Part shown: in pieces, positions 1 to 64,000 of the stretch | How the letters are laid out: every line of letters starts with the position of its first letter | Position numbering within the stretch: position 1 is the stretch's first letter | Source: Nitrospira sp. | GTDB lineage: Bacteria > Nitrospirota > Nitrospiria > Nitrospirales > Nitrospiraceae | DNA: 64,000 nt | Direction of reading: 5' to 3' | Assembly: GCA_005116955.1 (NCBI GenBank) | Contig: SWDI01000005.1 | Location: 776,683-840,682 of the forward strand | Position numbers and translations under genes: made by a program | The notes under the pieces: generated by a model | The model's database searches: none | Seen by the model: the letters and a program-made list of their open reading frames with translations, nothing else | What the model was told of the DNA's origin: nothing

Positions 1-157
1 CGATCAAGCAATGTGGATGCCATGCCGGTTCCCGCTCCGCATACGATCGGACACCATCGTGGACGTTGCCAGTCCCGTACTTAGCCGGAGAATAGGGTAG
101 TTGCTCGGACCTTGACATCTCGACAGGGGAGCCTCGCTCCTGGTACCCTCTCTTCCC
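1..157. other. Upstream non-coding or unassigned edge sequence
   Basis: All three forward frames close between about 109 and 120 and none resembles a protein I recognise, so this may be intergenic or the very end of a gene lying before the window. No ribosome binding site sits close to the following ATG. Confidence 0.4.
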
Positions 158-1807
158 ATGGCTCGCAAGACCTCTCAATCCGGCTCTTCCCGCGCTTCTC
201 GTGAGCAGCAGCCGGTTCTTGGACGAAAGCCCTCTGCCGATCAGGCTGCAGCGTTGGAAATCTATGACACCACCTTGCGCGACGGCGCTCAGGCGGAGGA
301 CGTTAGCTTCTCTGCTGAAGACAAAGTGCGAATCGCGCAAAAGTTGGATGATCTAGGGGTTCATTTCATTGAAGGCGGGTGGCCTGGGGCGAATCCCAAA
401 GACATTGAATTCTTCCGGATGATCAAGACGATTCCGTTGAAGCACGCCGACGTGATCGCGTTTGGATCGACCAGAAAGGCCAGCAATACCGTCAGGAAAG
501 ACCCCAATCTGCAGGCCTTACTCGCCGCCGAGACCAAAACCATCACCCTCTTCGGGAAAACCTGGTCGCTCCACGTGACCGATGCCCTCGGCATCTCGCT
601 GAATAAGAACTTGGAGTTGATCGCCGATTCTATCGCGTATCTCCGCGGAAAAGGACGCCGGGTGTTCTACGATGCGGAGCATTTCTTCGATGGATACAAG
701 ACCAATCCGGAGTATGCGCTTGCCACCATCAGAAAAGCGGTGGAGGCCGGAGCCGAACGGGTCATCCTCTGTGATACCAACGGGGGGGCCATGCCGTGGG
801 AGATCCGCGAGGTCTGCAGTATGGTTCAACGCGAGTGTCTGGTGCCGCTCGGTATTCATGCGCATAACGACTGTGAAATGGCCGTGGCAAACTCCCTTGT
901 GGCGATCGAATTGGGTATCCGGCAGGTCCAGGGGACGATCAATGGAATTGGAGAGCGGTGTGGGAATGCCAACCTCTGTTCGATCATCCCGAATTTAGAA
1001 CTGAAGATGAAGCGTCCAGCCTTGACCGATCGATTGAGCCATCTAAAGGATGTGTCAGGGTTTGTTACTGAGATCGCGAATCTGATGCCGAATAAGCATC
1101 AACCCTATGTCGGCGATTCGGCGTTTGCGCACAAAGGGGGCGTGCATATTCATGCCGTGCTGAAGAATCCGGCGACCTATGAACATATCGATCCGGCCCG
1201 AGTCGGGAATCGACAACGCATGCTGATCTCCGACTACGGAGGCCGGAGCGGGCTTCTCGATAAAATTGAAGCCTACGGGATCAAGCTTCCAAAGAACCAT
1301 GCCAAGGTCGACGAGCTGATCCATACGCTGAAGGATCGAGAGAGTCAGGGCTATCAATTTGAAGGTGCCGAAGGGTCGTTCGAATTGTTGATGCGAAAGG
1401 CCATGGGGGGTCATAGGCCTTCGTTTCAATTACTCGGATTTCGTGTGATTGTTGAAAAGAAGCAGGAGGATGGAACGACTCTTTCCGAAGCCACGGTGAT
1501 GGTCAAAGTCGGCGATGTGGTCGAACATACGGCGGCTGTCGGGGCTGGACCGGTCAACGCACTCGACCATGCGCTGAGAAAATCGTTGGAACAATTCTAT
1601 CCTCAGCTTCAAGAAGTAAAGCTTCTTGACTATAAGGTTCGTGTCCTGGCGGCTAATCGAGGAACCGAGTCAAAGGTGCGTGTCTTGATCGAATCCGGTG
1701 ACCATAAGGATAAGTGGGGGACAGTCGGGGTTTCAGAAAACATCATTGAGGCGACGTGGCAGGCTCTCGTTGATAGTATCGAATACAAACTTCTCGAGAA
1801 GGACTAG
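158..1807 (+). CDS. cimA: (R)-citramalate synthase
   Basis: This enzyme condenses acetyl-CoA with pyruvate to make citramalate, the first step of the threonine-independent isoleucine route; it belongs to the alpha-isopropylmalate synthase/homocitrate synthase family. The TIM-barrel starts near residue 33 with LEIYDTTLRDGAQ, and the HAHNDCEMAVANS metal and substrate motif lies near residues 231-243. The last about 130 residues form a LeuA-type allosteric domain, expected to sense isoleucine. At 549 residues it fits the CimA branch of about 520-540, with about 30 extra residues before the barrel. That extension and the lack of a nearby Shine-Dalgarno leave the start uncertain. A plain 2-isopropylmalate synthase is less likely because of the motif pattern. 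Confidence 0.88.
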   Translation: MARKTSQSGSSRASREQQPVLGRKPSADQAAALEIYDTTLRDGAQAEDVSFSAEDKVRIAQKLDDLGVHFIEGGWPGANPKDIEFFRMIKTIPLKHADVIAFGSTRKASNTVRKDPNLQALLAAETKTITLFGKTWSLHVTDALGISLNKNLELIADSIAYLRGKGRRVFYDAEHFFDGYKTNPEYALATIRKAVEAGAERVILCDTNGGAMPWEIREVCSMVQRECLVPLGIHAHNDCEMAVANSLVAIELGIRQVQGTINGIGERCGNANLCSIIPNLELKMKRPALTDRLSHLKDVSGFVTEIANLMPNKHQPYVGDSAFAHKGGVHIHAVLKNPATYEHIDPARVGNRQRMLISDYGGRSGLLDKIEAYGIKLPKNHAKVDELIHTLKDRESQGYQFEGAEGSFELLMRKAMGGHRPSFQLLGFRVIVEKKQEDGTTLSEATVMVKVGDVVEHTAAVGAGPVNALDHALRKSLEQFYPQLQEVKLLDYKVRVLAANRGTESKVRVLIESGDHKDKWGTVGVSENIIEATWQALVDSIEYKLLEKD

Positions 1808-1839
1808 ACCATGTTCGTAAGCGTTAGCCAAATTTATTC

Positions 1840-1868
1840 TTGACAGCTCTCGTAACCTCACGTAACTT
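1840..1868 (+). promoter_or_regulatory. Sigma-70-type promoter for ihfA
   Basis: A consensus -35 TTGACA at 1840-1845 is separated by 17 bases from a TAACTT -10 at 1863-1868. It lies about 80 bases before the ihfA start and just after cimA, so ihfA can be transcribed on its own. Confidence 0.6.
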
Positions 1869-1948
1869 AAGCAAAACTCATCGCTTTGCGAAAGAAGTCG
1901 ATCAGACAGACTCGCGGCGAGTTGCAGTGGTCACGTAGGGGGGGTGGT

Positions 1949-2224
1949 ATGAGAAAGGCGGATATCGCTGACGAGATTTTCAAGCAAGTCGGCATTTCAA
2001 AAAATGAAGCCGCTGATATCGTTGAGTTTGTACTGAACATGTTGAAGTCTGTCTTGCAGAAGGGAGAATCGGTCAAAATCGCGGGGTTTGGAAATTTTGT
2101 TGTCCGCAGCAAGGGAGCCAGAAAGGGCCGAAATCCTCGAACCGGAGAAGAAATCGGAATTACCCCCCGTCGAGTCGTGACCTTTCGACCAAGCCAGGTG
2201 TTCAAGAAATACGTCAATTCATAG
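1949..2224 (+). CDS. ihfA: Integration host factor alpha-like HU/IHF DNA-binding protein
   Basis: This 91-residue nucleoid protein bends DNA and acts as a dimer in recombination, replication and sigma-54 promoter looping. The family signature is clear: the GESVKIAGFGNFVVR core, the RNPRTGEEI beta-arm and the TPRRVVTFRPSQ ending, closer to IhfA than to HU. I chose the ATG at 1949 because AGGGGGGG lies directly upstream and the family begins at MRKADIA; the longer upstream frame has no such support. A MerR-type gene follows, an arrangement also seen next to ihfA in proteobacteria. A large palindromic repeat begins at the stop codon. Confidence 0.9.
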   Translation: MRKADIADEIFKQVGISKNEAADIVEFVLNMLKSVLQKGESVKIAGFGNFVVRSKGARKGRNPRTGEEIGITPRRVVTFRPSQVFKKYVNS

Positions 2225-2348
2225 CAGGATGCTGAAAACAACCACCCGCGTCGTTCTCGCATTGCTCAAAGCCTCACCGTACGGCACATGGTACGACTCG
2301 GCTTCTCGCTCGCTGAGGCCTTGCGGGCGGTCTTTTTGATCATCCTGC
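2224..2348. repeat. Long imperfect palindromic intergenic element
   Basis: The ends match as inverted repeats: GCAGGATG at 2224-2231 and CATCCTGC at 2341-2348. The similarity continues inward for about 26 bases (CACCCGC against GCGGGCGG), and a second inner dyad has GCCTCACCGTACGGCACATG facing GTACGACTCGG...GCTGAGGC. The whole unit can fold into one long cruciform or hairpin. It holds no ORF and fills the gap between ihfA and the MerR gene. It looks like a REP/MITE-type dispersed repeat, but no second full copy lies in this window. Confidence 0.6.
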
Positions 2349-2426
2349 ATAAACAAAGCAGACAGGGCAACACAACAAACAGCTCGGCTTCGTCAATCCA
2401 ATACAAGGCGCACCGTGAGGCCGGTC

Positions 2427-2777
2427 ATGGGAACTGAACCCAGGCTGGGGAGCAAGGTTTTCTATAAAATCGGAGAAGTGAGTCAGTTGACGAAGCTTCC
2501 CGCGTATGTGCTCCGTTTCTGGGAATCTCAGTTTACGTTTCTGAAGCCAAAAAAGAGTCGAGGAAATCAACGCCTCTATGTGCAACGAGATGTTGAAACC
2601 GTGCTGGAAATCAAGCGGATGCTCTATGAGGAGGGACATACCCTCGATGGCGTTAAGCGATACTGGGTACGTCGTGGGCGTGCTGCGTCGCGCAGGCTGC
2701 GTCCAAGAGAGGTTGCTAAAAAGTTGAGAGGCGATCTCCAAGTTATTCTCAAAATTATCGACTCGCATTCAGCATGA
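2427..2777 (+). CDS. MerR-family transcriptional regulator
   Basis: A 116-residue protein with an N-terminal winged-helix MerR DNA-binding domain: FYKIGEVSQLTKLPAYVLRFWESQF followed by the conserved N-Q-R-LY segment (GNQRLYVQRDVETVLEIKRML). Only a short tail follows the domain, with no effector pocket or metal-binding cysteines, so the signal it senses cannot be read. It resembles the small MerR proteins found beside ihfA in many genomes. I prefer the ATG at 2427, which has GAGG six bases upstream, to the GTG at 2415. Confidence 0.85.
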   Translation: MGTEPRLGSKVFYKIGEVSQLTKLPAYVLRFWESQFTFLKPKKSRGNQRLYVQRDVETVLEIKRMLYEEGHTLDGVKRYWVRRGRAASRRLRPREVAKKLRGDLQVILKIIDSHSA

Positions 2778-2852
2778 GAAAAGGGGTAGGTTTACTGAAA
2801 ACAATCCCCTGATCATCGGTCAAGATGGGGATGCCCAGAGATATGAACGTGT

Positions 2853-2929
2853 CGGGGCGTAGCGCAGCCCGGTAGCGCACTCGCTTGGGGTGCGAGTGGT
2901 CGTGGGTTCAAATCCCGCCGCCCCGACCA
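2853..2929 (+). tRNA. tRNA-Pro (GGG anticodon)
   Basis: A 77-base cloverleaf: acceptor CGGGGCG (2853-2859) pairs with CGCCCCG (2919-2925), discriminator A, and an encoded CCA at 2927-2929. The anticodon stem CTCGC/GCGAG encloses the loop TTGGGGT, giving GGG. The T-arm GTGGGTTCAAATCCCGC carries the standard GTTCAAAT loop. It would read proline CCC and CCU codons. Confidence 0.95.
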
Positions 2930-2950
2930 GTTTGACTTGTGCAGTATGAA

Positions 2951-3022
2951 GAGCATTTGGAGTTGAGGAGTCTCGCCAAATGCTCAGTTCGGACATCGGA
3001 GCTGCCTCGGGCAGCTCTTTTT
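2951..3022 (+). terminator. Two hairpins after tRNA-Pro; the second is a rho-independent terminator
   Basis: A first stem, GAGCATTTGG (2951-2960) with CCAAATGCTC (2976-2985), has no T-run and may mark the 3' trailer. The second, GAGCTGCC (2999-3006), loop TCG, GGCAGCTC (3010-3017), is followed by TTTTT and is a standard terminator. It separates the tRNA from surE. Confidence 0.8.
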
Positions 3023-3036
3023 GTTGAAGTGTGATC

Positions 3037-3849
3037 ATGCGCATTCTCGTCACCAATGATGATGGTATCCAATCGCCGGGGATCGCAGCTTTGGCAAAGG
3101 CGCTTGCTGCGATCGGTGAAGTCTGGATTGTTGCTCCAGATCGGGAACGCACGGCCGTCGCTCACGCGGTGACATTGCATAAACCATTACGTCTGCATCA
3201 GCTGAGTTCACGCACGTATACCGTGAATGGGACCCCGGTGGATTGCGTGAACCTTGCGTTGCTGAAAGTCATGCCGAAACCACCCGCCATTGTCGTCTCC
3301 GGTATTAACAAAGGGGTCAACCTCGGCGATGATGTGCTGTACTCAGGAACAGTGTCGGCAGCGATGGAAGGGACCATCCTTGGTATACCATCCGTAGCCG
3401 TGTCGCAAGAAGGGCAGGAGACATTTCGATTTAAAATTGGTGCGATCTATGCTGCACGTGTCGCGCATCTTGTGCTTGCTCATGGTCTGCCCGAGGAGAC
3501 GCTTCTGAACGTGAATATCCCAGATCGTCCGCAACGAGGCATGAGAGGCGTCCGAGTCACCTGTCTCAGCCGAAGGCGGTTTGATAATCCCATTATTGAA
3601 AAACTTGATCCGCACGGACGCAAATATTACTGGATTGCAGGTCAGCGGGTCTCGTGGAGTCGTAGTAAGGATGCTGACCACGAGGCGATCGAAGAAGGGT
3701 TTGTCTCCATCACGCCGATCCGCCTGGATAGTACGCACCATGGCGTGCTGGATCATTTTCGTGCGTGGGAGCCGATGATGAATCGGGGGATCAAGAAATC
3801 ACAATCGCTTGGTCGCAGATCGCGCCGTATTGGGCAACGAGAGGCGTGA
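3037..3849 (+). CDS. surE: 5'/3'-nucleotidase SurE
   Basis: SurE is a cytoplasmic metal-dependent phosphatase that removes phosphate from nucleoside 5'- and 3'-monophosphates, and is linked to survival in stationary phase. The N-terminal MRILVTNDDGI motif holds the metal-binding DD pair; VSGINKGVNLGDDVLYSGTV is the second signature. At 270 residues it is slightly longer than usual because of a basic C-terminal tail (KKSQSLGRRSRRIGQ). The ATG at 3037 is chosen because the family begins at MRIL. Its stop codon overlaps the dedA start (TGATG), so the two are probably co-translated. Confidence 0.94.
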   Translation: MRILVTNDDGIQSPGIAALAKALAAIGEVWIVAPDRERTAVAHAVTLHKPLRLHQLSSRTYTVNGTPVDCVNLALLKVMPKPPAIVVSGINKGVNLGDDVLYSGTVSAAMEGTILGIPSVAVSQEGQETFRFKIGAIYAARVAHLVLAHGLPEETLLNVNIPDRPQRGMRGVRVTCLSRRRFDNPIIEKLDPHGRKYYWIAGQRVSWSRSKDADHEAIEEGFVSITPIRLDSTHHGVLDHFRAWEPMMNRGIKKSQSLGRRSRRIGQREA

Positions 3850-4484
3850 TGGGAGGGTTGATCGAAGCCATCATCGGTGAGTTGAGCCGGTTTGTCATTG
3901 CGTGTATCTCACGATTTGGCTATGGCGGGATCCTCTTCACGATGGCCGTTGAAAGTGCCTGCATTCCGCTGCCGAGCGAAATCATCATGCCGTTTTCAGG
4001 CTACCTGGTCACGACCGGACAGTTTACGATGCTCGGGGTCACACTGGCCGGAGCGGTCGGCAATGTGCTCGGTTCGATCGTGGCCTACTACGCAGGGGTG
4101 TGGGGCGGACGACCGTTTGCAGAGCGCTATGGACCGTATTTCCTGGTCTCGCACCACGATCTCGATGTGGCCGATCGCTGGTTTGCAAAATATGGTGAAG
4201 CTGCAGTCTTTTTTGGCAGAATGCTCCCGGTCGTGCGGACGTTCATTTCGCTCCCGGCTGGTATTGCGAAGATGAATTTTCCGCGGTTCGTCGTCTTCAC
4301 CTTTGTTGGAGCATTGCCCTGGTGCTATCTCCTCGCCTATATCGGTGTGAAAATGGGTGAACAGTGGGAACATCTTCGAGATTACTTTCATCAATTCGAC
4401 ATTGTCATTGGCCTTTTTCTAGCGCTTGCTCTTGGGTATTTTCTCTGGTCTCATTGGCCGAAGCGTAGCCCCACCACTCCATAG
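3849..4484 (+). CDS. DedA-family inner-membrane protein
   Basis: A 211-residue polytopic membrane protein of the DedA/VTT superfamily, members of which act as lipid flippases or scramblases (for example for undecaprenyl phosphate) and affect membrane proton balance. The family motifs are present: an N-terminal re-entrant segment with ESACIPLPSEIIMPFSGYL, then FGRMLPVVRTFISLPAGIAKM, which holds the conserved arginines. Two C-terminal transmembrane stretches follow. It starts inside the surE stop codon. The substrate cannot be read from sequence. Confidence 0.88.
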   Translation: MGGLIEAIIGELSRFVIACISRFGYGGILFTMAVESACIPLPSEIIMPFSGYLVTTGQFTMLGVTLAGAVGNVLGSIVAYYAGVWGGRPFAERYGPYFLVSHHDLDVADRWFAKYGEAAVFFGRMLPVVRTFISLPAGIAKMNFPRFVVFTFVGALPWCYLLAYIGVKMGEQWEHLRDYFHQFDIVIGLFLALALGYFLWSHWPKRSPTTP

Positions 4485-4495
4485 CGAGTCTTCAC

Positions 4496-6001
4496 ATGCT
4501 CAAGATCTATAATACGCTGACGGGAAAGAAGGAGCCGTTTGAGCCGATCGCGCCAAAGACGGTGAGGATGTATGTGTGCGGTGTGACCGTCTACGACTAT
4601 TGTCATATCGGCCATGCACGGAGTGCGCTGGTTTTCGACGTGCTCCGCCGTTACTTGGAATGCAGTGGTTATGCGGTGACCTTCGTGAAGAACTTCACCG
4701 ATGTCGATGACAAGATTATCAAGCGGGCACATGAACAGGGTGTTTCTTGTGATGCCGTGACGGCCAAATACATTCAGGCCTACCATGAGGATATGGGTAA
4801 GCTGGGCATCCGAGCTGCAACGGAAGAGCCGAAGGCCACGGAGCATATAGCAGATATCATTCAGCTCACGGAGAGATTAGTCGCTAAGGGGTTGGCTTAC
4901 GTGGTGGACGGAGATGTGTATTTTGAAGTCTCCAAGTATCCGGAGTACGGAAGACTGTCAAAGCGACGACTCGAGGATTTGCAAGCCGGCGCTCGTGTGG
5001 ATGTGGATGAACGGAAGCGCCACGCAATGGATTTCGCCCTGTGGAAAAGTAGTAAACCAGGTGAGCCGGCATGGGAGAGCCCGTGGGGATCAGGGCGACC
5101 AGGCTGGCATATCGAGTGCTCCGCGATGTCAATCAGGCACCTCGGCGAAACATTCGACATCCATGGCGGAGGGATGGATCTCATCTTCCCCCATCACGAA
5201 AACGAGATCGCGCAGTCCTGCGGCGTAACAGGGAAAGAATTCGCGCGCTACTGGATTCACAACGGTTTCGTACAGATCAATAAAGAGAAGATGTCCAAGT
5301 CCCTGGGGAACTTCTTCACGATCCGGGAGATCTTCGAGAAGTCGGAGTGGCCGGAGGACATAACCGGAGAAGTGTTGAGATACTTCCTCCTGTCGACCCA
5401 TTACCATGGGCCGCTTGAGTTTTCGGACCAAGCTTTAAGAGAAGCCAAGAATGCCTTGAACGGCTTCTATGATCTTTTCAAGCGGTTGGGAGAGACCGGT
5501 GAAAAGGTATCCGGCGATGAGGATCTCGGTCTCGTGTTCGAGCGTTGCAGTGAAATGTTCCGAGCTGCGATGGACGATGACTTCAATACGCCCATGGCGA
5601 TTGCGGTGTTACAGGGCCTGCGAAGCGATGTGAATAAGATGCTGGGGTACGGTCTTTCGACTGAAGCACGGGAAAAAGCGAGGAATGAATTCCGTTTGCT
5701 CGGCAACGTGTTGGGTTTGTTTCAGTCGAACCAGTGGAAATTTGCAAATGCCCCTATCCCATTCCGGACCACGCGGTTGGAGGGAATGGGAAGTGAGCCG
5801 GCACTAGTGCAGCCACAATTCTTTTCGAAATCACAGAACAATAACCTTTCGGATGGACAGATTGAACAACTGCTCGCGGAGCGTCTCGATGCAAAAAGGA
5901 AGAAAGACTTCGCAAGGGCCGATGAAATCAGGAAGTCCCTTGCCTCTCAGGGCATCATCATCGAGGACAAGCCCGATGGCACCAGCCGGTGGAAGCGATA
6001 A
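4496..6001 (+). CDS. cysS: Cysteinyl-tRNA synthetase
   Basis: This class I synthetase charges tRNA-Cys in the cytoplasm. The HIGH signature is at residues 37-40 (CHIGHARSALVFD) and KMSKS at 265-269. The zinc site is formed by C28 of YVCGVT, the IECSAMS cysteine and the HHENE histidine and glutamate. The C-terminal anticodon-binding region includes LLAERLDAKRKKDFARADEIR. At 501 residues it is a little longer than the usual 460-480, with an insertion near residues 410-440. The rlmB-type gene starts inside its 3' end, a common pairing. Confidence 0.96.
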   Translation: MLKIYNTLTGKKEPFEPIAPKTVRMYVCGVTVYDYCHIGHARSALVFDVLRRYLECSGYAVTFVKNFTDVDDKIIKRAHEQGVSCDAVTAKYIQAYHEDMGKLGIRAATEEPKATEHIADIIQLTERLVAKGLAYVVDGDVYFEVSKYPEYGRLSKRRLEDLQAGARVDVDERKRHAMDFALWKSSKPGEPAWESPWGSGRPGWHIECSAMSIRHLGETFDIHGGGMDLIFPHHENEIAQSCGVTGKEFARYWIHNGFVQINKEKMSKSLGNFFTIREIFEKSEWPEDITGEVLRYFLLSTHYHGPLEFSDQALREAKNALNGFYDLFKRLGETGEKVSGDEDLGLVFERCSEMFRAAMDDDFNTPMAIAVLQGLRSDVNKMLGYGLSTEAREKARNEFRLLGNVLGLFQSNQWKFANAPIPFRTTRLEGMGSEPALVQPQFFSKSQNNNLSDGQIEQLLAERLDAKRKKDFARADEIRKSLASQGIIIEDKPDGTSRWKR

Positions 6002-6764
6002 GGATCAGGAAATCCTCTATGGCCTCCACGCGGTGCGTGAGGCGCTCAAGGCGGGCAGCAGGCCGCTGCAGCGTCTCCTTGTCATCAGGACCGACAAACA
6101 GTTTGCGGACTTGGTCCAGTTGGCACGCTCGCTTCGTGTACCGGTCCACATCCAACCGTCAGCTTCGCTCGATCGGCTCGTACCTGACGGTAGGCACCAG
6201 GGCATTGTGGCTTTTGCCGCTGCAAAATCCTATCAAACGGAAGAATCGATTCTGGCTCGCGCCACACAACGGAACGAGCCGCCGCTCTTAGTGATCCTGG
6301 ATGGAGTCGAAGATCCGCACAACCTCGGCGCCGTGCTTCGGACAGCAGAGGGAGCTGGTGCCCACGGAGTGTTTATTCCTGAACGCCGGGCCGCCGGACT
6401 GACCTCAGTGGTAGCCAAGGCTTCGGCCGGAGCGATCGATCATATTCCCGTTGCACGCGTAACAAACATGAGCAGATCGATCGAGTCGTTGAAGACGGCT
6501 GGAGTGTGGATCTACGGGGTGACGCCGTCGGCGGAGAAGCTATATACGGACGTGGACCTCCGAGGACCGGTTGGGCTCGTCCTGGGAGGAGAAGGAACGG
6601 GAATCCGACCTGGCGTCTTGCAACATTGCGATGAATGCGTCCGCATTTCTCTGGGCGGCCAGGTCGAATCGTTGAATGTGTCCGCCGCGGCAGCCATCGT
6701 CCTTTTTGAGGTGGTTCGGCAACGCCGAGCAACCCAGGACCGGTCTGACTCTAGCGGATCTTGA
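5976..6764 (+). CDS. rlmB: SpoU/TrmH-family RNA 2'-O-methyltransferase (RlmB type)
   Basis: This enzyme adds a 2'-O-methyl group to a guanosine in 23S rRNA or, in relatives, to tRNA, using S-adenosylmethionine. The N-terminal substrate-binding domain begins EILYGLHAVREALKAG. The SPOUT knot carries the three family motifs: DGVEDPHNLGAVLRTAEGAGAHGV, LVLGGEGTGIRPGV and VRISLGGQVESLNVSAAAAI. I chose the ATG at 5976, preceded by GAGG; longer frames run back into cysS. It overlaps cysS by 26 bases. The exact target nucleotide is inferred from family, not shown. Confidence 0.9.
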   Translation: MAPAGGSDKDQEILYGLHAVREALKAGSRPLQRLLVIRTDKQFADLVQLARSLRVPVHIQPSASLDRLVPDGRHQGIVAFAAAKSYQTEESILARATQRNEPPLLVILDGVEDPHNLGAVLRTAEGAGAHGVFIPERRAAGLTSVVAKASAGAIDHIPVARVTNMSRSIESLKTAGVWIYGVTPSAEKLYTDVDLRGPVGLVLGGEGTGIRPGVLQHCDECVRISLGGQVESLNVSAAAAIVLFEVVRQRRATQDRSDSSGS

Positions 6765-7029
6765 GTGCGCCACCCTGGATGGCCATCTTCAGCAGTTGAG
6801 CCGTATTCGACACGCGCATTTTTTTCATCATATTGGCGCGGTGGGCTTCAACGGTTTTGACACTGATCTTCAATCGTTGCCCGATTTCCTTGTTCTTAAA
6901 TCCCGCCCAGATCAATTCCAAAATTTCCTGTTCGCGTGACGTGAGCGACTCAGGCCGCTTTATGCGCGCAGGAGGTTCAAGATTGGCAAGAGATTTCCGA
7001 GGCCGTGGCTTTGTAGTTGCCTTCGCCAT
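6751..7029 (-). CDS. Stand-alone LuxR-type HTH regulator
   Basis: A 92-residue protein consisting of a basic, flexible N-terminus (about 25 residues rich in Lys, Arg and Pro) and one LuxR/GerE helix-turn-helix domain: LTSREQEILELIWAGFKNKEIGQRLKISVKTVEAHRANMMKKM. There is no receiver or ligand domain, so it must act through other partners or its own level. Its end overlaps the rlmB-type gene by 14 bases in the convergent direction. A GGAG lies 11 bases before the start. It is transcribed away from the pilus region. Confidence 0.85.
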   Translation of the reverse strand: MAKATTKPRPRKSLANLEPPARIKRPESLTSREQEILELIWAGFKNKEIGQRLKISVKTVEAHRANMMKKMRVSNTAQLLKMAIQGGALKIR

Positions 7030-7200
7030 AATAGTTAGTTCTCCATACTACGTAGGTCTATGCTTCAGGTATACTCATATACGCAGAAGTGAATTACACC
7101 GCCCTGAGCGAAGCTATTATGGAACGATCCCTCACGAATGTAAAGAAAGGCACTTTGGCCCTAGTAGGGTTGCTGAGTAGGGAAAGAACTCTGGGCAATT

Positions 7201-7986
7201 ATGCATGATGGACCAATCCCATTCTTGCTCCTGATTGCCGGACTTTCTGGTGCCCTCATCGGCAGTTTTCTCAACGTCTGTATCTATCGGTTACCACGGC
7301 AGGAATCGATCGCGTGGCCTGGTTCTCATTGTCCAAGCTGTGCTCACCCCATTACCTGGTACGATAATATTCCCATCATCAGTTACGTGGTTTTGGCTGG
7401 ACGGTGCAGGCATTGTGGCGTGCGCATTCCTTTTCGCTATCCCATGGTCGAGATCCTGAATGCCTTAGGTTATGTAGGGCTTTTCTGGTTCTTTGGCCTA
7501 AGCTGGGCTGCAGCGGCGTACGGCTTGCTCTATTCAGCCCTTCTTGTGGTAGCCGGGACGGACCTTTCTCATAAGATTATCCCCAATGCTGTGACCTTTC
7601 CTGGGATCATTGTGGGCCTCGTCTGTGCCGCCACCGTTCTACCCCTTGCCTTCCTGGATAGCATATTGGGAGTTCTCATCGGAGGAGGAATCCTGTGGCT
7701 TTTAGCGTGGGCCAGCCCCTATCTCTTTGGGAAAGAGGGGATGGGGGGAGGGGACATCAAGCTTCTGGCGATGATAGGTGCGTTTCTGGGATGGAAGCCT
7801 GCCCTGATGACGATCATGGTAGGGTCGTTGCTGGGATCACTTGTGGGGCTTATTCTTATCGCCACACAGGTGATCAAGCGCGAAGACTATATTCCCTTCG
7901 GACCGTTTCTGGTTTGTGGTGCGCTGGTTTCACTCTTCTTTGGCCAGTTTCTCCTTGACTGGTATCAAGGGCTATTGGCTGGATAA
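7201..7986 (+). CDS. pilD: Type IV prepilin peptidase / N-methyltransferase
   Basis: This inner-membrane aspartic protease cleaves the leader of type IV prepilins and pseudopilins after glycine and methylates the new N-terminus. The N-terminal domain has the zinc tetrad C44-x2-C47 and C69-x2-C72. The two catalytic aspartates lie in GTDLSHKIIPN and GMGGGDIKLL. About eight hydrophobic segments are visible and the 261-residue length is typical. It stands just upstream of eight genes with prepilin-like N-termini, the likely substrates. The ribosome binding site is weak. Confidence 0.94.
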   Translation: MHDGPIPFLLLIAGLSGALIGSFLNVCIYRLPRQESIAWPGSHCPSCAHPITWYDNIPIISYVVLAGRCRHCGVRIPFRYPMVEILNALGYVGLFWFFGLSWAAAAYGLLYSALLVVAGTDLSHKIIPNAVTFPGIIVGLVCAATVLPLAFLDSILGVLIGGGILWLLAWASPYLFGKEGMGGGDIKLLAMIGAFLGWKPALMTIMVGSLLGSLVGLILIATQVIKREDYIPFGPFLVCGALVSLFFGQFLLDWYQGLLAG

Positions 7987-8018
7987 CGGCTCCCCTGGCC
8001 GATCCCCCCCCATTTCGT

Positions 8019-8051
8019 ACTGTATCTCTTCTGTCAAGAACTGTATCTCTT
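8019..8051 (+). repeat. Two direct copies of ACTGTATCTCTT, 21 bases apart
   Basis: The 12-mer occurs at 8019-8030 and 8040-8051, so the starts are exactly two helical turns apart. A partial third copy (GTACTGTTCCTC) follows. The site lies about 170 bases before the first pilin leader ORF and could be a regulator binding site for the pilin operon. Confidence 0.4.
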
Positions 8052-8219
8052 GAGGTACTGTTCCTCTCCGCGATCATTTCCTTCCATCGAGACGGTATGC
8101 CTTCCTGATAATCCCGGAACTTTCTCCTATTGCCTCTACTTGGTTCCATCAATTCAATAGCTTAGGGACTATTAGTCAGCCATTGCTTGATACAGAGTCA
8201 ATCTATGGAGGCATCAATT

Positions 8220-8288
8220 ATGAGTGGCATAAGTTTTGAGATAGCGTCGCACTACCAAACCAGTGCAGACATTGTAAGGAGCGTATGA
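8220..8288 (+). CDS. Short leader ORF before the first minor pilin operon
   Basis: A 22-codon ORF begins with ATG at 8220, preceded by GGAGG (8207-8211) at good spacing. Its TGA overlaps the ATG of the next gene as ATGA, the usual mark of translational coupling. The peptide (MSGISFEIAS...IVRSV) resembles nothing I know. The pilin gene has only a weak ribosome binding site of its own, inside this ORF, which supports a coupling role. No cluster of regulatory codons is visible. Confidence 0.5.
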   Translation: MSGISFEIASHYQTSADIVRSV

Positions 8289-8716
8289 AGCAAGAAGGCA
8301 AGACATTGATGGAGCTCATGGTGGTCGTGGCGATTATAGGGATGGTCGCCACGATGGCCCTTCCCAGCTACTCGATCCTTAACTCGCGCACCCAGGTCCA
8401 TTGTACGACTGAAGAAATTGCTTCGGAACTGCGCCTTGCACGCCAGCTGGCGATGACCTATCGGGATCGCGTTCGAATCATCGTCGACCGGGAACAGCAG
8501 GCCCTTACTACTCAGTTCGTCAACAGCGGGACGACGCATCACATGTATCACTATGGAGGAAAGGGGATTGTGATCGAAGAGCCCAGCGCAGGGCCGGAAA
8601 TCCTCTTCCATCCAAGCGGACGTTCGGCCAGTGCCACGACGATTGAACTTCACAGCCTAGAAGGGCAGACCCGGCAGCTCACCGTGAGCATCATGGGCCG
8701 GGTGTCACTCCTATGA
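8285..8716 (+). CDS. Minor pilin, FimT/GspH type (first set)
   Basis: A 143-residue pseudopilin. The class III leader is very short (MKQEG) and is followed by K-T-L-M-E at mature positions 1-5 and a hydrophobic helix (LMVVVAIIGMVATMALPSY). Glu5 is present, but Lys replaces the usual Phe or Met at +1. The body resembles FimT/FimU/GspH initiators (ELRLARQLAMTYRDRV). It would be processed by PilD and sit at the pilus tip complex. It overlaps the next gene by ATGA and heads a four-gene operon. Confidence 0.83.
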   Translation: MKQEGKTLMELMVVVAIIGMVATMALPSYSILNSRTQVHCTTEEIASELRLARQLAMTYRDRVRIIVDREQQALTTQFVNSGTTHHMYHYGGKGIVIEEPSAGPEILFHPSGRSASATTIELHSLEGQTRQLTVSIMGRVSLL

Positions 8717-9198
8717 GACGAACAATGAATAATGATGGCTTCAGTCTGATCGAAGTGATGGTAGCAATGGTGATTGCAGGAGTTGCACTGATGGGTACTC
8801 TGGGCGCAGTGGAGGCGTCGTCCAGGTACATGCGACAGGGCGGCTTGAACAGTAAGGCGATCGAGTTGGCCCAGGCAAGATTGGAAACAAAACGTTCCTG
8901 TCGTTGGCAGTCCCTCCTGGATGATGACCTCGATCACGATGGCATTCCAGAAACGCTCATGGCCGATGATGGTCAAGGATCCGACATAACTGCGGGTGAT
9001 GGGGTATACACAGCCGGCTACGAGCGTGACGGGGTGACGGTCGTGTGGACGATTGAAGCTGAACGTCCGGGACCACTTCGTTCCGCCATCATGGTGAGGA
9101 TTCGAGCGGTCGCGTCCTATTCCGGCCTGAACGGGCATAAGAGAGAAGTGCAGGTGGCAACCATTCGAACCAATCCAAACTTTGTGGGGCAACGATGA
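8713..9198 (+). CDS. Minor pilin, PilV type (first set)
   Basis: A 161-residue prepilin with the cleavage and helix motif NDG/FSLIEVMVAMVIAGVALMG near residues 7-27 and Glu5 present. After the helix it has the PilV-like segment NSKAIELAQARLETKRSC. An aspartate-rich stretch, DDDLDHDGIPETL, could bind calcium. It starts within the stop of the preceding pilin and ends within the start of the next, so the three are coupled. Start at 8725 is also possible. Confidence 0.82.
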   Translation: MRRTMNNDGFSLIEVMVAMVIAGVALMGTLGAVEASSRYMRQGGLNSKAIELAQARLETKRSCRWQSLLDDDLDHDGIPETLMADDGQGSDITAGDGVYTAGYERDGVTVVWTIEAERPGPLRSAIMVRIRAVASYSGLNGHKREVQVATIRTNPNFVGQR

Positions 9199-9953
9199 AT
9201 CAAGGAGATATCACCAGATCGGGAAAGCGGCGCCGGCGCTCTATCGGCCTTCTATTCGACAAGCGCGGTGTGTGTCTGACCGAATTGATGGTCAGTTTGA
9301 CGGCCGGAGTGATCGTATTGGCCGCAGCGTTGAATGCCTTCAATGTTGCGCAGGTCCATGCGAGTAAACAGCAAAAGGACCTGAGACACCAGCAAGACCT
9401 CCGACTGGGGTTAGAAGTATTCGAACAAGAAGTCCGATTGGCGGTTGCCGAGTCGATCGTCTCCGCGACTCCAGATGAATTTCGTTTTCATGCCAATATC
9501 AGCGCCCATCGAACGATGACCACTGGTTCGGTTGTGCTGGGACAATCAGTTATTTCGGTGAAGGATGGCAGTGGATGGAGTGAGGGAAAGACCGTCATCA
9601 TTTGTAGCCAGCAGGCCTGCGAGTCGCATCGACTTTCCCGTTCTGGGCAGCAATACCAGCTGACTTTAACTGAGCCGGTGGCCTCGTCTTTTCCAGACGG
9701 TGCTTCTGTGGAAGTGACCAATCGGGTGGGCTATTACACCAAGCGAGATGAAAACGGAACGGTGAGGCTTATGCGGATGGTCGACGGAGGAGCGAATACG
9801 CTCATCGGAGATTTGGACGATCTACATTTTACGTACTGGGACGGATATGGGCATGTTACGAAGCAGCCATCGCTCGTGAAGCGAGTCGTGCTTGAAATCG
9901 AGTCGAATCATTCCCTGCATAAAGTGATGCGGGAAGTGAGCCTTCGATCATAG
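9195..9953 (+). CDS. Minor pilin, PilW type (first set)
   Basis: A 252-residue prepilin with a long basic leader (about 27 residues) ending KRG, then V-C-L-T-E with Glu5 and the hydrophobic helix LMVSLTAGVIVLAAALNAFN. The body is like PilW: QQKDLRHQQDLRLGLEVFEQEVRLA, then beta-rich sequence ending VVLEIESNHSLHKVMREVSLRS. It overlaps the upstream gene by ATGA. The unusual leader length is seen directly; the effect on processing is unknown. Confidence 0.8.
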   Translation: MNQGDITRSGKRRRRSIGLLFDKRGVCLTELMVSLTAGVIVLAAALNAFNVAQVHASKQQKDLRHQQDLRLGLEVFEQEVRLAVAESIVSATPDEFRFHANISAHRTMTTGSVVLGQSVISVKDGSGWSEGKTVIICSQQACESHRLSRSGQQYQLTLTEPVASSFPDGASVEVTNRVGYYTKRDENGTVRLMRMVDGGANTLIGDLDDLHFTYWDGYGHVTKQPSLVKRVVLEIESNHSLHKVMREVSLRS

Positions 9954-9963
9954 GAGTGAAGAC

Positions 9964-11430
9964 ATGTTCTATCGGACTATCAAAGACGGTCAGCAGGGGA
10001 TTGCGCTTTTGGGAGCGATGATTGTCGCGCTCATGCTTTCGCTGTTGGGTGCCACGCTTCTCAATCTCGCTGGACAAGAGGTCGTCAGTGCTGGGTTAGC
10101 AAACCAGGCATCGATTGCCCAACAACTTGCCGATGGGGCGGGTGAGTTGGTGGTGGCCTGGTTTCACAGTCCCCAGACAACGACGGACTTACCTCAGCTG
10201 TCGTCTCTTCGTGAAAAGAGACATCACGATAGGGAAGGAGCACCATCTTTCTTTGATGCGTCTGGCCGATCACAATTCGTGGGCACGGCGGATCAGCCGG
10301 ATATACGGTTACAGGCAGGCAATCCCGCAGATAACAGACTATTGAACGATCCTGAGACAGGGATATTTCGCACCATGACCCATCTAGGACATGTGGAAGA
10401 AGTCAAAGTCTATGGGCCGTCCAAGCCGGGCCTCCTGTGTACGATTGACGCTACGGTAGCAACAAATACCAATCCCCCGGTTCGGCAATCGATCCTCATG
10501 CAGATGGGCGCGCTGGACGTACCGCCGCTGAGAGCCGCTGTGCAGGTGGGCCAGCAGCTCGGCCGCTTCCAGGCAGGAAGTGAATCACCGGTCGCCGTGC
10601 ATTGGGGTGAGTTAAAGGTGGGGGGTGATCTGATACTCACGCAGCTGGATGATATCCCACTGAAGAGTGCGCTTGCTCCAGTCAGCGGGCGGACATATGA
10701 CGAAATGACGCTACGAGAAGATCGGTGGATGGAAGCGTGGATAGGCGGGACGGTTCAGGTGACACATGTAGCATCCGAACAGACTCCCAGTTTCCCTCAC
10801 AACCTTCATGTGAATCAGAATCCGATCCCGGGAGTTCGCCTTGATCAGTGGAACTATGAGCATCTCAAGCAAGTGGCAAAGAGATTCGGTCGCTATTTCG
10901 CCATTGATCGCGAAGGCCTTCTGTATACGCAAGGTATTGTCGAACCAGGACGTGGCATCTCTCCAGACGAGGTATTCCGATCACAAGGAAACGGTGATCA
11001 GCAGGGTCTGATCTTCATTGACACGCTCGATCAGACGGCCCCCCGCCTAGACAATCTTGGGATGGTCAGATTACAGGCTCCGTACTTTGAAGGCATGGCG
11101 GTTGTGCAAGGCCACGTTGTGATTGCTCCCAGTGGATCAGGACAATCCATCAAAGTCCTGAGTCCTCTGTCAGATCAGGGTACCGCTATCGCTCGGACAC
11201 CCGTTCAACTCTCGGGTGTGCATGTCAACGGGGTGCTCCACGCAAGCGGGGATATTACGATAGCCGGAAGAGTCCGAGTGTATGGAGCAGTGGCAGCAGG
11301 TGGGACGATTACCTCTGTCAGTTCAGGAAGCACACTGGAGGTGTGGTATGACCACGATTTCAGCCGAGGGCTCTATCGTGGATTGCCCGTGGTCTATCGT
11401 GCCCCTGGTACATGGATGACGCGATATTGA
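9964..11430 (+). CDS. Large PilX-like pilus assembly protein (first set)
   Basis: A 488-residue protein with an N-terminal QQG/IALLGAMIVALMLSLLGAT segment like PilX minor pilins, but with no glutamate at mature position 5. The rest is beta-rich and much longer than ordinary PilX (about 200 residues). It ends with a repeated-turn region (VNGVLHASGDITIAGRVRVYGAVAAGGTIT) suggestive of a beta-helix. It follows the PilW-type gene by 10 bases and closes the first minor pilin set. An adhesive or capping role is inference. Confidence 0.65.
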   Translation: MFYRTIKDGQQGIALLGAMIVALMLSLLGATLLNLAGQEVVSAGLANQASIAQQLADGAGELVVAWFHSPQTTTDLPQLSSLREKRHHDREGAPSFFDASGRSQFVGTADQPDIRLQAGNPADNRLLNDPETGIFRTMTHLGHVEEVKVYGPSKPGLLCTIDATVATNTNPPVRQSILMQMGALDVPPLRAAVQVGQQLGRFQAGSESPVAVHWGELKVGGDLILTQLDDIPLKSALAPVSGRTYDEMTLREDRWMEAWIGGTVQVTHVASEQTPSFPHNLHVNQNPIPGVRLDQWNYEHLKQVAKRFGRYFAIDREGLLYTQGIVEPGRGISPDEVFRSQGNGDQQGLIFIDTLDQTAPRLDNLGMVRLQAPYFEGMAVVQGHVVIAPSGSGQSIKVLSPLSDQGTAIARTPVQLSGVHVNGVLHASGDITIAGRVRVYGAVAAGGTITSVSSGSTLEVWYDHDFSRGLYRGLPVVYRAPGTWMTRY

Positions 11431-11517
11431 GCTGTAGACGAAGCTCGAGTGCTATTAGTGAGAAAGACCGAGACATAAAAACAACTTCTTATTGTCGATG
11501 TGAAAGGATGAGATAGA

Positions 11518-13344
11518 ATGATCACGCAAAGCGTTGCAACTTATCAGAAACGGCAGGTCCTCTCAGTTGCCAGTCTAAAGAAGCCGTCGATGCCCAAACA
11601 ACCTCGCAAGATGACGATGGGGCGTAGTCTCTTAGACTGTATCGCCTATCGTGGGCTCATCAAGCAGGCGGACCTCGATGTCGCAATAGAAGAATCTCTA
11701 TCACGGGAAATTGATCTGGAAACCCTCTTACTCGATAAGTACCGCGTGCCGAGGTCTGCCCTCGGGTCAGCGCTCAGCGAATTCTACCAATGCCCCTACG
11801 TTTCCTATGATGAGCGCACCATCATCGACCCAGATCTCTTGAAAAATCTCAGTTGCGATTATCTTAGACGAAGCTCTTGGATTCCCTTGAAGCGACAGGG
11901 GACGGTCCTCGATATTCTCATCAATGATCCGCATAATCTGGAGCAAGGGCTCGATATCCGACGTGCGTTCCCTGGCACGACGGTACGCTTCTCAGTCGGG
12001 CTTCGGCGGGATATCGAACAATATCTCCTTGTTGCAACAGGGCAAGCCAATGGGGGATCGATCACCGAGATTCTGGGAGAACTCGTCGATGAAGCGGGCG
12101 TCGAACGAAACGGCGAGGCTGAGTCCAGAGAGATCGATGAAAACGATTCAGCCATCGTGCGCCTCGCGAACCAGGTGATTGCCGAGGCCTATCGATTAGA
12201 GGCCTCTGACGTCCATATAGAACCCTATTCGGATCGCAAGGAAACGGCGGTACGGTTCCGTGTCGATGGAACCTGTTTTACCTATATGCGGATTCCTGCC
12301 GTCTATCGGCGTGCCATTGTGTCGCGGCTGAAGATCATGGCCAACCTCGATATATCCGAGCGACGGAAACCCCAGGATGGGAAAATCCGCTACAAATTAG
12401 CGAAGGATCGTGAAATCGAATTGCGGGTAGCCACATTACCTACCGCAGGCAACAATGAAGACGTGGTCCTGCGTCTTCTCACGGCAAAGGACACCATGCC
12501 CTTAGAGGCCATGGACTTTTCTAAGGACCTTCTGCACGCCGTCAAAGGACTGTCCGAACGTCCGCATGGGATTATCCTCTGTGTGGGGCCGACTGGCTCC
12601 GGAAAGACCACCACGCTGCACGCCGTCCTGAAACACATCAACACCGATGAGCGAAAGATTTGGACGGCAGAGGATCCCATCGAGATTACACAGGAAGGTT
12701 TGAGGCAGGTTCAGGTGCATCCGAAAATCGGGTTTACCTTTGCCACGGCGATGCGCGCATTTCTTCGAGCTGACCCGGACGTGATTATGATCGGGGAAAT
12801 GCGCGACAAAGAAACAGCCGATATCGCGATCGAAGCGTCGCTCACCGGCCATTTGGTGATGAGCACGCTCCATACCAATAGCGCAGTCGAAACAGTCACT
12901 CGATTGTTGGACATGGGTTGCGACTCGTTCAATTTTGCCGACGCGATGTTGGGAGTGTTGGCCATGCGCCTCTGCAAACGCATTTGTTCTCACTGCAAAG
13001 AAACCTACCACCCGACTCAGCAAGAGTATGACGAACTCGTGCAAGGCTATGGAGCGCGATACTGGGAAAAGCTCGGAGTGACCTACACGGAAGACTGGAC
13101 CCTCTCTCGTGGACGTGGGTGCGAGATTTGTAATCACAGCGGGTTTAAGGGACGAGTGGCACTGCACGAGCTTCTGGTTGGATCTGAAGATATCAAGAAT
13201 CTGATCCAGGCCAAAGCGAGGACAGCCGAAATTCTCAGCATGGCAATGCGAGATGGAATGGTCACCTTGTTGCAGAATGGGATCCAGAAGGTGCTGAAAG
13301 GTCTAACGACCTATCGGCAAGTCCGAGCTGTTGCGATAAAGTAG
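11518..13344 (+). CDS. pilB: Type IV pilus assembly ATPase PilB / GspE family
   Basis: This hexameric cytoplasmic ATPase drives pilus extension or pseudopilus assembly. The N-terminal region (about residues 35-190) is a MshEN/GspE-N-like domain, in some relatives a c-di-GMP sensor. The core has Walker A GPTGSGKT at 357-364, then the Asp box, Walker B region (RADPDVIMIGEMRD) and His box (GHLVMSTLHTN). The zinc-binding four-cysteine motif CKRICSHC ... CEICNHSG separates PilB/GspE from PilT retraction ATPases. At 608 residues it is slightly long. It stands alone between two minor pilin sets, with GAAAGGATGAG before its start. No pilC, pilT or secretin gene is in the window. Confidence 0.92.
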   Translation: MITQSVATYQKRQVLSVASLKKPSMPKQPRKMTMGRSLLDCIAYRGLIKQADLDVAIEESLSREIDLETLLLDKYRVPRSALGSALSEFYQCPYVSYDERTIIDPDLLKNLSCDYLRRSSWIPLKRQGTVLDILINDPHNLEQGLDIRRAFPGTTVRFSVGLRRDIEQYLLVATGQANGGSITEILGELVDEAGVERNGEAESREIDENDSAIVRLANQVIAEAYRLEASDVHIEPYSDRKETAVRFRVDGTCFTYMRIPAVYRRAIVSRLKIMANLDISERRKPQDGKIRYKLAKDREIELRVATLPTAGNNEDVVLRLLTAKDTMPLEAMDFSKDLLHAVKGLSERPHGIILCVGPTGSGKTTTLHAVLKHINTDERKIWTAEDPIEITQEGLRQVQVHPKIGFTFATAMRAFLRADPDVIMIGEMRDKETADIAIEASLTGHLVMSTLHTNSAVETVTRLLDMGCDSFNFADAMLGVLAMRLCKRICSHCKETYHPTQQEYDELVQGYGARYWEKLGVTYTEDWTLSRGRGCEICNHSGFKGRVALHELLVGSEDIKNLIQAKARTAEILSMAMRDGMVTLLQNGIQKVLKGLTTYRQVRAVAIK

Positions 13345-13378
13345 CTTTGTGAGAAGAGAAGCGACCAGTTGAACCTGC

Positions 13379-13699
13379 TTAGGGGGTTTGCTCCAACAAG
13401 AGGGAAAACGCTTTCAGTTTCATGAGCATATCGGGTCGAACGCGGATGAATTCCAGCCCACATCGGTGACCGGAAACCCAGCGAACTCCAGCCAATTCGA
13501 TCGTAGCCGGCCCCTCGCCGTTTACAAGCTCGATATCAAGCGTAATGTAAGTTGAGACCGATGGAAGGTGCTCCGTCGTGATGGCACACCCCTGCGCCGA
13601 AAGGTTTAAGACAATTCCGTCCGACGTGACTTCATTGCTGCACAATTTACAAGGAAGCTGGATGGCAAACCGTTGGGCCTTGCGGGACTCTTGTTTCAT
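13379..13699 (-). CDS. PilZ-domain c-di-GMP-binding protein
   Basis: A 106-residue single-domain PilZ protein. Both binding motifs are intact: RxxxR (RKAQRF, residues 6-11) and NxSxxG (NLSAQG, about residues 33-38). It would bind cyclic di-GMP and switch a partner, plausibly in pilus or biofilm control given that it lies beside pilB. An AAGGA ribosome binding site lies six bases before the ATG. It is the only minus-strand gene inside the pilus region. Confidence 0.88.
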   Translation of the reverse strand: MKQESRKAQRFAIQLPCKLCSNEVTSDGIVLNLSAQGCAITTEHLPSVSTYITLDIELVNGEGPATIELAGVRWVSGHRCGLEFIRVRPDMLMKLKAFSLLLEQTP

Positions 13700-13791
13700 A
13701 CAATTCCTTCACACCTCTGCAGATTGAATCCTACCCGATCCTCCACCTGTTGTCCTAACTCTCTATCATCTGTAGGAACGATTACTCGCAT
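13696..13791 (-). CDS. Possible leader ORF before the PilZ gene
   Basis: A 31-codon frame on the minus strand whose TGA overlaps the PilZ gene ATG (ATGA). The frame stays open upstream to about 13910, and the peptide composition (RVIVPTDDRELGQQVEDRV) looks protein-like. There is no good Shine-Dalgarno, so coding is doubtful; it could instead be the tail of a slightly longer hypothetical gene with a GTG start. Confidence 0.3.
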   Translation of the reverse strand: MRVIVPTDDRELGQQVEDRVGFNLQRCEGIV

Positions 13792-13984
13792 AATTCCAAT
13801 GCTGGATCGCCATCCCACGGACAAAACCTGCACACCGTCCTGGGCGAAAATTGTCGTACGTTGACGCACAAAATGACCAAATTTGGCTGGTTCTATCAGG
13901 GAATGTAGTCAACACAATCAAGAGGTTATATGGGGAGAACGTCTTGCTGAGAGCGGCATGCCCCTTGCTGCATCAGGGGATGCC

Positions 13985-14545
13985 ATGGTGCAACCTACAA
14001 TAGCGTCAAATCGAGGACGGTGGGGGCAGAGCGGATATACGCTCTTGGAATTGATGATTGTTGTCGCGATCATCGGAGTGATCGCGGGTATTGGAGGAGT
14101 TAATTTCGGAGTGTGGAAATCTCGCGCGGACTTGAAGGAAGCGATTCAGCTTGTCAAGAACGAATTGGCTGTCGCACGCATGATATCGATGAGCCGAAAT
14201 GTCCCTGTCACCACGAATATCGCAGTCGTTCCTACGCTGGTCACAGTAACGACCATCAATACGAATACATTGGCGGTACTTTCTACAACATCGAGCAAGA
14301 TCTCACGCATCACTGGCATCACCAATCAAATAGCAGGCGTGCCTGCCGCGCCGGTCTTTGCAGCAGCCCCGGTTGCCACGGTCCAGTTCAATGCAATGGG
14401 ATTTCGAGTCGGAGGAAACGTGCCGTTATCCCAAAATCAAGTTATTGGTCTTGTCAATGACGCGGGGACCACCTATGCCATCCGCATCAATCCGCGCGGT
14501 GTGGTGGACTGGTGTCCAAGCCAATTCTGCATGGGGACTCGTTAG
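13985..14545 (+). CDS. Minor pilin, FimT/GspH type (second set)
   Basis: A 186-residue prepilin with leader ending GQSG, then Y-T-L-L-E (Glu5) and a classic hydrophobic helix LMIVVAIIGVIAGIGGVNF. The remainder is GspH/FimU-like (KEAIQLVKNELAVARMISMSRN). It ends with two cysteines (WCPSQFC) that may form a disulfide loop as in many pilins. I chose the ATG at 13985, with AGGGGA upstream, over the TTG at 13883, because it gives a normal leader of about 17 residues. It begins the second minor pilin set. Confidence 0.82.
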   Translation: MVQPTIASNRGRWGQSGYTLLELMIVVAIIGVIAGIGGVNFGVWKSRADLKEAIQLVKNELAVARMISMSRNVPVTTNIAVVPTLVTVTTINTNTLAVLSTTSSKISRITGITNQIAGVPAAPVFAAAPVATVQFNAMGFRVGGNVPLSQNQVIGLVNDAGTTYAIRINPRGVVDWCPSQFCMGTR

Positions 14546-14557
14546 CTGGAAGGGATC

Positions 14558-15058
14558 ATGAAGATAGGACGAACCGAATCGGGGTTCACGCTACTGGAAG
14601 GCATGATTGCCACCGTGATCTTATCAGTTGGCGTGATCGCTATGGGCGCGATGCAAGGGATTGCCATCACGCGCAACGTCGATTCGACGGAGCTCACGCT
14701 CGCAACCAATATGGCTTCAGAAATGCTCGAGCGGATCCAGTTCAACCGTCGGAACGTCACGGTCTATGCCGGCATAGATACCAACAATCCCTGTGTCCTT
14801 CCTCCGATCCAAACAATGGCGCAGGGAGATTGTGTCCAGTGGCAAGCCATGATGACGAACCAAGGAGCCTCAGGGATCAGTCAGGCATCGGTGCTGACTG
14901 GGGTGCGAGGGGTCGTGACCGTCAATCCTGTCGTGACCAATCCACCGCTGAATCAGAGCAGAGTGAATGTCGTCATCACGTGGACTGGGCGAAATATGGG
15001 CACGACGGCAGCGGCCCCACGGAGAGTGATGTTGGATACCACCATAGCACCGGAGTGA
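14558..15058 (+). CDS. Minor pilin, PilV type (second set)
   Basis: A 166-residue prepilin with short leader MKIGRTESG, then F-T-L-L-E-G and the helix MIATVILSVGVIAMGAMQG. The body has the PilV features MASEMLERIQFNRRN and a WQAMMTNQG region, ending in a beta-strand (RVMLDTTIAPE). It lies 12 bases after the FimT-type gene and 18 before the PilW-type gene. Confidence 0.85.
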   Translation: MKIGRTESGFTLLEGMIATVILSVGVIAMGAMQGIAITRNVDSTELTLATNMASEMLERIQFNRRNVTVYAGIDTNNPCVLPPIQTMAQGDCVQWQAMMTNQGASGISQASVLTGVRGVVTVNPVVTNPPLNQSRVNVVITWTGRNMGTTAAAPRRVMLDTTIAPE

Positions 15059-15076
15059 AGGGATAGTCGGCAAAAC

Positions 15077-16213
15077 ATGGAAAAGTCTAAGCTCCAGACG
15101 AGCAATCAAGACGGGATGACGTTGGTCGAGCTGATGTTTGCCGGAACCATTGCGGTGGGTATCGTGGCCGCTGGGCTTGCCGTGGTGACGTCATTTGAAC
15201 GGTCCAATGCCACCACAGGGCAAACGGGAGAAACGCAGCAGAACGTGCGAAACGCCATGGAAATGATTGCTCGAGATATCAGACAGGCAGGATTCGGATC
15301 GATAGGAGCAGTGGGCAATTGTCCAACAGCCATTGTCCCTCAGGACAATGCCTTCGCTGGGCCTGACACAGGTCCGGATCGTATCAGCCTGGTCGTGCCG
15401 CTTGGAAATCCAGTGGGGACAGCGACCAGACCGGCCTGGGTACTACAAGCCCCAATCGGCCCTGGCTACAATTCATTTACGCTCTCGTTCCTTCAGGCCG
15501 TGACAGATATGACTACTGAATGGGGCGGAGGCACTTTGGTAGGAGCCACGGTGAGTGTGGCAGGGAGCTCAACCGCCACGGTCACCGCAGTCGGTGGCTC
15601 TACGATCAACATCACGCCGGTTCCAGCTCCAGTGGCTTTTGGCGCGAACGCGCCGGTGTATCTCCTCCAATGCATCACCTACCAAATCATTCCACCGCCA
15701 GATGCGAATGGGCTCTGTGACGGTCGTTCCCCATGTTTGGTACGGGGCGTGGGTACAGGGGGCTTGGATTGTAATACGCCAAATAGTCGCTGCCTGTCCA
15801 TTGCCGATGAAATCGAAGACATGCAATTTACCTACGCCTGCGACGGGTGCTTTCTGGCGCTGAATGGCGGCATTCCTGACGGCATCATTGATAATCAGGT
15901 CGGGAGTGCCGCTGGGTTTGATCAGCTAGATTTTGTAAGTAATAACGCATGGAATCTTGCGCCCATGACGCCGGACAAGATCAGTTTAGTGCAAGCCAGC
16001 ATCGTCGGGCGCGAACGCTTTGTAGATCAAGGAGTGGGAGAAGGGATCGTGGCCGGCCGTGTCGTGCAAGCTCAACCATTGCAAGTGTCAGATCACAACC
16101 ATGGCGCCGGGCTCTTTGCGGCCGGTGATTTCGCAGGGCTTAATCCACCCTATACGTCGACCAGACGGCGCATGTTCGTTCGAACGATAGAGGTACGCAA
16201 TCCAGGGCGATAG
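15077..16213 (+). CDS. Minor pilin, PilW type (second set)
   Basis: A 378-residue prepilin with leader ending NQDG, then M-T-L-V-E (Glu5) and helix LMFAGTIAVGIVAAGLAVV. The conserved PilW segment QQNVRNAMEMIARDIRQAGFG follows. Several cysteine pairs (QCITYQI, CDGRSPC, CACDGC-like) suggest disulfides. PilW is part of the priming complex that PilY1 joins, and pilY1 lies three genes downstream. Confidence 0.85.
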   Translation: MEKSKLQTSNQDGMTLVELMFAGTIAVGIVAAGLAVVTSFERSNATTGQTGETQQNVRNAMEMIARDIRQAGFGSIGAVGNCPTAIVPQDNAFAGPDTGPDRISLVVPLGNPVGTATRPAWVLQAPIGPGYNSFTLSFLQAVTDMTTEWGGGTLVGATVSVAGSSTATVTAVGGSTINITPVPAPVAFGANAPVYLLQCITYQIIPPPDANGLCDGRSPCLVRGVGTGGLDCNTPNSRCLSIADEIEDMQFTYACDGCFLALNGGIPDGIIDNQVGSAAGFDQLDFVSNNAWNLAPMTPDKISLVQASIVGRERFVDQGVGEGIVAGRVVQAQPLQVSDHNHGAGLFAAGDFAGLNPPYTSTRRRMFVRTIEVRNPGR

Positions 16214-16233
16214 TGATGCGAAGGAGATATAGC

Positions 16234-16872
16234 GTGGGAACAATAGGCTCAAAACCAAGACGGCACGGAGTGTTGAATAATGAGCGAGGCTTTGCTCTCT
16301 TTGGTGTGTTTCTGACCATCCTCATGATGACGGCGCTTGGGATTGGTGCGATGACGATGACGGGACTGGAGAATCGCATGGCTGGATCTGCCAATTCTAC
16401 GGATGCTGCGGCGGCAGCGGCTGAGTCCTGCATAGGGACTGGCGTCAACGTGATTATGCAGACCTTGCAGGAACGGCAAGTCCCTCTCAGCTATGTCGGG
16501 GCTGGGCCTGCGGCTGTGATTCCCGCAAACGCCGAAGGCGCGATCGCGCCTACCCTCACGCAAGAAATCATGGGGCAAGCGAACAATAACGCAGACGTCG
16601 CTGGTGCGGCTCCCGATATTCAGATGACTGCCGGGCCTTTTGCGGTTGTTGGCGACATCGATCGCCTCTACTTCAAGAACAAGGTCGGTGGATCGCTACA
16701 GTTCGCGGCTGGGTATGAGGGTGCCGCTCAGGGGGCTGCCGGCGGCGGCGGAGAAGCCATCTATCAAATCGATTGCACGGCCACACTGACGGCGACTGGT
16801 GCGATGAGTCGGATTCAGGCGGTTTTTGCCTGTGTCAGTGCAGGGGGCGAAAGCTGTCAGCGGAAGATCTAA
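16234..16872 (+). CDS. Minor pilin, PilX type (second set)
   Basis: A 212-residue protein with ERG/FALFGVFLTILMMTALGIGAM near residues 18-38. As in PilX proteins, glutamate is absent at position 5 of the mature form; the segment MTGLENRMAGSANSTDAAAAAAESC is the family hallmark. I chose the GTG at 16234, which has AAGGAGAT six bases upstream, over the GTG at 16213 that overlaps the PilW-type stop. Confidence 0.8.
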   Translation: MGTIGSKPRRHGVLNNERGFALFGVFLTILMMTALGIGAMTMTGLENRMAGSANSTDAAAAAAESCIGTGVNVIMQTLQERQVPLSYVGAGPAAVIPANAEGAIAPTLTQEIMGQANNNADVAGAAPDIQMTAGPFAVVGDIDRLYFKNKVGGSLQFAAGYEGAAQGAAGGGGEAIYQIDCTATLTATGAMSRIQAVFACVSAGGESCQRKI

Positions 16873-16883
16873 GGGAGGCATCA

Positions 16884-17246
16884 ATGTTATACGCGTGGTC
16901 ACATCGGAACATGCAAGCATTGAGACCATATCTGTTCGCAAGTTATTTACCGGCTCTGTTTCTTGTCGGTGGTGCAGGAGTTGTCCCTTTGGTAACCGTC
17001 TCTCAGGTGCTGGCCCATGAGGACAAGAATCTCTATGCGAATTTCAAGGCAGGCGAAGTGACGGGCATCCAAGGGGCTGGGATACAAATCAACAACACGC
17101 ATTACCCAATCCTCTCAGCGGCCACGATCACAGACCAGTATGAAAATCCCGTGAGCTTGAAGGATATCTCTCATGGGGAGAGGGTGCTCTTCCATCTCGA
17201 TCAGAAGGGACGCATTGATCGGCTCGTCCTGTGGGTTCCAAGCTAA
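16884..17246 (+). CDS. Small exported protein between pilX- and pilY1-type genes
   Basis: A 120-residue protein with an N-terminal hydrophobic segment (LFASYLPALFLVGGAGVVPLV, about residues 17-37) followed by AHED, a plausible signal peptide and cleavage site. The rest forms a small beta-rich domain (VTGIQGAGIQINNTHYPI ... GERVLFHLDQKGRIDRLV). Its place in the operon recalls small accessory genes such as pilY2, but I do not claim homology. A strong AGGGAGG ribosome binding site precedes the ATG at 16884. Confidence 0.7.
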   Translation: MLYAWSHRNMQALRPYLFASYLPALFLVGGAGVVPLVTVSQVLAHEDKNLYANFKAGEVTGIQGAGIQINNTHYPILSAATITDQYENPVSLKDISHGERVLFHLDQKGRIDRLVLWVPS

Positions 17247-17299
17247 GCGGACAAACCGAGCACGATCGAGGAAGTTTTGAGGGTAAGGAGGGAATTATC

Positions 17300-20200
17300 A
17301 TGAACGGTCGCACCATTGTCAGCTCTATGCACGTCGCTCTGATTGCAGGGAGTCTCTGGTGGAGCGCATCGTCGGTATCAGCACAGACCTTGTCACAATA
17401 TACAAGTGAACCACCGTTCCTGACGGAGGCCGTCGCGCCGAATATCCTCCTTCTGATGGATAACTCAGGAAGCATGGATAGCTCGGCGTACCACAATGCC
17501 AACGAAGCCTACAATCCTGCCAAGGCGTACTACGGCTATTTCGATCCTACGCTCTGCTATAGCTATGGATCCAGTCGTTACCAAATCGGAACTCCAAGAG
17601 CAGCGACGGCGCCGACCTGTGGTGCCACCTATCCTTGGGACGGCAACTTCCTCAACTACATGACGATGTCTCGCATGGAGGTTGCGAAGTGGGTCATGAT
17701 AGGCGGTAAATGTACTCCACGAGCAGGCGATGGAACCTGTTATCCAGGAGGTGGAAAGCTCCGTCATGAAACGACCGACCGGTTTACGGCGTTGACAGCC
17801 GGCGCAACGGGAGTCACCTCCTACACAGGCACGAGGTGTTTTGATCGAGACGGTAACAATCTCATCGTGTATGGTGGAGCCGCTTGTAATGGGGGCAGCA
17901 CGTCCCACTCGCTTAGTGTCGACATCGCTTCTGAACCAATGGGTGTGATCCAACAAATAGGAGATAAGGCGCGATTCGGACTGATGGAGTTCAAAGGGGC
18001 GGGTGACGGAGGGAAGGTTTTAGCTGATGTCGGTTCCGGCCTGACGCCTATGGTGAATGCCATCCAAAACACTCCCGCTTCTACGTGGACGCCCTTGGGA
18101 GAGTCTCTGTATGAAGCCACGCGATATTTCGCCCAGGTCCCCCCAGCGTATAATAACTCAGATTATTCTCATACTGTTCAGAATCGAGACCCGTACTACT
18201 TCACCTCTCCATGGTCAGACGTTTCTCAGTATGTGAAATGCTGTAAGAGTTTCGTCATGATTTTTACGGACGGGCAGCCGACTCAGGACTTAAACATTCC
18301 TTCGACCATTATGGATAAAGCGCATACAGCGAACGCTCATGCCCCAGTCGGGTTTATAGGCCATTGTCCAGGTGCTGCTGGTTGTACACAGCCGCATTCG
18401 TCGGAGCCACATATCTCTCATGGCGGGGGAATGCTCAACCACGATGCGAACGGGCAAGTGGATCATCACGACAATTGTTCAGCGTATTATGGGGGGCTCA
18501 ATGCTGATCCATGCACCGGGAATGGCAGCCACTATCTGGACGATGTCGCGTACTATGCCCACACGACGGACCTTCGGCAGGCGACCATTCCAGGCCTGAA
18601 TCTCAATGGATCGGACGCAACGGGGAAAGATATTCCAGGTGTCCAAAATCTCGTTGTCTATACATTCTATGCCTTCGGCAGTGGTTCAAGGCTTCTTCAG
18701 GATGCTTCCAAGATGGGAGGATTTGAAGATCGCAACAACAACTTGGCATTTGATGCGGGCGATGTGTGGGATCAGTACAACAACTACACCGGTGGATTAG
18801 GCGCCGATGGCGTTCCCGATACGTATTTTGAATCCTCAAACGCCGACGATATGCGCGACAGATTTATCTCTGCCATCAATAGTATTCTCCGTCGGAGCCA
18901 ATCCGGCACCTCCATTTCGGTCTTGGCGACATCCGGAACGGGAGAAGGTGCGCTCTATCAGTCATTTTTTTACCCCAGCACGGCAGAGCCGGCAACCAAC
19001 GCGGATGTTCGATGGACTGGATTTACCCAAGGGCTCTGGGTGGATAAGTTCGGAAATATCCGAGAAGATACGCTAGAGGATAACAAACTCACGTTGGCGG
19101 ACGACTATATCGTGAAGACGATTATCGATCCGACGACCGGCGATGTCGGCGTACAACGGTTTCTGGATAGCGATGCTGACGGGAAAGCCGACAATCCGAC
19201 GGCGCCTCTTCCGACTATTTCCTTGAGAGAGGTGAAGGGGATTTGGGAGGCTGGTAAGCAACTCGCTAAGCTAGACCACGCGAGTCGTCGAATCTTAACC
19301 TGGGTCGATGCCAACAATGATGGTGTAGTTGACTCGGGAAAAGATACGAAAGGCCAAACGGACGGGACTCATACGGCGGCATCAGGAGAAGTCATCCCAT
19401 TCACGACGGCAAGCGCGGCCTTGTTGAAGGAGTATCTCAGGGCCGATGCCGATGCACCGACCACCAACCCGTTTAAATCAACCGATATCATCCAGTTCAT
19501 TCGAGGTTGTTATGACACCAGCGCTGGTGGGCCATGCCCAAAGTCGGCCCAGCTCCGCGATCGCCGGTTAACAGTAGCGGGAGTAGGGTTGTCCGTATGG
19601 AAATTCGGCGACCCTGTGCATTCGACACCGACGATCGTCTCCCAGCCGAGGGAATCGTACGACTTTATCTACGGCGATCCAGGCTACTTGAATTTCTTCA
19701 AGCGATGGAAGAACCGAAGGCATGTTGCCTATGTGGGAGCGAATGATGGGATGCTCCATGCCTTTAATGGGGGATTCTATAACCGGGGCGACGATACCAG
19801 TACGTCCGGGGTGGTGGAGCATGGATGGTTCTCTAATACCGCGACGAGTGATGGGCGGGGACAAGAGCTCGGCGATGAACTCTGGGGCCTTATCCCCTAT
19901 CAACTTTTGCCGCATCTTCGCTGGTTGGCGCAGGCCGACTATACACACGTGTACTATGTGGACCTCAAGCCGAAAGTGACGGACGTTCGTATCTTCACTC
20001 CCGAGCCGGCCTGCAGTGATCCAGTGGCCGCGGGCTGTATCCACCCGAACGGATGGGGCACGATTCTCATCGGGGGATTTCGCATGGGTGGGAGCTGTGG
20101 GGCTTGTGGCGCAGGTGGTGCTGCTCCCATGACGGTGAGCATCGGAGGAACCAACCGAACGTTCTACACCGCTTATTTTGCCCTCGATATTACGGATCCT

Positions 20201-21526
20201 GATGCGGAACCTAAGCTCCTCTGGTCGTTCAGCGATGCTGGCATGGGGTTATCGACCAGCTATCCCACAATCGTACGAATGAATCCGCCTGGTTCGAATA
20301 CCTGTCCTCTTACCGGTCCCTGTGATGATGTGTGGATTGCTGTATTTGGATCAGGTGCAACCGGATATGAGGGCCAAATTGGGCAGACAGGGAAATTCTA
20401 TGCGGTCGATATCAAGGTCGGCCCCAAGACGGGCACAGGGGTCAGTGCATCCAATGTGTTCAAGACGTTTCCAATAAAGAGTGCCTCGGGAGGGGATCTC
20501 AATACCTTCGTCGGCGATTTGGTCAGCGTGGATCGTGACTTGGATTATCGAGCCGACGCCATCTATGGCGGGTCAGTGATTAATGACGGTAGTCTTCCCT
20601 GGCGAGGGCGGATGTACCGGTTGACCGCCGGTGGATGTCTCACGGCCCCCTGTTCGTCTTCGACGTGGGGATATGATTTGTCTGGCAGCCGCGTGCCCAG
20701 CGAGGTATTGGATAACTTTTCACCCTATCCGTCAGGGACTGGGATCCAAGCCGGGCCAATGGTAGCCGCTCCAGGCCTTGCGGTCGACGATGCCAACAAT
20801 TTGTGGCTCTTTTTCGGGACTGGGCGGTTCTTCGGTAATACCGACAAGACCAACTCCGAATCACAACGGTTATACGGCGTCAAAGATTCGGTGTTGAGTG
20901 ATAGTTGTACAGAGGGGAGCATAGACGGTTGTAAGGCGACCAGCCTCGTGAATGTCTCCGACGTTGCGGTATGTGTTGTCTGTGCAACAGGGACAAATCA
21001 AGTGACTTCGACAGCACTGTCAGGCGTTCAAAAGGTTCAAGGAACCGATCCAACCACGACTTTGCAAGGTCTGGTGCAAAGCAAGGACGGTTGGTTTACC
21101 AATCTCACGGCCACACGGGAGCGGTCGATCACCTCGCCGACGGTACTTGGCGGGATCGTGTTCTACCCCACCTATGTGCCTCAGGACGATCTCTGTATCT
21201 CAGCTGGTGACGGGTATCTCTACGGTCTGTTTTATCAAACTGGGAGTGCCATGAGCACCCCTGTCCTAGGGACCTCCGCATCGGGGAGCAGTACGATGGC
21301 GAATGCAAGGGTCGATATCGGTCAAGGCACGGGAATGCTTTCGGTGATGGCCGTTCACATTGGTGCCCAAGGTTGGGGTACTGGTGGTGCTGGGACTGGT
21401 GGAAGTGGGTGTCAGTCAGGCATTACAGGAATGATGCAATCGAGTGCGGGATTGACCAACACGATTTGCACAAACCCTGGAGCTGTCACTAGTCGGTTCA
21501 TCGCTTGGATCAATCTGCGCGAGTGA
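17300..21526 (+). CDS. pilY1: PilY1-type pilus tip adhesin and biogenesis factor
   Basis: A 1408-residue secreted protein that would sit at the pilus tip, prime assembly with the minor pilins and bind surfaces. After a signal peptide (cut near residue 28, VSAQ) comes a von Willebrand A domain with MIDAS motif D54-N-S56-G-S58. Aspartate-rich loops (DANNDGVVDSGKD, DSDADGKAD) look like calcium sites. The C-terminal about 600 residues form the PilY1 quinoprotein-like beta-propeller (HVAYVGANDGMLHAFNGGFY). AAGGAGGG precedes the ATG at 17300. Cysteine content is high. Confidence 0.9.
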   Translation: MNGRTIVSSMHVALIAGSLWWSASSVSAQTLSQYTSEPPFLTEAVAPNILLLMDNSGSMDSSAYHNANEAYNPAKAYYGYFDPTLCYSYGSSRYQIGTPRAATAPTCGATYPWDGNFLNYMTMSRMEVAKWVMIGGKCTPRAGDGTCYPGGGKLRHETTDRFTALTAGATGVTSYTGTRCFDRDGNNLIVYGGAACNGGSTSHSLSVDIASEPMGVIQQIGDKARFGLMEFKGAGDGGKVLADVGSGLTPMVNAIQNTPASTWTPLGESLYEATRYFAQVPPAYNNSDYSHTVQNRDPYYFTSPWSDVSQYVKCCKSFVMIFTDGQPTQDLNIPSTIMDKAHTANAHAPVGFIGHCPGAAGCTQPHSSEPHISHGGGMLNHDANGQVDHHDNCSAYYGGLNADPCTGNGSHYLDDVAYYAHTTDLRQATIPGLNLNGSDATGKDIPGVQNLVVYTFYAFGSGSRLLQDASKMGGFEDRNNNLAFDAGDVWDQYNNYTGGLGADGVPDTYFESSNADDMRDRFISAINSILRRSQSGTSISVLATSGTGEGALYQSFFYPSTAEPATNADVRWTGFTQGLWVDKFGNIREDTLEDNKLTLADDYIVKTIIDPTTGDVGVQRFLDSDADGKADNPTAPLPTISLREVKGIWEAGKQLAKLDHASRRILTWVDANNDGVVDSGKDTKGQTDGTHTAASGEVIPFTTASAALLKEYLRADADAPTTNPFKSTDIIQFIRGCYDTSAGGPCPKSAQLRDRRLTVAGVGLSVWKFGDPVHSTPTIVSQPRESYDFIYGDPGYLNFFKRWKNRRHVAYVGANDGMLHAFNGGFYNRGDDTSTSGVVEHGWFSNTATSDGRGQELGDELWGLIPYQLLPHLRWLAQADYTHVYYVDLKPKVTDVRIFTPEPACSDPVAAGCIHPNGWGTILIGGFRMGGSCGACGAGGAAPMTVSIGGTNRTFYTAYFALDITDPDAEPKLLWSFSDAGMGLSTSYPTIVRMNPPGSNTCPLTGPCDDVWIAVFGSGATGYEGQIGQTGKFYAVDIKVGPKTGTGVSASNVFKTFPIKSASGGDLNTFVGDLVSVDRDLDYRADAIYGGSVINDGSLPWRGRMYRLTAGGCLTAPCSSSTWGYDLSGSRVPSEVLDNFSPYPSGTGIQAGPMVAAPGLAVDDANNLWLFFGTGRFFGNTDKTNSESQRLYGVKDSVLSDSCTEGSIDGCKATSLVNVSDVAVCVVCATGTNQVTSTALSGVQKVQGTDPTTTLQGLVQSKDGWFTNLTATRERSITSPTVLGGIVFYPTYVPQDDLCISAGDGYLYGLFYQTGSAMSTPVLGTSASGSSTMANARVDIGQGTGMLSVMAVHIGAQGWGTGGAGTGGSGCQSGITGMMQSSAGLTNTICTNPGAVTSRFIAWINLRE

Positions 21527-21530
21527 CCGA

Positions 21531-22571
21531 GTGCAACATAGAGGAGTACAAACATCCGGCGAGCAGTGTGGCTGTTCTTCTCAAGCATGTTTGGGAAGAA
21601 CAGCCGTTCAGTCGCATTCGTGGAAACGATCGCGGAGAGGGATAGAGTCAGTATGTGTTCTGTTAACGATCATCTCTCTGCCCGTCCCTGGCTGCACATC
21701 ACGATCCAGTGAACCTCCAAAAGCTAATCAGCCGCCCGCCATTCACTCCATTATCTTGGGGCCAACCCCTTTCAATCGGCAGACGGATCTCATCGCGCAG
21801 GTCAACACGCATGATCCGGACAATGACACGGTCCAAGTTCGGTATCACTGGTATCTGAACGATCAAGTAGTCGACGGCGAGAAAAGCCCAACTCTTTCGG
21901 CTTCTCTGCTAAAGCGAGGGGACCGAGTTCATTTGGAAGCGGTGCCGTTTGATGGAAAGGTTGCCGGGGCTAGCCGGAAATCTGAAACCATTACGGTGGA
22001 CAATACTCCTCCGTCGATTGCTCAGGTCGGTATTGGCTTGAAATCGGACGAACGAGGAGATCGTCTTCAAGCACTGGTGGACGCCTCGGATCATGATCAA
22101 GACATCCCACAGTTTCTGTATCGATGGACCAAGAACGGGCACGTCGTGAAAGAGAGTGAAGAAGATTTTCTCGAACTCACTGAGGTTAGACCGCAGGATC
22201 TTGTCGTGGTTGACGTCAGGCCGCGGGACCAGCACGCCGCGGGTAAGGTGTCGCGCTCGGAGCCCTACACGGTTGGGAATAGCGCACCAAAAATCGTCTC
22301 ATCTCCACCAATGTTCATCGATCGCGATCGATATGAATATGCAGTGAAAGCTGTAGATTCAGATTCCGACTTGGTGAGCTTCCAGCTCGATATAGCCCCA
22401 CCCGGTATGGCTATCGATAGAACGACGGGTCACATTGTTTGGGATATTGGACTTGTGAAACCGGGAGTGCATCGAGTGAAAGTTGTCGCGACGGATGAAC
22501 AAGGAGGGTTTTCCTTCCAAGAGTTCGAACTTACCGTCGCAGCTCCTGAACGGCCCAAACCAGAGTCTTAG
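21531..22571 (+). CDS. Putative lipoprotein with Ig/cadherin-like repeats
   Basis: It follows pilY1 by four bases. A hydrophobic segment ending in PVPGC near residue 55 looks like a lipoprotein signal, so the true start is probably inside the frame, for example the TTG at 21591. The body appears to hold three beta-sandwich repeats, each with D-x-D-N-D or S-D-x-D type calcium-binding strings (THDPDNDTVQVRYHWYLN, DASDHDQDIPQFLYRW, DSDSDLVSFQLDIAPPG), the last being a putative-Ig domain. It may anchor or assist PilY1; this is inference from position. Confidence 0.65.
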   Translation: MQHRGVQTSGEQCGCSSQACLGRTAVQSHSWKRSRRGIESVCVLLTIISLPVPGCTSRSSEPPKANQPPAIHSIILGPTPFNRQTDLIAQVNTHDPDNDTVQVRYHWYLNDQVVDGEKSPTLSASLLKRGDRVHLEAVPFDGKVAGASRKSETITVDNTPPSIAQVGIGLKSDERGDRLQALVDASDHDQDIPQFLYRWTKNGHVVKESEEDFLELTEVRPQDLVVVDVRPRDQHAAGKVSRSEPYTVGNSAPKIVSSPPMFIDRDRYEYAVKAVDSDSDLVSFQLDIAPPGMAIDRTTGHIVWDIGLVKPGVHRVKVVATDEQGGFSFQEFELTVAAPERPKPES

Positions 22572-22666
22572 TCTGCGATGTGCTTTGGTATTTCCTGTGC
22601 TTGTCTCGACTTTTCTTAGTCTGTTACAATCCCTTCATTATTGAGGAGGGAGACCACCCCAGACTC

Positions 22667-23734
22667 GTGCGCAAACTCAAACTACGAGAAGGCACCAATA
22701 CCGCTGTCTTGTTCGGTCACCATGACCGGCATCTCAAGCTGATCGAAGACGAGTTGGGTGTTCGACTCTCTGCCCGCGGGGAAGAACTCACGCTGGATGG
22801 TCTTCCTGAGTCTATTCGTCAAGCGGAACGCATTCTCGTTGAACTTGCTTCTCTGACCAACCAAGGGATATCACTCCAAACTGAAGATGTCACCCATGCG
22901 CTCAGCGCATTGCGCCGAACCCCCGAGGCGTCGCTCAAGGACGTGCTTGGCGAGTCGGCCATGATCGTGACGAACAAACGGTTTGTTGGTCCCAAGTCGC
23001 CCACGCAGAAGGTCTACATTGAAGCAATCGAGCAGCACGATATTGTCATTGCCATTGGACCTGCTGGAACGGGAAAGACCTATCTCGCTATGGCCATGGC
23101 GATCAGCGCGTTGATGAATAAAGAGGTGAGCCGGATTATTCTTGCGCGGCCGGCTGTTGAGGCGGGGGAAAAACTTGGGTTCCTGCCCGGCGATATCTAC
23201 GAAAAAGTGAATCCCTATCTGCGGCCGCTCTATGACGCGCTGTTCGACATGATGGATATGGAGCGAGCGAATCGCTTGATCGAACGGGGAGATATTGAAA
23301 TCGCCCCCCTGGCGTTTATGCGCGGGAGAACGCTCAATGATTCGTTTGTCATCTTGGACGAAGCACAAAATGCTACGGCAGAGCAGATGAAGATGTTTCT
23401 CACCAGGCTGGGGTTCCATTCCAAAGTGGTCGTGACCGGCGACATCACGCAAGTTGATTTACCCAGTGATCGGGTGTCCGGCCTCATTCAGGTGAAGGAG
23501 GTCCTCCGCGATATTGAGGGAATTGGGTTCGTGTACTTCGACGAAAAAGATGTGGTCAGGCATCGACTGGTTCAAGAAATTATCAAGGCGTATGATCGGC
23601 ACCAGCCGGTACACGGCAGTGATGTTCGGCATGCTCGAGGGCAGGTCTCGTCGCAGCAGCGTCCATCGTCCAATCCCCGTAAGTCTCCTGCGTCTGGCTC
23701 GTCGCCGGGCGATCTACCCAGCAGTTCTCATTGA
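22667..23734 (+). CDS. phoH: PhoH-family ATPase
   Basis: A cytoplasmic P-loop ATPase of the PhoH/YbeZ type, linked to RNA processing and usually encoded beside ybeY, as here. The N-terminal KH-like part holds LFGHHDRHLKLIEDELGVRL; the ATPase core has GPAGTGKTYLAMAMA (Walker A), ILDEAQNATAEQMKMFLTRLG (Walker B) and GDITQVDLP. The C-terminal 45 residues are Ser/Pro-rich and probably disordered. The GTG at 22667 matches the expected domain start; GAGGAGGG lies 16 bases upstream, rather far, so the start is not settled. Confidence 0.88.
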   Translation: MRKLKLREGTNTAVLFGHHDRHLKLIEDELGVRLSARGEELTLDGLPESIRQAERILVELASLTNQGISLQTEDVTHALSALRRTPEASLKDVLGESAMIVTNKRFVGPKSPTQKVYIEAIEQHDIVIAIGPAGTGKTYLAMAMAISALMNKEVSRIILARPAVEAGEKLGFLPGDIYEKVNPYLRPLYDALFDMMDMERANRLIERGDIEIAPLAFMRGRTLNDSFVILDEAQNATAEQMKMFLTRLGFHSKVVVTGDITQVDLPSDRVSGLIQVKEVLRDIEGIGFVYFDEKDVVRHRLVQEIIKAYDRHQPVHGSDVRHARGQVSSQQRPSSNPRKSPASGSSPGDLPSSSH

Positions 23735-24228
23735 TGGCAATCTATCTTCGCGTGCGTCTCACGCGGTTTGCCGTCAGACAAACCATACTGGCCCATTTAG
23801 CTGAACGCCTCTTATCGGCGGTTGGAGAGTCTCGGTCGGAACTGAGCCTGGAGTTGATTGGAGATAGACGTATGCGACGCCTGAACCGTGAGTATCGCAA
23901 GAAGGATCGACCAACTGATGTCCTGGCTTTTCCCATCCGTGAGGCCGTGATGCCGCACGGTGTGCCTCCTGTCACCCATATGCTCGGGGATGTTGTGATT
24001 TCGTTACCGACCGCCGTTCGCCAAGCAGAGGAAGCTGGACGATCGATTGACGATGAGCTGACGATGTTGTTGGTGCACGGGGTGCTCCATCTCTGTGGAT
24101 ACGACCATGAACGCAATCCACGAGAGGCGGCGCGAATGGCGCGTCGTGAGCGAGCGTTGTTTCATCGGATTTCACCTGTGCCGCGCATGGTCACGCTTCG
24201 CACTGCACGGCAAATAAGGAGTCGTTGA
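23734..24228 (+). CDS. ybeY: Endoribonuclease YbeY
   Basis: A 164-residue zinc-dependent single-strand RNase needed for 16S rRNA 3'-end maturation and ribosome quality control. The metal site HGVLHLCGYDH (H-x3-H-x5-H) lies near residues 113-123, after LNREYRKKDRPTDVLAFP, also conserved. Its ATG overlaps the phoH stop (TGATG). A basic C-terminal tail extends beyond the usual fold. Confidence 0.93.
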   Translation: MAIYLRVRLTRFAVRQTILAHLAERLLSAVGESRSELSLELIGDRRMRRLNREYRKKDRPTDVLAFPIREAVMPHGVPPVTHMLGDVVISLPTAVRQAEEAGRSIDDELTMLLVHGVLHLCGYDHERNPREAARMARRERALFHRISPVPRMVTLRTARQIRSR

Positions 24229-24230
24229 CG

Positions 24231-25166
24231 ATGGGATGGTTTCAACGGCTGAATGAGGGGCTCGGCAGAACACGCCATGTCGTGCAGCAATCGCTGGACC
24301 GATTCCTCGGACGTGCACCGGACGAAGAACTCCTCGAAGAGCTGGAGGCGGCGCTGCTCGCCGCCGACCTTGGTGCACGTGCCGTCGATCGTTTGATACG
24401 GCAGGTCAGGGAAGAGACGCGGGGAGCAGACGCAAAAACTTCGGAAGGGGTGCAGAATGTCTTAAGTCGGTCACTCTATAGTATTCTGAAAACCGTATCA
24501 GGCCCTACGATCGATCAGCTGGTCACTGAAGGCCCTAAGCCGTTTGTCACCCTTGTCGTTGGAGTCAACGGCGTCGGAAAGACAACCACCATCGCAAAAA
24601 TTGCACAGCGGATGATGCAGGGTGGGCGGCGACCTCTTCTTGTCGCTGGAGATACCTTTCGTGCGGCGGCTATTGATCAACTTCAAGTGTGGGGCGATCG
24701 GGTCGGAGTGGAGGTCATTCGCCAACGACATGGTGCCGATCCGGCTGCCGTGGCCTTCGACGGCATCGTTGCCGCCAAAGCTAGAATGGTAGACATGGTC
24801 CTTGTGGATACGGCCGGCCGGTTGCACACCAAGTCCAATCTGATGGACGAGCTGCGGAAGGTCAAACGGGTGATCGGCCAAGAATTGCCTGGTGCACCAC
24901 ATGAAGTGTTGTTGGTCCTGGATGCGACGGTTGGGCAGAACGCGCTGGCCCAGGCTCGCCAATTTCACGATGCTGTTGGGGTTACGGGACTTGCTCTGAC
25001 GAAGCTCGATGGGACCGCACGAGGGGGGATTGTCGTAGCCATTGCCGAAGAACTGAAGCTTCCTCTGCGCCTCATCGGTGTGGGAGAAGGAGCTGATGCC
25101 CTCCAGGACTTCAATGCCGAGGCTTTTGTCGCGGCTCTGTTCGGGCAGCCAACGTCTTGCTCATAA
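24231..25166 (+). CDS. ftsY: Signal recognition particle receptor FtsY
   Basis: This SRP GTPase receives ribosome-SRP complexes at the inner membrane for co-translational insertion. The four-helix N domain (LLEELEAALLAADLGARAVDRLI) precedes the G domain with GVNGVGKTTTIAKIA (G1), the DTFRAAAIDQL insertion box, DTAGRLHTKSNLMDEL (G3), TKLDGTARGG (G4) and GVGEGADALQDFN at the end. The 311-residue length means the acidic A domain is almost absent. ATG at 24231 is chosen with AAGGAG nine bases upstream. Confidence 0.95.
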   Translation: MGWFQRLNEGLGRTRHVVQQSLDRFLGRAPDEELLEELEAALLAADLGARAVDRLIRQVREETRGADAKTSEGVQNVLSRSLYSILKTVSGPTIDQLVTEGPKPFVTLVVGVNGVGKTTTIAKIAQRMMQGGRRPLLVAGDTFRAAAIDQLQVWGDRVGVEVIRQRHGADPAAVAFDGIVAAKARMVDMVLVDTAGRLHTKSNLMDELRKVKRVIGQELPGAPHEVLLVLDATVGQNALAQARQFHDAVGVTGLALTKLDGTARGGIVVAIAEELKLPLRLIGVGEGADALQDFNAEAFVAALFGQPTSCS

Positions 25167-25254
25167 ACCACGCATTTCCTTCTCATTGTTCACAGCCTCG
25201 TGCTATCCTCCTTGTGCAGGGTAGGCCGTTTTAGGTTGTGGAGGGCCGGCGGCG

Positions 25255-26040
25255 ATGATCAAAGTCTTAATCGTGGACGATGATCAGATGAATTGTGATC
25301 TCTTACAGAACGTGCTCGCCCGGCACGGGTGTCACGTTATTTCGACAACCAGTGGGCGAGAAGGTCTTAGTCTATTCCGTGCACACAATCCACGAGTTAC
25401 CCTGCTAGATCTCCGTATGGCGGAGATGGACGGTCTGACTGTTTTAAAGGAGATCCGGGCCATCGACCCTCATGCCCCGGTGATTATTCTGGGTGGTGGA
25501 GCCACAGAAAGTCAGGAGAATCAAGCTCGAGCTCTCCGAGCCACGGATTTTATCAGAAAAGGATTGTCGCTGGACGTCCTCGTCGAAGCCGTCACTCGAC
25601 TCTCACAGTTACCTGTGCCGTCAGTGACCACGCAGCTCCCTCTTAGGAATGGGAATGTCATCGAGCAGATCGACGAGTCGGTCTTGGTCGTTGACGACGA
25701 ACCTCTCCTCTGCGACCTCTTGGTCCGGTTTCTCACTCTGCGCGGGTATCGGGCGTTTGGCGTCAAAAATGGCGACGAGGCTCTGCGGATAGTCGAAGAG
25801 ATGCCTCCCGATGCGATCGTGCTCGACCTGATCATGCCTGGAATGCCGGGGGTGGAAGTGCTTCGCGCCCTGCGTGACAGGAACTATTCAGGTGGCGTCA
25901 TCATCATGACGGGAAGTCACAATGAGGAGCTGCTTGGAGAAGCGTGGAGTCTAGCCCCTCAGGAGATTCTTATCAAACCCGTCGATCTTGAACGCCTCTT
26001 AACCGCGATCCAGCTTGTACTCGTCTGCCGCGAGTGCTAA
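25255..26040 (+). CDS. Double-receiver response regulator
   Basis: A 261-residue protein with two CheY-like receiver domains and no output domain. The first (residues 1-115) has the acidic pair DDD at 8-10, phospho-acceptor D52 and Lys in FIRKGLS. The second (about 140-258) has DDE, D191 in VLDLIMPGMPG and Lys in ILIKPVD. Both active sites look complete. Such REC-REC proteins act as phosphate relays or through protein binding. The partner kinase is not encoded nearby. Its stop lies within the GTG region of the next gene. Confidence 0.88.
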   Translation: MIKVLIVDDDQMNCDLLQNVLARHGCHVISTTSGREGLSLFRAHNPRVTLLDLRMAEMDGLTVLKEIRAIDPHAPVIILGGGATESQENQARALRATDFIRKGLSLDVLVEAVTRLSQLPVPSVTTQLPLRNGNVIEQIDESVLVVDDEPLLCDLLVRFLTLRGYRAFGVKNGDEALRIVEEMPPDAIVLDLIMPGMPGVEVLRALRDRNYSGGVIIMTGSHNEELLGEAWSLAPQEILIKPVDLERLLTAIQLVLVCREC

Positions 26041-28262
26041 AACGCTTCCTGATGTCCATCAGGAAATGTGTCCTTCGCTCTTGTCTCATAGGTCTGCTAG
26101 CGACCTCCATCGTACACACGTGGTGTGTTTCGGCTCTGCCTGCCCAGGAGACTGTCACCAACGTTCATCACACCCTCTCAGTTGAGATAGTTCCCGCAGC
26201 CCATGAGCTTGTGGCGAGCGATCAGATCGAACTAGAAGTAAATTCACAGGTCACGTTGGCCACGTTTACGCTTGCCCATACGCTGCATGTCGAGTCCGTT
26301 GTTATGCGAACGCACTCGGTTTTGGGCGGGCAGGGAGGCCGGGATGACGTCGTTCCGTTCACGATAGTGCGTCCTCCTGAGGCCACAGCCCAACGCATTG
26401 TCGTCTCGCTTCCCAAAGGCCATGACCGGAGAGTGACATTGGTCCTGAGTTATCGGGGGCAGATCAATGACCCTCCCAGAGAGCCGCGCCACTTGAGATT
26501 CGTGACCCCCAGCGAGACAGCGGGACATGTCGGTGTGGAAGGTGTGTACCTAAGCGGTGAAAGCCAATGGTACCCAGATGTCATCGGCTCCTTCAGTACC
26601 TATCGAGTGACGGCTCAGATTCCACAGGGCTGGACGGTGGTGGCATCGGGCCATAAGGAAGGCGAGACGACGAGCGCGGGAAAGACCTCCTCAACCTGGA
26701 TCGTTCAGGACAAGTCTGAGGCGTTCACACTCGTTGCCAACAAGTTTGTGACGACATCGCGGGAATGGAGAAGTCCGACAGGACAGCGAGTCGAACTTCA
26801 GACCCATTTCTTCCCAGACAATGCTGGCTTGGCGGATGAGTATCTCAATGCGACTGCAAAGTATCTCGACGCGTACGTCAGGATCCTCGGGGACTATCCT
26901 TTTGACAAATTTGCAGTGGTCGAAAATTTCTTTGCGAGCGGTCTTGGACTGCCGTCGTTCACCCTACTCGGAAGCGGCAGCATCAAGCGCCACTACATCC
27001 AACCCTATGCCTTGGGTCACGAGATCGTCCATTCATGGATCGGCAATTCGGTGTTCAATCGCGACGATCATGGGAATTGGGTCGAAGGCATGACCACCTA
27101 CTTGGCGAATTACTACTGGCACGAGCTGGTACAGGATATTCCGCAAGCCTTCGAACAACGGCGAATGATGCTTGATGGGTACAATCTCTATGTGAGGCCT
27201 GACACGGACTATGCGGTCTCGCAGTTTCTGAGAAAACATGACGAGAAAGATAATGCCATCGGGTACCAAAAATCGGCCTTTGTCTTTCATCTCCTTCGAC
27301 AAGAAATCGGAGATGAGCCATTCTGGCGTGGTGTGAAGACCTTCGTCCGTAGTTATCGCAATCGCGCGGCGGACTGGCAATCGATCGAGGAAGTCTTTTC
27401 TCGAGAAAGCAGTCAGGACTTGCGGTGGTTTTTTGAGCAATGGGTCGAACAGCCCGGTGCTCCACGCGTGTTCTTGCGGGATGTCCACGCCCGTCGAGTG
27501 AAGGGAGAGGGCGGCAAAGAAGCGTGGCGGCTGACGGTTGAGATTGAGCAGGCCGAGAAGCCGTTTCGGATGACGATCCCCCTCCGCATCGTGATGAAGG
27601 AATCGATGGACATCAAGTCGATCACGCTGAGCCAGTCGCAAACCAACGTTGCCGAATTTGTGCTGCCCAACCAGCCACTGCGGGTGGAGCTTGATCCAGA
27701 TCTCATGACGTTTCGTCGCGTGACAAGACAGCAGCTGTCGCCGATGCTGAACGTCTATGTGACGGATCCACACAAGACGGTGGTGCGGGCGTTTGCTGAC
27801 CCTGCGTCGCCGTTGCAGCAGGTTGTGTCTCGCATCGCCGATCATGAACTCACGGGATCGCTTCGAACGACGGTGGTTTCGCTCCAAGAGAATGCCCTCC
27901 CCCATGCGGGATCGATCCTGGTACTGGCAGGAGTCGACCAGCGACAGGCGGTCCAATCCGTCATACAGGAGTCTTGTGGTGACCGGGTTGCTCTTGGAGA
28001 TAGGGGTTTCCAGATCGATGGTCAGACGTATGATGGGCCGACGTTGGCCGTGCTGTTTTCCTGCCCTCGAGCGAATGTGCCGGGTAGCGTCATCACAGTG
28101 CTGTATGGCGTGACCTCGGGTGCGGTCGAGAAGCTGTCGCGCTTCCTGTTTTATTATGGATGGCATAGTTACGTGATTTTTCAAGATGGAGCCGTGACAA
28201 AGCGTGAAGTATGGCACGGTTCGCCGGATGTCAAGGAGGTTAGGAGTGATGCAACGTCGTAA
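26034..28262 (+). CDS. Secreted M1-like zinc metallopeptidase
   Basis: A 742-residue exported protein with a signal peptide (hydrophobic CLIGLLATSIVHTWCVSALPAQE) and an M1-type gluzincin core. The zinc motif HEIVH is at residues 329-333 with the third ligand E351. The spacing is 17 residues, not the usual 18 of M1 enzymes. A GAMEN-like exopeptidase loop is replaced by FFASGLGLPSF. Beta domains flank the core. It likely trims peptides in the periplasm or outside. The GTG at 26034 overlaps the preceding stop; ATG 26052 is the alternative. Confidence 0.82.
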   Translation: MLKRFLMSIRKCVLRSCLIGLLATSIVHTWCVSALPAQETVTNVHHTLSVEIVPAAHELVASDQIELEVNSQVTLATFTLAHTLHVESVVMRTHSVLGGQGGRDDVVPFTIVRPPEATAQRIVVSLPKGHDRRVTLVLSYRGQINDPPREPRHLRFVTPSETAGHVGVEGVYLSGESQWYPDVIGSFSTYRVTAQIPQGWTVVASGHKEGETTSAGKTSSTWIVQDKSEAFTLVANKFVTTSREWRSPTGQRVELQTHFFPDNAGLADEYLNATAKYLDAYVRILGDYPFDKFAVVENFFASGLGLPSFTLLGSGSIKRHYIQPYALGHEIVHSWIGNSVFNRDDHGNWVEGMTTYLANYYWHELVQDIPQAFEQRRMMLDGYNLYVRPDTDYAVSQFLRKHDEKDNAIGYQKSAFVFHLLRQEIGDEPFWRGVKTFVRSYRNRAADWQSIEEVFSRESSQDLRWFFEQWVEQPGAPRVFLRDVHARRVKGEGGKEAWRLTVEIEQAEKPFRMTIPLRIVMKESMDIKSITLSQSQTNVAEFVLPNQPLRVELDPDLMTFRRVTRQQLSPMLNVYVTDPHKTVVRAFADPASPLQQVVSRIADHELTGSLRTTVVSLQENALPHAGSILVLAGVDQRQAVQSVIQESCGDRVALGDRGFQIDGQTYDGPTLAVLFSCPRANVPGSVITVLYGVTSGAVEKLSRFLFYYGWHSYVIFQDGAVTKREVWHGSPDVKEVRSDATS

Positions 28263-29373
28263 GGTCATGAGGATTTGGTTATGGGGGCTCTGTGCATTGA
28301 TGGGGGTTCCCCCATTTGCCATGGCCGCTGATCAACATAAAGAGACTGTGACGTCGGTTCGGTCTACGGAACGGCATCTGGCCAATATCCGACAGCTGAC
28401 CGTTGGCCGCCAGAATGCGGAGGCCTATTTTTCATTTGACGGGACCAAACTGATCTTTCAGTCGACCAACGATTGGTCGAAGGACGTCCTGGGGAACCGT
28501 TCGAAACCAGCTGACGCAGGGTTGGGTTGCTATCAAATGTATGTGATGGATACGGAGAGCGAGGCTGTTCGCTTGGTGAGTACCGGGAAGGGCGCGACGA
28601 CGTGCGGCTATTTTTTCCCCGGCGATCGCCGGGTGCTGTACTCATCCACCCATGCTGCCGGGCCCAACTGTCCGCCGAAACCTAAACGAGATGGCGCCTA
28701 TCGATGGGCACTTGACGATTATGATGTCTACGCTGCGAATCTGAGCGGACAGGACATGCAGCGGCTCACATCATCACCAGGATATGACGCAGAGGCGACG
28801 ATCTCTCCCGATGGGAAAACCATTGTGTGGACATCGGTGAAGGATGGAGATCTTGACCTCTATACGATGAGTCTGGACGGGACAAACGTTCGCCGCCTGA
28901 CGGACGATGTCGGCTACGATGGCGGGGCATTTTTTTCACCAGACAGTAAGCGAATCGTCTATCGGGCGGCCCATCCAACTGATCCGTCCGAAGTGGCAAA
29001 ATATAAGGAGCTGCTGGCACAACGGCTGATCGAGCCAGGCCAGCTTGAACTTTTCGTCATGAATGCCGATGGGTCTGGGAAGAAACAGGTCACTACGACC
29101 GGTGCGTCGAATTTTTCTCCGTATTTTCATCCTGACGGCAAACGCATCATCTTTTCCTCCAATATCGAAACGAGAGGGGAAGGGGGCCGCCCCAGTTTCC
29201 ATCTGTATCTGGTGGGTGACGACGGAACTGGGTTGGAACGGCTCACCACGGAAGGGCATTTTAATAGTTTCCCCATGTTTTCCCCTGACGGCAAACGCCT
29301 CGTCTGGGTCTCGGATCGACATGCCAAGGAACCCGGAGAATTCAACGTGTTCTTGGCCGATTGGGTGCCATAA
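28249..29373 (+). CDS. TolB-like periplasmic beta-propeller
   Basis: A 374-residue exported protein: signal peptide MRIWLWGLCALMGVPPFAMA, then PD40/TolB repeats seen as AYFSFDGTKLIFQS, ATISPDGKTIVWTS, AFFSPDSKRIVYRA, PYFHPDGKRIIFSS and PMFSPDGKRLVWVS. It binds nothing catalytic that can be seen and may scaffold proteins, like TolB, or pair with the upstream peptidase, since the genes overlap by 14 bases. A strong AAGGAGG fixes the ATG at 28249. True tolB would lie beside tol-pal genes, absent here. Confidence 0.82.
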   Translation: MQRRKVMRIWLWGLCALMGVPPFAMAADQHKETVTSVRSTERHLANIRQLTVGRQNAEAYFSFDGTKLIFQSTNDWSKDVLGNRSKPADAGLGCYQMYVMDTESEAVRLVSTGKGATTCGYFFPGDRRVLYSSTHAAGPNCPPKPKRDGAYRWALDDYDVYAANLSGQDMQRLTSSPGYDAEATISPDGKTIVWTSVKDGDLDLYTMSLDGTNVRRLTDDVGYDGGAFFSPDSKRIVYRAAHPTDPSEVAKYKELLAQRLIEPGQLELFVMNADGSGKKQVTTTGASNFSPYFHPDGKRIIFSSNIETRGEGGRPSFHLYLVGDDGTGLERLTTEGHFNSFPMFSPDGKRLVWVSDRHAKEPGEFNVFLADWVP

Positions 29374-29448
29374 GGCACGGTGATCGGTGATGAGTGATTG
29401 GTGATCAGTTCCGGACATCCAGGGAGCCTTGTTACAGATGGTGGCGTA

Positions 29449-30537
29449 ATGAGAGCCCCGTCGCAGTCATCGCGGAACACCATCTTCTCGATTGCGGCAG
29501 TCGGTAGTTCCTGTATTGCGTTGGCCATCAGCTTTCTCGGTGTGGCCCAGTTTGATCTGCCAATCACCAAGTATGTTCGATCGGTGACGATTCATCTCCC
29601 CTGGGACCAACTCACCGTTCCGTGGATGGCGTTCACCAGCGATATGGGGGACTGGATCGGCCAAGGCTGGCGGCTGACAGCCGTCAGCCTCCTTCTGCTC
29701 GTCGGCGCGTGGGCCTTTGAAAAGCCGATAGTCAAGATCGCGGCCATCCAGTCCTTGATCGCTCACGGCATCGCCGCGCTGCTCGCCAATGGACTGAAAC
29801 ACCTCATCGGCAGGCCTCGACCGAAGTTCGTTCATGGGGGAGACTGGCAGATGACCCCTTCCTGGGCATCGGGGCTGGACTCCTTTCCGTCGGGACATAG
29901 CACGGCGAGTTTTGCCGTCGCGACTGTGCTGGCTAGACGGTTTCCCCTCGTCGGACCGCTCTGTATCGTGATCGCACTGTTCGTCGCCCTCAGTCGTGTC
30001 CTCCGAGGATCGCATTTTCCGACCGATGTCCTTGGAGGGATGGCGATCGGCATCCTCAGCGGCTTCATCGCAACGGCTCCATTAAGACAATGGCGCGCGT
30101 CAATACAGGATGGACTACGATATGCAGCGATGGGTGCTTCGGCGGTATTTGCCTTGCTTTGGGTTCTCTCCCATCGAATGGAAGATGGAATGGTGGGCAT
30201 TCTCTTCATGACGCTGGGAGTTGGTGCTGTAGTGGGCGGCTTATGGATACGGAAAACTCATTGGGTCCACAGGGGAAGAACAGGAGAGCGTTGGTACTCG
30301 AATACCTCAGCGCTGTTGATAGCGTACGGCTTGGCTGCCCTGACGACCTCACCTCTTGTCCTCTCATCGGTCGGATTCGCCTGCATGGCGTGCTGTTTCG
30401 ACGCGATAGGTCGGAACGACGACCACGCTGAGGAATTGCCTGGCTGGTCTATGATGCGGGAAAGTGCCTTGCTTGGGGGGGTGGCTCTCGCCATTCTGAT
30501 TCTTGTTGATGCGCGAGGGGTCCTGCCCTTTCAGTGA
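29449..30537 (+). CDS. PAP2-family membrane phosphatase with C-terminal membrane extension
   Basis: A 362-residue integral membrane protein. The PAP2 catalytic triad of motifs is complete: KHLIGRPRPKF, FPSGHSTASF and SRVLRGSHFPTDVLGG. Such enzymes release phosphate from undecaprenyl diphosphate or phosphatidic acid. About 150 residues with four or five further hydrophobic helices follow the catalytic part and match nothing I recognise. ATG 29449 is preferred to the TTG at 29398. It lies next to a polyprenyl-sugar gene set on the other strand. Confidence 0.83.
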   Translation: MRAPSQSSRNTIFSIAAVGSSCIALAISFLGVAQFDLPITKYVRSVTIHLPWDQLTVPWMAFTSDMGDWIGQGWRLTAVSLLLLVGAWAFEKPIVKIAAIQSLIAHGIAALLANGLKHLIGRPRPKFVHGGDWQMTPSWASGLDSFPSGHSTASFAVATVLARRFPLVGPLCIVIALFVALSRVLRGSHFPTDVLGGMAIGILSGFIATAPLRQWRASIQDGLRYAAMGASAVFALLWVLSHRMEDGMVGILFMTLGVGAVVGGLWIRKTHWVHRGRTGERWYSNTSALLIAYGLAALTTSPLVLSSVGFACMACCFDAIGRNDDHAEELPGWSMMRESALLGGVALAILILVDARGVLPFQ

Positions 30538-30648
30538 CCGTGATTGCGCAGGTGATGTGTACTGGCTCCGCTCAATCTTCCCTTCCAGTCATCCTGCCGA
30601 TGGTACTTGCCATCAGAAGAAGATCTGAAAAGCCGAGTCGAGAGTAGG

Positions 30649-32400
30649 TCAGTGTCCAAGAGTATTGGGCGCTGAAGGAGTGCCAACGCTTGCATCCTGA
30701 GGCAGAGTGATCATCGGTTGATTGCCTAACAAGACGTAGCCATACCGCTTAAGAATCAGCTGAAATCCAACTGCCTCCTCCGGCAAGGCATCCTGAACGT
30801 ATTCCGGGAGAAGGATCATTGTCCGACCCTCTTTGCGCAGCGCCGTACGCAGCCGGTCGATTTCGTTGGCTGGGATAAAGGTCACGGTTCGTCTCGCGTA
30901 GAAGGCGATGGATGGTCTGGTCGAACCAAATGCAATCAGTTGGTCGGTCGGATTCAAGTTCAACCCGGCCGCGTAGGCTAATTCCTGCAGCGGCGCAATT
31001 GCGTAGCGATTGAGTCCGGGAACGACCATCAGGATGGCGATAAGAAATACACTCGCCAGCGTGCCTCCGGCTACCCCAAAGACCATGCCTCGTCTGTTGT
31101 CGTTCAACCCCAAATACCCGATTAGCCCCATAGCAACCACAATAATCGTTGCGCCAACGTAAGGCCCGATACCCAGATCAAATTGAGTGGCCAGTGGGAA
31201 CTCTTTGACCATCTTCCCTGAGAATTTGATGAATAAAGAAGGTGCACAGGCAAACCCAATCGCCAAGAGATAGCCAATTCCCATCATGAAATGGATCGAC
31301 CCTCGCAGACCTCTTGTGGAAGAATCTGTTAACCCTTGGGCCCAAAATGTAGCAGACAGGAGGGCGCAGGCAGGAAACAGCGGGCCGATATAGTGAGGCA
31401 GTCGGGTGGAAGAGAGGCTAAAGAAGATGAACACGCCGACAACCCAGAGTCCTGCGAACCACTCTAACTCCTCACCGGACCCTGGCGGTGTCTCTGAGTC
31501 GTGTGCGCGATTCCTCATTAGGCGCCATGCTCGCCAGCTTTGATAGGCTCGATAGAGCCCTGCCGGTAGGAATGCGCTCCACGGATAAAAGCCCAGCAGC
31601 AGGACCGGAAAATAGAACCACCAGCCCACTCCGTGGCCTTCCATCGGAGCGAGGAATCGCCCCACCGTGTGGACTTTCGCTTGAGAGGAATAGGCATCTC
31701 CATGGAGAAGGAACATAGCGACATACCAGGGACCGGTGAGGAGAAGGAACAGCAACGTGCCGGCGATAGGCGCGCCTCTCTGCCAAAAGATCAGCCATTG
31801 CCGGGTGGCAGCGAGATACAAGAGACTAGTAATCAGCGGCACGGCGAAACCCACCGGTCCTTTGGTTAAAGTCGCGATGGCCATGCCGGCATAAAAGGCC
31901 CAGATCCAATGGCGCCCTCGGCCCGGTTCATGAAGGCCGAGCCAAAATCCGTAGAGCGACAAGGTGGTGGAGAAGATTAGGACACTATCGGTAATCGCCA
32001 TGCGCCCGAGCGCCAGTACCTCAATGTTCAACAGCAACATCAAGGCCCCAAATAGGCCGACGGTTGGTCCACGCAGCCGAGTGAGAAACAGATAGTGCAT
32101 CACGATTAACCCAACTCCGAACAAGGCCGAGGGTATCCGTGCCGCAAACTCGCTCACGCCGAAGATGTGGTAGGAGATCGTCATCAGCCAATACACGAAG
32201 ACCGGCTTGGCGACGCGTAGTTCCCCATTGAAGGTCGGGGTGACGAAGTCGCCGGAGGCAAACATTTCCCGCCCGGCTTCGGCGTTACGGCCTTCGTCGC
32301 GATCCGTTAGGCCCATACTGCCGAGGCCCGTGAAAAAAAGCAGACCGGATAGGAGCAGCAAAAGAAGCAGTTGTATAGGCTGAGGAGAGGTGCGTTCCAT
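30649..32400 (-). CDS. GT39 (ArnT/PMT-like) membrane glycosyltransferase
   Basis: A 583-residue protein with about 12 transmembrane segments and a short soluble C-terminus. It has the GT-C signature acidic motif D33-R-D35-E36 in the first loop (LTDRDEGRNAEAGREM) and the nearby TFNGELRVAKPVFVYWLM, as in ArnT. These enzymes move a sugar from a polyprenyl-phosphate donor onto lipid A or protein at the outer face of the inner membrane. It is third in a set with a GT2 polyprenyl-phosphate sugar synthase that could make its donor. The sugar and acceptor are unknown. Confidence 0.85.
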   Translation of the reverse strand: MERTSPQPIQLLLLLLLSGLLFFTGLGSMGLTDRDEGRNAEAGREMFASGDFVTPTFNGELRVAKPVFVYWLMTISYHIFGVSEFAARIPSALFGVGLIVMHYLFLTRLRGPTVGLFGALMLLLNIEVLALGRMAITDSVLIFSTTLSLYGFWLGLHEPGRGRHWIWAFYAGMAIATLTKGPVGFAVPLITSLLYLAATRQWLIFWQRGAPIAGTLLFLLLTGPWYVAMFLLHGDAYSSQAKVHTVGRFLAPMEGHGVGWWFYFPVLLLGFYPWSAFLPAGLYRAYQSWRAWRLMRNRAHDSETPPGSGEELEWFAGLWVVGVFIFFSLSSTRLPHYIGPLFPACALLSATFWAQGLTDSSTRGLRGSIHFMMGIGYLLAIGFACAPSLFIKFSGKMVKEFPLATQFDLGIGPYVGATIIVVAMGLIGYLGLNDNRRGMVFGVAGGTLASVFLIAILMVVPGLNRYAIAPLQELAYAAGLNLNPTDQLIAFGSTRPSIAFYARRTVTFIPANEIDRLRTALRKEGRTMILLPEYVQDALPEEAVGFQLILKRYGYVLLGNQPMITLPQDASVGTPSAPNTLGH

Positions 32401-32465
32401 GGTTGGATGTGGCCGTTACTCGTGGGTCGTGAAAGGCGCCGAACGGTGGTGCGTGTTGCTGCCGC

Positions 32466-32756
32466 TCATGCCTGTGGTCGAGGCTCGCTCTTGGTTTGAT
32501 CCGTGCGATGAATGAGGACCAAATTGCGCACATAGACGACCGCCCCGAGTGCTTGCCCTGAGATAAACACAGGGTCTTTTCGGTAGATCGCATAGATCAG
32601 CGTAATCAGCCCTCCGATGAGACTCATATACCAAAAGGAAACGGGGACGCGGCTTTCGGCAGTCCGCTCGGAGGCAATCCATTGCACCAACCAACGACCA
32701 AAAAACAGTCCTTGGCCGAGAAAACCGATGCCGAGCCAGATGGTTTCAGTAGTCAT
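32466..32756 (-). CDS. Small LABN-domain membrane protein
   Basis: A 96-residue protein made of the lipid A biosynthesis N-terminal (LABN) domain: three hydrophobic helices with FFGRWLVQWIASERTAESRVPVSFWYMSL split across the first loop. The domain occurs alone beside DPM-like glycosyltransferases or fused to LpxB. It is often taken to help sugar-lipid flipping, but its activity is unproven. It sits between the GT2 and GT39 genes. It is complete, not a broken lpxB. Confidence 0.83.
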   Translation of the reverse strand: MTTETIWLGIGFLGQGLFFGRWLVQWIASERTAESRVPVSFWYMSLIGGLITLIYAIYRKDPVFISGQALGAVVYVRNLVLIHRTDQTKSEPRPQA

Positions 32757-32831
32757 TGGGATAGTCAGAAGGAGGTCAACATTCGCATACCAGCATCGTG
32801 GAAGGATCTGTCTTGTGGTTGGTTGTGCATG

Positions 32832-33578
32832 TCAGTTATCACGGAATTTGTAGCGCAACACTCGATGCTGCATCCAGCGAACCGCGATCAGATCATAGAG
32901 CGACTTAAACAGGCGGTTCCCCATGCCGTACTTGGAGATCCCATGAATGCGTGGATAATGCCGAACCGGCACCTCCGTCACTGTAAAACCATGCATCAAG
33001 GCGAGTGCCGGAAAGAATCGATGCATTCCCTCAAAGAGACGAATCCGCTCCAGCACAGGCCGGCGAAAAACCTTGAGTGGGCATCCCGTATCATGGACAC
33101 CGTCATGAGTGAATAAGTTGCGCACAGGGTTCGCAATTCGGGAGGAGATCATCTTCACGAAGCCGTCCTGGCGTTGTTGCCGCCATCCACAGACCACGTC
33201 ATGAGAGGCGGTATAGGGAATCAGCTTCAAGATATCTTCGCTGTCTTGCTGGAGATCGCCGTCGATCTGGATGATGATTTCCCCGGAAGATTGCCGAAAT
33301 CCAGCCTCAAGCGCGCAGGTCTTTCCGTAATTTCGGTCAAAGTGGAACACGCGCACCTGAGCATGCTCACGAGCCAATCGATCCAGCTCATCGCTGCTCC
33401 CATCGCTACTTCCATCGTCAACGAAGAGAATCTCGTACGGGCGTGAGCGTGATAGCTCGTGCGAATCCATGACTTTCAGCAGGTTTGCCATAAGCGGAGA
33501 CAGGTTCTCTCGTTCATCCTTGATCGGGATGATGACAGAGGCCCAAGGATTGGAATTGGGGCTAGATGGCGTCGTCAT
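32832..33578 (-). CDS. GT2 polyprenyl-phosphate glycosyltransferase (DPM1-like)
   Basis: A 248-residue GT2-fold enzyme with IPIKDERENLSPLM, FVDDGSSDGSSDEL and the metal-binding DGD in IIQIDGDLQQD. The acceptor-side CPLKVFRRPVLERI and GMHRFFPALALMHGF are typical of dolichol- or undecaprenyl-phosphate mannosyl/glucosyltransferases. It lacks the C-terminal transmembrane pair of ArnC, so it is soluble or peripheral. It would load a sugar onto undecaprenyl phosphate for the GT39 enzyme downstream. The ATG at 33578 replaces a TTG nine bases earlier. Confidence 0.87.
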   Translation of the reverse strand: MTTPSSPNSNPWASVIIPIKDERENLSPLMANLLKVMDSHELSRSRPYEILFVDDGSSDGSSDELDRLAREHAQVRVFHFDRNYGKTCALEAGFRQSSGEIIIQIDGDLQQDSEDILKLIPYTASHDVVCGWRQQRQDGFVKMISSRIANPVRNLFTHDGVHDTGCPLKVFRRPVLERIRLFEGMHRFFPALALMHGFTVTEVPVRHYPRIHGISKYGMGNRLFKSLYDLIAVRWMQHRVLRYKFRDN

Positions 33579-33694
33579 GATACGCAAAATTTCGAGCTGC
33601 GGTCAGAGGTGGCGATAAAAACTGGCGCATTCTAACGGAAGGCGGGGAGAGGGTCAAACCCGTGTCGGAGGGGTAGGGCTGACCGTCAATCAGA

Positions 33695-34258
33695 CTATTG
33701 GCCGGACACCACAATGGTGAAACGCATCGTGCCCATGAGGGTCATCTCGTTAACTTGTTCGCCGGTATGAATTTCAACCTTGTAGCGCCCAGGCTTCCAA
33801 CCTTTCTGTGGGGGCGACAACGTGAGATACCCGCTTTCATCCTCCAGGGCAATGTGCATCGCGTCTTCGCTGACGATCGTCCCGGGTAAGACACCGGCCA
33901 CCTGTTCGAGCATGCATCGGCCGAACACTGTGAAGGCCTGATAATGTTGATGCAGTGAGAAGACAATGAAAATGGCAGCCACATCCTCACGAAATCGTTC
34001 AGTTGATTTGATCGGCACGATTTCATGAGTTCGAAGGGGCCCCAGGCGCTCTTCAAAGTCTTCGGCCATGGCGATTGAGCGAAACATGCCACGCGGTGGA
34101 GCATCGAAATCGTAGGCTTTGATGTCCTCTGTGCGGTTTTGAAACTCGGAGATCGGCACGTTCTCGGTGAGTGGAATCTCTTCGGCAGGCGTTGCCTGAC
34201 ACCACAGCAGCGCCGCCACCATCACACCACCGGTCAGATGAAATCCTCTGGTCATCAT
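33695..34258 (-). CDS. Exported protein of unknown function
   Basis: A 187-residue protein with signal peptide (GVMVAALLWCQATPAEE). The C-terminal about 80 residues look like a beta-sandwich (GYLTLSPPQKGWKPGRYKVEIHTGEQ), while the middle part has IVPIKSTERFREDVAAIFIVFSLHQHYQAF. The pattern resembles two-lobed domains that measure gain in membrane or ligand proteins, but I cannot name a family. It is divergent from the next gene. Confidence 0.7.
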   Translation of the reverse strand: MMTRGFHLTGGVMVAALLWCQATPAEEIPLTENVPISEFQNRTEDIKAYDFDAPPRGMFRSIAMAEDFEERLGPLRTHEIVPIKSTERFREDVAAIFIVFSLHQHYQAFTVFGRCMLEQVAGVLPGTIVSEDAMHIALEDESGYLTLSPPQKGWKPGRYKVEIHTGEQVNEMTLMGTMRFTIVVSGQ

Positions 34259-34400
34259 GTCTGTCTGCTACACCTGTCGAGGGGACCCTGTCAAGAAATC
34301 GGCGAGCAAGGAGCCCATTGCGGCATTTTCCAGCCATCTGTTAGGATTTCGGCCACTGAACGGACAATTCGCCGAACATTCTCACTGGTGACGGAACGAC

Positions 34401-35840
34401 ATGTTGCAAGATGCTGACGCCCTTCCGCAGTTGATTGGGGAGTATAAGCCGCTTGATCAGTGGCAGATCCATCTCAACCAACTCTTCTATGGACTGCGAG
34501 GGGACAAACTCCGATCGTACTACCAAACGTTCGCCTCAGCGGATTTCCGGCTCGCCCATGCGCTGGCGGCTGATTATTTCGAGCGTGTCACAAAGCGTGA
34601 GAAGACAGCAGGCCGTCAATCTTCGAACCCCTTACCCCTTATCCCTCACGCCTCTTCTCTTACCGTTCTAGAGCTGGGGCCTGGCAACGGCAACCTGGCG
34701 GCCTGCTTTCTCAGCCATCTCAAGACTCTCGATAAAGAACGTACGGTGTATCCGCGAGTGCGGTATGTCATGGTCGATTGGGAGAAATCGGTGTTGGACG
34801 GGGCTCTTGCTCATCCGGACCTGGCTGTGCATCGGGACCGTGTGGACCTTCTTTGCGGGCCGATACATCACATAACGGGTGTGGCTGATGGGACCGTCGA
34901 TCGGATCATGTGCAACGAGCTGTGGAACGATCTGCCGACGAAATTGTTGGCGAAACATGGCGGCGAGGTCGAGGAAGAGTATCTCCGTCCCAATCTGAGC
35001 GAGTCGCTCCATGCCAAGATTCAAGATTGGTCGTCGTTCGTCCTGGCTTTCCAGGAGAAGAATCTGGATGAGATCAAGACGTTTCCCCCATTTCTGGATG
35101 AGCTGGTTTGGGAAAATGAGTACCGTAAGATCGAATGGAAAGATTTGCCCTACCGGAAAACGATCGCCGACTTCCTTCAGGCCATCGACCAAGAAGTCTT
35201 GGTGCCAGTCAATGTTGGGGCCTTCGCCACGCTAAAAGAGGCGAAGCGGCTTCTAGCTCCAGACGCGGTCGGCTTTAGCGCCTTCGATGCCGGGACCGCC
35301 GACATGAACGTCTTGAACGATCCCGAAAAGCCCTGCTACGGCCAGTTCGGTGGGCAATACAGTTTCATGATCAACTTCGCGTTAGTCGACGCTGTGGCCA
35401 AGCATCTGGGGCTGAAGCAGATGACCTTTGAGCCCCAGCGGGAATTCGTCGGGCGGTCGTTGAATACGAATGTGATCACCCTCATGGATCTGCTGGCGAC
35501 GCATCCTTCTGCTGGGCCTAAACTGCAAGCTTGGGAACAAGACAGACTTGTGCTGAAGACCATCAGGGCGTTGAACGAAACATTTGAGAGTCCCTATCGT
35601 CGACGGCTCGAATTTCCGTTAGGCGCCAATATGCCGCCGGACGAGCGAGAGACCTTGGGCGCGATCGTGCGTGCACTCAAAGACAACGGCATTCCCGACA
35701 CCGTGGCCTACGTAACCGAAGAGGAACTCGCCCGCGCACAAAAGGATTTGGAAGAGATCGGCTACGATGTAGATGCCATTCAGATAGCCATGACAGCGCC
35801 TCCTAGCCCTGTCGAGTACTGCCACTTCACTTGTCGGTGA
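34401..35840 (+). CDS. SAM-dependent methyltransferase, MidA/DUF185-like
   Basis: A 479-residue cytoplasmic protein. The methyltransferase motif I is LTVLELGPGNGNLAACFLSHL near residues 88-108, followed by MVDWEKSVLDGAL and RIMCNELWNDLPTKLL, the last echoing the N-E-x-x-D-A-(L/F)-P motif of MidA/NDUFAF7 proteins. The second half (FGGQYSFMINFALVDAVAKHLGLKQMTF) also has the MidA layout. The MidA family methylates arginine in respiratory complex I in mitochondria; the bacterial target is unknown. Confidence 0.68.
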   Translation: MLQDADALPQLIGEYKPLDQWQIHLNQLFYGLRGDKLRSYYQTFASADFRLAHALAADYFERVTKREKTAGRQSSNPLPLIPHASSLTVLELGPGNGNLAACFLSHLKTLDKERTVYPRVRYVMVDWEKSVLDGALAHPDLAVHRDRVDLLCGPIHHITGVADGTVDRIMCNELWNDLPTKLLAKHGGEVEEEYLRPNLSESLHAKIQDWSSFVLAFQEKNLDEIKTFPPFLDELVWENEYRKIEWKDLPYRKTIADFLQAIDQEVLVPVNVGAFATLKEAKRLLAPDAVGFSAFDAGTADMNVLNDPEKPCYGQFGGQYSFMINFALVDAVAKHLGLKQMTFEPQREFVGRSLNTNVITLMDLLATHPSAGPKLQAWEQDRLVLKTIRALNETFESPYRRRLEFPLGANMPPDERETLGAIVRALKDNGIPDTVAYVTEEELARAQKDLEEIGYDVDAIQIAMTAPPSPVEYCHFTCR

Positions 35841-36112
35841 TGAGTGGGAGTGACGCGAGATCAGCAATGGTGGTCTCAGCATCCGCAGCAACACCAGCGC
35901 AAGGCCTCGGCCAACAGTGACTACGCCCTATCGGGGGCATTGATAATGTCCTGGCCTGATACTGTTTCATCATCCTGCGAGAAGGAGTAGAATTTTTTTG
36001 CTGAATGATTTAGCGGATTGCCACAGTCCAAATTCGGAGAAGAGTCGGTGTCGCGCCTTCTGGTGCCACCAGTATGGTCTCTGAAATTCCTGAATGACAG
36101 GGGGAGAGGGCT

Positions 36113-36316
36113 ATGAGTTCGTTTGGGACAAGCATTGCCGGGCTAGTGGGTGGAGTGGTGCTTCTGATGGGTCTGTTTGCTTTGTTCCAAAGGGAATGGA
36201 AAGCAGCGTGTGCGTGGTTTCTTTCGGGCCTGGCGCTGATCGCTCTGTTGACGTTTCTCGATAAACCGGGATCTCATCCATCAGAACCCGTTGAGACTCG
36301 CGAGACACGTGGGTAA
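36113..36316 (+). CDS. Small two-helix membrane protein
   Basis: A 67-residue protein with two transmembrane helices (IAGLVGGVVLLMGLFALF and ACAWFLSGLALIALLTFL) joined by a short basic loop and ended by a polar tail. A purine-rich AGGGGGAGAGGG precedes the ATG. No family recognised. Confidence 0.65.
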   Translation: MSSFGTSIAGLVGGVVLLMGLFALFQREWKAACAWFLSGLALIALLTFLDKPGSHPSEPVETRETRG

Positions 36317-36631
36317 CCGCGACTGAGCTCCGTGCAGTGGTCCACTCCCAGTTGTGACTGCCCCGAGTACACCCTACCCATCAAATACCGCAGGGTAAAG
36401 GTCACGCCCCCAAACAGAGTAATAGCTAAAGCCCTTCCCAGCACGGCTTCGTGCGCATCTTTATCGGTGATCAACGTCGCTGAAGTGATGCACTGAGAAG
36501 TTGAATCTGCGAGAAGATAGCGGCCTCGTCGGGAGATCATTGAGAGTGACAGGATTCTGAACTGCGTTTCAAAAAGCCACGTCCACCTCGGACGAGACTC
36601 TGAGGGGGAAGCAAAGCGTCTGCAGAGGTGG
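36317..36631. other. Intergenic stretch without a supported gene
   Basis: A minus-strand frame (36274-36645, 123 residues) contains one hydrophobic stretch (ALAITLFGGVTFTLRYLM) but lacks a ribosome binding site, overlaps both neighbours and looks like chance. No repeat, hairpin with T-run or RNA gene is evident. Confidence 0.4.
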
Positions 36632-36946
36632 CTATCGCTCTCCAAGTCGGCCGAGCGTACTCTCCACCGACCGCTCGAGTTTGTCCGCCGCTCCGCTCAA
36701 GGCGAGTTCAACCGTCGAGGCCTGATGGGTGACGGCGATGGGCTGGTGACCGGCCAGTCTGGCTTCCAGGACGCAACGGATATCGTCACCTTTTGTTTTG
36801 TGACTATTGGTATCGCTGAGATGCGCTTCGATCCGTGTAATCCGATCACGAAATCGGCCGACTGCGCCGTCCACGCTGGTCTCAACAAGAGCGACGATCT
36901 CCTCGCGCCCATGGATATGGTTATCCGTATGGACCTGAATTTGCAT
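36632..36946 (-). CDS. HPF/RaiA-like ribosome-associated protein
   Basis: A 104-residue single-domain protein similar to hibernation promoting factor and sigma-54 modulation proteins (IVALVETSVDGAVGRFRDRITRIEAHLSD, then DDIRCVLEARLAGHQPIAVTHQA). These bind the ribosome decoding region and silence it in stationary phase. It lacks the C-terminal extension of long HPF. AAGGAGGGAG lies just before the ATG. Confidence 0.78.
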   Translation of the reverse strand: MQIQVHTDNHIHGREEIVALVETSVDGAVGRFRDRITRIEAHLSDTNSHKTKGDDIRCVLEARLAGHQPIAVTHQASTVELALSGAADKLERSVESTLGRLGER

Positions 36947-37136
36947 CCGACTCCCTCCTTCACAAGGACTGTTTCAAAAATGGACCCTACTCGCCCTGGG
37001 CAAAAAAAGTCAATCGAAGCAAGGCTACGGATGAAGTCTCATTATCTTCATGGTAGATGATCAGAAGGAGAGAGAGGATATAGAGAAGGCTACAGATGCG
37101 AAGTCACTGGTGAGTATGCAGGGTGCATCCAGAAAC

Positions 37137-37165
37137 TTGACTTTAGTACGGCAAGACAATAGGAT
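37137..37165 (+). promoter_or_regulatory. Promoter of the guanidine operon
   Basis: TTGACT at 37137-37142, 17-base spacer, TAGGAT at 37160-37165. Transcription would start near 37172, about 15 bases before the riboswitch. Confidence 0.6.
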
Positions 37166-37185
37166 TCTGGAAAATTGTTCCAAGA

Positions 37186-37291
37186 GGAAAACTAGGGTTC
37201 CGGCTTTCTTCTTTCTAAGAGAGAGCGTCTGGTCCAAGAGTTTTCGGCCTCCCATAACGAGGCTCCACGGAGGGATAAAAACCCGGGAGAT
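37186..37291 (+). promoter_or_regulatory. Guanidine-I (ykkC) riboswitch
   Basis: The conserved blocks of the ykkC class appear in order and spacing: CTAGGGTTCCG (37192-37202), CTGGTCCAAGAG (37229-37240), then CCACGGAGGG and GGATAAAAACCCGGGAGA ending at 37290. The class binds free guanidinium. Near the 3' end, GCCTC (37247-37251) pairs with GAGGC (37259-37263) inside the aptamer. The same GCCTCC can instead pair with GGAGGC (37337-37342), the Shine-Dalgarno of the leader ORF, so ligand binding may free translation. A short stem CATGTAC/GTGCATG followed by CCTTTT could act as a weak terminator. It controls the permease and hydrolase downstream. Confidence 0.9.
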
Positions 37292-37348
37292 CATGTACTG
37301 AAGTGCATGGCCTTTTGGGAATGTAACCTTCCAACAGGAGGCTTCGTT

Positions 37349-37426
37349 ATGCATCTCCCTCCCATAAATGTTTCTATACCGGATCAGTCAGACCTGCCGC
37401 CGAGTCAGCAAGGTCTGCCATGGTAA
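37349..37426 (+). CDS. 25-codon leader ORF overlapping the permease start
   Basis: An ATG at 37349, with CAGGAGGC seven bases upstream, opens a 25-codon frame (MHLPPINVSI...QGLPW) whose TAA ends at 37426. The permease ATG at 37420 lies inside its last codons (ATGGTAA). The leader has the stronger ribosome binding site, so permease translation may depend on coupling. The peptide is proline-rich and matches nothing I know. Confidence 0.55.
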   Translation: MHLPPINVSIPDQSDLPPSQQGLPW

Positions 37427-38898
37427 GTCATGAAAGTCCTGATACGGTTCTCTCTGCTGCTGCTACGAGTACCCCCGAGACACTCCACCGCAGCCTCAGT
37501 CTCTGGAATAGCCTGACCATCGGGTTCGCAACAGTTTCACCGGTTGCCGGGCTCTACGCCATCATCGGTGTACAGACTGTCGTCACAGGCGGCGGGTGGT
37601 TTGCGGCGCTGGCGCTCTGCCTGGTGATGCAGTTGCTAGTCGCGACCGTGTATGCGGAGCTCTCCTCGCAGATTCCGATCGCGGGAGGTGCATACAAGTG
37701 GGCGCGACAGCTCGGAGGTGCCACCACCGGCACGTACGCCGGAGCCATCTACGTCAGCTCCACGATTGCCATGCTTACCACGACTGCCTATACCGGCGGT
37801 GTCTGGCTGGCGATTTTCTTTGGATCTGCAAGCGGGAGGGGAGCGACTCTGGTCATCTGGGGCGCTGTATTTCTGCTGGTTTGCACCGTCCTCAACCTCG
37901 TCCACGTCTCGGTCTTTAAGTATCTCATTTCCCTAGGAGTCTATGCAGAAATCGTCGGCTCGTTCGGCGTCGCGCTGCTGTTATTTTTCTTTTTCCGGCA
38001 GCATGAGTTCGCTGAACTGTTCGCCCATCTGGGGACAGGAACCGCACCCAGCCAGACCGCCGCGTTTTTAGCGGCGCTTGCCATTTCCGGGTGGGCATTC
38101 ATTGGCTTCGATGCCTGCTCGACAATCGCCGAAGAAACGCACGAACCCAAACGGATAGTACCGCGTGCGATCTTTTTCTCTCTCTGTATGGTGGGAAGCG
38201 TAGTGCTCTTCAACTCTGCCGCCCTTACTCTGAGCTTTGACCGCGATACCTTACAGCAGACGAGCGCCGCGTCCGATCCGGTCACACCAGTGATTGTCGC
38301 CAACTTTGGCACCTGGGCGGAGACCCCGTTTCTCGCCATTGTCATGATCGCATTTCTGGCTTGCGGATCCTCCATGGTCCAGTACACCTCTCGTATCGTG
38401 TTTTCCATGGCGCGCGAAGGCAGTATGCCGGCCGTCCTCAGTCGAGTGACCGCTGCCGGTGCTCCACGGAATGCCGTGCTGTTTACGGTGCTGCTGGCCA
38501 CGCTTGGTTTGCTCTTCGGGCTCAATGATGAAGCCGTCGCCACAGTCTTGGCATTCGGGACGGGTGGATTGTACGCCATGTTTGCGATGACCACGGGCGT
38601 CGGACTCTACACTCGTCTTACAGGCCGCTGGGATCCTTCGTTAGGTCAACTGAAACTGGGCTCGTGGGGAGTACCAATCAATACGGCAGCGTTTCTCTGG
38701 TCGCTCTTTGAATTCGTCAACATCGCCTGGCCGCGCCCCTATGCTGTGTCGCCTGATGCCCCCTGGTGGCAACTCTGGGCTGTCCCGCTGGTTCTCGGAA
38801 GTATCCTCGGTGTGACCACACTGTATCTCCTGGTCGGGGGATCGACAAGGAGCGACGCTCTGCGGAGTCCGCGGGAGTCGACACCAACTGAAGAATGA
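37420..38898 (+). CDS. APC-family permease, probable guanidine transporter
   Basis: A 492-residue protein with about 12 transmembrane helices of the amino acid-polyamine-organocation superfamily. Hallmarks are LTIGFATVSPVAGLYAI in helix 1, QIPIAGGAYKWARQLGG after helix 2 and ISGWAFIGFDACSTIAEETHEPKRIVPRAI around helix 6, as in amine permeases. General family knowledge gives uptake of a cationic amine or amino acid. The riboswitch upstream and the ureohydrolase downstream point to guanidinium as substrate; that is inference. Its own ribosome binding site is weak (AAGG). Confidence 0.85.
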   Translation: MVSHESPDTVLSAAATSTPETLHRSLSLWNSLTIGFATVSPVAGLYAIIGVQTVVTGGGWFAALALCLVMQLLVATVYAELSSQIPIAGGAYKWARQLGGATTGTYAGAIYVSSTIAMLTTTAYTGGVWLAIFFGSASGRGATLVIWGAVFLLVCTVLNLVHVSVFKYLISLGVYAEIVGSFGVALLLFFFFRQHEFAELFAHLGTGTAPSQTAAFLAALAISGWAFIGFDACSTIAEETHEPKRIVPRAIFFSLCMVGSVVLFNSAALTLSFDRDTLQQTSAASDPVTPVIVANFGTWAETPFLAIVMIAFLACGSSMVQYTSRIVFSMAREGSMPAVLSRVTAAGAPRNAVLFTVLLATLGLLFGLNDEAVATVLAFGTGGLYAMFAMTTGVGLYTRLTGRWDPSLGQLKLGSWGVPINTAAFLWSLFEFVNIAWPRPYAVSPDAPWWQLWAVPLVLGSILGVTTLYLLVGGSTRSDALRSPRESTPTEE

Positions 38899-38983
38899 AA
38901 GTTGGGCCGTTCTCCACACTCGTGTTGCAAGAAGTGTTTCAGAGAGAGTCAGAATCCATTCATCCGGTAGAAAAGGAGTACTC

Positions 38984-40132
38984 ATGGCAAAGAAGAGAAC
39001 ATACCAAGGCAAGGTTCCCCTGCATGACAAATACGGGCCAGAGGCGAAGTTCGCCGTGGAAGCGGAGGCGCTGCTGCCGACTACAAAATATGAAGAAGAA
39101 GTGGCCCGAGGTCTTGAATTGGGCCTGCAAGGGGCTGATTCTATCAAAGATCGCCGCATTCCCACCTTTAGTCGTGGAGAGCTCCCGCACTTCGCCGGCA
39201 TCAATACCTTCACCAAAGCGCCGTATGTCGAAGATGTCCGCAAGTGCGGGGAATACGACGTCGCCATTCTCGGGGCGCCGTTCGACGGAGGGACCACCTA
39301 TCGGGCCGGAACTCGATTCGGTCCCCAAGGCATTCGCAAGATCTCCGCATTGTACGGCAGCTATAGCTTCGAGCTCGGTGTGGATCTCAGAGAGTCGATC
39401 TCCATGTGCGATCTCGGTGACGTGTTCACCATTCCCGGCAACATCGAGAAGACCTTCGACCAAGTCAGCAAAGGGGTTGGCCATGTCTATGCCAGCGGCG
39501 CGTTTCCCGTGGTATTGGGTGGGGACCATTCGCTTGGCTTTGCCACCGTGCGGGGCGTGGCTCAGAATATGAACGGCAAGAAGCTCGGGATTCTTCACTT
39601 CGATCGGCATGTCGACACACAGGAGACCGATCTCGACGAACGCATGCACACCACGCCCTGGTTTCACGCGACGAATATTCAGAATGTACCCGCCAAGAAT
39701 CTTGTGCAGATCGGCATCGGTGGCTGGCAAGCGCCCAGACCAGGCGTGAAAGCCGGGCGGGAGCGTCAGACGAGCATCATGACTGTCACTGACTGCGTGG
39801 AAATGGGCATCGAGAATGCCGCGAAGCAGGCGCTCGAAGTGGCGTTTGATGGGGTGGATGCGGTGTGGCTGAGCTTCGATGTCGATTGCTTGGACGCCGC
39901 CTTCGTGCCGGGCACCGGCTGGCCGGAGCCGGGCGGGTTCCTCCCGCGTGAAGTGCTGAAGTTTCTCCAGATCATCGCCGACACGAAACCGCTGGCGGGA
40001 ATGGAAATTGTCGAATGTTCACCGCCCTATGACGCGGCGGAGATCACCAGTCTCATGGCCACCAGGGTGATCTGCGACGTCCTGGCCTGCCAAGTGCGAT
40101 CAGGTCACCTGGCCAACCGGAAGAAACGGTGA
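38984..40132 (+). CDS. gdmH: Ureohydrolase, probable guanidine hydrolase (guanidinase)
   Basis: A 382-residue arginase/agmatinase-superfamily hydrolase that by context would split guanidine into urea and ammonia. All six dinuclear metal ligands are visible: H182 (GGDHSLGF), D207, H209 and D211 (FDRHVDTQE), D299 and D301 (SFDVDCLD). Agmatinases have DAHxD and GTGTPEPGG; here the strings are DRHVDTQ and GTGW(313)PEPGG, pocket changes as in the guanidine hydrolase group known from Synechocystis and comammox Nitrospira. There is also a long N-terminal part (about 60 residues). AAAGGAG precedes the ATG. Automatic annotation would probably say agmatinase. Activity is inferred, not shown; related enzymes use nickel. 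Confidence 0.85.
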   Translation: MAKKRTYQGKVPLHDKYGPEAKFAVEAEALLPTTKYEEEVARGLELGLQGADSIKDRRIPTFSRGELPHFAGINTFTKAPYVEDVRKCGEYDVAILGAPFDGGTTYRAGTRFGPQGIRKISALYGSYSFELGVDLRESISMCDLGDVFTIPGNIEKTFDQVSKGVGHVYASGAFPVVLGGDHSLGFATVRGVAQNMNGKKLGILHFDRHVDTQETDLDERMHTTPWFHATNIQNVPAKNLVQIGIGGWQAPRPGVKAGRERQTSIMTVTDCVEMGIENAAKQALEVAFDGVDAVWLSFDVDCLDAAFVPGTGWPEPGGFLPREVLKFLQIIADTKPLAGMEIVECSPPYDAAEITSLMATRVICDVLACQVRSGHLANRKKR

Positions 40133-40167
40133 GAGGTGGTGACGTTGGTATGACAAAGGAGTGAATT

Positions 40168-40229
40168 GGCGGGCTTGCATCCGTGCAAGCCCGCCAGCTG
40201 CTTGTGCGTTCGGGAGGGGAACGCACAAG
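40168..40229 (+). terminator. Tandem perfect hairpins after the guanidine operon
   Basis: The first has a 12-base stem GGCGGGCTTGCA (40168-40179), loop TCCG, and TGCAAGCCCGCC (40184-40195). The second has CTTGTGCGTTC (40201-40211), loop GGGAGGG, GAACGCACAAG (40219-40229). Neither has a T-run, so they may stabilise the mRNA 3' end or mark a Rho-dependent end rather than be intrinsic terminators. Confidence 0.55.
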
Positions 40230-40398
40230 GAACCGCCGTGTTGAGAGTATTCCAGATTTCTCAGCCGTGGCATCAGTCACGATGCACTGTAGAGCAGTGT
40301 GATGCCTTGGATGGTCACAATAGTTTTCTGAAACGCTACTCGTTTGACTCACATCAAATCAGTTTCTATACTTATGCTTCACCTGGAGGCGATCACCG

Positions 40399-42048
40399 AT
40401 GAAAATCGCGATGGGCTTGCTCGTCTTAGTGGTTCTCCTCGTCGGCCTGGTGCTCGCACTGCCTTTCCTGATTGACCTCAATAAATATCAAGACCAGTAC
40501 AAGCCGCTGATTGAAGACGCACTCAATCGCAAGGTTCAGCTGCAAGACATCCGCTTGACCATCTGGCCAAGAATCGGTGTGCGCGTAGAGAGTTTCTCAG
40601 TGCTGGACGATCCGGCCTTTGGGACCGGTCCCATTGCTTCTCTCTCGTCGTTGGAAGTGGGTGTGAAGTTGATGCCGTTGCTGAGCAGCAAGGTCGAAGT
40701 GGAGGAAATCACGCTTCGCCAGCCAGTTATCACGGTGATCAAGAACCAGAAGGGAGTGCTGAACATTTCAACTATCGGCCGCAAAGGTGTACCGGTGCCG
40801 GAGAAGCCTTCGCGCGCCCCGATTCCTTCAACGGAGGGGCCGCTCAAGATTCTGGCGCTGCTGGCCGTGGACCGAGTGTCGATCGAGGGTGGGAAATTAA
40901 CCTACCGTGACCTCTCTGCCGCTAAGCCGACGGAATATGTATTGCAAGATTTGGAGGTGCTGCTGCAATCAGTGCGGCTTGGGCAAACGCCGAGTGTGCA
41001 TTTCGGGTCGCTGGTGCAGCCGTTCAATCTTCCGGTAAAGCTCGACGGCACCTTTGGTCCACTGCGAGAGACGATGGACATCGATGCGATCAACTTCCAG
41101 TTAGGCGTGGGAAAGACGGACTTTACCATTACAGGAAAGGCTGCGGGGAATGATGCCATAGTCAATATCAGCTCACCAGTGATCAATACCGCGAACTTAC
41201 CGATTGCGCTTCCCCTGAAAACACCCGTTGAGATCAAGGATCTCCAGATTTCGGCGGAAGTCATGGGGCAAGAGGCTAAGCTGAAATCCCTGGCGTTCCG
41301 TCTGTTCGACGGCGAGGTGAAAGGGCAAGGCAAACTGATCGCCGGATCAGACATGCCTCCATTCAAGGGGGCTGTGGCGATTCAAGGATTGCAGCTTGGC
41401 CCGGCGCTCAATGCCGTCGCCGAGACACCGATCTCGATCAGCGGGACGGCTGGTGCGGATCTGTCGGTGCAAGGGCGTGGGTTCTCGATGCCGGATCTGA
41501 CCAAAGCGTTAGAGGGGACCGGCCACCTGGCTGTGAAAGATGGAAAGATCGAAGGGGTGAATCTTCTCCAGGAAGTGGTCTCAGCCCTCAACGTGGCCGG
41601 TATTTCCCTCGGCGATGCGAAGGCCACGGCCTTTTCGACGATCGAGACGGATCTCGCCGTCAAGCAAGGGGTGCTCAAGGTGCAGCGGCTCTTGATGGAT
41701 AGCCATGATTTTCAGGCGACCGGAGGCGGCACGATTGGGTTTGATCAGCGACTGAATCTTGCCGTGAATCTCAACCTCTCCCAAGAGGTGAGCCAAAAGA
41801 TTGCGGCCGCTTCACCCGTCGTCAAAATCGCCTTAAAAGACGGCCGATTGAGTCTCCCGCTCACAATTACCGGAACGGCTCAAGCTCCCGCGTATGGAGT
41901 TGATGTCAAGGGTCTCAGCGCGAAAGTGCAGGAGCAGGTCAAAAAGAAGGTCGAAGAAGCTGTCGGTGGGCTGCTCAAAGGGACGACAAAGCCCGAGGAC
42001 ATCCAGAAAGAGGGGAAAGAGCTGCTCAAAGGATTATTCGGTCAATAA
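40399..42048 (+). CDS. AsmA-family protein
   Basis: A 549-residue inner-membrane-anchored protein with a large periplasmic part. The N-terminus MKIAMGLLVLVVLLVGLVLA is a signal anchor, followed by LIDLNKYQDQYKPLIEDALNRKVQL, typical of AsmA. The C-terminal region has the repeated ALxIxGxGxxD pattern (GHLAVKDGKIEGVNLLQEVVSALN). AsmA-like proteins form bridges that carry phospholipids between membranes. CTGGAGG precedes the ATG. The mscS-type gene follows by 12 bases. Confidence 0.88.
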   Translation: MKIAMGLLVLVVLLVGLVLALPFLIDLNKYQDQYKPLIEDALNRKVQLQDIRLTIWPRIGVRVESFSVLDDPAFGTGPIASLSSLEVGVKLMPLLSSKVEVEEITLRQPVITVIKNQKGVLNISTIGRKGVPVPEKPSRAPIPSTEGPLKILALLAVDRVSIEGGKLTYRDLSAAKPTEYVLQDLEVLLQSVRLGQTPSVHFGSLVQPFNLPVKLDGTFGPLRETMDIDAINFQLGVGKTDFTITGKAAGNDAIVNISSPVINTANLPIALPLKTPVEIKDLQISAEVMGQEAKLKSLAFRLFDGEVKGQGKLIAGSDMPPFKGAVAIQGLQLGPALNAVAETPISISGTAGADLSVQGRGFSMPDLTKALEGTGHLAVKDGKIEGVNLLQEVVSALNVAGISLGDAKATAFSTIETDLAVKQGVLKVQRLLMDSHDFQATGGGTIGFDQRLNLAVNLNLSQEVSQKIAAASPVVKIALKDGRLSLPLTITGTAQAPAYGVDVKGLSAKVQEQVKKKVEEAVGGLLKGTTKPEDIQKEGKELLKGLFGQ

Positions 42049-42060
42049 GGAAATCTCACC

Positions 42061-42864
42061 ATGAATATTCTGGATACGCTCACTCAATATGCCGTGCAGT
42101 ATGGGTTGCAGGCGGCGGTCGCGCTCGGCATCCTCATCGGCGGCATGATGGCGTCTCGTGGGGCCGCCAATTTTTCCCAACAGGCGCTCGAAAAGCAGAC
42201 CCTTGAGCCACCAGTGCGCATGCTCCTGGTGCGTATCGTGAAAATCATCGTCATACTGTTTACGGCGATGATCGCGCTCCAAACACTGGGTGTGCCCATT
42301 GCTCCGCTACTTGCCGGTGTTGGCGTCGCCGGTGTCGGTATTGGGTTGGCCTTGCAGGGGGTGTTGAGCAACGTGATGGCAGGGCTGTCGATTATCTTCA
42401 GTAAACCCTACAAGGTCGGCGAACATATCTCGCTGCTCGGAGTCCACGGGGATGTCGTGGTCATCGACATCTTCACGACGACACTGATGCACGCGGACCG
42501 ATCTCGCGTTATCATTCCCAACAGAAAAATCGTTGGGGAGATTCTGCACAACTTTGGAACAATCCGTCAGATGCATTTGACCGTTCCCGTGTCACCGAAC
42601 GCGAATCTTGATGAGGCCCTGGCTCAAGTTCGGGATGTCCTCAATCGGCATCCATCGGTTCTGAAAGACCCGGTTCCTTCAGTGGGAGTATCATCTCTCG
42701 GGGAATCGTCATTGACCGTGGCTATTGCCGCCGAGCCTTGGACGGCTGTGGCGGACTACAGTTCGACACAGAGCGAGTTGAATAAGTTGATTCTTCAACG
42801 ATTTCAAGAACGTGAGATTGCGCTACCCTCCGCAAGTCTTACCGTCCATGTGGTGAACAACTAA
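42061..42864 (+). CDS. MscS-type small-conductance mechanosensitive channel
   Basis: A 267-residue inner-membrane channel that releases solutes on hypo-osmotic stress. TM1-TM2 occupy about residues 15-75; the pore helix TM3 is VGVAGVGIGLALQGVLSNVMAGLSII, rich in Gly and Ala as in MscS. The beta domain (YKVGEHISLLGVHGDVVVIDIFTTTL, IPNRKIVGEILHNF) and an alpha-beta C-terminus follow. It is co-directional with the AsmA gene. An mscL gene lies near 51.1 kb. Confidence 0.92.
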   Translation: MNILDTLTQYAVQYGLQAAVALGILIGGMMASRGAANFSQQALEKQTLEPPVRMLLVRIVKIIVILFTAMIALQTLGVPIAPLLAGVGVAGVGIGLALQGVLSNVMAGLSIIFSKPYKVGEHISLLGVHGDVVVIDIFTTTLMHADRSRVIIPNRKIVGEILHNFGTIRQMHLTVPVSPNANLDEALAQVRDVLNRHPSVLKDPVPSVGVSSLGESSLTVAIAAEPWTAVADYSSTQSELNKLILQRFQEREIALPSASLTVHVVNN

Positions 42865-43104
42865 AAACCTCCGGTTCCCACCACAGCACTTCGCTTCTCG
42901 GGCGTTCTGCAGACACGTCACATTCAGTCTTGTTGATGGCGCTTCCCAGTGCTAGGATAGCACCTCTGTTGTTCGCGATTGTGATGAACGGAGAGGGAAG
43001 CGAACTATTTGCCGCCATCGAATCGAACGGCGGTCGATCGAGAGCGATGAGGAGTATGTCGTTACCGGGCTTGTTATCTCGTGGCCCCGACAGGAGGTGA
43101 GGCG

Positions 43105-43725
43105 ATGACTACATCACGTTCCGCCGATCAGCCCCTGATCGCCCGTGAAGACCCAACGACAGACCCTGACCGAGTCGGTGGGTTACCACACCCTGACGAT
43201 CGATCCGCAAGCGGGAACCTCGACAAGATTCGCGACATTCTCTTTGGCGCGCAAGCCCAAGAACATAACCGTCGGTTTGCTCAACTCGAACAGCATTTAA
43301 TCCGTGAAGCCTCGGACCTCCGCAACGATCTCAAGCGACGTTTTGAGAGCCTTGAGCGCTACATCAAGAAAGAAGTTGATGTGCTCACGAGCCGGTTGAC
43401 CAAGGAGCAGGAAGTTCGAGGGGAATCCGTCACGAACCTGACACAGGACCTCACCCAACTGGCTGCCACTCTTGAGGATAAAGCACGTCTGCTGGATATG
43501 CAGGCGACCCAAGTGCAAGCACATGTTCTCCAGCAGCTAACAGAACGGACGAGCGAGCTGGCGACCGACGTTCGAGATCGACATGCGGAGGCGGCGTCGG
43601 CACTCAATCAGGCCGTCCATGATCTCCGTGCGGAAAAGACGGATCGTGCGACGCTCGCAGCCATTTTATTGGAGGCATCTCAACGGCTATCCGATGAGGC
43701 GGTCTCCGGTCGCGGCTCAGCCTAA
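43105..43725 (+). CDS. Coiled-coil protein heading the GTPase/OmpA/sigma-54 operon
   Basis: A 206-residue soluble protein. After a polar N-terminus (about 50 residues), LFGAQAQEHNRRFAQLEQHLIREASDLRNDLKRRFESLERYIKKEV starts a long coiled coil that runs to the end. The segment I(R)DILFGAQ...HNRRFAQLE is a recognisable box in related proteins, but I cannot assign a function. A strong AGGAGGTGAGG fixes the ATG at 43105. It precedes the OmpA-domain gene by 63 bases. Confidence 0.75.
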   Translation: MTTSRSADQPLIAREDPTTDPDRVGGLPHPDDRSASGNLDKIRDILFGAQAQEHNRRFAQLEQHLIREASDLRNDLKRRFESLERYIKKEVDVLTSRLTKEQEVRGESVTNLTQDLTQLAATLEDKARLLDMQATQVQAHVLQQLTERTSELATDVRDRHAEAASALNQAVHDLRAEKTDRATLAAILLEASQRLSDEAVSGRGSA

Positions 43726-43788
43726 CAACAGTGGTCCGTGCGGCAGTCTCTTTGTGATCTATCGAGTCCATGACGATTGTGTTATCCC

Positions 43789-45561
43789 ATGTCTACCGAT
43801 CCACACAGGCCTCATCGCGATTCTCTATCTTCTGAAGGACGCACGTCTGTAGACGAAGACTGGACCCAGCTGCGCACTCTTTTACTCTCTCCGGAACAGA
43901 CCCAACTCGACGAAATCCGTGAACGGCTCGATAATCGAGGGATTCAGCCTCGTGAGATCAGTCGTGTGCTCCCCGAGGCGTTCGCCATGCGCGGCGAAAC
44001 CGACCAGCACCTCTCGAATGTACTCACCCCCTATGTGGAAAACGGATTTGTCGCGACCATACGAAAGTCGCCACGGACGATCGTCGATGCCATTGCCCCG
44101 ATCCTGGGGCCGGCCATTCGGCAGGCCATCGCGCGTGCGTTGCAAAGCATGACGCAGTCCTTTAACCACTCGTTGGATGAAAGCCTGTCCACCCGAGGCC
44201 TTCGCTGGCGATTGGAAGCCTGGCGGACAGGGCGGCCGTTCGCGGAGGTCGTACTTCTCCATACGCTCCGCTATCGCGTGGAACAAGTGTTTCTCATCCA
44301 TCGGGAGACAGGCCTTCTCCTGCATCACGTGGCAGCCGAGGGGGCTGTGGTCCAGGATCAGCAGATCTTGTCCGGCATGCTGACGGCGATTCAGAGCTAT
44401 GTGCGGGATTCGTTTGGCGCTTCACCGGACCAGACGTTGGACCATTTTCGAGTTGGTGAATGGACCGTGTGGATCGAACAGGGATCCCACGCCTACGTGG
44501 CCGGTGTCGTTCGGGGTACTCCCCCTGAAACCCTCAGAGAGGATTTCCAAGCCGCACTGGATGATATCCATGCGCAGCAACCCGATGCCTTGACTCATTT
44601 TGATGGAGACGCGGCGCCGTTTAAGACGACACAGACCTGCCTGGAAAGCTGTTTGCACGCCCACTATGAACCACCACCGCGACCCAGCGTCTTGAAGCTA
44701 TGGATTCTGGGCGGGGCGGTTATCCTCCTGCTCTCGTGGTGGGGCGTCATGGCCTACCAAGCCCACGTTCGGTGGTCCAATCTGCTGGTTGAGCTTGAGG
44801 CAGAGCCGGGCATCGTTGTGACCATGGCAGAATCAACGCTGACAGGCTATCACCTCAAGGGGTTGCGAGACCCCTTGGCCAAAGACCCTTCGGCGATAGT
44901 GGTTGAGGCTGGCCTTGAGCCATCGGGTATCAGAGCTGTCTGGTCTCCCTACTATTCGCTGGACCCTCAACTCGTTGAGACCAGAGCGCACTCGATATTA
45001 CACTCCCCCAAAACCGTTAAACTGTCAGTGGAGGGAGACACGCTTGTCGCAACTGGCGCGGCTTCCATCGAGTGGGCTCGAGAGACGAGACGGTTGGCTA
45101 CCCTGGTGCCGGGAATCTCCCGCTACCGTGACGAGGGGCTCGTCACGATCTCCATCCCGGATCTCCTCGAACGCGTCAATCAAACTATCGTTCGCTTTCG
45201 CTCAGGGTCCTCGATAGTGGAACCATCGGAACGTGCAGCACTTGGTGCCGTGTCTATGGCGTTACGAGAGCTGGACCAAGCCGTATCGCAATCAGGCCAG
45301 CGAGTGAGGCTCGAAGTACTGGGGTCGACCGACGACACTGGTTCTGTGACACGCAATATTCAGCTGAGCGAGGAACGAGCCCGCGCCGTGCTCGTGGCCC
45401 TCGGAGGGGAGCAACTTGGTGACGCCACGACCGTCATTGCGGGTAGTGTGCAATCTACTGACCAGCGGGGCTCAACAGGAGAAGCCCGGGACCGGCGGAT
45501 CGTCACGTTGCGAGCCACCCTCACGGTCGCGAATCGAGGGAATGAGGCGTCTCGTCCATGA
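43789..45561 (+). CDS. Membrane-anchored OmpA-domain protein
   Basis: A 590-residue protein: the cytoplasmic N-terminal half (to about residue 300) ends at one transmembrane helix (LWILGGAVILLLSWWGVMAY). The periplasmic part then has a BON-like stretch (VTMAESTLTGYHLKGLRDPLA, TVKLSVEGDTLVATG) and ends with an OmpA/MotB peptidoglycan-binding domain (RLEVLGSTDDTGSVTRNIQLSEERA). It would link a cytoplasmic signal to the cell wall. Its stop overlaps the GTPase start (ATGA), so the GTPase is a likely partner for the N-terminal half. Confidence 0.8.
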   Translation: MSTDPHRPHRDSLSSEGRTSVDEDWTQLRTLLLSPEQTQLDEIRERLDNRGIQPREISRVLPEAFAMRGETDQHLSNVLTPYVENGFVATIRKSPRTIVDAIAPILGPAIRQAIARALQSMTQSFNHSLDESLSTRGLRWRLEAWRTGRPFAEVVLLHTLRYRVEQVFLIHRETGLLLHHVAAEGAVVQDQQILSGMLTAIQSYVRDSFGASPDQTLDHFRVGEWTVWIEQGSHAYVAGVVRGTPPETLREDFQAALDDIHAQQPDALTHFDGDAAPFKTTQTCLESCLHAHYEPPPRPSVLKLWILGGAVILLLSWWGVMAYQAHVRWSNLLVELEAEPGIVVTMAESTLTGYHLKGLRDPLAKDPSAIVVEAGLEPSGIRAVWSPYYSLDPQLVETRAHSILHSPKTVKLSVEGDTLVATGAASIEWARETRRLATLVPGISRYRDEGLVTISIPDLLERVNQTIVRFRSGSSIVEPSERAALGAVSMALRELDQAVSQSGQRVRLEVLGSTDDTGSVTRNIQLSEERARAVLVALGGEQLGDATTVIAGSVQSTDQRGSTGEARDRRIVTLRATLTVANRGNEASRP

Positions 45562-46079
45562 TGCAGAAGAAAGTCTGCATGTTGGGTGGATTCGCGGTTG
45601 GAAAGACCAGCCTCGTGCGCCGATTTGTGAGTAATGTGTTTTCTGAGCACTATCACACGACGATCGGCGTGACCGTGGAGAAGAAGAGTGTCAAGATCGA
45701 CGACCGGGACGTGACGCTGGTGCTGTGGGATCTCTATGGAGAAGACGAGTTTCAACGAGTGCGCGACTCGTATCTTCGCGGTTCATCCGGCTACATCTTG
45801 GTCATGGATGGTACCAGACGAGCGACCTTGGACACGGCACTCGCGCTACGGCAGACCGCCATGCGAACAGTGGGAACGGTTCCCTTCATCGCGATCATCA
45901 ATAAAGCGGATGTTCGCTCTGAGTGGGAAATCGATGAGCGTGCGATCGAACAGCTGCGTGAACAAGGCTGGACGGTCCTGTTCGGTAGTGCCAAGCTTGG
46001 GCAGGGAGTCGAAGAGTTATTTGTGACGCTGGCAACCCAGATCGTACAGACATCTCCGATCCCCAGTGATTCGTTATGA
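45558..46079 (+). CDS. Ras/Rab-like small GTPase
   Basis: A 173-residue single-domain GTPase of the eukaryote-like small G protein type found in some bacteria. P-loop G10-GFAV-G15-K16-T17, switch I T35 in TTIGVT, G3 D58-L-Y-G61, G4 NKAD and G5 SAK are all present. The residue after G61 is Glu62 where Ras has the catalytic Gln61, which may slow hydrolysis. No lipid-modification cysteine is seen. It overlaps the genes on either side by ATGA, so it is translationally coupled to a membrane OmpA protein and a sigma-54 activator. Confidence 0.88.
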   Translation: MMQKKVCMLGGFAVGKTSLVRRFVSNVFSEHYHTTIGVTVEKKSVKIDDRDVTLVLWDLYGEDEFQRVRDSYLRGSSGYILVMDGTRRATLDTALALRQTAMRTVGTVPFIAIINKADVRSEWEIDERAIEQLREQGWTVLFGSAKLGQGVEELFVTLATQIVQTSPIPSDSL

Positions 46080-47878
46080 AAAGCTGGCCAGGCAACCTCG
46101 CATTGCACAACGAGTCCCTATTCAATGCGGTTCTCTCCACTCTCGACATGGCGGTGTTTGAGCGCGAGGAGGATTCGGCCGAGTTTCGGCTTCAAGGTCT
46201 CCCGCCTGACTGGTGGCACCTGTGGGTCGGTCCGGCGAACGGTACGGTGCTAGACCTGGGCCAATGCTCGCCGTTCCTGCGGGATTATCTTGTCGGGGCT
46301 CACCCAATCTGGGAAGGTCAGTCGGGCGCGACTGAGAAGTCGGGCCCATGGACGGAACCTGATCGGCAGGGTGGCACCATGACACTGGAGGCTACCGCGC
46401 TGTTGATTGGGTCCAAGAAGTTGTTACTCATTGAGCGTCTTGGTTCTGGCTTCGAGGAGATGGGGGCCATCGTTCAGCGGGCACGGGAACGCATGCTGGC
46501 CGAAGAACGTACCGCGAAGTCCTACCGTAAGACTGAGACACGCTTGATCAGTGAGCTTGAAGCCAGCGAACGCACAAAGGACGATGCGCTGGCTCTGCTT
46601 CAGCACCTCGGGCTCGCCGCATTGGTTCTCGATGAGCGCGGACACATCACGTTCGCCAGCGATCGTGGGCTTGAGATCCTGGGAATGACGGCTGAAGCTG
46701 TGATCGGCCAGGAGTGGGAGCAAGCACTCCCGCTTCACAAGCAAGATCGTGTGCCGATTCGAGAGCTGATCGATACTGCCTCGGACCCACGAAAGACTTG
46801 CGTAGCGCGCATCGAAGGACCTCGCCCCCGTTGGGTTGAGATAGAAGTCCATGGAGATCCGCGCCACCCCGGTCGGCATATCGTCATCGTGCATGACCGC
46901 ACCGAGCTTCATGCACTCCGCCGGGTGCTCAACGAGCAGGCGTCGTTTCATGATCTGGTGGGGAAGAGTCCCACCATGCTTCGCACGTACCAACTTGTGC
47001 GAGACGTGGCGCAGGTCGATACCACCGTGTTGATCGAAGGGGAAACGGGAACCGGGAAAGAGCTCATCGCGCGTGCCATCCATTCTTGCAGCGGCCGAAA
47101 ACATAAGCCATTCATCGCCGCCAATTGCGCGGGATTAACCGACTCGATTCTGACGAGCCAACTCTTCGGCCACAAGCGTGGAGCCTTTACCGGGGCGGTG
47201 AATGATCAGCAAGGATTATTCGAAGCCGCAGAGGGTGGTACGTTGTTCCTCGACGAAATCGGGGATATTCCACCGCAAGTCCAAACGGCTCTCTTGCGGG
47301 TGTTGCAGGAAAAGGAGATCACCCGTCTGGGAGAGGCCAAGCCTCGCAAAGTCGATGTGCGTGTCGTGGCGGCCACCCACCATAACTTGAGTGAAGACGT
47401 CGTTCGTGGGTCCTTCCGAGCGGATCTGCTCTACCGAATTCGTATCGCCAGAGTCCAGCTTCCCCCTTTACGTGAACGACGCGAGGACATCCCGCTGCTT
47501 GCCCAATCCTTTCTTGGACAGATCTGCACCGCCACTGGAAAGACAATCGAGCGCCTGAATCCCGATACCCTTCGGCTTCTCATGAGTCACGCATGGCCCG
47601 GTAATGTGCGTGAACTGAAGAGTGCCATCGAATTTGCAGTGATCAGCTGTAAGGCGAAAGAGGTTCTTCCCATTGATCTCCCGCCGGAGATCAACAATGC
47701 CCCCGTTGTCCCAAGTTCTTCCGTGTGGATCCCGTTGCCGAACCGGGACGAGAAATCGCGATTCCTCGCGGCGCTTTCCGACGCCAAAGGCAATCGGACG
47801 GAGGCCGCCAGACGGCTGGGAGTGAGCAGGGCGACGTTCTATCGCCGCCTCGTCGAGCTAGATATCGATCCTCGCTAG
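46076..47878 (+). CDS. PAS-AAA+-Fis sigma-54-dependent transcription activator
   Basis: A 600-residue enhancer-binding protein. An unknown N-terminal domain (about 1-130) precedes a coiled coil (about 125-170), a PAS domain (HLGLAALVLDERGHITFASDRGLEILGMTAE) and the AAA+ core with Walker A GETGTGKE (322-329), GAFTGA (369-374) and DEIGDIPPQ. The C-terminal Fis helix-turn-helix is KGNRTEAARRLGVSRATFYRRL. It opens sigma-54 promoters using ATP. Starting by ATGA on the GTPase stop, it may be controlled by the membrane protein and GTPase. Candidate binding sites lie just downstream. Confidence 0.92.
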   Translation: MKSWPGNLALHNESLFNAVLSTLDMAVFEREEDSAEFRLQGLPPDWWHLWVGPANGTVLDLGQCSPFLRDYLVGAHPIWEGQSGATEKSGPWTEPDRQGGTMTLEATALLIGSKKLLLIERLGSGFEEMGAIVQRARERMLAEERTAKSYRKTETRLISELEASERTKDDALALLQHLGLAALVLDERGHITFASDRGLEILGMTAEAVIGQEWEQALPLHKQDRVPIRELIDTASDPRKTCVARIEGPRPRWVEIEVHGDPRHPGRHIVIVHDRTELHALRRVLNEQASFHDLVGKSPTMLRTYQLVRDVAQVDTTVLIEGETGTGKELIARAIHSCSGRKHKPFIAANCAGLTDSILTSQLFGHKRGAFTGAVNDQQGLFEAAEGGTLFLDEIGDIPPQVQTALLRVLQEKEITRLGEAKPRKVDVRVVAATHHNLSEDVVRGSFRADLLYRIRIARVQLPPLRERREDIPLLAQSFLGQICTATGKTIERLNPDTLRLLMSHAWPGNVRELKSAIEFAVISCKAKEVLPIDLPPEINNAPVVPSSSVWIPLPNRDEKSRFLAALSDAKGNRTEAARRLGVSRATFYRRLVELDIDPR

Positions 47879-47999
47879 ACAGAACGCAAGAACCGCCTGT
47901 TTTCTCCCGGCATTGCACTGGGGGATCCGGCCGATGACGGTCGTGCTCACTCATTCTCCTTCACCCCCGTAGCGTAAGCGCCTCTCACTATCCTGTGAC

Positions 48000-48046
48000 T
48001 GTCTCACGAGCAGGGCATCTGTCTCGTGAGACATTCCGTTGTCTCA
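48000..48046 (+). promoter_or_regulatory. TGTCTCA/TGAGACA inverted repeats, likely activator sites
   Basis: TGTCTCACGAG (48000-48010) and CTCGTGAGACA (48023-48033) are perfect inverted copies. A third half site TGTCTCA follows at 48040-48046. The cluster lies 90-145 bases before the sigma-54 promoter, the usual distance for an enhancer. The region from 47879 to 48223 holds no gene. Confidence 0.65.
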
Positions 48047-48131
48047 TTCCGACACAACGCAGACGGTCTCGCCAATCCGTCCATTCAATGCAGCCGATTG
48101 ATTATATGGAGGCCGTCACTCGTTTAGAGAT

Positions 48132-48147
48132 GTGGCACAAGGGTTGT
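48132..48147 (+). promoter_or_regulatory. Sigma-54 (-24/-12) promoter
   Basis: GTGGCACAAGGGTTGT matches the TGGCAC-N5-TTGC consensus, with GT for the -12 GC. The start would be near 48158, giving a leader of about 65 bases to the next ATG. Confidence 0.6.
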
Positions 48148-48223
48148 AGTAGTGCCACGCCATCAAGAGGAAGTCGGCAGTATCCGTTGCACTTGGAACT
48201 TGAAACCGCCGAGGTAAAGAAGT

Positions 48224-48535
48224 ATGACCACACCAGGGCTACTCGTCGAAGACTACAACGGACAGGACTACCTGCTGACCACGGAATCTCGCGTGGGAGT
48301 GAACACTCATCAATTGGTCGTGCTGCAACGCGTGAATGGGAAATGGAAGTATGTGAATGGAGTCAAGGAAACGGCTTGTCGCGAATTGCTGATCGGTGCA
48401 TTCGTCGATTTCCTTGTGGATATCTGTAGGGTGTTGAATGCGTCCGGCTCTGACCGGACTGTTGGGATCGCCGCAAGGTCAGGTCGATCTCGCGCACGAC
48501 GCGCATCCCCACTCAAGCCCATGAGGGCTGTGTAG
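48224..48535 (+). CDS. Small protein of unknown function under a sigma-54 promoter
   Basis: A 103-residue protein whose first about 70 residues look genuine (LLVEDYNGQDYLLTTESRVGVNTHQLVVLQRVNGKWKYVNG), while the last 30 are basic and low in complexity. GAGG lies nine bases before the ATG. Family unknown. Its value is that it is the first gene after the activator sites and the sigma-54 promoter. Confidence 0.5.
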   Translation: MTTPGLLVEDYNGQDYLLTTESRVGVNTHQLVVLQRVNGKWKYVNGVKETACRELLIGAFVDFLVDICRVLNASGSDRTVGIAARSGRSRARRASPLKPMRAV

Positions 48536-48575
48536 TAAGGGCGTATCCCACGGCCTAACTCGTAGGAGATCGGCA

Positions 48576-48812
48576 ATGCGATGTAGACGATGTGGTGGAT
48601 TGATGATTGTGGAGCTGGGCGTAGATGAAGACCTTGCAGAGCAAGCGGCAGGGCGAGGCGCGTTGCGCTGTGTGAATTGTGGGGCGATGGTGAATATGAG
48701 AATGCTGAGAAATCTTGCGGCTCAATATGACAAAGGGTTCTCATCTGCTGGGACGATCGCTCCAAGGCGCCGTCACACTGAACGCCATCTTACTTTGGGG
48801 GAGGATGTATGA
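48576..48812 (+). CDS. Small zinc-ribbon-like protein
   Basis: A 78-residue protein with two CxxC knuckles: MRCRRCGG at the start and LRCVNCGAMVN near residues 30-40, a likely zinc ribbon. The rest is basic. AGGAG lies upstream of the ATG. No function can be assigned; such short ribbons may bind nucleic acid or protein. Confidence 0.6.
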   Translation: MRCRRCGGLMIVELGVDEDLAEQAAGRGALRCVNCGAMVNMRMLRNLAAQYDKGFSSAGTIAPRRRHTERHLTLGEDV

Positions 48813-48961
48813 GAAAAGCGAGAAGGGTTAGGGGTGGATCGTGCTCGATGAAATTCCAATGGCGCAATGGCATGAGCGGATATCATCCGTGTGTGTATAG
48901 GAAACGGTTCATCTGTCGGCCGCGATGGGCAACATATTTCCCGTGGGTTGGGCATAGCTGA
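48809..48961 (+). CDS. Possible 50-residue Arg- and Trp-rich ORF
   Basis: It opens by ATGA overlap with the zinc-ribbon gene, with GGGGGAGG four bases before the ATG. The product is basic and aromatic with no known motif. Coupling supports translation; composition does not, so it is uncertain. Confidence 0.3.
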   Translation: MRKARRVRGGSCSMKFQWRNGMSGYHPCVYRKRFICRPRWATYFPWVGHS

Positions 48962-48994
48962 GTTCTGGAACCTTTATGAAACAGGGATGACCCG

Positions 48995-49693
48995 ATGGAC
49001 AAACTCACTGGAAGACGAGAACCGATTCGTGTGTTGCTGATCGATGATTCCATGCTGACTCTGCATGGGCTTAAGACCTTCCTCTCCACAATCCGTCATG
49101 TCGAAATTCTGGGCATTGCTCGTATTCCCTCCGAAGCCTTAGACGCGATACGGGTACACCAGCCAGATGTCGTGATGTTGGAGACTCGCGTGGGGCAAGT
49201 AAGTGGAATCGACTTGTGTAGAACCATCCGTGAGTCATATCCCACCATCGGCGTGCTCTTTTTTACGGCGCATGACGATAAGGAGATCCTACGAGCAGCA
49301 ATCATGGCCGATGCGCACGGCTACCTGCTGAAGGGCGCAGCGGCTGAGGCGGTTGCGAGGAGTATCGAGATTATTGCGAGTGGGAGGGCGATCATGGATC
49401 AGCAGTTGACTCAGCAAGTCATCACATGGGCTCGGGATGGGGCGTTGGCTGGACAAGAGCGGATCCCCTATAGCTGCTCGAAAGACGATCGGCAGCTGCT
49501 CTCTCTGGTGGCCCAAGGGAAGACAAACAAGGAGATTGCACAAGAATTGGATCTTGTGCCTCGTGTGGTGGCCACTCGCTTACAAAGAATCTACAAGCGT
49601 TTGAAGATATCCAGACGATCCGAGGCGGCACGCTACTATGTACAGTTGGAAAAGGATCCGCATGGACTTGAAGGCGTGGCCCATCAAAACTAG
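48995..49693 (+). CDS. NarL/FixJ-type response regulator with Glu in place of the phospho-acceptor Asp
   Basis: A 232-residue regulator. The receiver domain (about 10-130) keeps the acidic pair DD (17-18), Thr in FFTAHDD and Lys in YLLKGAA, but the acceptor position in VVMLETRVGQVSG is Glu63 rather than Asp. Glu at this site often mimics phosphorylation, so it may be always active or unable to accept phosphate. The LuxR helix-turn-helix is DRQLLSLVAQGKTNKEIAQEL through VVATRLQRIYKRLKI. It has no adjacent kinase. Confidence 0.88.
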   Translation: MDKLTGRREPIRVLLIDDSMLTLHGLKTFLSTIRHVEILGIARIPSEALDAIRVHQPDVVMLETRVGQVSGIDLCRTIRESYPTIGVLFFTAHDDKEILRAAIMADAHGYLLKGAAAEAVARSIEIIASGRAIMDQQLTQQVITWARDGALAGQERIPYSCSKDDRQLLSLVAQGKTNKEIAQELDLVPRVVATRLQRIYKRLKISRRSEAARYYVQLEKDPHGLEGVAHQN

Positions 49694-49962
49694 CCACGTA
49701 TCTGGCTTGTACGGAGATGATGTGGTGATCGTGAAGTCGGAATGCCACGCGTGGATCAATGCTCCATGGCCGCTCAGCGCTCAGAGTCCTGAGGCAAAGA
49801 AGGAGCCACGCCATGGCGTTCTCCTCTGTCTGGACATTGAAGAGCGCTATGCTGGGTCTCGCACGGACAGACAATAGCCTCTTGCGGTGTCACGGCAATC
49901 TAGGTATATACCCAAGGTCGACTTACTCTAGCCGAACGACTTAGCAACACGAAGGAGGATCA

Positions 49963-51066
49963 ATGAAGCCACTCATATTACTGGTCGCGGTCTTAGCTCT
50001 GGGCACGATGGCAACGCCGGTTATTGCTGCTGATGGGGCGCTCGAGACGACGCCGACACCGATCCTTGATGTCGTGACCTTGAAAGATGGCAGTATCATC
50101 TACGGCGAAGTCGTAGAAATGTCGGGCGGCATCTTACAGATTAAGAACGCCTTGGCTGGAGACATCATCAAGCTGAAGTGGGCGGAAGTGAGCAAGTTGG
50201 CCGTCTCTCACACCATTCCCTTTCATTTAAAAGAAGGGACGATCCTTAATGGAACGGCCGAAGAGGGAGAACCGGGGACGATGAAGGTGAAGGCCGGCCC
50301 AGGCGGAGACACGATGACGGTTCCGATCAATGCCGTGACCCATGTGAACCCGATTGTTCAGGCGCCGGTCATCTATACCGGGAGCCTCAACGCGGGCTAC
50401 TCGCAATCCGTGGGAAATAGCAGTCTTCGAAACGTCAGTATTCTAGGAGATCTTGTGGCACGCAGTGAGCAGCTCCGACTGACCCTCCTGGGTCGCTACG
50501 TCAATGGAGACAACAACGGCAGCTTACAGGTAAGGAATGCGCGAGGAACGATCAAGCTCGACTTCTTTATCACCAAGCGGTTTTTCTGGTTTGCGTCCGC
50601 CTATGTCGAAAACGATTTTCTCCAAAACCTCAAGCTGAGAACGGCGATCTCCAGTGGCCCGGGATACCAATTTCTTGAGCGTGGAGATCTGAAGGGTATT
50701 TTTAAGGATATGACCTTCTACGCCGAAGCCGGCCCGACATATTTCAATGAGGACTATCGCGATAATAGCATCACCGGCGATCGGGCGAGCTTTCGCGCTC
50801 GCGTCGCGATGAAATGGGACTGGCCGCTGTTCGATGGCCGTGTCACGCTGTACCATTACAACGAAATATTCCCATCGGTCCAGAACGCGTCGGATTTCTT
50901 CTTCACGATGGATAACGGAGTTCGCATGAAGATTTTGGCCGGTCTGGCGAGCGGATTCCAGGTGACCACCCGGTATAACAATCGGCCGCCTGCCGGCACG
51001 GGCGATACTGATAACTTATACTTGCTCACGTTGGGGTATGCGTTCGACACCACCCGCACACGATAG
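49963..51066 (+). CDS. DUF481-family outer-membrane beta-barrel protein
   Basis: A 367-residue exported protein with signal peptide (LVAVLALGTMATPVIAADG). The first part (about 35-135) has two SH3-like strands (VTLKDGSIIYGEVVEMSGG, LKEGTILNGTAEEGE), then a beta-barrel with alternating aromatic strands (LNAGYSQSVGNSSLRNVSI ... LYLLTLGYAF). This matches the DUF481 class of small salt- or pH-induced outer-membrane proteins. AAGGAGGATCA precedes the ATG. An mscL gene follows 48 bases later, consistent with an osmotic role. Confidence 0.85.
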   Translation: MKPLILLVAVLALGTMATPVIAADGALETTPTPILDVVTLKDGSIIYGEVVEMSGGILQIKNALAGDIIKLKWAEVSKLAVSHTIPFHLKEGTILNGTAEEGEPGTMKVKAGPGGDTMTVPINAVTHVNPIVQAPVIYTGSLNAGYSQSVGNSSLRNVSILGDLVARSEQLRLTLLGRYVNGDNNGSLQVRNARGTIKLDFFITKRFFWFASAYVENDFLQNLKLRTAISSGPGYQFLERGDLKGIFKDMTFYAEAGPTYFNEDYRDNSITGDRASFRARVAMKWDWPLFDGRVTLYHYNEIFPSVQNASDFFFTMDNGVRMKILAGLASGFQVTTRYNNRPPAGTGDTDNLYLLTLGYAFDTTRTR

Positions 51067-51114
51067 GCTGCGTGCAGCCTCGCACGGAGCTGCGTTCTTA
51101 TAAGGAGGAACATT

Positions 51115-51537
51115 ATGCTGAAAGAGTTCAAAGAGTTCGCCATGAAGGGGAATGTCCTGGATATGGCCATTGGCGTCATCATCGGTGGCGCATTCGGGAA
51201 GATCGTGTCGTCACTGGTCAGCGACGTGCTGATGCCGCCCATTGGGTTACTGATGGGCAAGGTGGATTTCTCCAGTCTGTTCGTCGATCTGTCTAGAACA
51301 GCACCTCCATCCTTAGCCGCGGCGAAAGCAGCCGGGGCTCCAACGCTGAACTATGGCGTTTTTCTACAAAGCGTCTTCGACTTCATTATTGTCGCCTTCG
51401 TCATCTTCATGTTGGTCAAACAGGTGAATCGATTTAAGAAAGAAGCGCCTGCAGCCCCACCGCCGCCTCCCCCGGCGCCGAGCAATGAGGAGAAGTTGTT
51501 GACGGAAATCCGCGATCTCCTCAAGCACCGTCAATGA
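51115..51537 (+). CDS. mscL: Large-conductance mechanosensitive channel MscL
   Basis: A 140-residue homopentameric inner-membrane channel that opens at extreme membrane tension. The N-terminal helix and TM1 ([31 protein letters not shown]) carry the pore-lining Gly/Ala pattern; TM2 is [20 protein letters not shown], followed by KQVNRFKKE and a Pro-rich linker ([10 protein letters not shown]) to the C-terminal bundle. AAGGAGG precedes the ATG. Confidence 0.96.
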
Positions 51538-51619
51538 AGATTGGCGGTATAACCAGCAATATGGCGTGGGAGGGCGATGGGCCCATTCCTGTTGCAATAT
51601 CAATACGAAGGAGGTCCTC

Positions 51620-52483
51620 ATGCGGTCAGCTAAAGGCGTCCTACTGATGACAGGATTTGTTGCCCTAGTTGGGTGTTCTTCTCTGAATCATTCTGACGGC
51701 TATATTAAGCAACCCACTGTTTGTGTTGATAAGAAATGGTATGGCTATCATCAGGGCAGTGGGTGCCCTTCAGTTGCCACAGCAGTGGCATCTGATCCAA
51801 TGGCTGATCGTCTCGCCGCACTCGAACGAGATCGGCAGCGGTTGGCGGAAGAATTGGAAGCGGCGCGGCGGCAGCGCGCGGGGGCTGGCGATGGTGCAGC
51901 CCTGTCTAGCCAGCTCTCGGCGGTTCGGGGCGATCTCAGTCAGTCGCAGAGTGAAAAGGACCGGCTTGCAGCTGAACTCGCGGCAGCCAAGCAGCGGATT
52001 GCAGATCTCGAAGGGCAATTGAATCAGAGCAAGCACAGTTTAGCAGCAGCCGAGCGAGATCTCGTGAAGGCCCTTCAGCCTGAAATTTCCAAAGGCACGG
52101 TGTCGGTCAATCAAGCCGGCGAGGGGATCACAATTAATCTCGCCTCAGGTCTGTTGTTTGAGTCGGGCCAAGATCAGCTGAAAGGCGCTGGTGCTAGCGC
52201 ACTGAGCCGTGTGGGCGGCGTCCTGAAGGGGTTCCCGGAAAAGCAGGTGCATGTCGCGGGCTATACGGATAATGTGCCCATCAAGGGAGCCTTGCTGAAG
52301 AAATACCCATCGAATCAGGCACTGTCAGATGCGCGTGCGAATAGCGCAGCTCAGGCCTTGCGAGATGGTGGAGTGAGCGCCAACCTGTCTGCTGCCGGCC
52401 ACGGAGACACCGATCCTGTTGCTAGCAACAAAACGGTGGATGGGCGCGCGAAGAACCGCCGGGTTGAGGTGATTGTCAAGTAA
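51620..52483 (+). CDS. OmpA-family lipoprotein (copy 1)
   Basis: A 287-residue lipoprotein: signal ending LVGC (residue 18), a short conserved block SDGYIKQPTVCVDKKWYGYHQG, a coiled coil (DRLAALERDRQRLAEELEAA ... AKQRIADLEGQLNQ) and a C-terminal OmpA domain with VHVAGYTDNVPIKG and NRRVEVIVK. It would anchor the outer membrane to peptidoglycan. AAGGAGG fixes the ATG at 51620. It is the first of two tandem paralogues. Confidence 0.88.
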   Translation: MRSAKGVLLMTGFVALVGCSSLNHSDGYIKQPTVCVDKKWYGYHQGSGCPSVATAVASDPMADRLAALERDRQRLAEELEAARRQRAGAGDGAALSSQLSAVRGDLSQSQSEKDRLAAELAAAKQRIADLEGQLNQSKHSLAAAERDLVKALQPEISKGTVSVNQAGEGITINLASGLLFESGQDQLKGAGASALSRVGGVLKGFPEKQVHVAGYTDNVPIKGALLKKYPSNQALSDARANSAAQALRDGGVSANLSAAGHGDTDPVASNKTVDGRAKNRRVEVIVK

Positions 52484-52596
52484 CAGGAAAAGGGTCCCGT
52501 TTCCTTCTGGGCCTGAACAGTCGAAGGGGTTCTTCTCGATGGAAGAGTCCCTTCGTCATGATCATGGCCATCGTGATTCAGATCAAGGAGATCATC

Positions 52597-53628
52597 ATGC
52601 AAATGCTCAAGACCACCGTGATTATGACAGGCTTGGTTGCTCTGGTCGGTTGTTCTTCCATGAAGCATTCTGACGGCTATATTAAGCAACCAACTGTTTG
52701 TATCGATAAAAAATGGTACGGGTATCATCAAGGCGCTGGGTGTCCCTCCACCACCAAAGTTGTGGCACCGGATGCCTCGCAAGAAATGGCTGCTCGTCTT
52801 GCGGCGCTGGAACGAGATCGGTCACGATTAGCCGAGGAACTGGAAGCGGCGCGACGGCAAAACGGAACCCTCAGCAGCCGTGTCAGTGAATTAGAAGGAC
52901 AACTCGCTGACCGTGATCGGGAAATTGCTGCACTTCGTTCTGGAGCCGGTGACAATACGGCCTTCGCAGGTCAGCTTTCGGCTGCACAGAGTGAGAAAGA
53001 TCGGCTTGCCGATGAACTGGCTGCGGCGAGGCTACACAACGAGGATCATGACCGGCTGGCGGCGGAGACGGAGTCTCAATTAGCCGCATTAAGACAACGT
53101 AACTCCGATCTTGAGGCTCAATTAGCCGATCGAGACAAGGAGCTCTCTGGGCTACGCGGGGACCTCTCCGCAGAGATGGCGAAATTGAAGCAGGCGGAGC
53201 GCGGATTGATCAGGGCACTCAAGCCGCAAATCGATGAAAAAAATATCACCGTTGATCTCAATAACGAGCGATTGCTCATCAACCTGGCTTCCGGCTACCT
53301 TTTCGGGTCGGGCGAGGACCAGCTCAAACCGGCTGGGGCCGATGCGCTCAAGCAGGTCGGTTCTATCCTCAAGGATTTCCCGGAGTATAAAGTTCATGTT
53401 GAAGGCCATACCGATAATCGGCCGATCCTCGGTGCACTGAAGAAGAAGTTCCCGTCCAATAAGGAATTGTCCGAAGCACGAGCCACGAACGCAGCGCAAG
53501 CATTGGCGGACGGGGGTCTCTCCGGCGCCCATGCAATGGGAGTCGCTGATACGAAGCCGGTGATGCCGAATGTCACCACCGAGGGGCGGGCGAAGAACCG
53601 CCGGGTAGAAATCAGCGTCATGAAGTAG
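52597..53628 (+). CDS. OmpA-family lipoprotein (copy 2)
   Basis: A 343-residue paralogue of the gene before it, with the same lipobox (LVGC), the same SDGYIKQPTVC block, a longer coiled coil with extra LEGQLADRD heptads, and an OmpA domain (VHVEGHTDNRPILGA). The first about 60 codons are nearly the same in both genes; the middles differ in length. AAGGAG fixes the ATG at 52597. The pair shows tandem duplication followed by change in rod length. Confidence 0.88.
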   Translation: MQMLKTTVIMTGLVALVGCSSMKHSDGYIKQPTVCIDKKWYGYHQGAGCPSTTKVVAPDASQEMAARLAALERDRSRLAEELEAARRQNGTLSSRVSELEGQLADRDREIAALRSGAGDNTAFAGQLSAAQSEKDRLADELAAARLHNEDHDRLAAETESQLAALRQRNSDLEAQLADRDKELSGLRGDLSAEMAKLKQAERGLIRALKPQIDEKNITVDLNNERLLINLASGYLFGSGEDQLKPAGADALKQVGSILKDFPEYKVHVEGHTDNRPILGALKKKFPSNKELSEARATNAAQALADGGLSGAHAMGVADTKPVMPNVTTEGRAKNRRVEISVMK

Positions 53629-53709
53629 TCAGCAATGTAGGGGAGGCAGCTGCGATATGGTCGCGGCTCCTCCCACGATCACCGGCGATTCGCTTCAAAG
53701 GAGATTGCG

Positions 53710-53967
53710 ATGAAATTGAAAACGGCTCAAGTGAGCGCAGTGGTGACGGTGTTTCTCGTCGGCCTTACCACATCGGTGTGGGCTGTCGACATGGGTGCTA
53801 TGAAGCAGAAGGTTGAGACCGTGAAAGGTCAAGCCGAGAACGTGAAAAAAGAGGGTGGCGAGACCGCACAAAGTGCCAAGGATCTGAAGGCGCAAGATGC
53901 GATGAAAAACGCAGGGGAAGCAAAGGACGAGGGGAAGAAACTTAAAGACGCCGTTATGGGCAAGTAG
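53710..53967 (+). CDS. Small exported Lys/Ala-rich protein
   Basis: An 85-residue protein with signal peptide (VSAVVTVFLVGLTTSVWAVD) and a mature part of about 60 residues that is helical and charged (MKQKVETVKGQAENVKKEG). It resembles small periplasmic stress proteins in composition only. AAAGGAGA precedes the ATG. Confidence 0.65.
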   Translation: MKLKTAQVSAVVTVFLVGLTTSVWAVDMGAMKQKVETVKGQAENVKKEGGETAQSAKDLKAQDAMKNAGEAKDEGKKLKDAVMGK

Positions 53968-53994
53968 CGTGTGAAAAATGTTCCTTCACGGTTA

Positions 53995-54021
53995 GGCTGG
54001 CGCGTCATGGACGCGCCAGCC
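53995..54021. terminator. Perfect 12-base hairpin between convergent genes
   Basis: GGCTGGCGCGTC (53995-54006), loop ATG, GACGCGCCAGCC (54010-54021). There is no T-run on either strand. It lies where plus- and minus-strand genes end, as bidirectional terminators do. Confidence 0.55.
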
Positions 54022-54071
54022 CCTCCAATCTTCCAGGGTTCCCTTGGAAGCAATCCCTTCTCAAGATATCA

Positions 54072-54314
54072 TCATAATCCCTGCTTGGTGAGCGACGGAT
54101 GCGTATCTGGGTGCCTACCCAGCGGCCAGTGGTATCTCCGCTCAGACTCTGTGATGGGAAGATCATTGATGCTCGCGAGACGCCGCCGCATCAGGCCATT
54201 GTCGTCAAACTCCCAGTTTTCATTACCATAGGATCGGAACCAGTTCCCTGCACTGTCGTGCCACTCATACGCGAGCCCGGCTACCCACAAGGCTCGAAAG
54301 GGTGGCTCACGCAA
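54072..54314 (-). pseudogene. 5'-truncated DUF1348 (NTF2-like) gene
   Basis: The last about 65 residues match the C-terminal half of the DUF1348/SnoaL-like family ([20 protein letters not shown], then [14 protein letters not shown] and [15 protein letters not shown]). A complete member has about 150 residues; the first half is missing here, and upstream the frame meets TAA within about 20 codons with unrelated sequence. There is no ribosome binding site. I read it as a remnant left by a deletion or rearrangement. Confidence 0.75.
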
Positions 54315-54415
54315 TGGAGTCCACGATGAGGTTTGGACCCAGGGTTATTCATCTCGCCGATTCTTATACTTGGGTGGAGTGTCATTTTTATCGTGACCGA
54401 GGAATTGGATCGTCG

Positions 54416-55972
54416 TTAGAACCGAACGGTAATCCAGGTCGTCGCGTAATCGATATCGCGACTGGCACCGGTCTCACGGAGGAACTGCCCCGTGAAGAAG
54501 TGGGTATAGTTCGCGATCAGCACCAGGTGGCGATCGATTTCCCAATAGATTTCCGCTTGCGCCTGGCTCCCGACATAGGTCGCGTTGCTGTTTCCCGCTG
54601 CCCGGAGCACTCAACCAGCCGGATTGTAGACACCATCGTTCACGCTCTGCCTCCAGAAGAAATCGATCTTGGTCGTAGCGCGAAGCTTCCCTGTCAGCTG
54701 GAAATCAATAGAGGGATGTGTGTTGATCAAATTGACTGGACCGAGGAGCCCAATCAATCCGAAATAGAGCGCTCTGGGGAAGAGTGGATTGAAGGACTCA
54801 ATATTCTGATCCCCTTGGTGTCGATCCCCGCTCATGAGATCGACCTGGAGATGGAGACGAGGACGAAATGGAAGGGACGACAATTCGTATCCGCCATCGA
54901 AGGCGATCCTCCAGGCCTGAATCTCGCCACTGCCAAACGAGCCCCACTGGAAGGTGCCCTCAATGTCATAGTCCCAGGAGCCAACGCGATCGAACAGTCG
55001 AGCCCCAATCGTGTGCCGTTGCTCTCGCCCTGTGAGTTGATTGAGTTGGGCTCCTTCGCGGTTTAATCCGAAGTAATAGAGATCGCCGCCGCCTTTACTG
55101 GTGGCACTATAGGCTTTGACCGCATAGGCCCCCCAAAAGTTCGTGTTGGCATCAGTGATATCGTCGAACACCTCTGGCCTGGTGAGGATGGGCCGGACGG
55201 CGATTCCGTCAATTCTCCACCCCTCTCCTGTCGCCATCGCACGGACGCCGTCGAAGGTTAGGCGGTCATTCAGGGCATCGCGAAGACTGACCAAGCGGGA
55301 GGCGCCGAAGGCCAATTCTTGCCGGCCCGGCCTCAGAGTCACCGAGATATCGGATCTGGGATCAATGGTGAAATCGAGAAACGCCTGGTGGAGGTCAAAC
55401 TGATTTTCGTCCGTGGATCTGGGAGAGCTCTGGTTGAAGTGAGTCTGCCCACTCTTGAATTCACTGAAAATGCGCGTCCGGTGTCCTAGATGTAAGTCAC
55501 CAAAGAACATATATCGCTGGAGCAGATACCCGTTGCGATCTTGAGTGTTGGCTCCAAAGTTGCGATTATTGAAATATTCATACCGTTCCCGTGCTTCTCC
55601 CCCAAGCGAGAGCACCCAATCGTCCTTACCCAGCAAGGGAATATACTTGAGCGGATCGAAGAGATCTACGCGTTTAGCGGGATCTTTGAGGGCGCTGAAA
55701 TCTTCTTCGGCATGTTGAGACTTGTACGGGGCCGGCATGGGCATCCCGGACGCCGGTGGTGGAGGCCCCGACACGATGGAAGGGCGGTGAGCCCAGGCTT
55801 CTGAGCCAATGAGCCCGGATTCCGCAGTTGATTTGGAATTGAGGTAGAATCGGCGGCCAGATTCTCTTGGCAACCCAGGAGGTTGGCATGCGCACTCGTC
55901 CAGCTCCGGCCTGACGCTGTTACGCCTCACCACGGCAGCGCAGCAGGCCCTCATGGCCCTGGCACGAGCCAA
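54416..55972 (-). pseudogene. Alginate-export-type outer-membrane porin with in-frame TGA
   Basis: The frame codes for an outer-membrane beta-barrel of the alginate export (AlgE-like) family: WVLSLGGEARERYEYFNNRNFG, then repeated amphipathic strands, ending LVLIANYTHFFTGQFLRETG and DYATTWITVRF. A TGA at 54611-54613 splits it, with the same frame continuing for 64 more codons that complete the barrel. The N-terminus lacks a normal signal peptide (MARARAMRACCAAVVRRN). Both signs suggest a decaying gene; a sequencing error or readthrough cannot be excluded. Confidence 0.75.
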
Positions 55973-56139
55973 TATCCTGGCCCTCAGCCCGACTTAGCCG
56001 GAGATTAGGGGTGAAGCCCTGACCTTTTCTTCATTGGAACATCTCTGATAGAATACCCATCCATCAATACGATGGCATCTCAATCGTCAGCCTTTGATTA
56101 TTTGACCTGACGTGACATCGAAAAAAGGAGCACTCGGAT

Positions 56140-56421
56140 ATGGCAGAGGTTTCTTGCGTGACATGCGGTCAGACCGGTGAGGCCATCACTACTCCCTTGT
56201 TTCTCGGCAAGCTTGAAGCAGAAATAAAAACCAAGGTCTGCACAGGCTGCTGGAAGAAGTGGGAGGGCATGCGGGTGATGGTCATCAATGAATATCAAGT
56301 CAATCTCGGCGATGAGAGTGGCCGCGAACTCGTTCGCAAACAGATGAAAGCCTTCTTGAAGCTAGGAGAACAGGTCGATTCGTCAAAGGTTGCCGAGAAC
56401 TATCGCCCGCCGTCCAGCTGA
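56140..56421 (+). CDS. YggX-like Fe(II)-trafficking protein with two CxxC pairs
   Basis: A 93-residue protein similar to YggX (KVCTGCWKKWEGMRVMVINEY, then NLGDESGRELVRKQMKAFL), a family linked to iron-sulfur cluster protection from oxidants. Unlike typical YggX, it has two CxxC pairs (CVTC at the start and CTGC near residue 34) that could bind zinc or iron. AAAAGGAG lies before the ATG. Confidence 0.75.
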   Translation: MAEVSCVTCGQTGEAITTPLFLGKLEAEIKTKVCTGCWKKWEGMRVMVINEYQVNLGDESGRELVRKQMKAFLKLGEQVDSSKVAENYRPPSS

Positions 56422-56465
56422 TCAGCAGTTCTTACGGAAGCGTTGTCGCGAGTGCGCATTTTCCC

Positions 56466-56514
56466 TGCATTGTCGCTGGGTTCGTTGACAGCGAGAATGC
56501 AAAAATGCTAGGGT
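56466..56514 (+). promoter_or_regulatory. Promoter with overlapping operator-like dyad
   Basis: TTGACA (56485-56490), 18-base spacer, TAGGGT (56509-56514). Overlapping the -35 is an inverted repeat, TGCATTGTCGCTG (56466-56478) and CAGCGAGAATGCA (56489-56501), 13-base arms with one mismatch. A protein bound there would block or reposition RNA polymerase. Confidence 0.6.
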
Positions 56515-56569
56515 GCTACGTTTTGCTATTCACAAATTAAATATTGAGAGAGAGGATATCGGTTCGGCG

Positions 56570-57025
56570 ATGATCACGCAGATGCAGGTCAAGGGGCTCA
56601 TGTTCGACCCCTACAACAATGCGTATATCGTCATCCTCCGAGACGAGGATCAATCGGAAATGCTCCCGATCTGGGTCGGAAAATCGGAAGCCAGTTCGAT
56701 CAGTCTGGCGATTGAGAATGTCGCCCCTCCCCGTCCTATGACTCACGACTTTATGAAGACCTACTTGGATGCGTTCAACGCCAAGGTCATTAGTGTGGTG
56801 ATTACCGATCTCACTGAACATACGTATTTTGCCAAGATCCATTTGACCTACGCAGACTCGGAGTATACCGTCGATTCGCGTCCAAGCGACGCCATCGCCC
56901 TCGCGCTCCGGACCCAAGCTCCAATTTTTGCGAGTGAGTCCGTGATTCGAAAGCAGAGTTCGGAAGAACTCGATCAGTGGCTGGAGAATTTAAAGCCAGA
57001 GGACTTCGGAAAATTAGACTCCTGA
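56570..57025 (+). CDS. Bifunctional nuclease (BFN/DUF151) domain protein, copy 1
   Basis: A 151-residue protein made of the BFN domain: LPIWVGKSEASSISLAIENV, RPMTHDFMKTYL and YTVDSRPSDAIALALRTQAPIF. Members from plants and Thermotoga have been reported as nucleases, but bacterial function is unclear. ATG 56570 is used; the ribosome binding site (AGAGGA) is a little far upstream. The next gene is a paralogue. Confidence 0.86.
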   Translation: MITQMQVKGLMFDPYNNAYIVILRDEDQSEMLPIWVGKSEASSISLAIENVAPPRPMTHDFMKTYLDAFNAKVISVVITDLTEHTYFAKIHLTYADSEYTVDSRPSDAIALALRTQAPIFASESVIRKQSSEELDQWLENLKPEDFGKLDS

Positions 57026-57045
57026 CACGTTCTCGTGATTATTGT

Positions 57046-57534
57046 ATGGAAGAGCACGCGCCTCACACGACCGAAGCCTTGATACAGCTTGAGGTCAATC
57101 GAGTGGTCGAAGACTCGACGACGGACACCAGAATCGTCGTGCTGACTCGAGCCGATGGCACGTCAGACCTGTTCATGGTATGGGTAGGTGCATCAGAGGG
57201 TGAATCCATTCGACGTGCCCTAGACACATCGACGACACCACGGCCGATGAGCCACGATCTGATCAAGAGTTTCGGGGAGCACCTCGGCGTGAAGATGGAA
57301 CGAGCCGTCCTCACGGACGTCAAGAGCAGTACCTATTATGCGACCGTCTTCCTCGAACATAAGGGAGTCGTACGCACCATCGACTCCAGGCCGAGCGACG
57401 CATTTGCATTGGCGCTCCGCTGCCAGGCGCCCATTTATGTGACCCAGGACGTGTGGAAGCGACGCACCGGTCAGAATCTTGATGCGTGGCTGTCCAAGCT
57501 AGAAACAAAGAATATCGGAGCCCAAGAAGTCTAA
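57046..57534 (+). CDS. Bifunctional nuclease (BFN/DUF151) domain protein, copy 2
   Basis: A 162-residue paralogue of the preceding gene with the same blocks ([56 protein letters not shown]). It differs most at the ends. It begins 20 bases after the first gene's stop and has no clear ribosome binding site of its own, suggesting translation depends on the first. It may form a heterodimer with it. Confidence 0.86.
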
Positions 57535-57580
57535 CACCTCTCAAAGGACTGGCAAAATTGCAACGGTGGAGAACAACATC

Positions 57581-58009
57581 ATGATGACGTATTTCGAAAA
57601 TCCAATTCAAGTGAAAGAAACCTGGCATCTGGTGAACGCCGAGGGAAAAACCCTGGGCCGATTGGCGGCGCGAGTCGCGAGCATCTTACGGGGAAAACAT
57701 CGCCCGACCTTCACGCCGAATGTCGATATGGGTGATCATGTGGTCATCGTGAATGCGGAAAAGATTCATTTAACCGGTGACAAGATGGACACCAAACTCT
57801 ACCGGCGCCATACAGGGTATCCGGGAGGGTTGAAAACCGCCTCAGCCGCGCACCTATTTCGGAAGGACCCGACGCAGCTCCTGACCAAAGCGATCAAGGG
57901 TATGCTTCCCAAGAACCCGCTTGGCAATGGCATGGCGCGGAAGCTCCGTGTCTATGTCGGGTCTGATCATCCACATCAGGCTCAATGTCCTGAACCTATT
58001 TCTCTCTAG
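57581..58009 (+). CDS. rplM: 50S ribosomal protein L13
   Basis: A 142-residue large-subunit protein with [44 protein letters not shown] and the signature region [22 protein letters not shown]. It binds 23S rRNA early in assembly. ATG 57581 follows GGTGGAG. It forms the usual rplM-rpsI pair with the next gene. Confidence 0.97.
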
Positions 58010-58042
58010 AGACATGTGCTTAAACAGAAGGAGACGAGTCGT

Positions 58043-58435
58043 ATGGCAGTGGTGACACAATACGCAACGGGGCGGAGAAAATGCGCAGTGGCCCGAGCCT
58101 GGGTCACTGGCACCGCAGGCGATATTACCGTGAACGAGAAACCATTGGAGAAGGCGTTTCCTCGTCTCACCCTCCGCCAAATTATCCAACTCCCGCTTGA
58201 AATGGCTGGCCTGATGGGCAAGTACTCCATCAGCGCGACCGTCTATGGCGGTGGACCAACCGGGCAAGCTGGCGCCCTCCGTCATGCCATCGCGCGAGCG
58301 CTCGTGGCGATGACTCCCGCAACCCGCAGCCCCCTGAAGAAGGAAGGGTTGCTCACGCGTGATTCACGCGTGAAGGAACGAAAGAAGTACGGACAGAAGG
58401 GCGCGCGCAAACGGTTCCAGTACTCCAAGCGCTAG
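58043..58435 (+). CDS. rpsI: 30S ribosomal protein S9
   Basis: A 130-residue small-subunit protein whose C-terminal tail (KYGQKGARKRFQYSKR) reaches the P-site tRNA. GGGPTGQAGALRHAIARAL is the family signature. AAGGAG precedes the ATG at 58043. Confidence 0.97.
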   Translation: MAVVTQYATGRRKCAVARAWVTGTAGDITVNEKPLEKAFPRLTLRQIIQLPLEMAGLMGKYSISATVYGGGPTGQAGALRHAIARALVAMTPATRSPLKKEGLLTRDSRVKERKKYGQKGARKRFQYSKR

Positions 58436-58460
58436 ACGCAGGAGCCGACGATCCGATAGC

Positions 58461-58491
58461 AAGGGGAAGGCTCTAAGCCTTCCCCTTTTTT
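58461..58491 (+). terminator. Rho-independent terminator after rplM-rpsI
   Basis: AAGGGGAAGGCT (58461-58472), loop CTA, AGCCTTCCCCTT (58476-58487), then a T-run to 58491. A strong intrinsic terminator. Confidence 0.92.
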
Positions 58492-58552
58492 CTATCTTCC
58501 GGGTGGAAGGGCGGGTTGGTCCAAGACCGTGCAGGATAATCGATCGTGACCC

Positions 58553-59605
58553 ATGAATAAAAAATTTCGAATCGCCATCGCAGGAGCCAGCGGATACGCC
58601 GGTGCGGAACTTGTTCGACTTGCAGCGGCCCATCCCTATTTCACCATCGCCGCCGTGACATCTGAAAAGTCTGCGGGCCAGTTGGTTTCATCCGTGTTTC
58701 CAAGCTTCAAGGGAATCCTCGACCATCAATTTGAAGCCTTGGCACCGGAAGCCCTGACGGAGCGAGCGGATGCTATTTTTCTCGCCCTGCCGCATACAAA
58801 ATCGCTGGACCCCGTTGCGACCTGTATCAAGGCAGGCAAACCTGTCGTTGACCTCAGTGCCGATTATCGGCTGAAGGACGCCGGCACCTACGAGAAGTGG
58901 TATCACACGCCGCATAGCCATCCACATTTGCTCCAAGACGCCGTGTATGGGTTACCGGAACTCCATCGATCCGCGATTGCTCAGTCGAGACTGGTGGCTT
59001 CGCCTGGATGTTATCCCACGGCCGCAGTCCTCCAGTTAGCACCTCTCTTCGCAAACAAACTCGTGCAACCGGAGACGATTGTGATCGATGCAAAGTCTGG
59101 TGTTTCAGGAGCGGGACGGAGTCCGGCCCTGCCCTACCATTTTCCAGAAGCGCATGAATCCTTAGAGCCCTACAAAATCGGTCAACATCGCCATATTCCT
59201 GAAATCGAACAGGAACTGTCTGGACTCATGAAGGCAATCGGCTCCGTGACCGTGGCATTTACCCCGCATCTGGTCCCGATGAATCGAGGCATCCTGAGTA
59301 CGGCATATTGCAAACTGACGAAGAGCCTGAAACTGTCTGACCTTCAGGCCTTGTATCGAGCGCAGTACAAGGGAGAACGGTTCATCCGGCTTTTCGAAGA
59401 CGTGACCCCTAATCCGCGTTACATTAAGGGCACAAACTATTGCGACATCGGCGTGTATGTGGATTCTCGGGCCGGATGGGTTGTCACCGTGGCAGCAGTG
59501 GACAATCTCGTCAAAGGGGCTGCCGGTCAGGCGATTCAAGCCATGAATCTCATGCTCGGTATTCCTGAGGAAACAGGGCTGACAGCTCCGGGCAGTTATC
59601 CATAA
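58553..59605 (+). CDS. argC: N-acetyl-gamma-glutamyl-phosphate reductase
   Basis: This NADPH-dependent enzyme makes N-acetylglutamate semialdehyde in arginine synthesis. The nucleotide fold begins FRIAIAGASGYAGAELVRLAAAHP; the catalytic cysteine lies in VASPGCYPTAAVL; HRHIPEIEQEL and TPHLVPMNRGILST are further signatures. The 350-residue length is typical. It is followed 57 bases later by argJ. Confidence 0.96.
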   Translation: MNKKFRIAIAGASGYAGAELVRLAAAHPYFTIAAVTSEKSAGQLVSSVFPSFKGILDHQFEALAPEALTERADAIFLALPHTKSLDPVATCIKAGKPVVDLSADYRLKDAGTYEKWYHTPHSHPHLLQDAVYGLPELHRSAIAQSRLVASPGCYPTAAVLQLAPLFANKLVQPETIVIDAKSGVSGAGRSPALPYHFPEAHESLEPYKIGQHRHIPEIEQELSGLMKAIGSVTVAFTPHLVPMNRGILSTAYCKLTKSLKLSDLQALYRAQYKGERFIRLFEDVTPNPRYIKGTNYCDIGVYVDSRAGWVVTVAAVDNLVKGAAGQAIQAMNLMLGIPEETGLTAPGSYP

Positions 59606-59662
59606 TTACAACCATTTAACCACTGTCACAAGCCGGCATCCCACGCGCCACACACCATACTT

Positions 59663-60868
59663 ATGAAATCAAAGAACCTGGGTATCACGGCACCGCTGGG
59701 GTTTCAAGCCGCGGGAATCCATTGTGGGATCAAAAAGCCAGGCCTACTCGATTTGGCTCTCTGCGTGTCCAGCGTCAGCGGGCCGATCGCCGGAGTGTTC
59801 ACCAAGAATCGCGTAGCGGCTGCACCAGTACTCCTGGATCGGCGCCATCTACGGTCTCATTGTGGGCGGGCGATCATCGTCAACAGCGGAAATGCCAATG
59901 CCTGCACGGGTGAACAAGGGCTGGTGGCGGCGAAGACGATGGCGACCGCCGTGGCGCAGCAGCTCTCCATTCCCGTGCATCACGTATTCGTCGGTTCGAC
60001 CGGTGTGATTGGTCGTGTGCTCCCGATTGATCGCATCATCACATCCGTCCCAACCTTGATCGCACGTCTGAGCATCGCAGGAGGCGCTCAAGCTGCCCGG
60101 GCGATTTTAACCACGGACTTGAAGCCAAAAACCGTCACGGTACAAGGGAGAATCGGCGGTCGCGTTGTCACCATCGGGGGCATGGCCAAAGGTTCGGGTA
60201 TGATCCATCCTAATATGGCCACCATGCTGGCCTATTTAACGACCGATGCCGCGATTACTCCAGCTGCCCTCCAACAGGCGTTGAGATCGGCAACGAATCA
60301 ATCCTTTAACTGCATTACGGTGGACGGTGATACCAGCACGAATGACACCGTTCTCTGTCTGGCGAATGGCCTGGCCAAAAACCGATTGATTGAACGAGAT
60401 GCCAAGTCCCATCGCGACTTCGAACGACTGCTCACTGATGCCGCACAGGAATTGGCTCTGATGATCTGTCGAGACGGCGAAGGGGTTACCAAGGTCGTCA
60501 CGATTCGAGTGCAGGGAGCCAGCACGACAGCAGCGGCAAAACGAGTCGCGGACACCATTGCGACATCAAATCTGGTCAAGACTGCGTTGTTTGGGGAGGA
60601 TGCCAATTGGGGCAGGATCATCGCTGCGATCGGGCGATCGGGCGTTGCCATCGACCCAAACAAAGTATCGGTTCGATTCAACGACATTGTCATGGTGCAA
60701 CGCGGGGTAGGAACGGGGCTGGAGGCGGAGCACAAGATCGCACAAGTCTTCAAACGGAAGGAGTTTACGATCACCGTCCAGCTTGGGCAGGGACAAGCTC
60801 ATGCCCATATGTGGACAACAGACCTCTCCTATGACTATGTCCGGATTAACGCAAGCTATCGATCTTAG
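59663..60868 (+). CDS. argJ: Glutamate N-acetyltransferase / amino-acid acetyltransferase
   Basis: ArgJ recycles acetyl groups in arginine synthesis by moving acetyl from N-acetylornithine to glutamate. It self-cleaves before T187 in MIHPNMATMLAYLTTDAAI, and that threonine becomes the nucleophile. FTKNRVAAAPV, NSGNANACTG, EDANWGRIIAAIG and AYRS-like ending NASYRS are all family marks. At 401 residues it is full length. Confidence 0.96.
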   Translation: MKSKNLGITAPLGFQAAGIHCGIKKPGLLDLALCVSSVSGPIAGVFTKNRVAAAPVLLDRRHLRSHCGRAIIVNSGNANACTGEQGLVAAKTMATAVAQQLSIPVHHVFVGSTGVIGRVLPIDRIITSVPTLIARLSIAGGAQAARAILTTDLKPKTVTVQGRIGGRVVTIGGMAKGSGMIHPNMATMLAYLTTDAAITPAALQQALRSATNQSFNCITVDGDTSTNDTVLCLANGLAKNRLIERDAKSHRDFERLLTDAAQELALMICRDGEGVTKVVTIRVQGASTTAAAKRVADTIATSNLVKTALFGEDANWGRIIAAIGRSGVAIDPNKVSVRFNDIVMVQRGVGTGLEAEHKIAQVFKRKEFTITVQLGQGQAHAHMWTTDLSYDYVRINASYRS

Positions 60869-60929
60869 TGCACAGGTAGCTTGAAACCTCGGCAGGACTA
60901 TGGTAGCGTCCTCCATCTCGGTCTGACAG

Positions 60930-60963
60930 GGGGTTGAGTCTCGCACCAAGCGAGAACAGCCCC
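60930..60963 (+). promoter_or_regulatory. Hairpin between argJ and rpsB
   Basis: GGGGTTG (60930-60936) pairs with CAGCCCC (60957-60963), with an inner TCTCGC/GCGAGA stem. Only a weak T-containing tail follows. It may end argJ transcription or be part of the long rpsB leader (60869-61073), where autoregulatory RNA structures are common. Confidence 0.45.
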
Positions 60964-61073
60964 ATTCATTAAAATAACTATCAGCGTCGATACGCTGCGC
61001 GGCTTGAGATTAAGGGAAGCGATTCCCTCGCCCCATGGGTGGGCGCTCTGCAAGCGTGAAAGGAGGTGAAGGC

Positions 61074-61847
61074 ATGGGAGTAGTAGCGATTAAGGAATTG
61101 TTAGAAGCAGGCGTTCATTTCGGGCACCAGACTAACCGCTGGAATCCCAAGATGAAGAGGTTTCTATTCGGTGAACGCAGCGGCATCTATATCATCGATC
61201 TTCAACAAACCCTCGCGCGGATGGAGCAGACCTATGCCTTCGTCCGAGACCTTGTGGCAGCGGGAGAGTCCGTCTTGTTCGTTGGCACGAAGCGGCAAGC
61301 TGCGGAAATCCTCGAAGAAGAAGCCAAACGAGCCAACATGTATTTCATCAACCAGCGTTGGCTGGGTGGGATGTTAACCAACTTCCAGACCATCCGAAAA
61401 AGCATCGATAAGATGAAGAAGATGGAGACGACGCTGCTCAACCCCAGCGAGCATGGTCTCAAAAAGAAAGAAATCCTTCTCATGCAGAAGGACATCGCGA
61501 AACTCCAAAAGTATCTGTCCGGCATTAAGAACATGCGCGGCCTTCCAGGAGCGGTCTTTATTCTGGACACGAGAATCGAGAAAATTGCCGTACAGGAAGC
61601 CAAGCGGCTTGATATTCCGGTCATCGCTATTTTGGACAGCAACTGCGACCCAGACGACATTACGTATCCAATTCCTGGAAATGACGACGCGATTCGCTCG
61701 ATCAAGCTAATTACATCAAAAATTGCCGATGCCTGTATCGAGGGTGCGCATGTGAAAGCCCAACGCGAAGAAGCAGAGTTTCAAGCCACTCCTGTCAGCG
61801 GCGACAGGAAGCCTGCCATGCGCGTTCAAAATGTTCCCGTGTCGTAA
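61074..61847 (+). CDS. rpsB: 30S ribosomal protein S2
   Basis: A 257-residue protein with [38 protein letters not shown] and the [26 protein letters not shown] signature split near residue 195. AAAGGAGGTGAAGG precedes the ATG at 61074. It heads the usual rpsB-tsf-pyrH-frr cluster. Confidence 0.97.
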
Positions 61848-61909
61848 CGTAACCTGATTGATCCATCAACGGTTTACCCTCATCGACAGAACGAAGGAAT
61901 AACGACATC

Positions 61910-62506
61910 ATGGCAGGATCCAGTCAGCTCGTGAAAGAGCTTCGTGAAAAAACAGGCGCCGGTATTCTAGATTGTCAGAAAGCCCTCAATGAAAACGGGA
62001 ATGACGTCGATAAATCCATTGACTATCTGCGGCACAAAGGACTTGCGGCGGCAGCCAAGAAAGCCGGGCGGGAAACCAACCAAGGGCTGGTTCATGCCTA
62101 CATTCATATGGGTGGAAAGATCGGCGTCTTAATCGAGGTCAATTGCGAAACTGATTTCGTCGCACGGAATGAGGAATTCAAAGCGTTCGTCAACGATCTT
62201 GCGCTTCAGGTGGCAGCCGGAAAGCCGTCATTCGTGAAGCGTGAAGATGTTCCGGCTGATGTTGCCGAGAAAGAAAAAACGATCTACGAAGGGCAGGCCA
62301 GGGAAATGGGCAAGCCTCCCGCCGCATGGTCGAAGATCGTCGAAGGCAAACTTGAAAAGTTCTACCAGGAAAGTTGCCTATTGGAACAATCATTCATCAA
62401 AGACCCGACCGTCACCATTAAGGACCTTCTCGCCCAGAAAATTTCTAAGATCGGCGAAAATATGAACGTCAGCCGGTTCACCCGTTATCAATTAGGCGAA
62501 GCATGA
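61910..62506 (+). CDS. tsf: Translation elongation factor Ts (short form)
   Basis: EF-Ts recharges EF-Tu with [24 protein letters not shown] and [15 protein letters not shown] form the N-terminal UBA-like domain; [19 protein letters not shown] is the core signature. At 198 residues it lacks one core subdomain found in the about 280-residue E. coli form, as in Thermus-type short EF-Ts, which work as dimers. Its stop overlaps pyrH by ATGA. Confidence 0.96.
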
Positions 62507-63228
62507 GCTCTGCCAAATACCAGCGTCTCCTTCTGAAAGTCAGTGGGGAGATGTTGGCTGGTGAGCAGGGCTACGGCATCCAACCGTCCATTCTGGAAAA
62601 CCTTGCGGAAGAAATTGCCTCCGTTGTTGCCCTTGAAATTCAGGTGGCAGTCGTCATCGGTGGAGGCAATATTTTCCGTGGCATCGCAGCAAGCGCATCC
62701 GGTATGGAACGAGCCTCGGCCGATTACATGGGAATGCTGGCGACCGTGCTCAATGCGCTGGCGCTCCAGAATGCGCTGGAGCGGGTCGGAATCATCACCC
62801 GCGTTCAATCCGCTATCGAAATGCGCCAGCTTGCAGAGGGGTACATCCGTCGAAGGGCAATCCGCCACCTAGAAAAGAGCCGTGTGGTCATTTTTGCTGC
62901 TGGTACGGGCAATCCCTATTTTTCGACCGATACGGCCGCCGTCCTGCGTGCGATGGAGATCAGCGCACAAGTGATTATGAAGGGAACGAAAGTTGACGGC
63001 ATCTATGATGCCGATCCGGTGACTACTCCGTCGGCCAAAAAGTATGAGAGGATTTCATTTCTGTCCATCCTCAATCAAAAGCTCAAGGTGATGGATTCCA
63101 CGGCGATCAGCCTCTGTATGGACAATAAATTGCCTCTCGTCGTGTTCAACCTGAAAGTCAAAGGCAACTTTAAACGCGTGGCATTAGGCGAGCCGCTTGG
63201 AACCCTGGTTACGAGCGGCGATCACTAA
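62503..63228 (+). CDS. pyrH: Uridylate kinase
   Basis: A 241-residue hexameric kinase of the amino-acid kinase fold that turns UMP into [44 protein letters not shown] and [17 protein letters not shown] are family marks. It starts within the tsf stop codon. Confidence 0.97.
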
Positions 63229-63248
63229 TCCCATCACGAGGTGTCTTC

Positions 63249-63812
63249 ATGTCCAACGCAGCCCAAGTTCGGCAAGCATTCCTCTCACAGATGGATCAGG
63301 CTCTTGAACACTTGCGAAAAGACTTATCCGGTCTCCGAACGGGGCGGGCTTCCGTCGCCTTGCTCGACGGCATTCGCGTTGACTACTACGGAACCATAAC
63401 CCCGCTGAAACAGATCGCCAGCGTCTCGACCCCCGAAGCACGGCTCATCACCATTCAACCCTGGGAACCGAAACTGATCAAAGAGATCGAAAAATCCATA
63501 TCCAATTCAGGGTTGGGTGTGACGCCCTCCAACGACGGCAAGGTGATCCGAGTCCCGCTCCCTCCCCTGACGGAGGAACGCCGCAAGGAGCTGACAAAGA
63601 TCTGTAAAAAGCATGGCGAGGAAACGAAAGTCCAGATCCGAGGTTTTCGGCGAGATGCGAACGAAGAACTAAAGAAACTCCAAAAAGATGCCACACTCAC
63701 CGAGGACGAACTGCGGAAGGCCGAGCAAGAAACCCAGAAACTGATTGAGCAATATGGTCAGAAGATCGATGACGTGATCAAGAAAAAGGAACAGGAAATC
63801 ATGGAAGTCTGA
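63249..63812 (+). CDS. frr: Ribosome recycling factor
   Basis: A 187-residue tRNA-shaped protein that splits post-termination ribosomes with EF-G. LRKDLSGLRTGRASVALLDG, INPWEPK-like ITIQPWEPKLIKEIEKSI and KVIRVPLPPLTEERRKEL mark the family; the C-terminal long helix is KADEKKK-like and rich in Lys and Glu. It lies 20 bases after pyrH. Confidence 0.97.
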   Translation: MSNAAQVRQAFLSQMDQALEHLRKDLSGLRTGRASVALLDGIRVDYYGTITPLKQIASVSTPEARLITIQPWEPKLIKEIEKSISNSGLGVTPSNDGKVIRVPLPPLTEERRKELTKICKKHGEETKVQIRGFRRDANEELKKLQKDATLTEDELRKAEQETQKLIEQYGQKIDDVIKKKEQEIMEV

Positions 63813-63840
63813 TTCTGACTTCCTGATTCTCCCTTCGTCC

Positions 63841-64000
63841 GTGCGGACTACGCCACCCTTCCTCCCAACCGTCGCCACTGTCGACCTGACGGCACTCACA
63901 CACAATCTCTCCAAATTTCGTCAGATTCTTTCCCCCGGATGCGATGTCATGGCGGTCGTCAAGGCCAACGCCTATGGTCATGGCGCGATCGAAACGTCAC
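63841..64000 (+). CDS. alr: Alanine racemase, N-terminal part
   Basis: The window ends inside this gene. The reading frame from the GTG at 63841 gives VATVDLTALTHNLSKFRQIL and then DVMAVVKANAYGHGA, in which the lysine binds pyridoxal phosphate. The enzyme makes D-alanine for peptidoglycan. Only about 53 residues are visible and the start codon is a best guess. Confidence 0.85.
   Translation, partial: MRTTPPFLPTVATVDLTALTHNLSKFRQILSPGCDVMAVVKANAYGHGAIETS

Follow-up and report, generated by a model that had tools for sequence, protein, structure and literature searches.

A Predicted Enhancer Array and Sigma-54-Type Promoter Directly behind the Gene for a Sigma-54 Activator in Nitrospira sp.

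Results

The window, by which we mean the whole stretch of 64,000 nucleotides of Nitrospira sp. DNA that was analysed, contains a gene for a sigma-54 enhancer-binding protein, which closes a run of four genes that overlap or stand close together. An array of repeats lies directly 3' of this gene (46076-47878), upstream of a match to a sigma-54-type promoter. The genes and features are as follows.

43081-43725, + strand: coiled-coil-type protein, first gene of the Rup operon; open reading frame with uncertain start codon, kept at this position in 21 loci (cluster c5), coiled coil assigned by visual inspection
43777-45561, + strand: membrane protein with C-terminal OmpA-type domain (PF00691, E=6.7e-6, just under the curated cut-off); 28 loci
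45558-46079, + strand: Ras-like small GTPase, Group 1 Rup type (PF00071, E=3.1e-31); 25 loci
46076-47878, + strand: sigma-54 enhancer-binding protein (PF08448; PF00158, E=3.5e-67; PF02954, E=1.9e-9)
48000-48013, + strand: predicted operator site A, TGTCTCACGAGCAG; left half kept among relatives
48020-48033, + strand: predicted operator site B, 14-bp palindrome TGTCTCRTGAGACA = TGTCTCGTGAGACA; best kept site
48040-48056, + strand: predicted operator site C, TGTCTCATTCCGACACA; looser palindrome
48091-48103, - strand: IHF-like site AATCAATCGGCTG, differing from WATCAANNNNTTR at one position; lies between the array and the promoter
48133-48147, + strand: sigma-54-type promoter (-24/-12), TGGCAC-AAGGG-TTGT = TGGCACAAGGGTTGT; GGC and TTG invariant in 18 loci
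48224-48535, + strand: predicted target gene 1, 103-aa protein; first behind the promoter, secondary structure predicted as four strands plus one helix
48576-48812, + strand: predicted target gene 2, 78-aa CxxC...CxxC zinc-ribbon-like protein
48995-49693, + strand: probable target gene 3, receiver-LuxR response regulator (PF00072, PF00196); conserved downstream in Nitrospira loci

The activator has an N-terminal domain, a PAS domain, an AAA+ domain with the GAFTGA motif and a C-terminal Fis-type helix-turn-helix (HTH); the last two are the marks of an enhancer-binding protein, and sigma-54 is encoded in the same genome (rpoN, PF04552, E=1.2e-58, at C3:201212). Behind its gene are three sites of the TGTCTC type, which begin at intervals of 20 bp (48000, 48020 and 48040); the central one, the palindrome TGTCTC-N2-GAGACA, is flanked by half-palindromic copies 20-22 bp away. 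The predicted operator unit is this 14-bp palindrome together with the two flanking sites. The original prediction had described the array differently, as a perfect inverted repeat plus a third half site about 100 bases upstream of a sigma-54 promoter. The distance held, the palindrome lying 99 bp from TGGCAC, and the repeat (TGTCTCACGAG at 48000-48010 and CTCGTGAGACA at 48023-48033) and the third TGTCTC (48040-48045) are both present; the inner pairs of the 11-bp repeat, however, are not kept. The two arms of the repeat are the left half of site A and the right half of site B; the innermost three pairs are retained in 6, 9 and 9 of 18 loci, and no covariation of the inner pairs beyond that of shuffles was found in these loci. 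Judged from this comparison, it is partly by coincidence that this genome shows an 11-bp inverted repeat.

The promoter match agrees exactly with the TGGCAC/TTGC consensus in its -24 element and 5-base spacing; its -12 element is TTGT rather than the canonical TTGC, as in most near Nitrospira loci, and TTGC occurs in the Methylobacter loci L143 and L144. (With one extra leading base position the match reads GTGGCACAAGGGTTGT, at 48132-48147.) In near relatives the -24/-12 promoter lies at a nearly fixed distance from the sites. The -24 element is also one arm of an inverted repeat GTGGCAC/GTGCCAC (window 48132-48158), and in L116 and L119 the arms reach 13 and 11 bp, with one position changing on both sides together. 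As a general feature this repeat was rejected, being strong in a few loci only. The IHF-like site has a place and strand common to many relatives and is absent in others; by a script's count, 18 of 37 loci have it with no more than one mismatch. It is suggestive only, and it is not general.

The first gene after the promoter encodes a 103-aa protein present in 24 of 59 genus genomes, whose model shows a long helix and four strands. It matched no Pfam or NCBIfam family above threshold, and a fold search returned nothing convincing (Foldseek best E 0.16; best Z 4.7 over 41 residues). In other Nitrospirales, weak relatives of the zinc-ribbon protein are also encoded behind the array. The LuxR-type regulator is probably co-transcribed with these two genes, and as a target it would make the system a cascade.

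Comparison with relatives showed which parts of this region are conserved. Behind the orthologous Nitrospira gene the intergenic DNA has diverged and the array and promoter are kept; the kept positions are TGTCTCATGAGACA, the central palindrome; site A in its left half; site C in part; and the GGC and TTG of the promoter. At least two half-sites were found within 300 bp after the activator stop codon in 21 of 24 near-group Nitrospira loci, and within 300 bp downstream in all six loci of a more distant Nitrospira group and all four Methylobacter loci, against a background of 1.2% of 756 windows for the near group and 0-2% across these groups. Behind distant activators none of 28 loci had them. 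More distant relatives carry the same half-site in other arrangements, for example as 11-bp direct repeats in Methylobacter and other Nitrospirales, and these too lie mostly upstream of a -24/-12 promoter. Many of the compared loci come from metagenome assemblies. Among 35 genus genomes, the 14 with an orthologue of at least 71% identity all had the array (E below 1e-9); none of the 16 without an orthologue gave a profile match better than E=1e-3; and the remaining five had a relative of 53-55% identity with visible half-sites that the profile scored poorly. Two genomes have a second array, directly before the same small-protein gene.

A tree of 93 activators placed every one of the 38 that have at least two half-sites inside one clade of 49 (support 100/99), a clustering that near-copies inflate; the spread over phyla, which takes in Nitrospirota, Methylobacter, an acidobacterium and a planctomycete, is independent of near-copies. 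Within this clade the N-terminal sensor parts vary (Rup-linked domain, receiver domain, PAS arrays, propeller sensor), as does the downstream gene set between phyla; the AAA+ and HTH part and the sites stay linked. The original prediction had the repeats as enhancer sites through which the adjacent activator would drive the small genes that follow. This is the best-supported reading: the sites track the activator clade across phyla, they stand at a nearly constant distance from a -24/-12 promoter in the near relatives, the genome has rpoN, and in most near Nitrospira loci the promoter is followed first by the gene for a small, conserved protein. A few clade members have no visible sites or no recognisable promoter (L129-L132; L111, L142). 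In L121 and L142 the activator copies have a tail out of frame, and L111 has sites without a recognisable promoter; these three are perhaps decaying second copies. In the Methylobacter loci L139, L143, L144 and L150, half-sites behind a PAS-type activator of the clade precede genes for secreted-looking proteins, the two of which that were scanned had no Pfam family.

We then asked how far the array extends beyond this locus. The original prediction had envisaged a multi-promoter regulon, to be listed by scanning the genome for the repeats near sigma-54 promoters; none was found, and the repeats are largely absent from other sigma-54 promoters of the genome. The pattern TGTCTC-N14/15-TGTCTC (a repeat at 20-21 bp) occurs three times in the 3.65-Mb genome, two of these being the array itself. 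An array profile, derived from 18 related loci and giving rough E-values, matched its own locus at E=4.9e-13 and its next-best place at 0.009; the own-locus score is partly by construction because the locus helped to build the profile, and the missing second strong match is unaffected by this. Neither search found a second copy of the array in the genome, and the idea of a genome-wide regulon was rejected on these searches. Thirty of 84 promoter-like genome sites were inspected, two of them with a single distant half-site; those that lacked a locus were screened only through the pattern and profile searches. Only one of the genome's 18 full activators, that of the window, combines the array with the recognition helix SRATFYRR; the other 17 have no array alongside and a different helix. 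The scarcity of the repeats at other sigma-54 promoters thus points to a local, single-target switch and leaves the enhancer idea intact; the activator seems to serve one adjacent promoter, as a dedicated switch and not as a regulon hub.

Two other sequences came up in the genome G000. Looser palindromes of a similar kind, GTCTCACATGAGACA and TGTATCACCTCGATACA, stand at G000:C5:404263-404312 (L265, L269) before an orphan receiver-domain gene, accompanied by a conserved GG-N10-GC promoter-like sequence, TGGAATGGACGTTGC; as this set is kept in Nitrospira genomes that lack our activator, it is probably bound by another protein. The sequence TGGCATCCACATTGC, at 8-22 of the window (- strand), recurs at 11 further places, and the identical letters of its 12 copies suggest a repeated or mobile element rather than promoters.

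Discussion

The sites, the promoter and the activator gene together are very probably the parts of one circuit, in which the array is the upstream activating sequence of the preceding activator and drives the downstream genes, with a signal that probably comes from the GTPase operon. We propose that the three TGTCTC/GAGACA dyads would be occupied by Fis-type HTH dimers on one face of the DNA, as the 20-bp spacing would allow, and that the AAA+ ring, perhaps aided by an IHF-type bend, would touch the sigma-54 polymerase at 48133-48147 and open the promoter at the cost of ATP. The transcript would extend over the genes for the 103-aa and zinc-ribbon proteins and probably over that for the LuxR-type regulator. 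We infer binding, activation, operon extent and GTPase control from the sequence, the last of these from the operon alone.

Real operators need not be bound by the neighbouring activator, which could be a bystander if the main binding protein were the downstream LuxR-type regulator or another sigma-54 activator. The LuxR-type regulator gene does lie inside the target region, and the similar sites before the unlinked receiver-domain gene, which persist in genomes without this activator, indicate that a different protein can use such sites. Activator and sites remain, however, in Methylobacter, the acidobacterium and the planctomycete, where no LuxR-type relative was found nearby, and the sites follow the activator clade, with the array beside none of the other 17 activators; we therefore regard another main binder as improbable. 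Still less probable is that the inverted repeat acts at the RNA level, terminating or attenuating transcription behind the activator gene: the window strand folds better than shuffles (z -4.2), but no terminator-like site was found on the array strand and no Rfam match, the inner pairs are not kept and show no covariation, and the rearrangement of the half-sites into direct and inverted repeats in relatives suits protein-bound DNA. Chance deserves hardly any credence as the source of the repeats and promoter match: taken one by one, both motifs occur in the window at chance rates (with up to one mismatch allowed, 5 promoter matches where 4.6 were expected; with up to three, 29 single palindrome matches where 30.8 were expected), but their arrangement is far above chance and is kept across phyla, a conservation that already contradicts this explanation.

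For an upstream activating sequence read by the preceding activator, the signal would probably come from the GTPase operon, whose Ras-like GTPase and OmpA-domain protein, the latter anchored in the envelope, would control the state of the activator's N-terminal domain. The GTPase gene overlaps its neighbours by ATGA. Its G3 motif, DLYGE (DLYGD or DLHGE in relatives), lacks the catalytic Gln, and its coiled-coil and OmpA-domain neighbours stand in kept order, as in Group 1 Rup operons. A tentative proposal, which we hold to be quite possible and somewhat short of probable, is that the GTPase receives its input from the envelope protein and acts directly as the gate on the AAA+ activity of a single-promoter sigma-54 activator. 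If true, it would give a complete pathway from envelope to promoter in one block of about 6.5 kb. The output of this Ras-like GTPase was previously not known. It is presumed to be a promoter whose predicted enhancer sites are mapped, so that the pathway should be readable with a simple reporter. The activator clade, crossing phyla and defined by its operator, would also let targets be predicted in uncultured nitrifiers. Upstream of the block lies a gene for a possible MscS-like protein (42061-42864, by eye) and downstream one for an MscL channel (51115-51537), and OmpA-type and DUF481 envelope proteins accompany these flanking genes. What is signalled may be the state of the envelope or the osmotic state.

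Activators of the NtrC, NifA and NorR type have an AAA+ domain with GAFTGA and a Fis-type HTH, and bind dyads 100-150 bp upstream of a -24/-12 promoter. The system described here is like them in its AAA+ GAFTGA domain, its Fis-type HTH and its predicted dyad sites upstream of a -24/-12-type promoter. The operator here, TGTCTC-N2-GAGACA, is unlike the TGT-N10-ACA of NifA sites and the TGCACC type of NtrC sites, and the activator scored far below the NifA and NtrC equivalog cut-offs (331 of 528.9 bits and 315 of 558.6 bits). PMC7057263 gives a general account of sigma-54 activators.

Group 1 Rup GTPases were experimentally uncharacterised as of 2014, and the outputs of their operons are typically c-di-GMP enzymes or histidine kinases (PMC4316618, Wuichet and Sogaard-Andersen 2014). 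The text of that paper does not mention sigma factors, and a literature search by the name Group 1 Rup gave no account beyond it. Group 1 Rup outputs carry an invariant Gln in the N-terminal region (PMC4316618); a candidate Gln in the window's activator (LDLGQCSPFL) is Arg in some orthologues and is unmatched to the paper's position. The operon is like those of PMC4316618 in its coiled-coil protein, its OmpA-domain membrane protein and its GTPase without the G3 glutamine, followed by an output protein. It differs from them in that the output protein is a sigma-54 activator with what appear to be its own enhancer and promoter. As this is neither a c-di-GMP enzyme nor a histidine kinase, and the paper says "typically", we regard the locus as a variant of the Group 1 Rup system.
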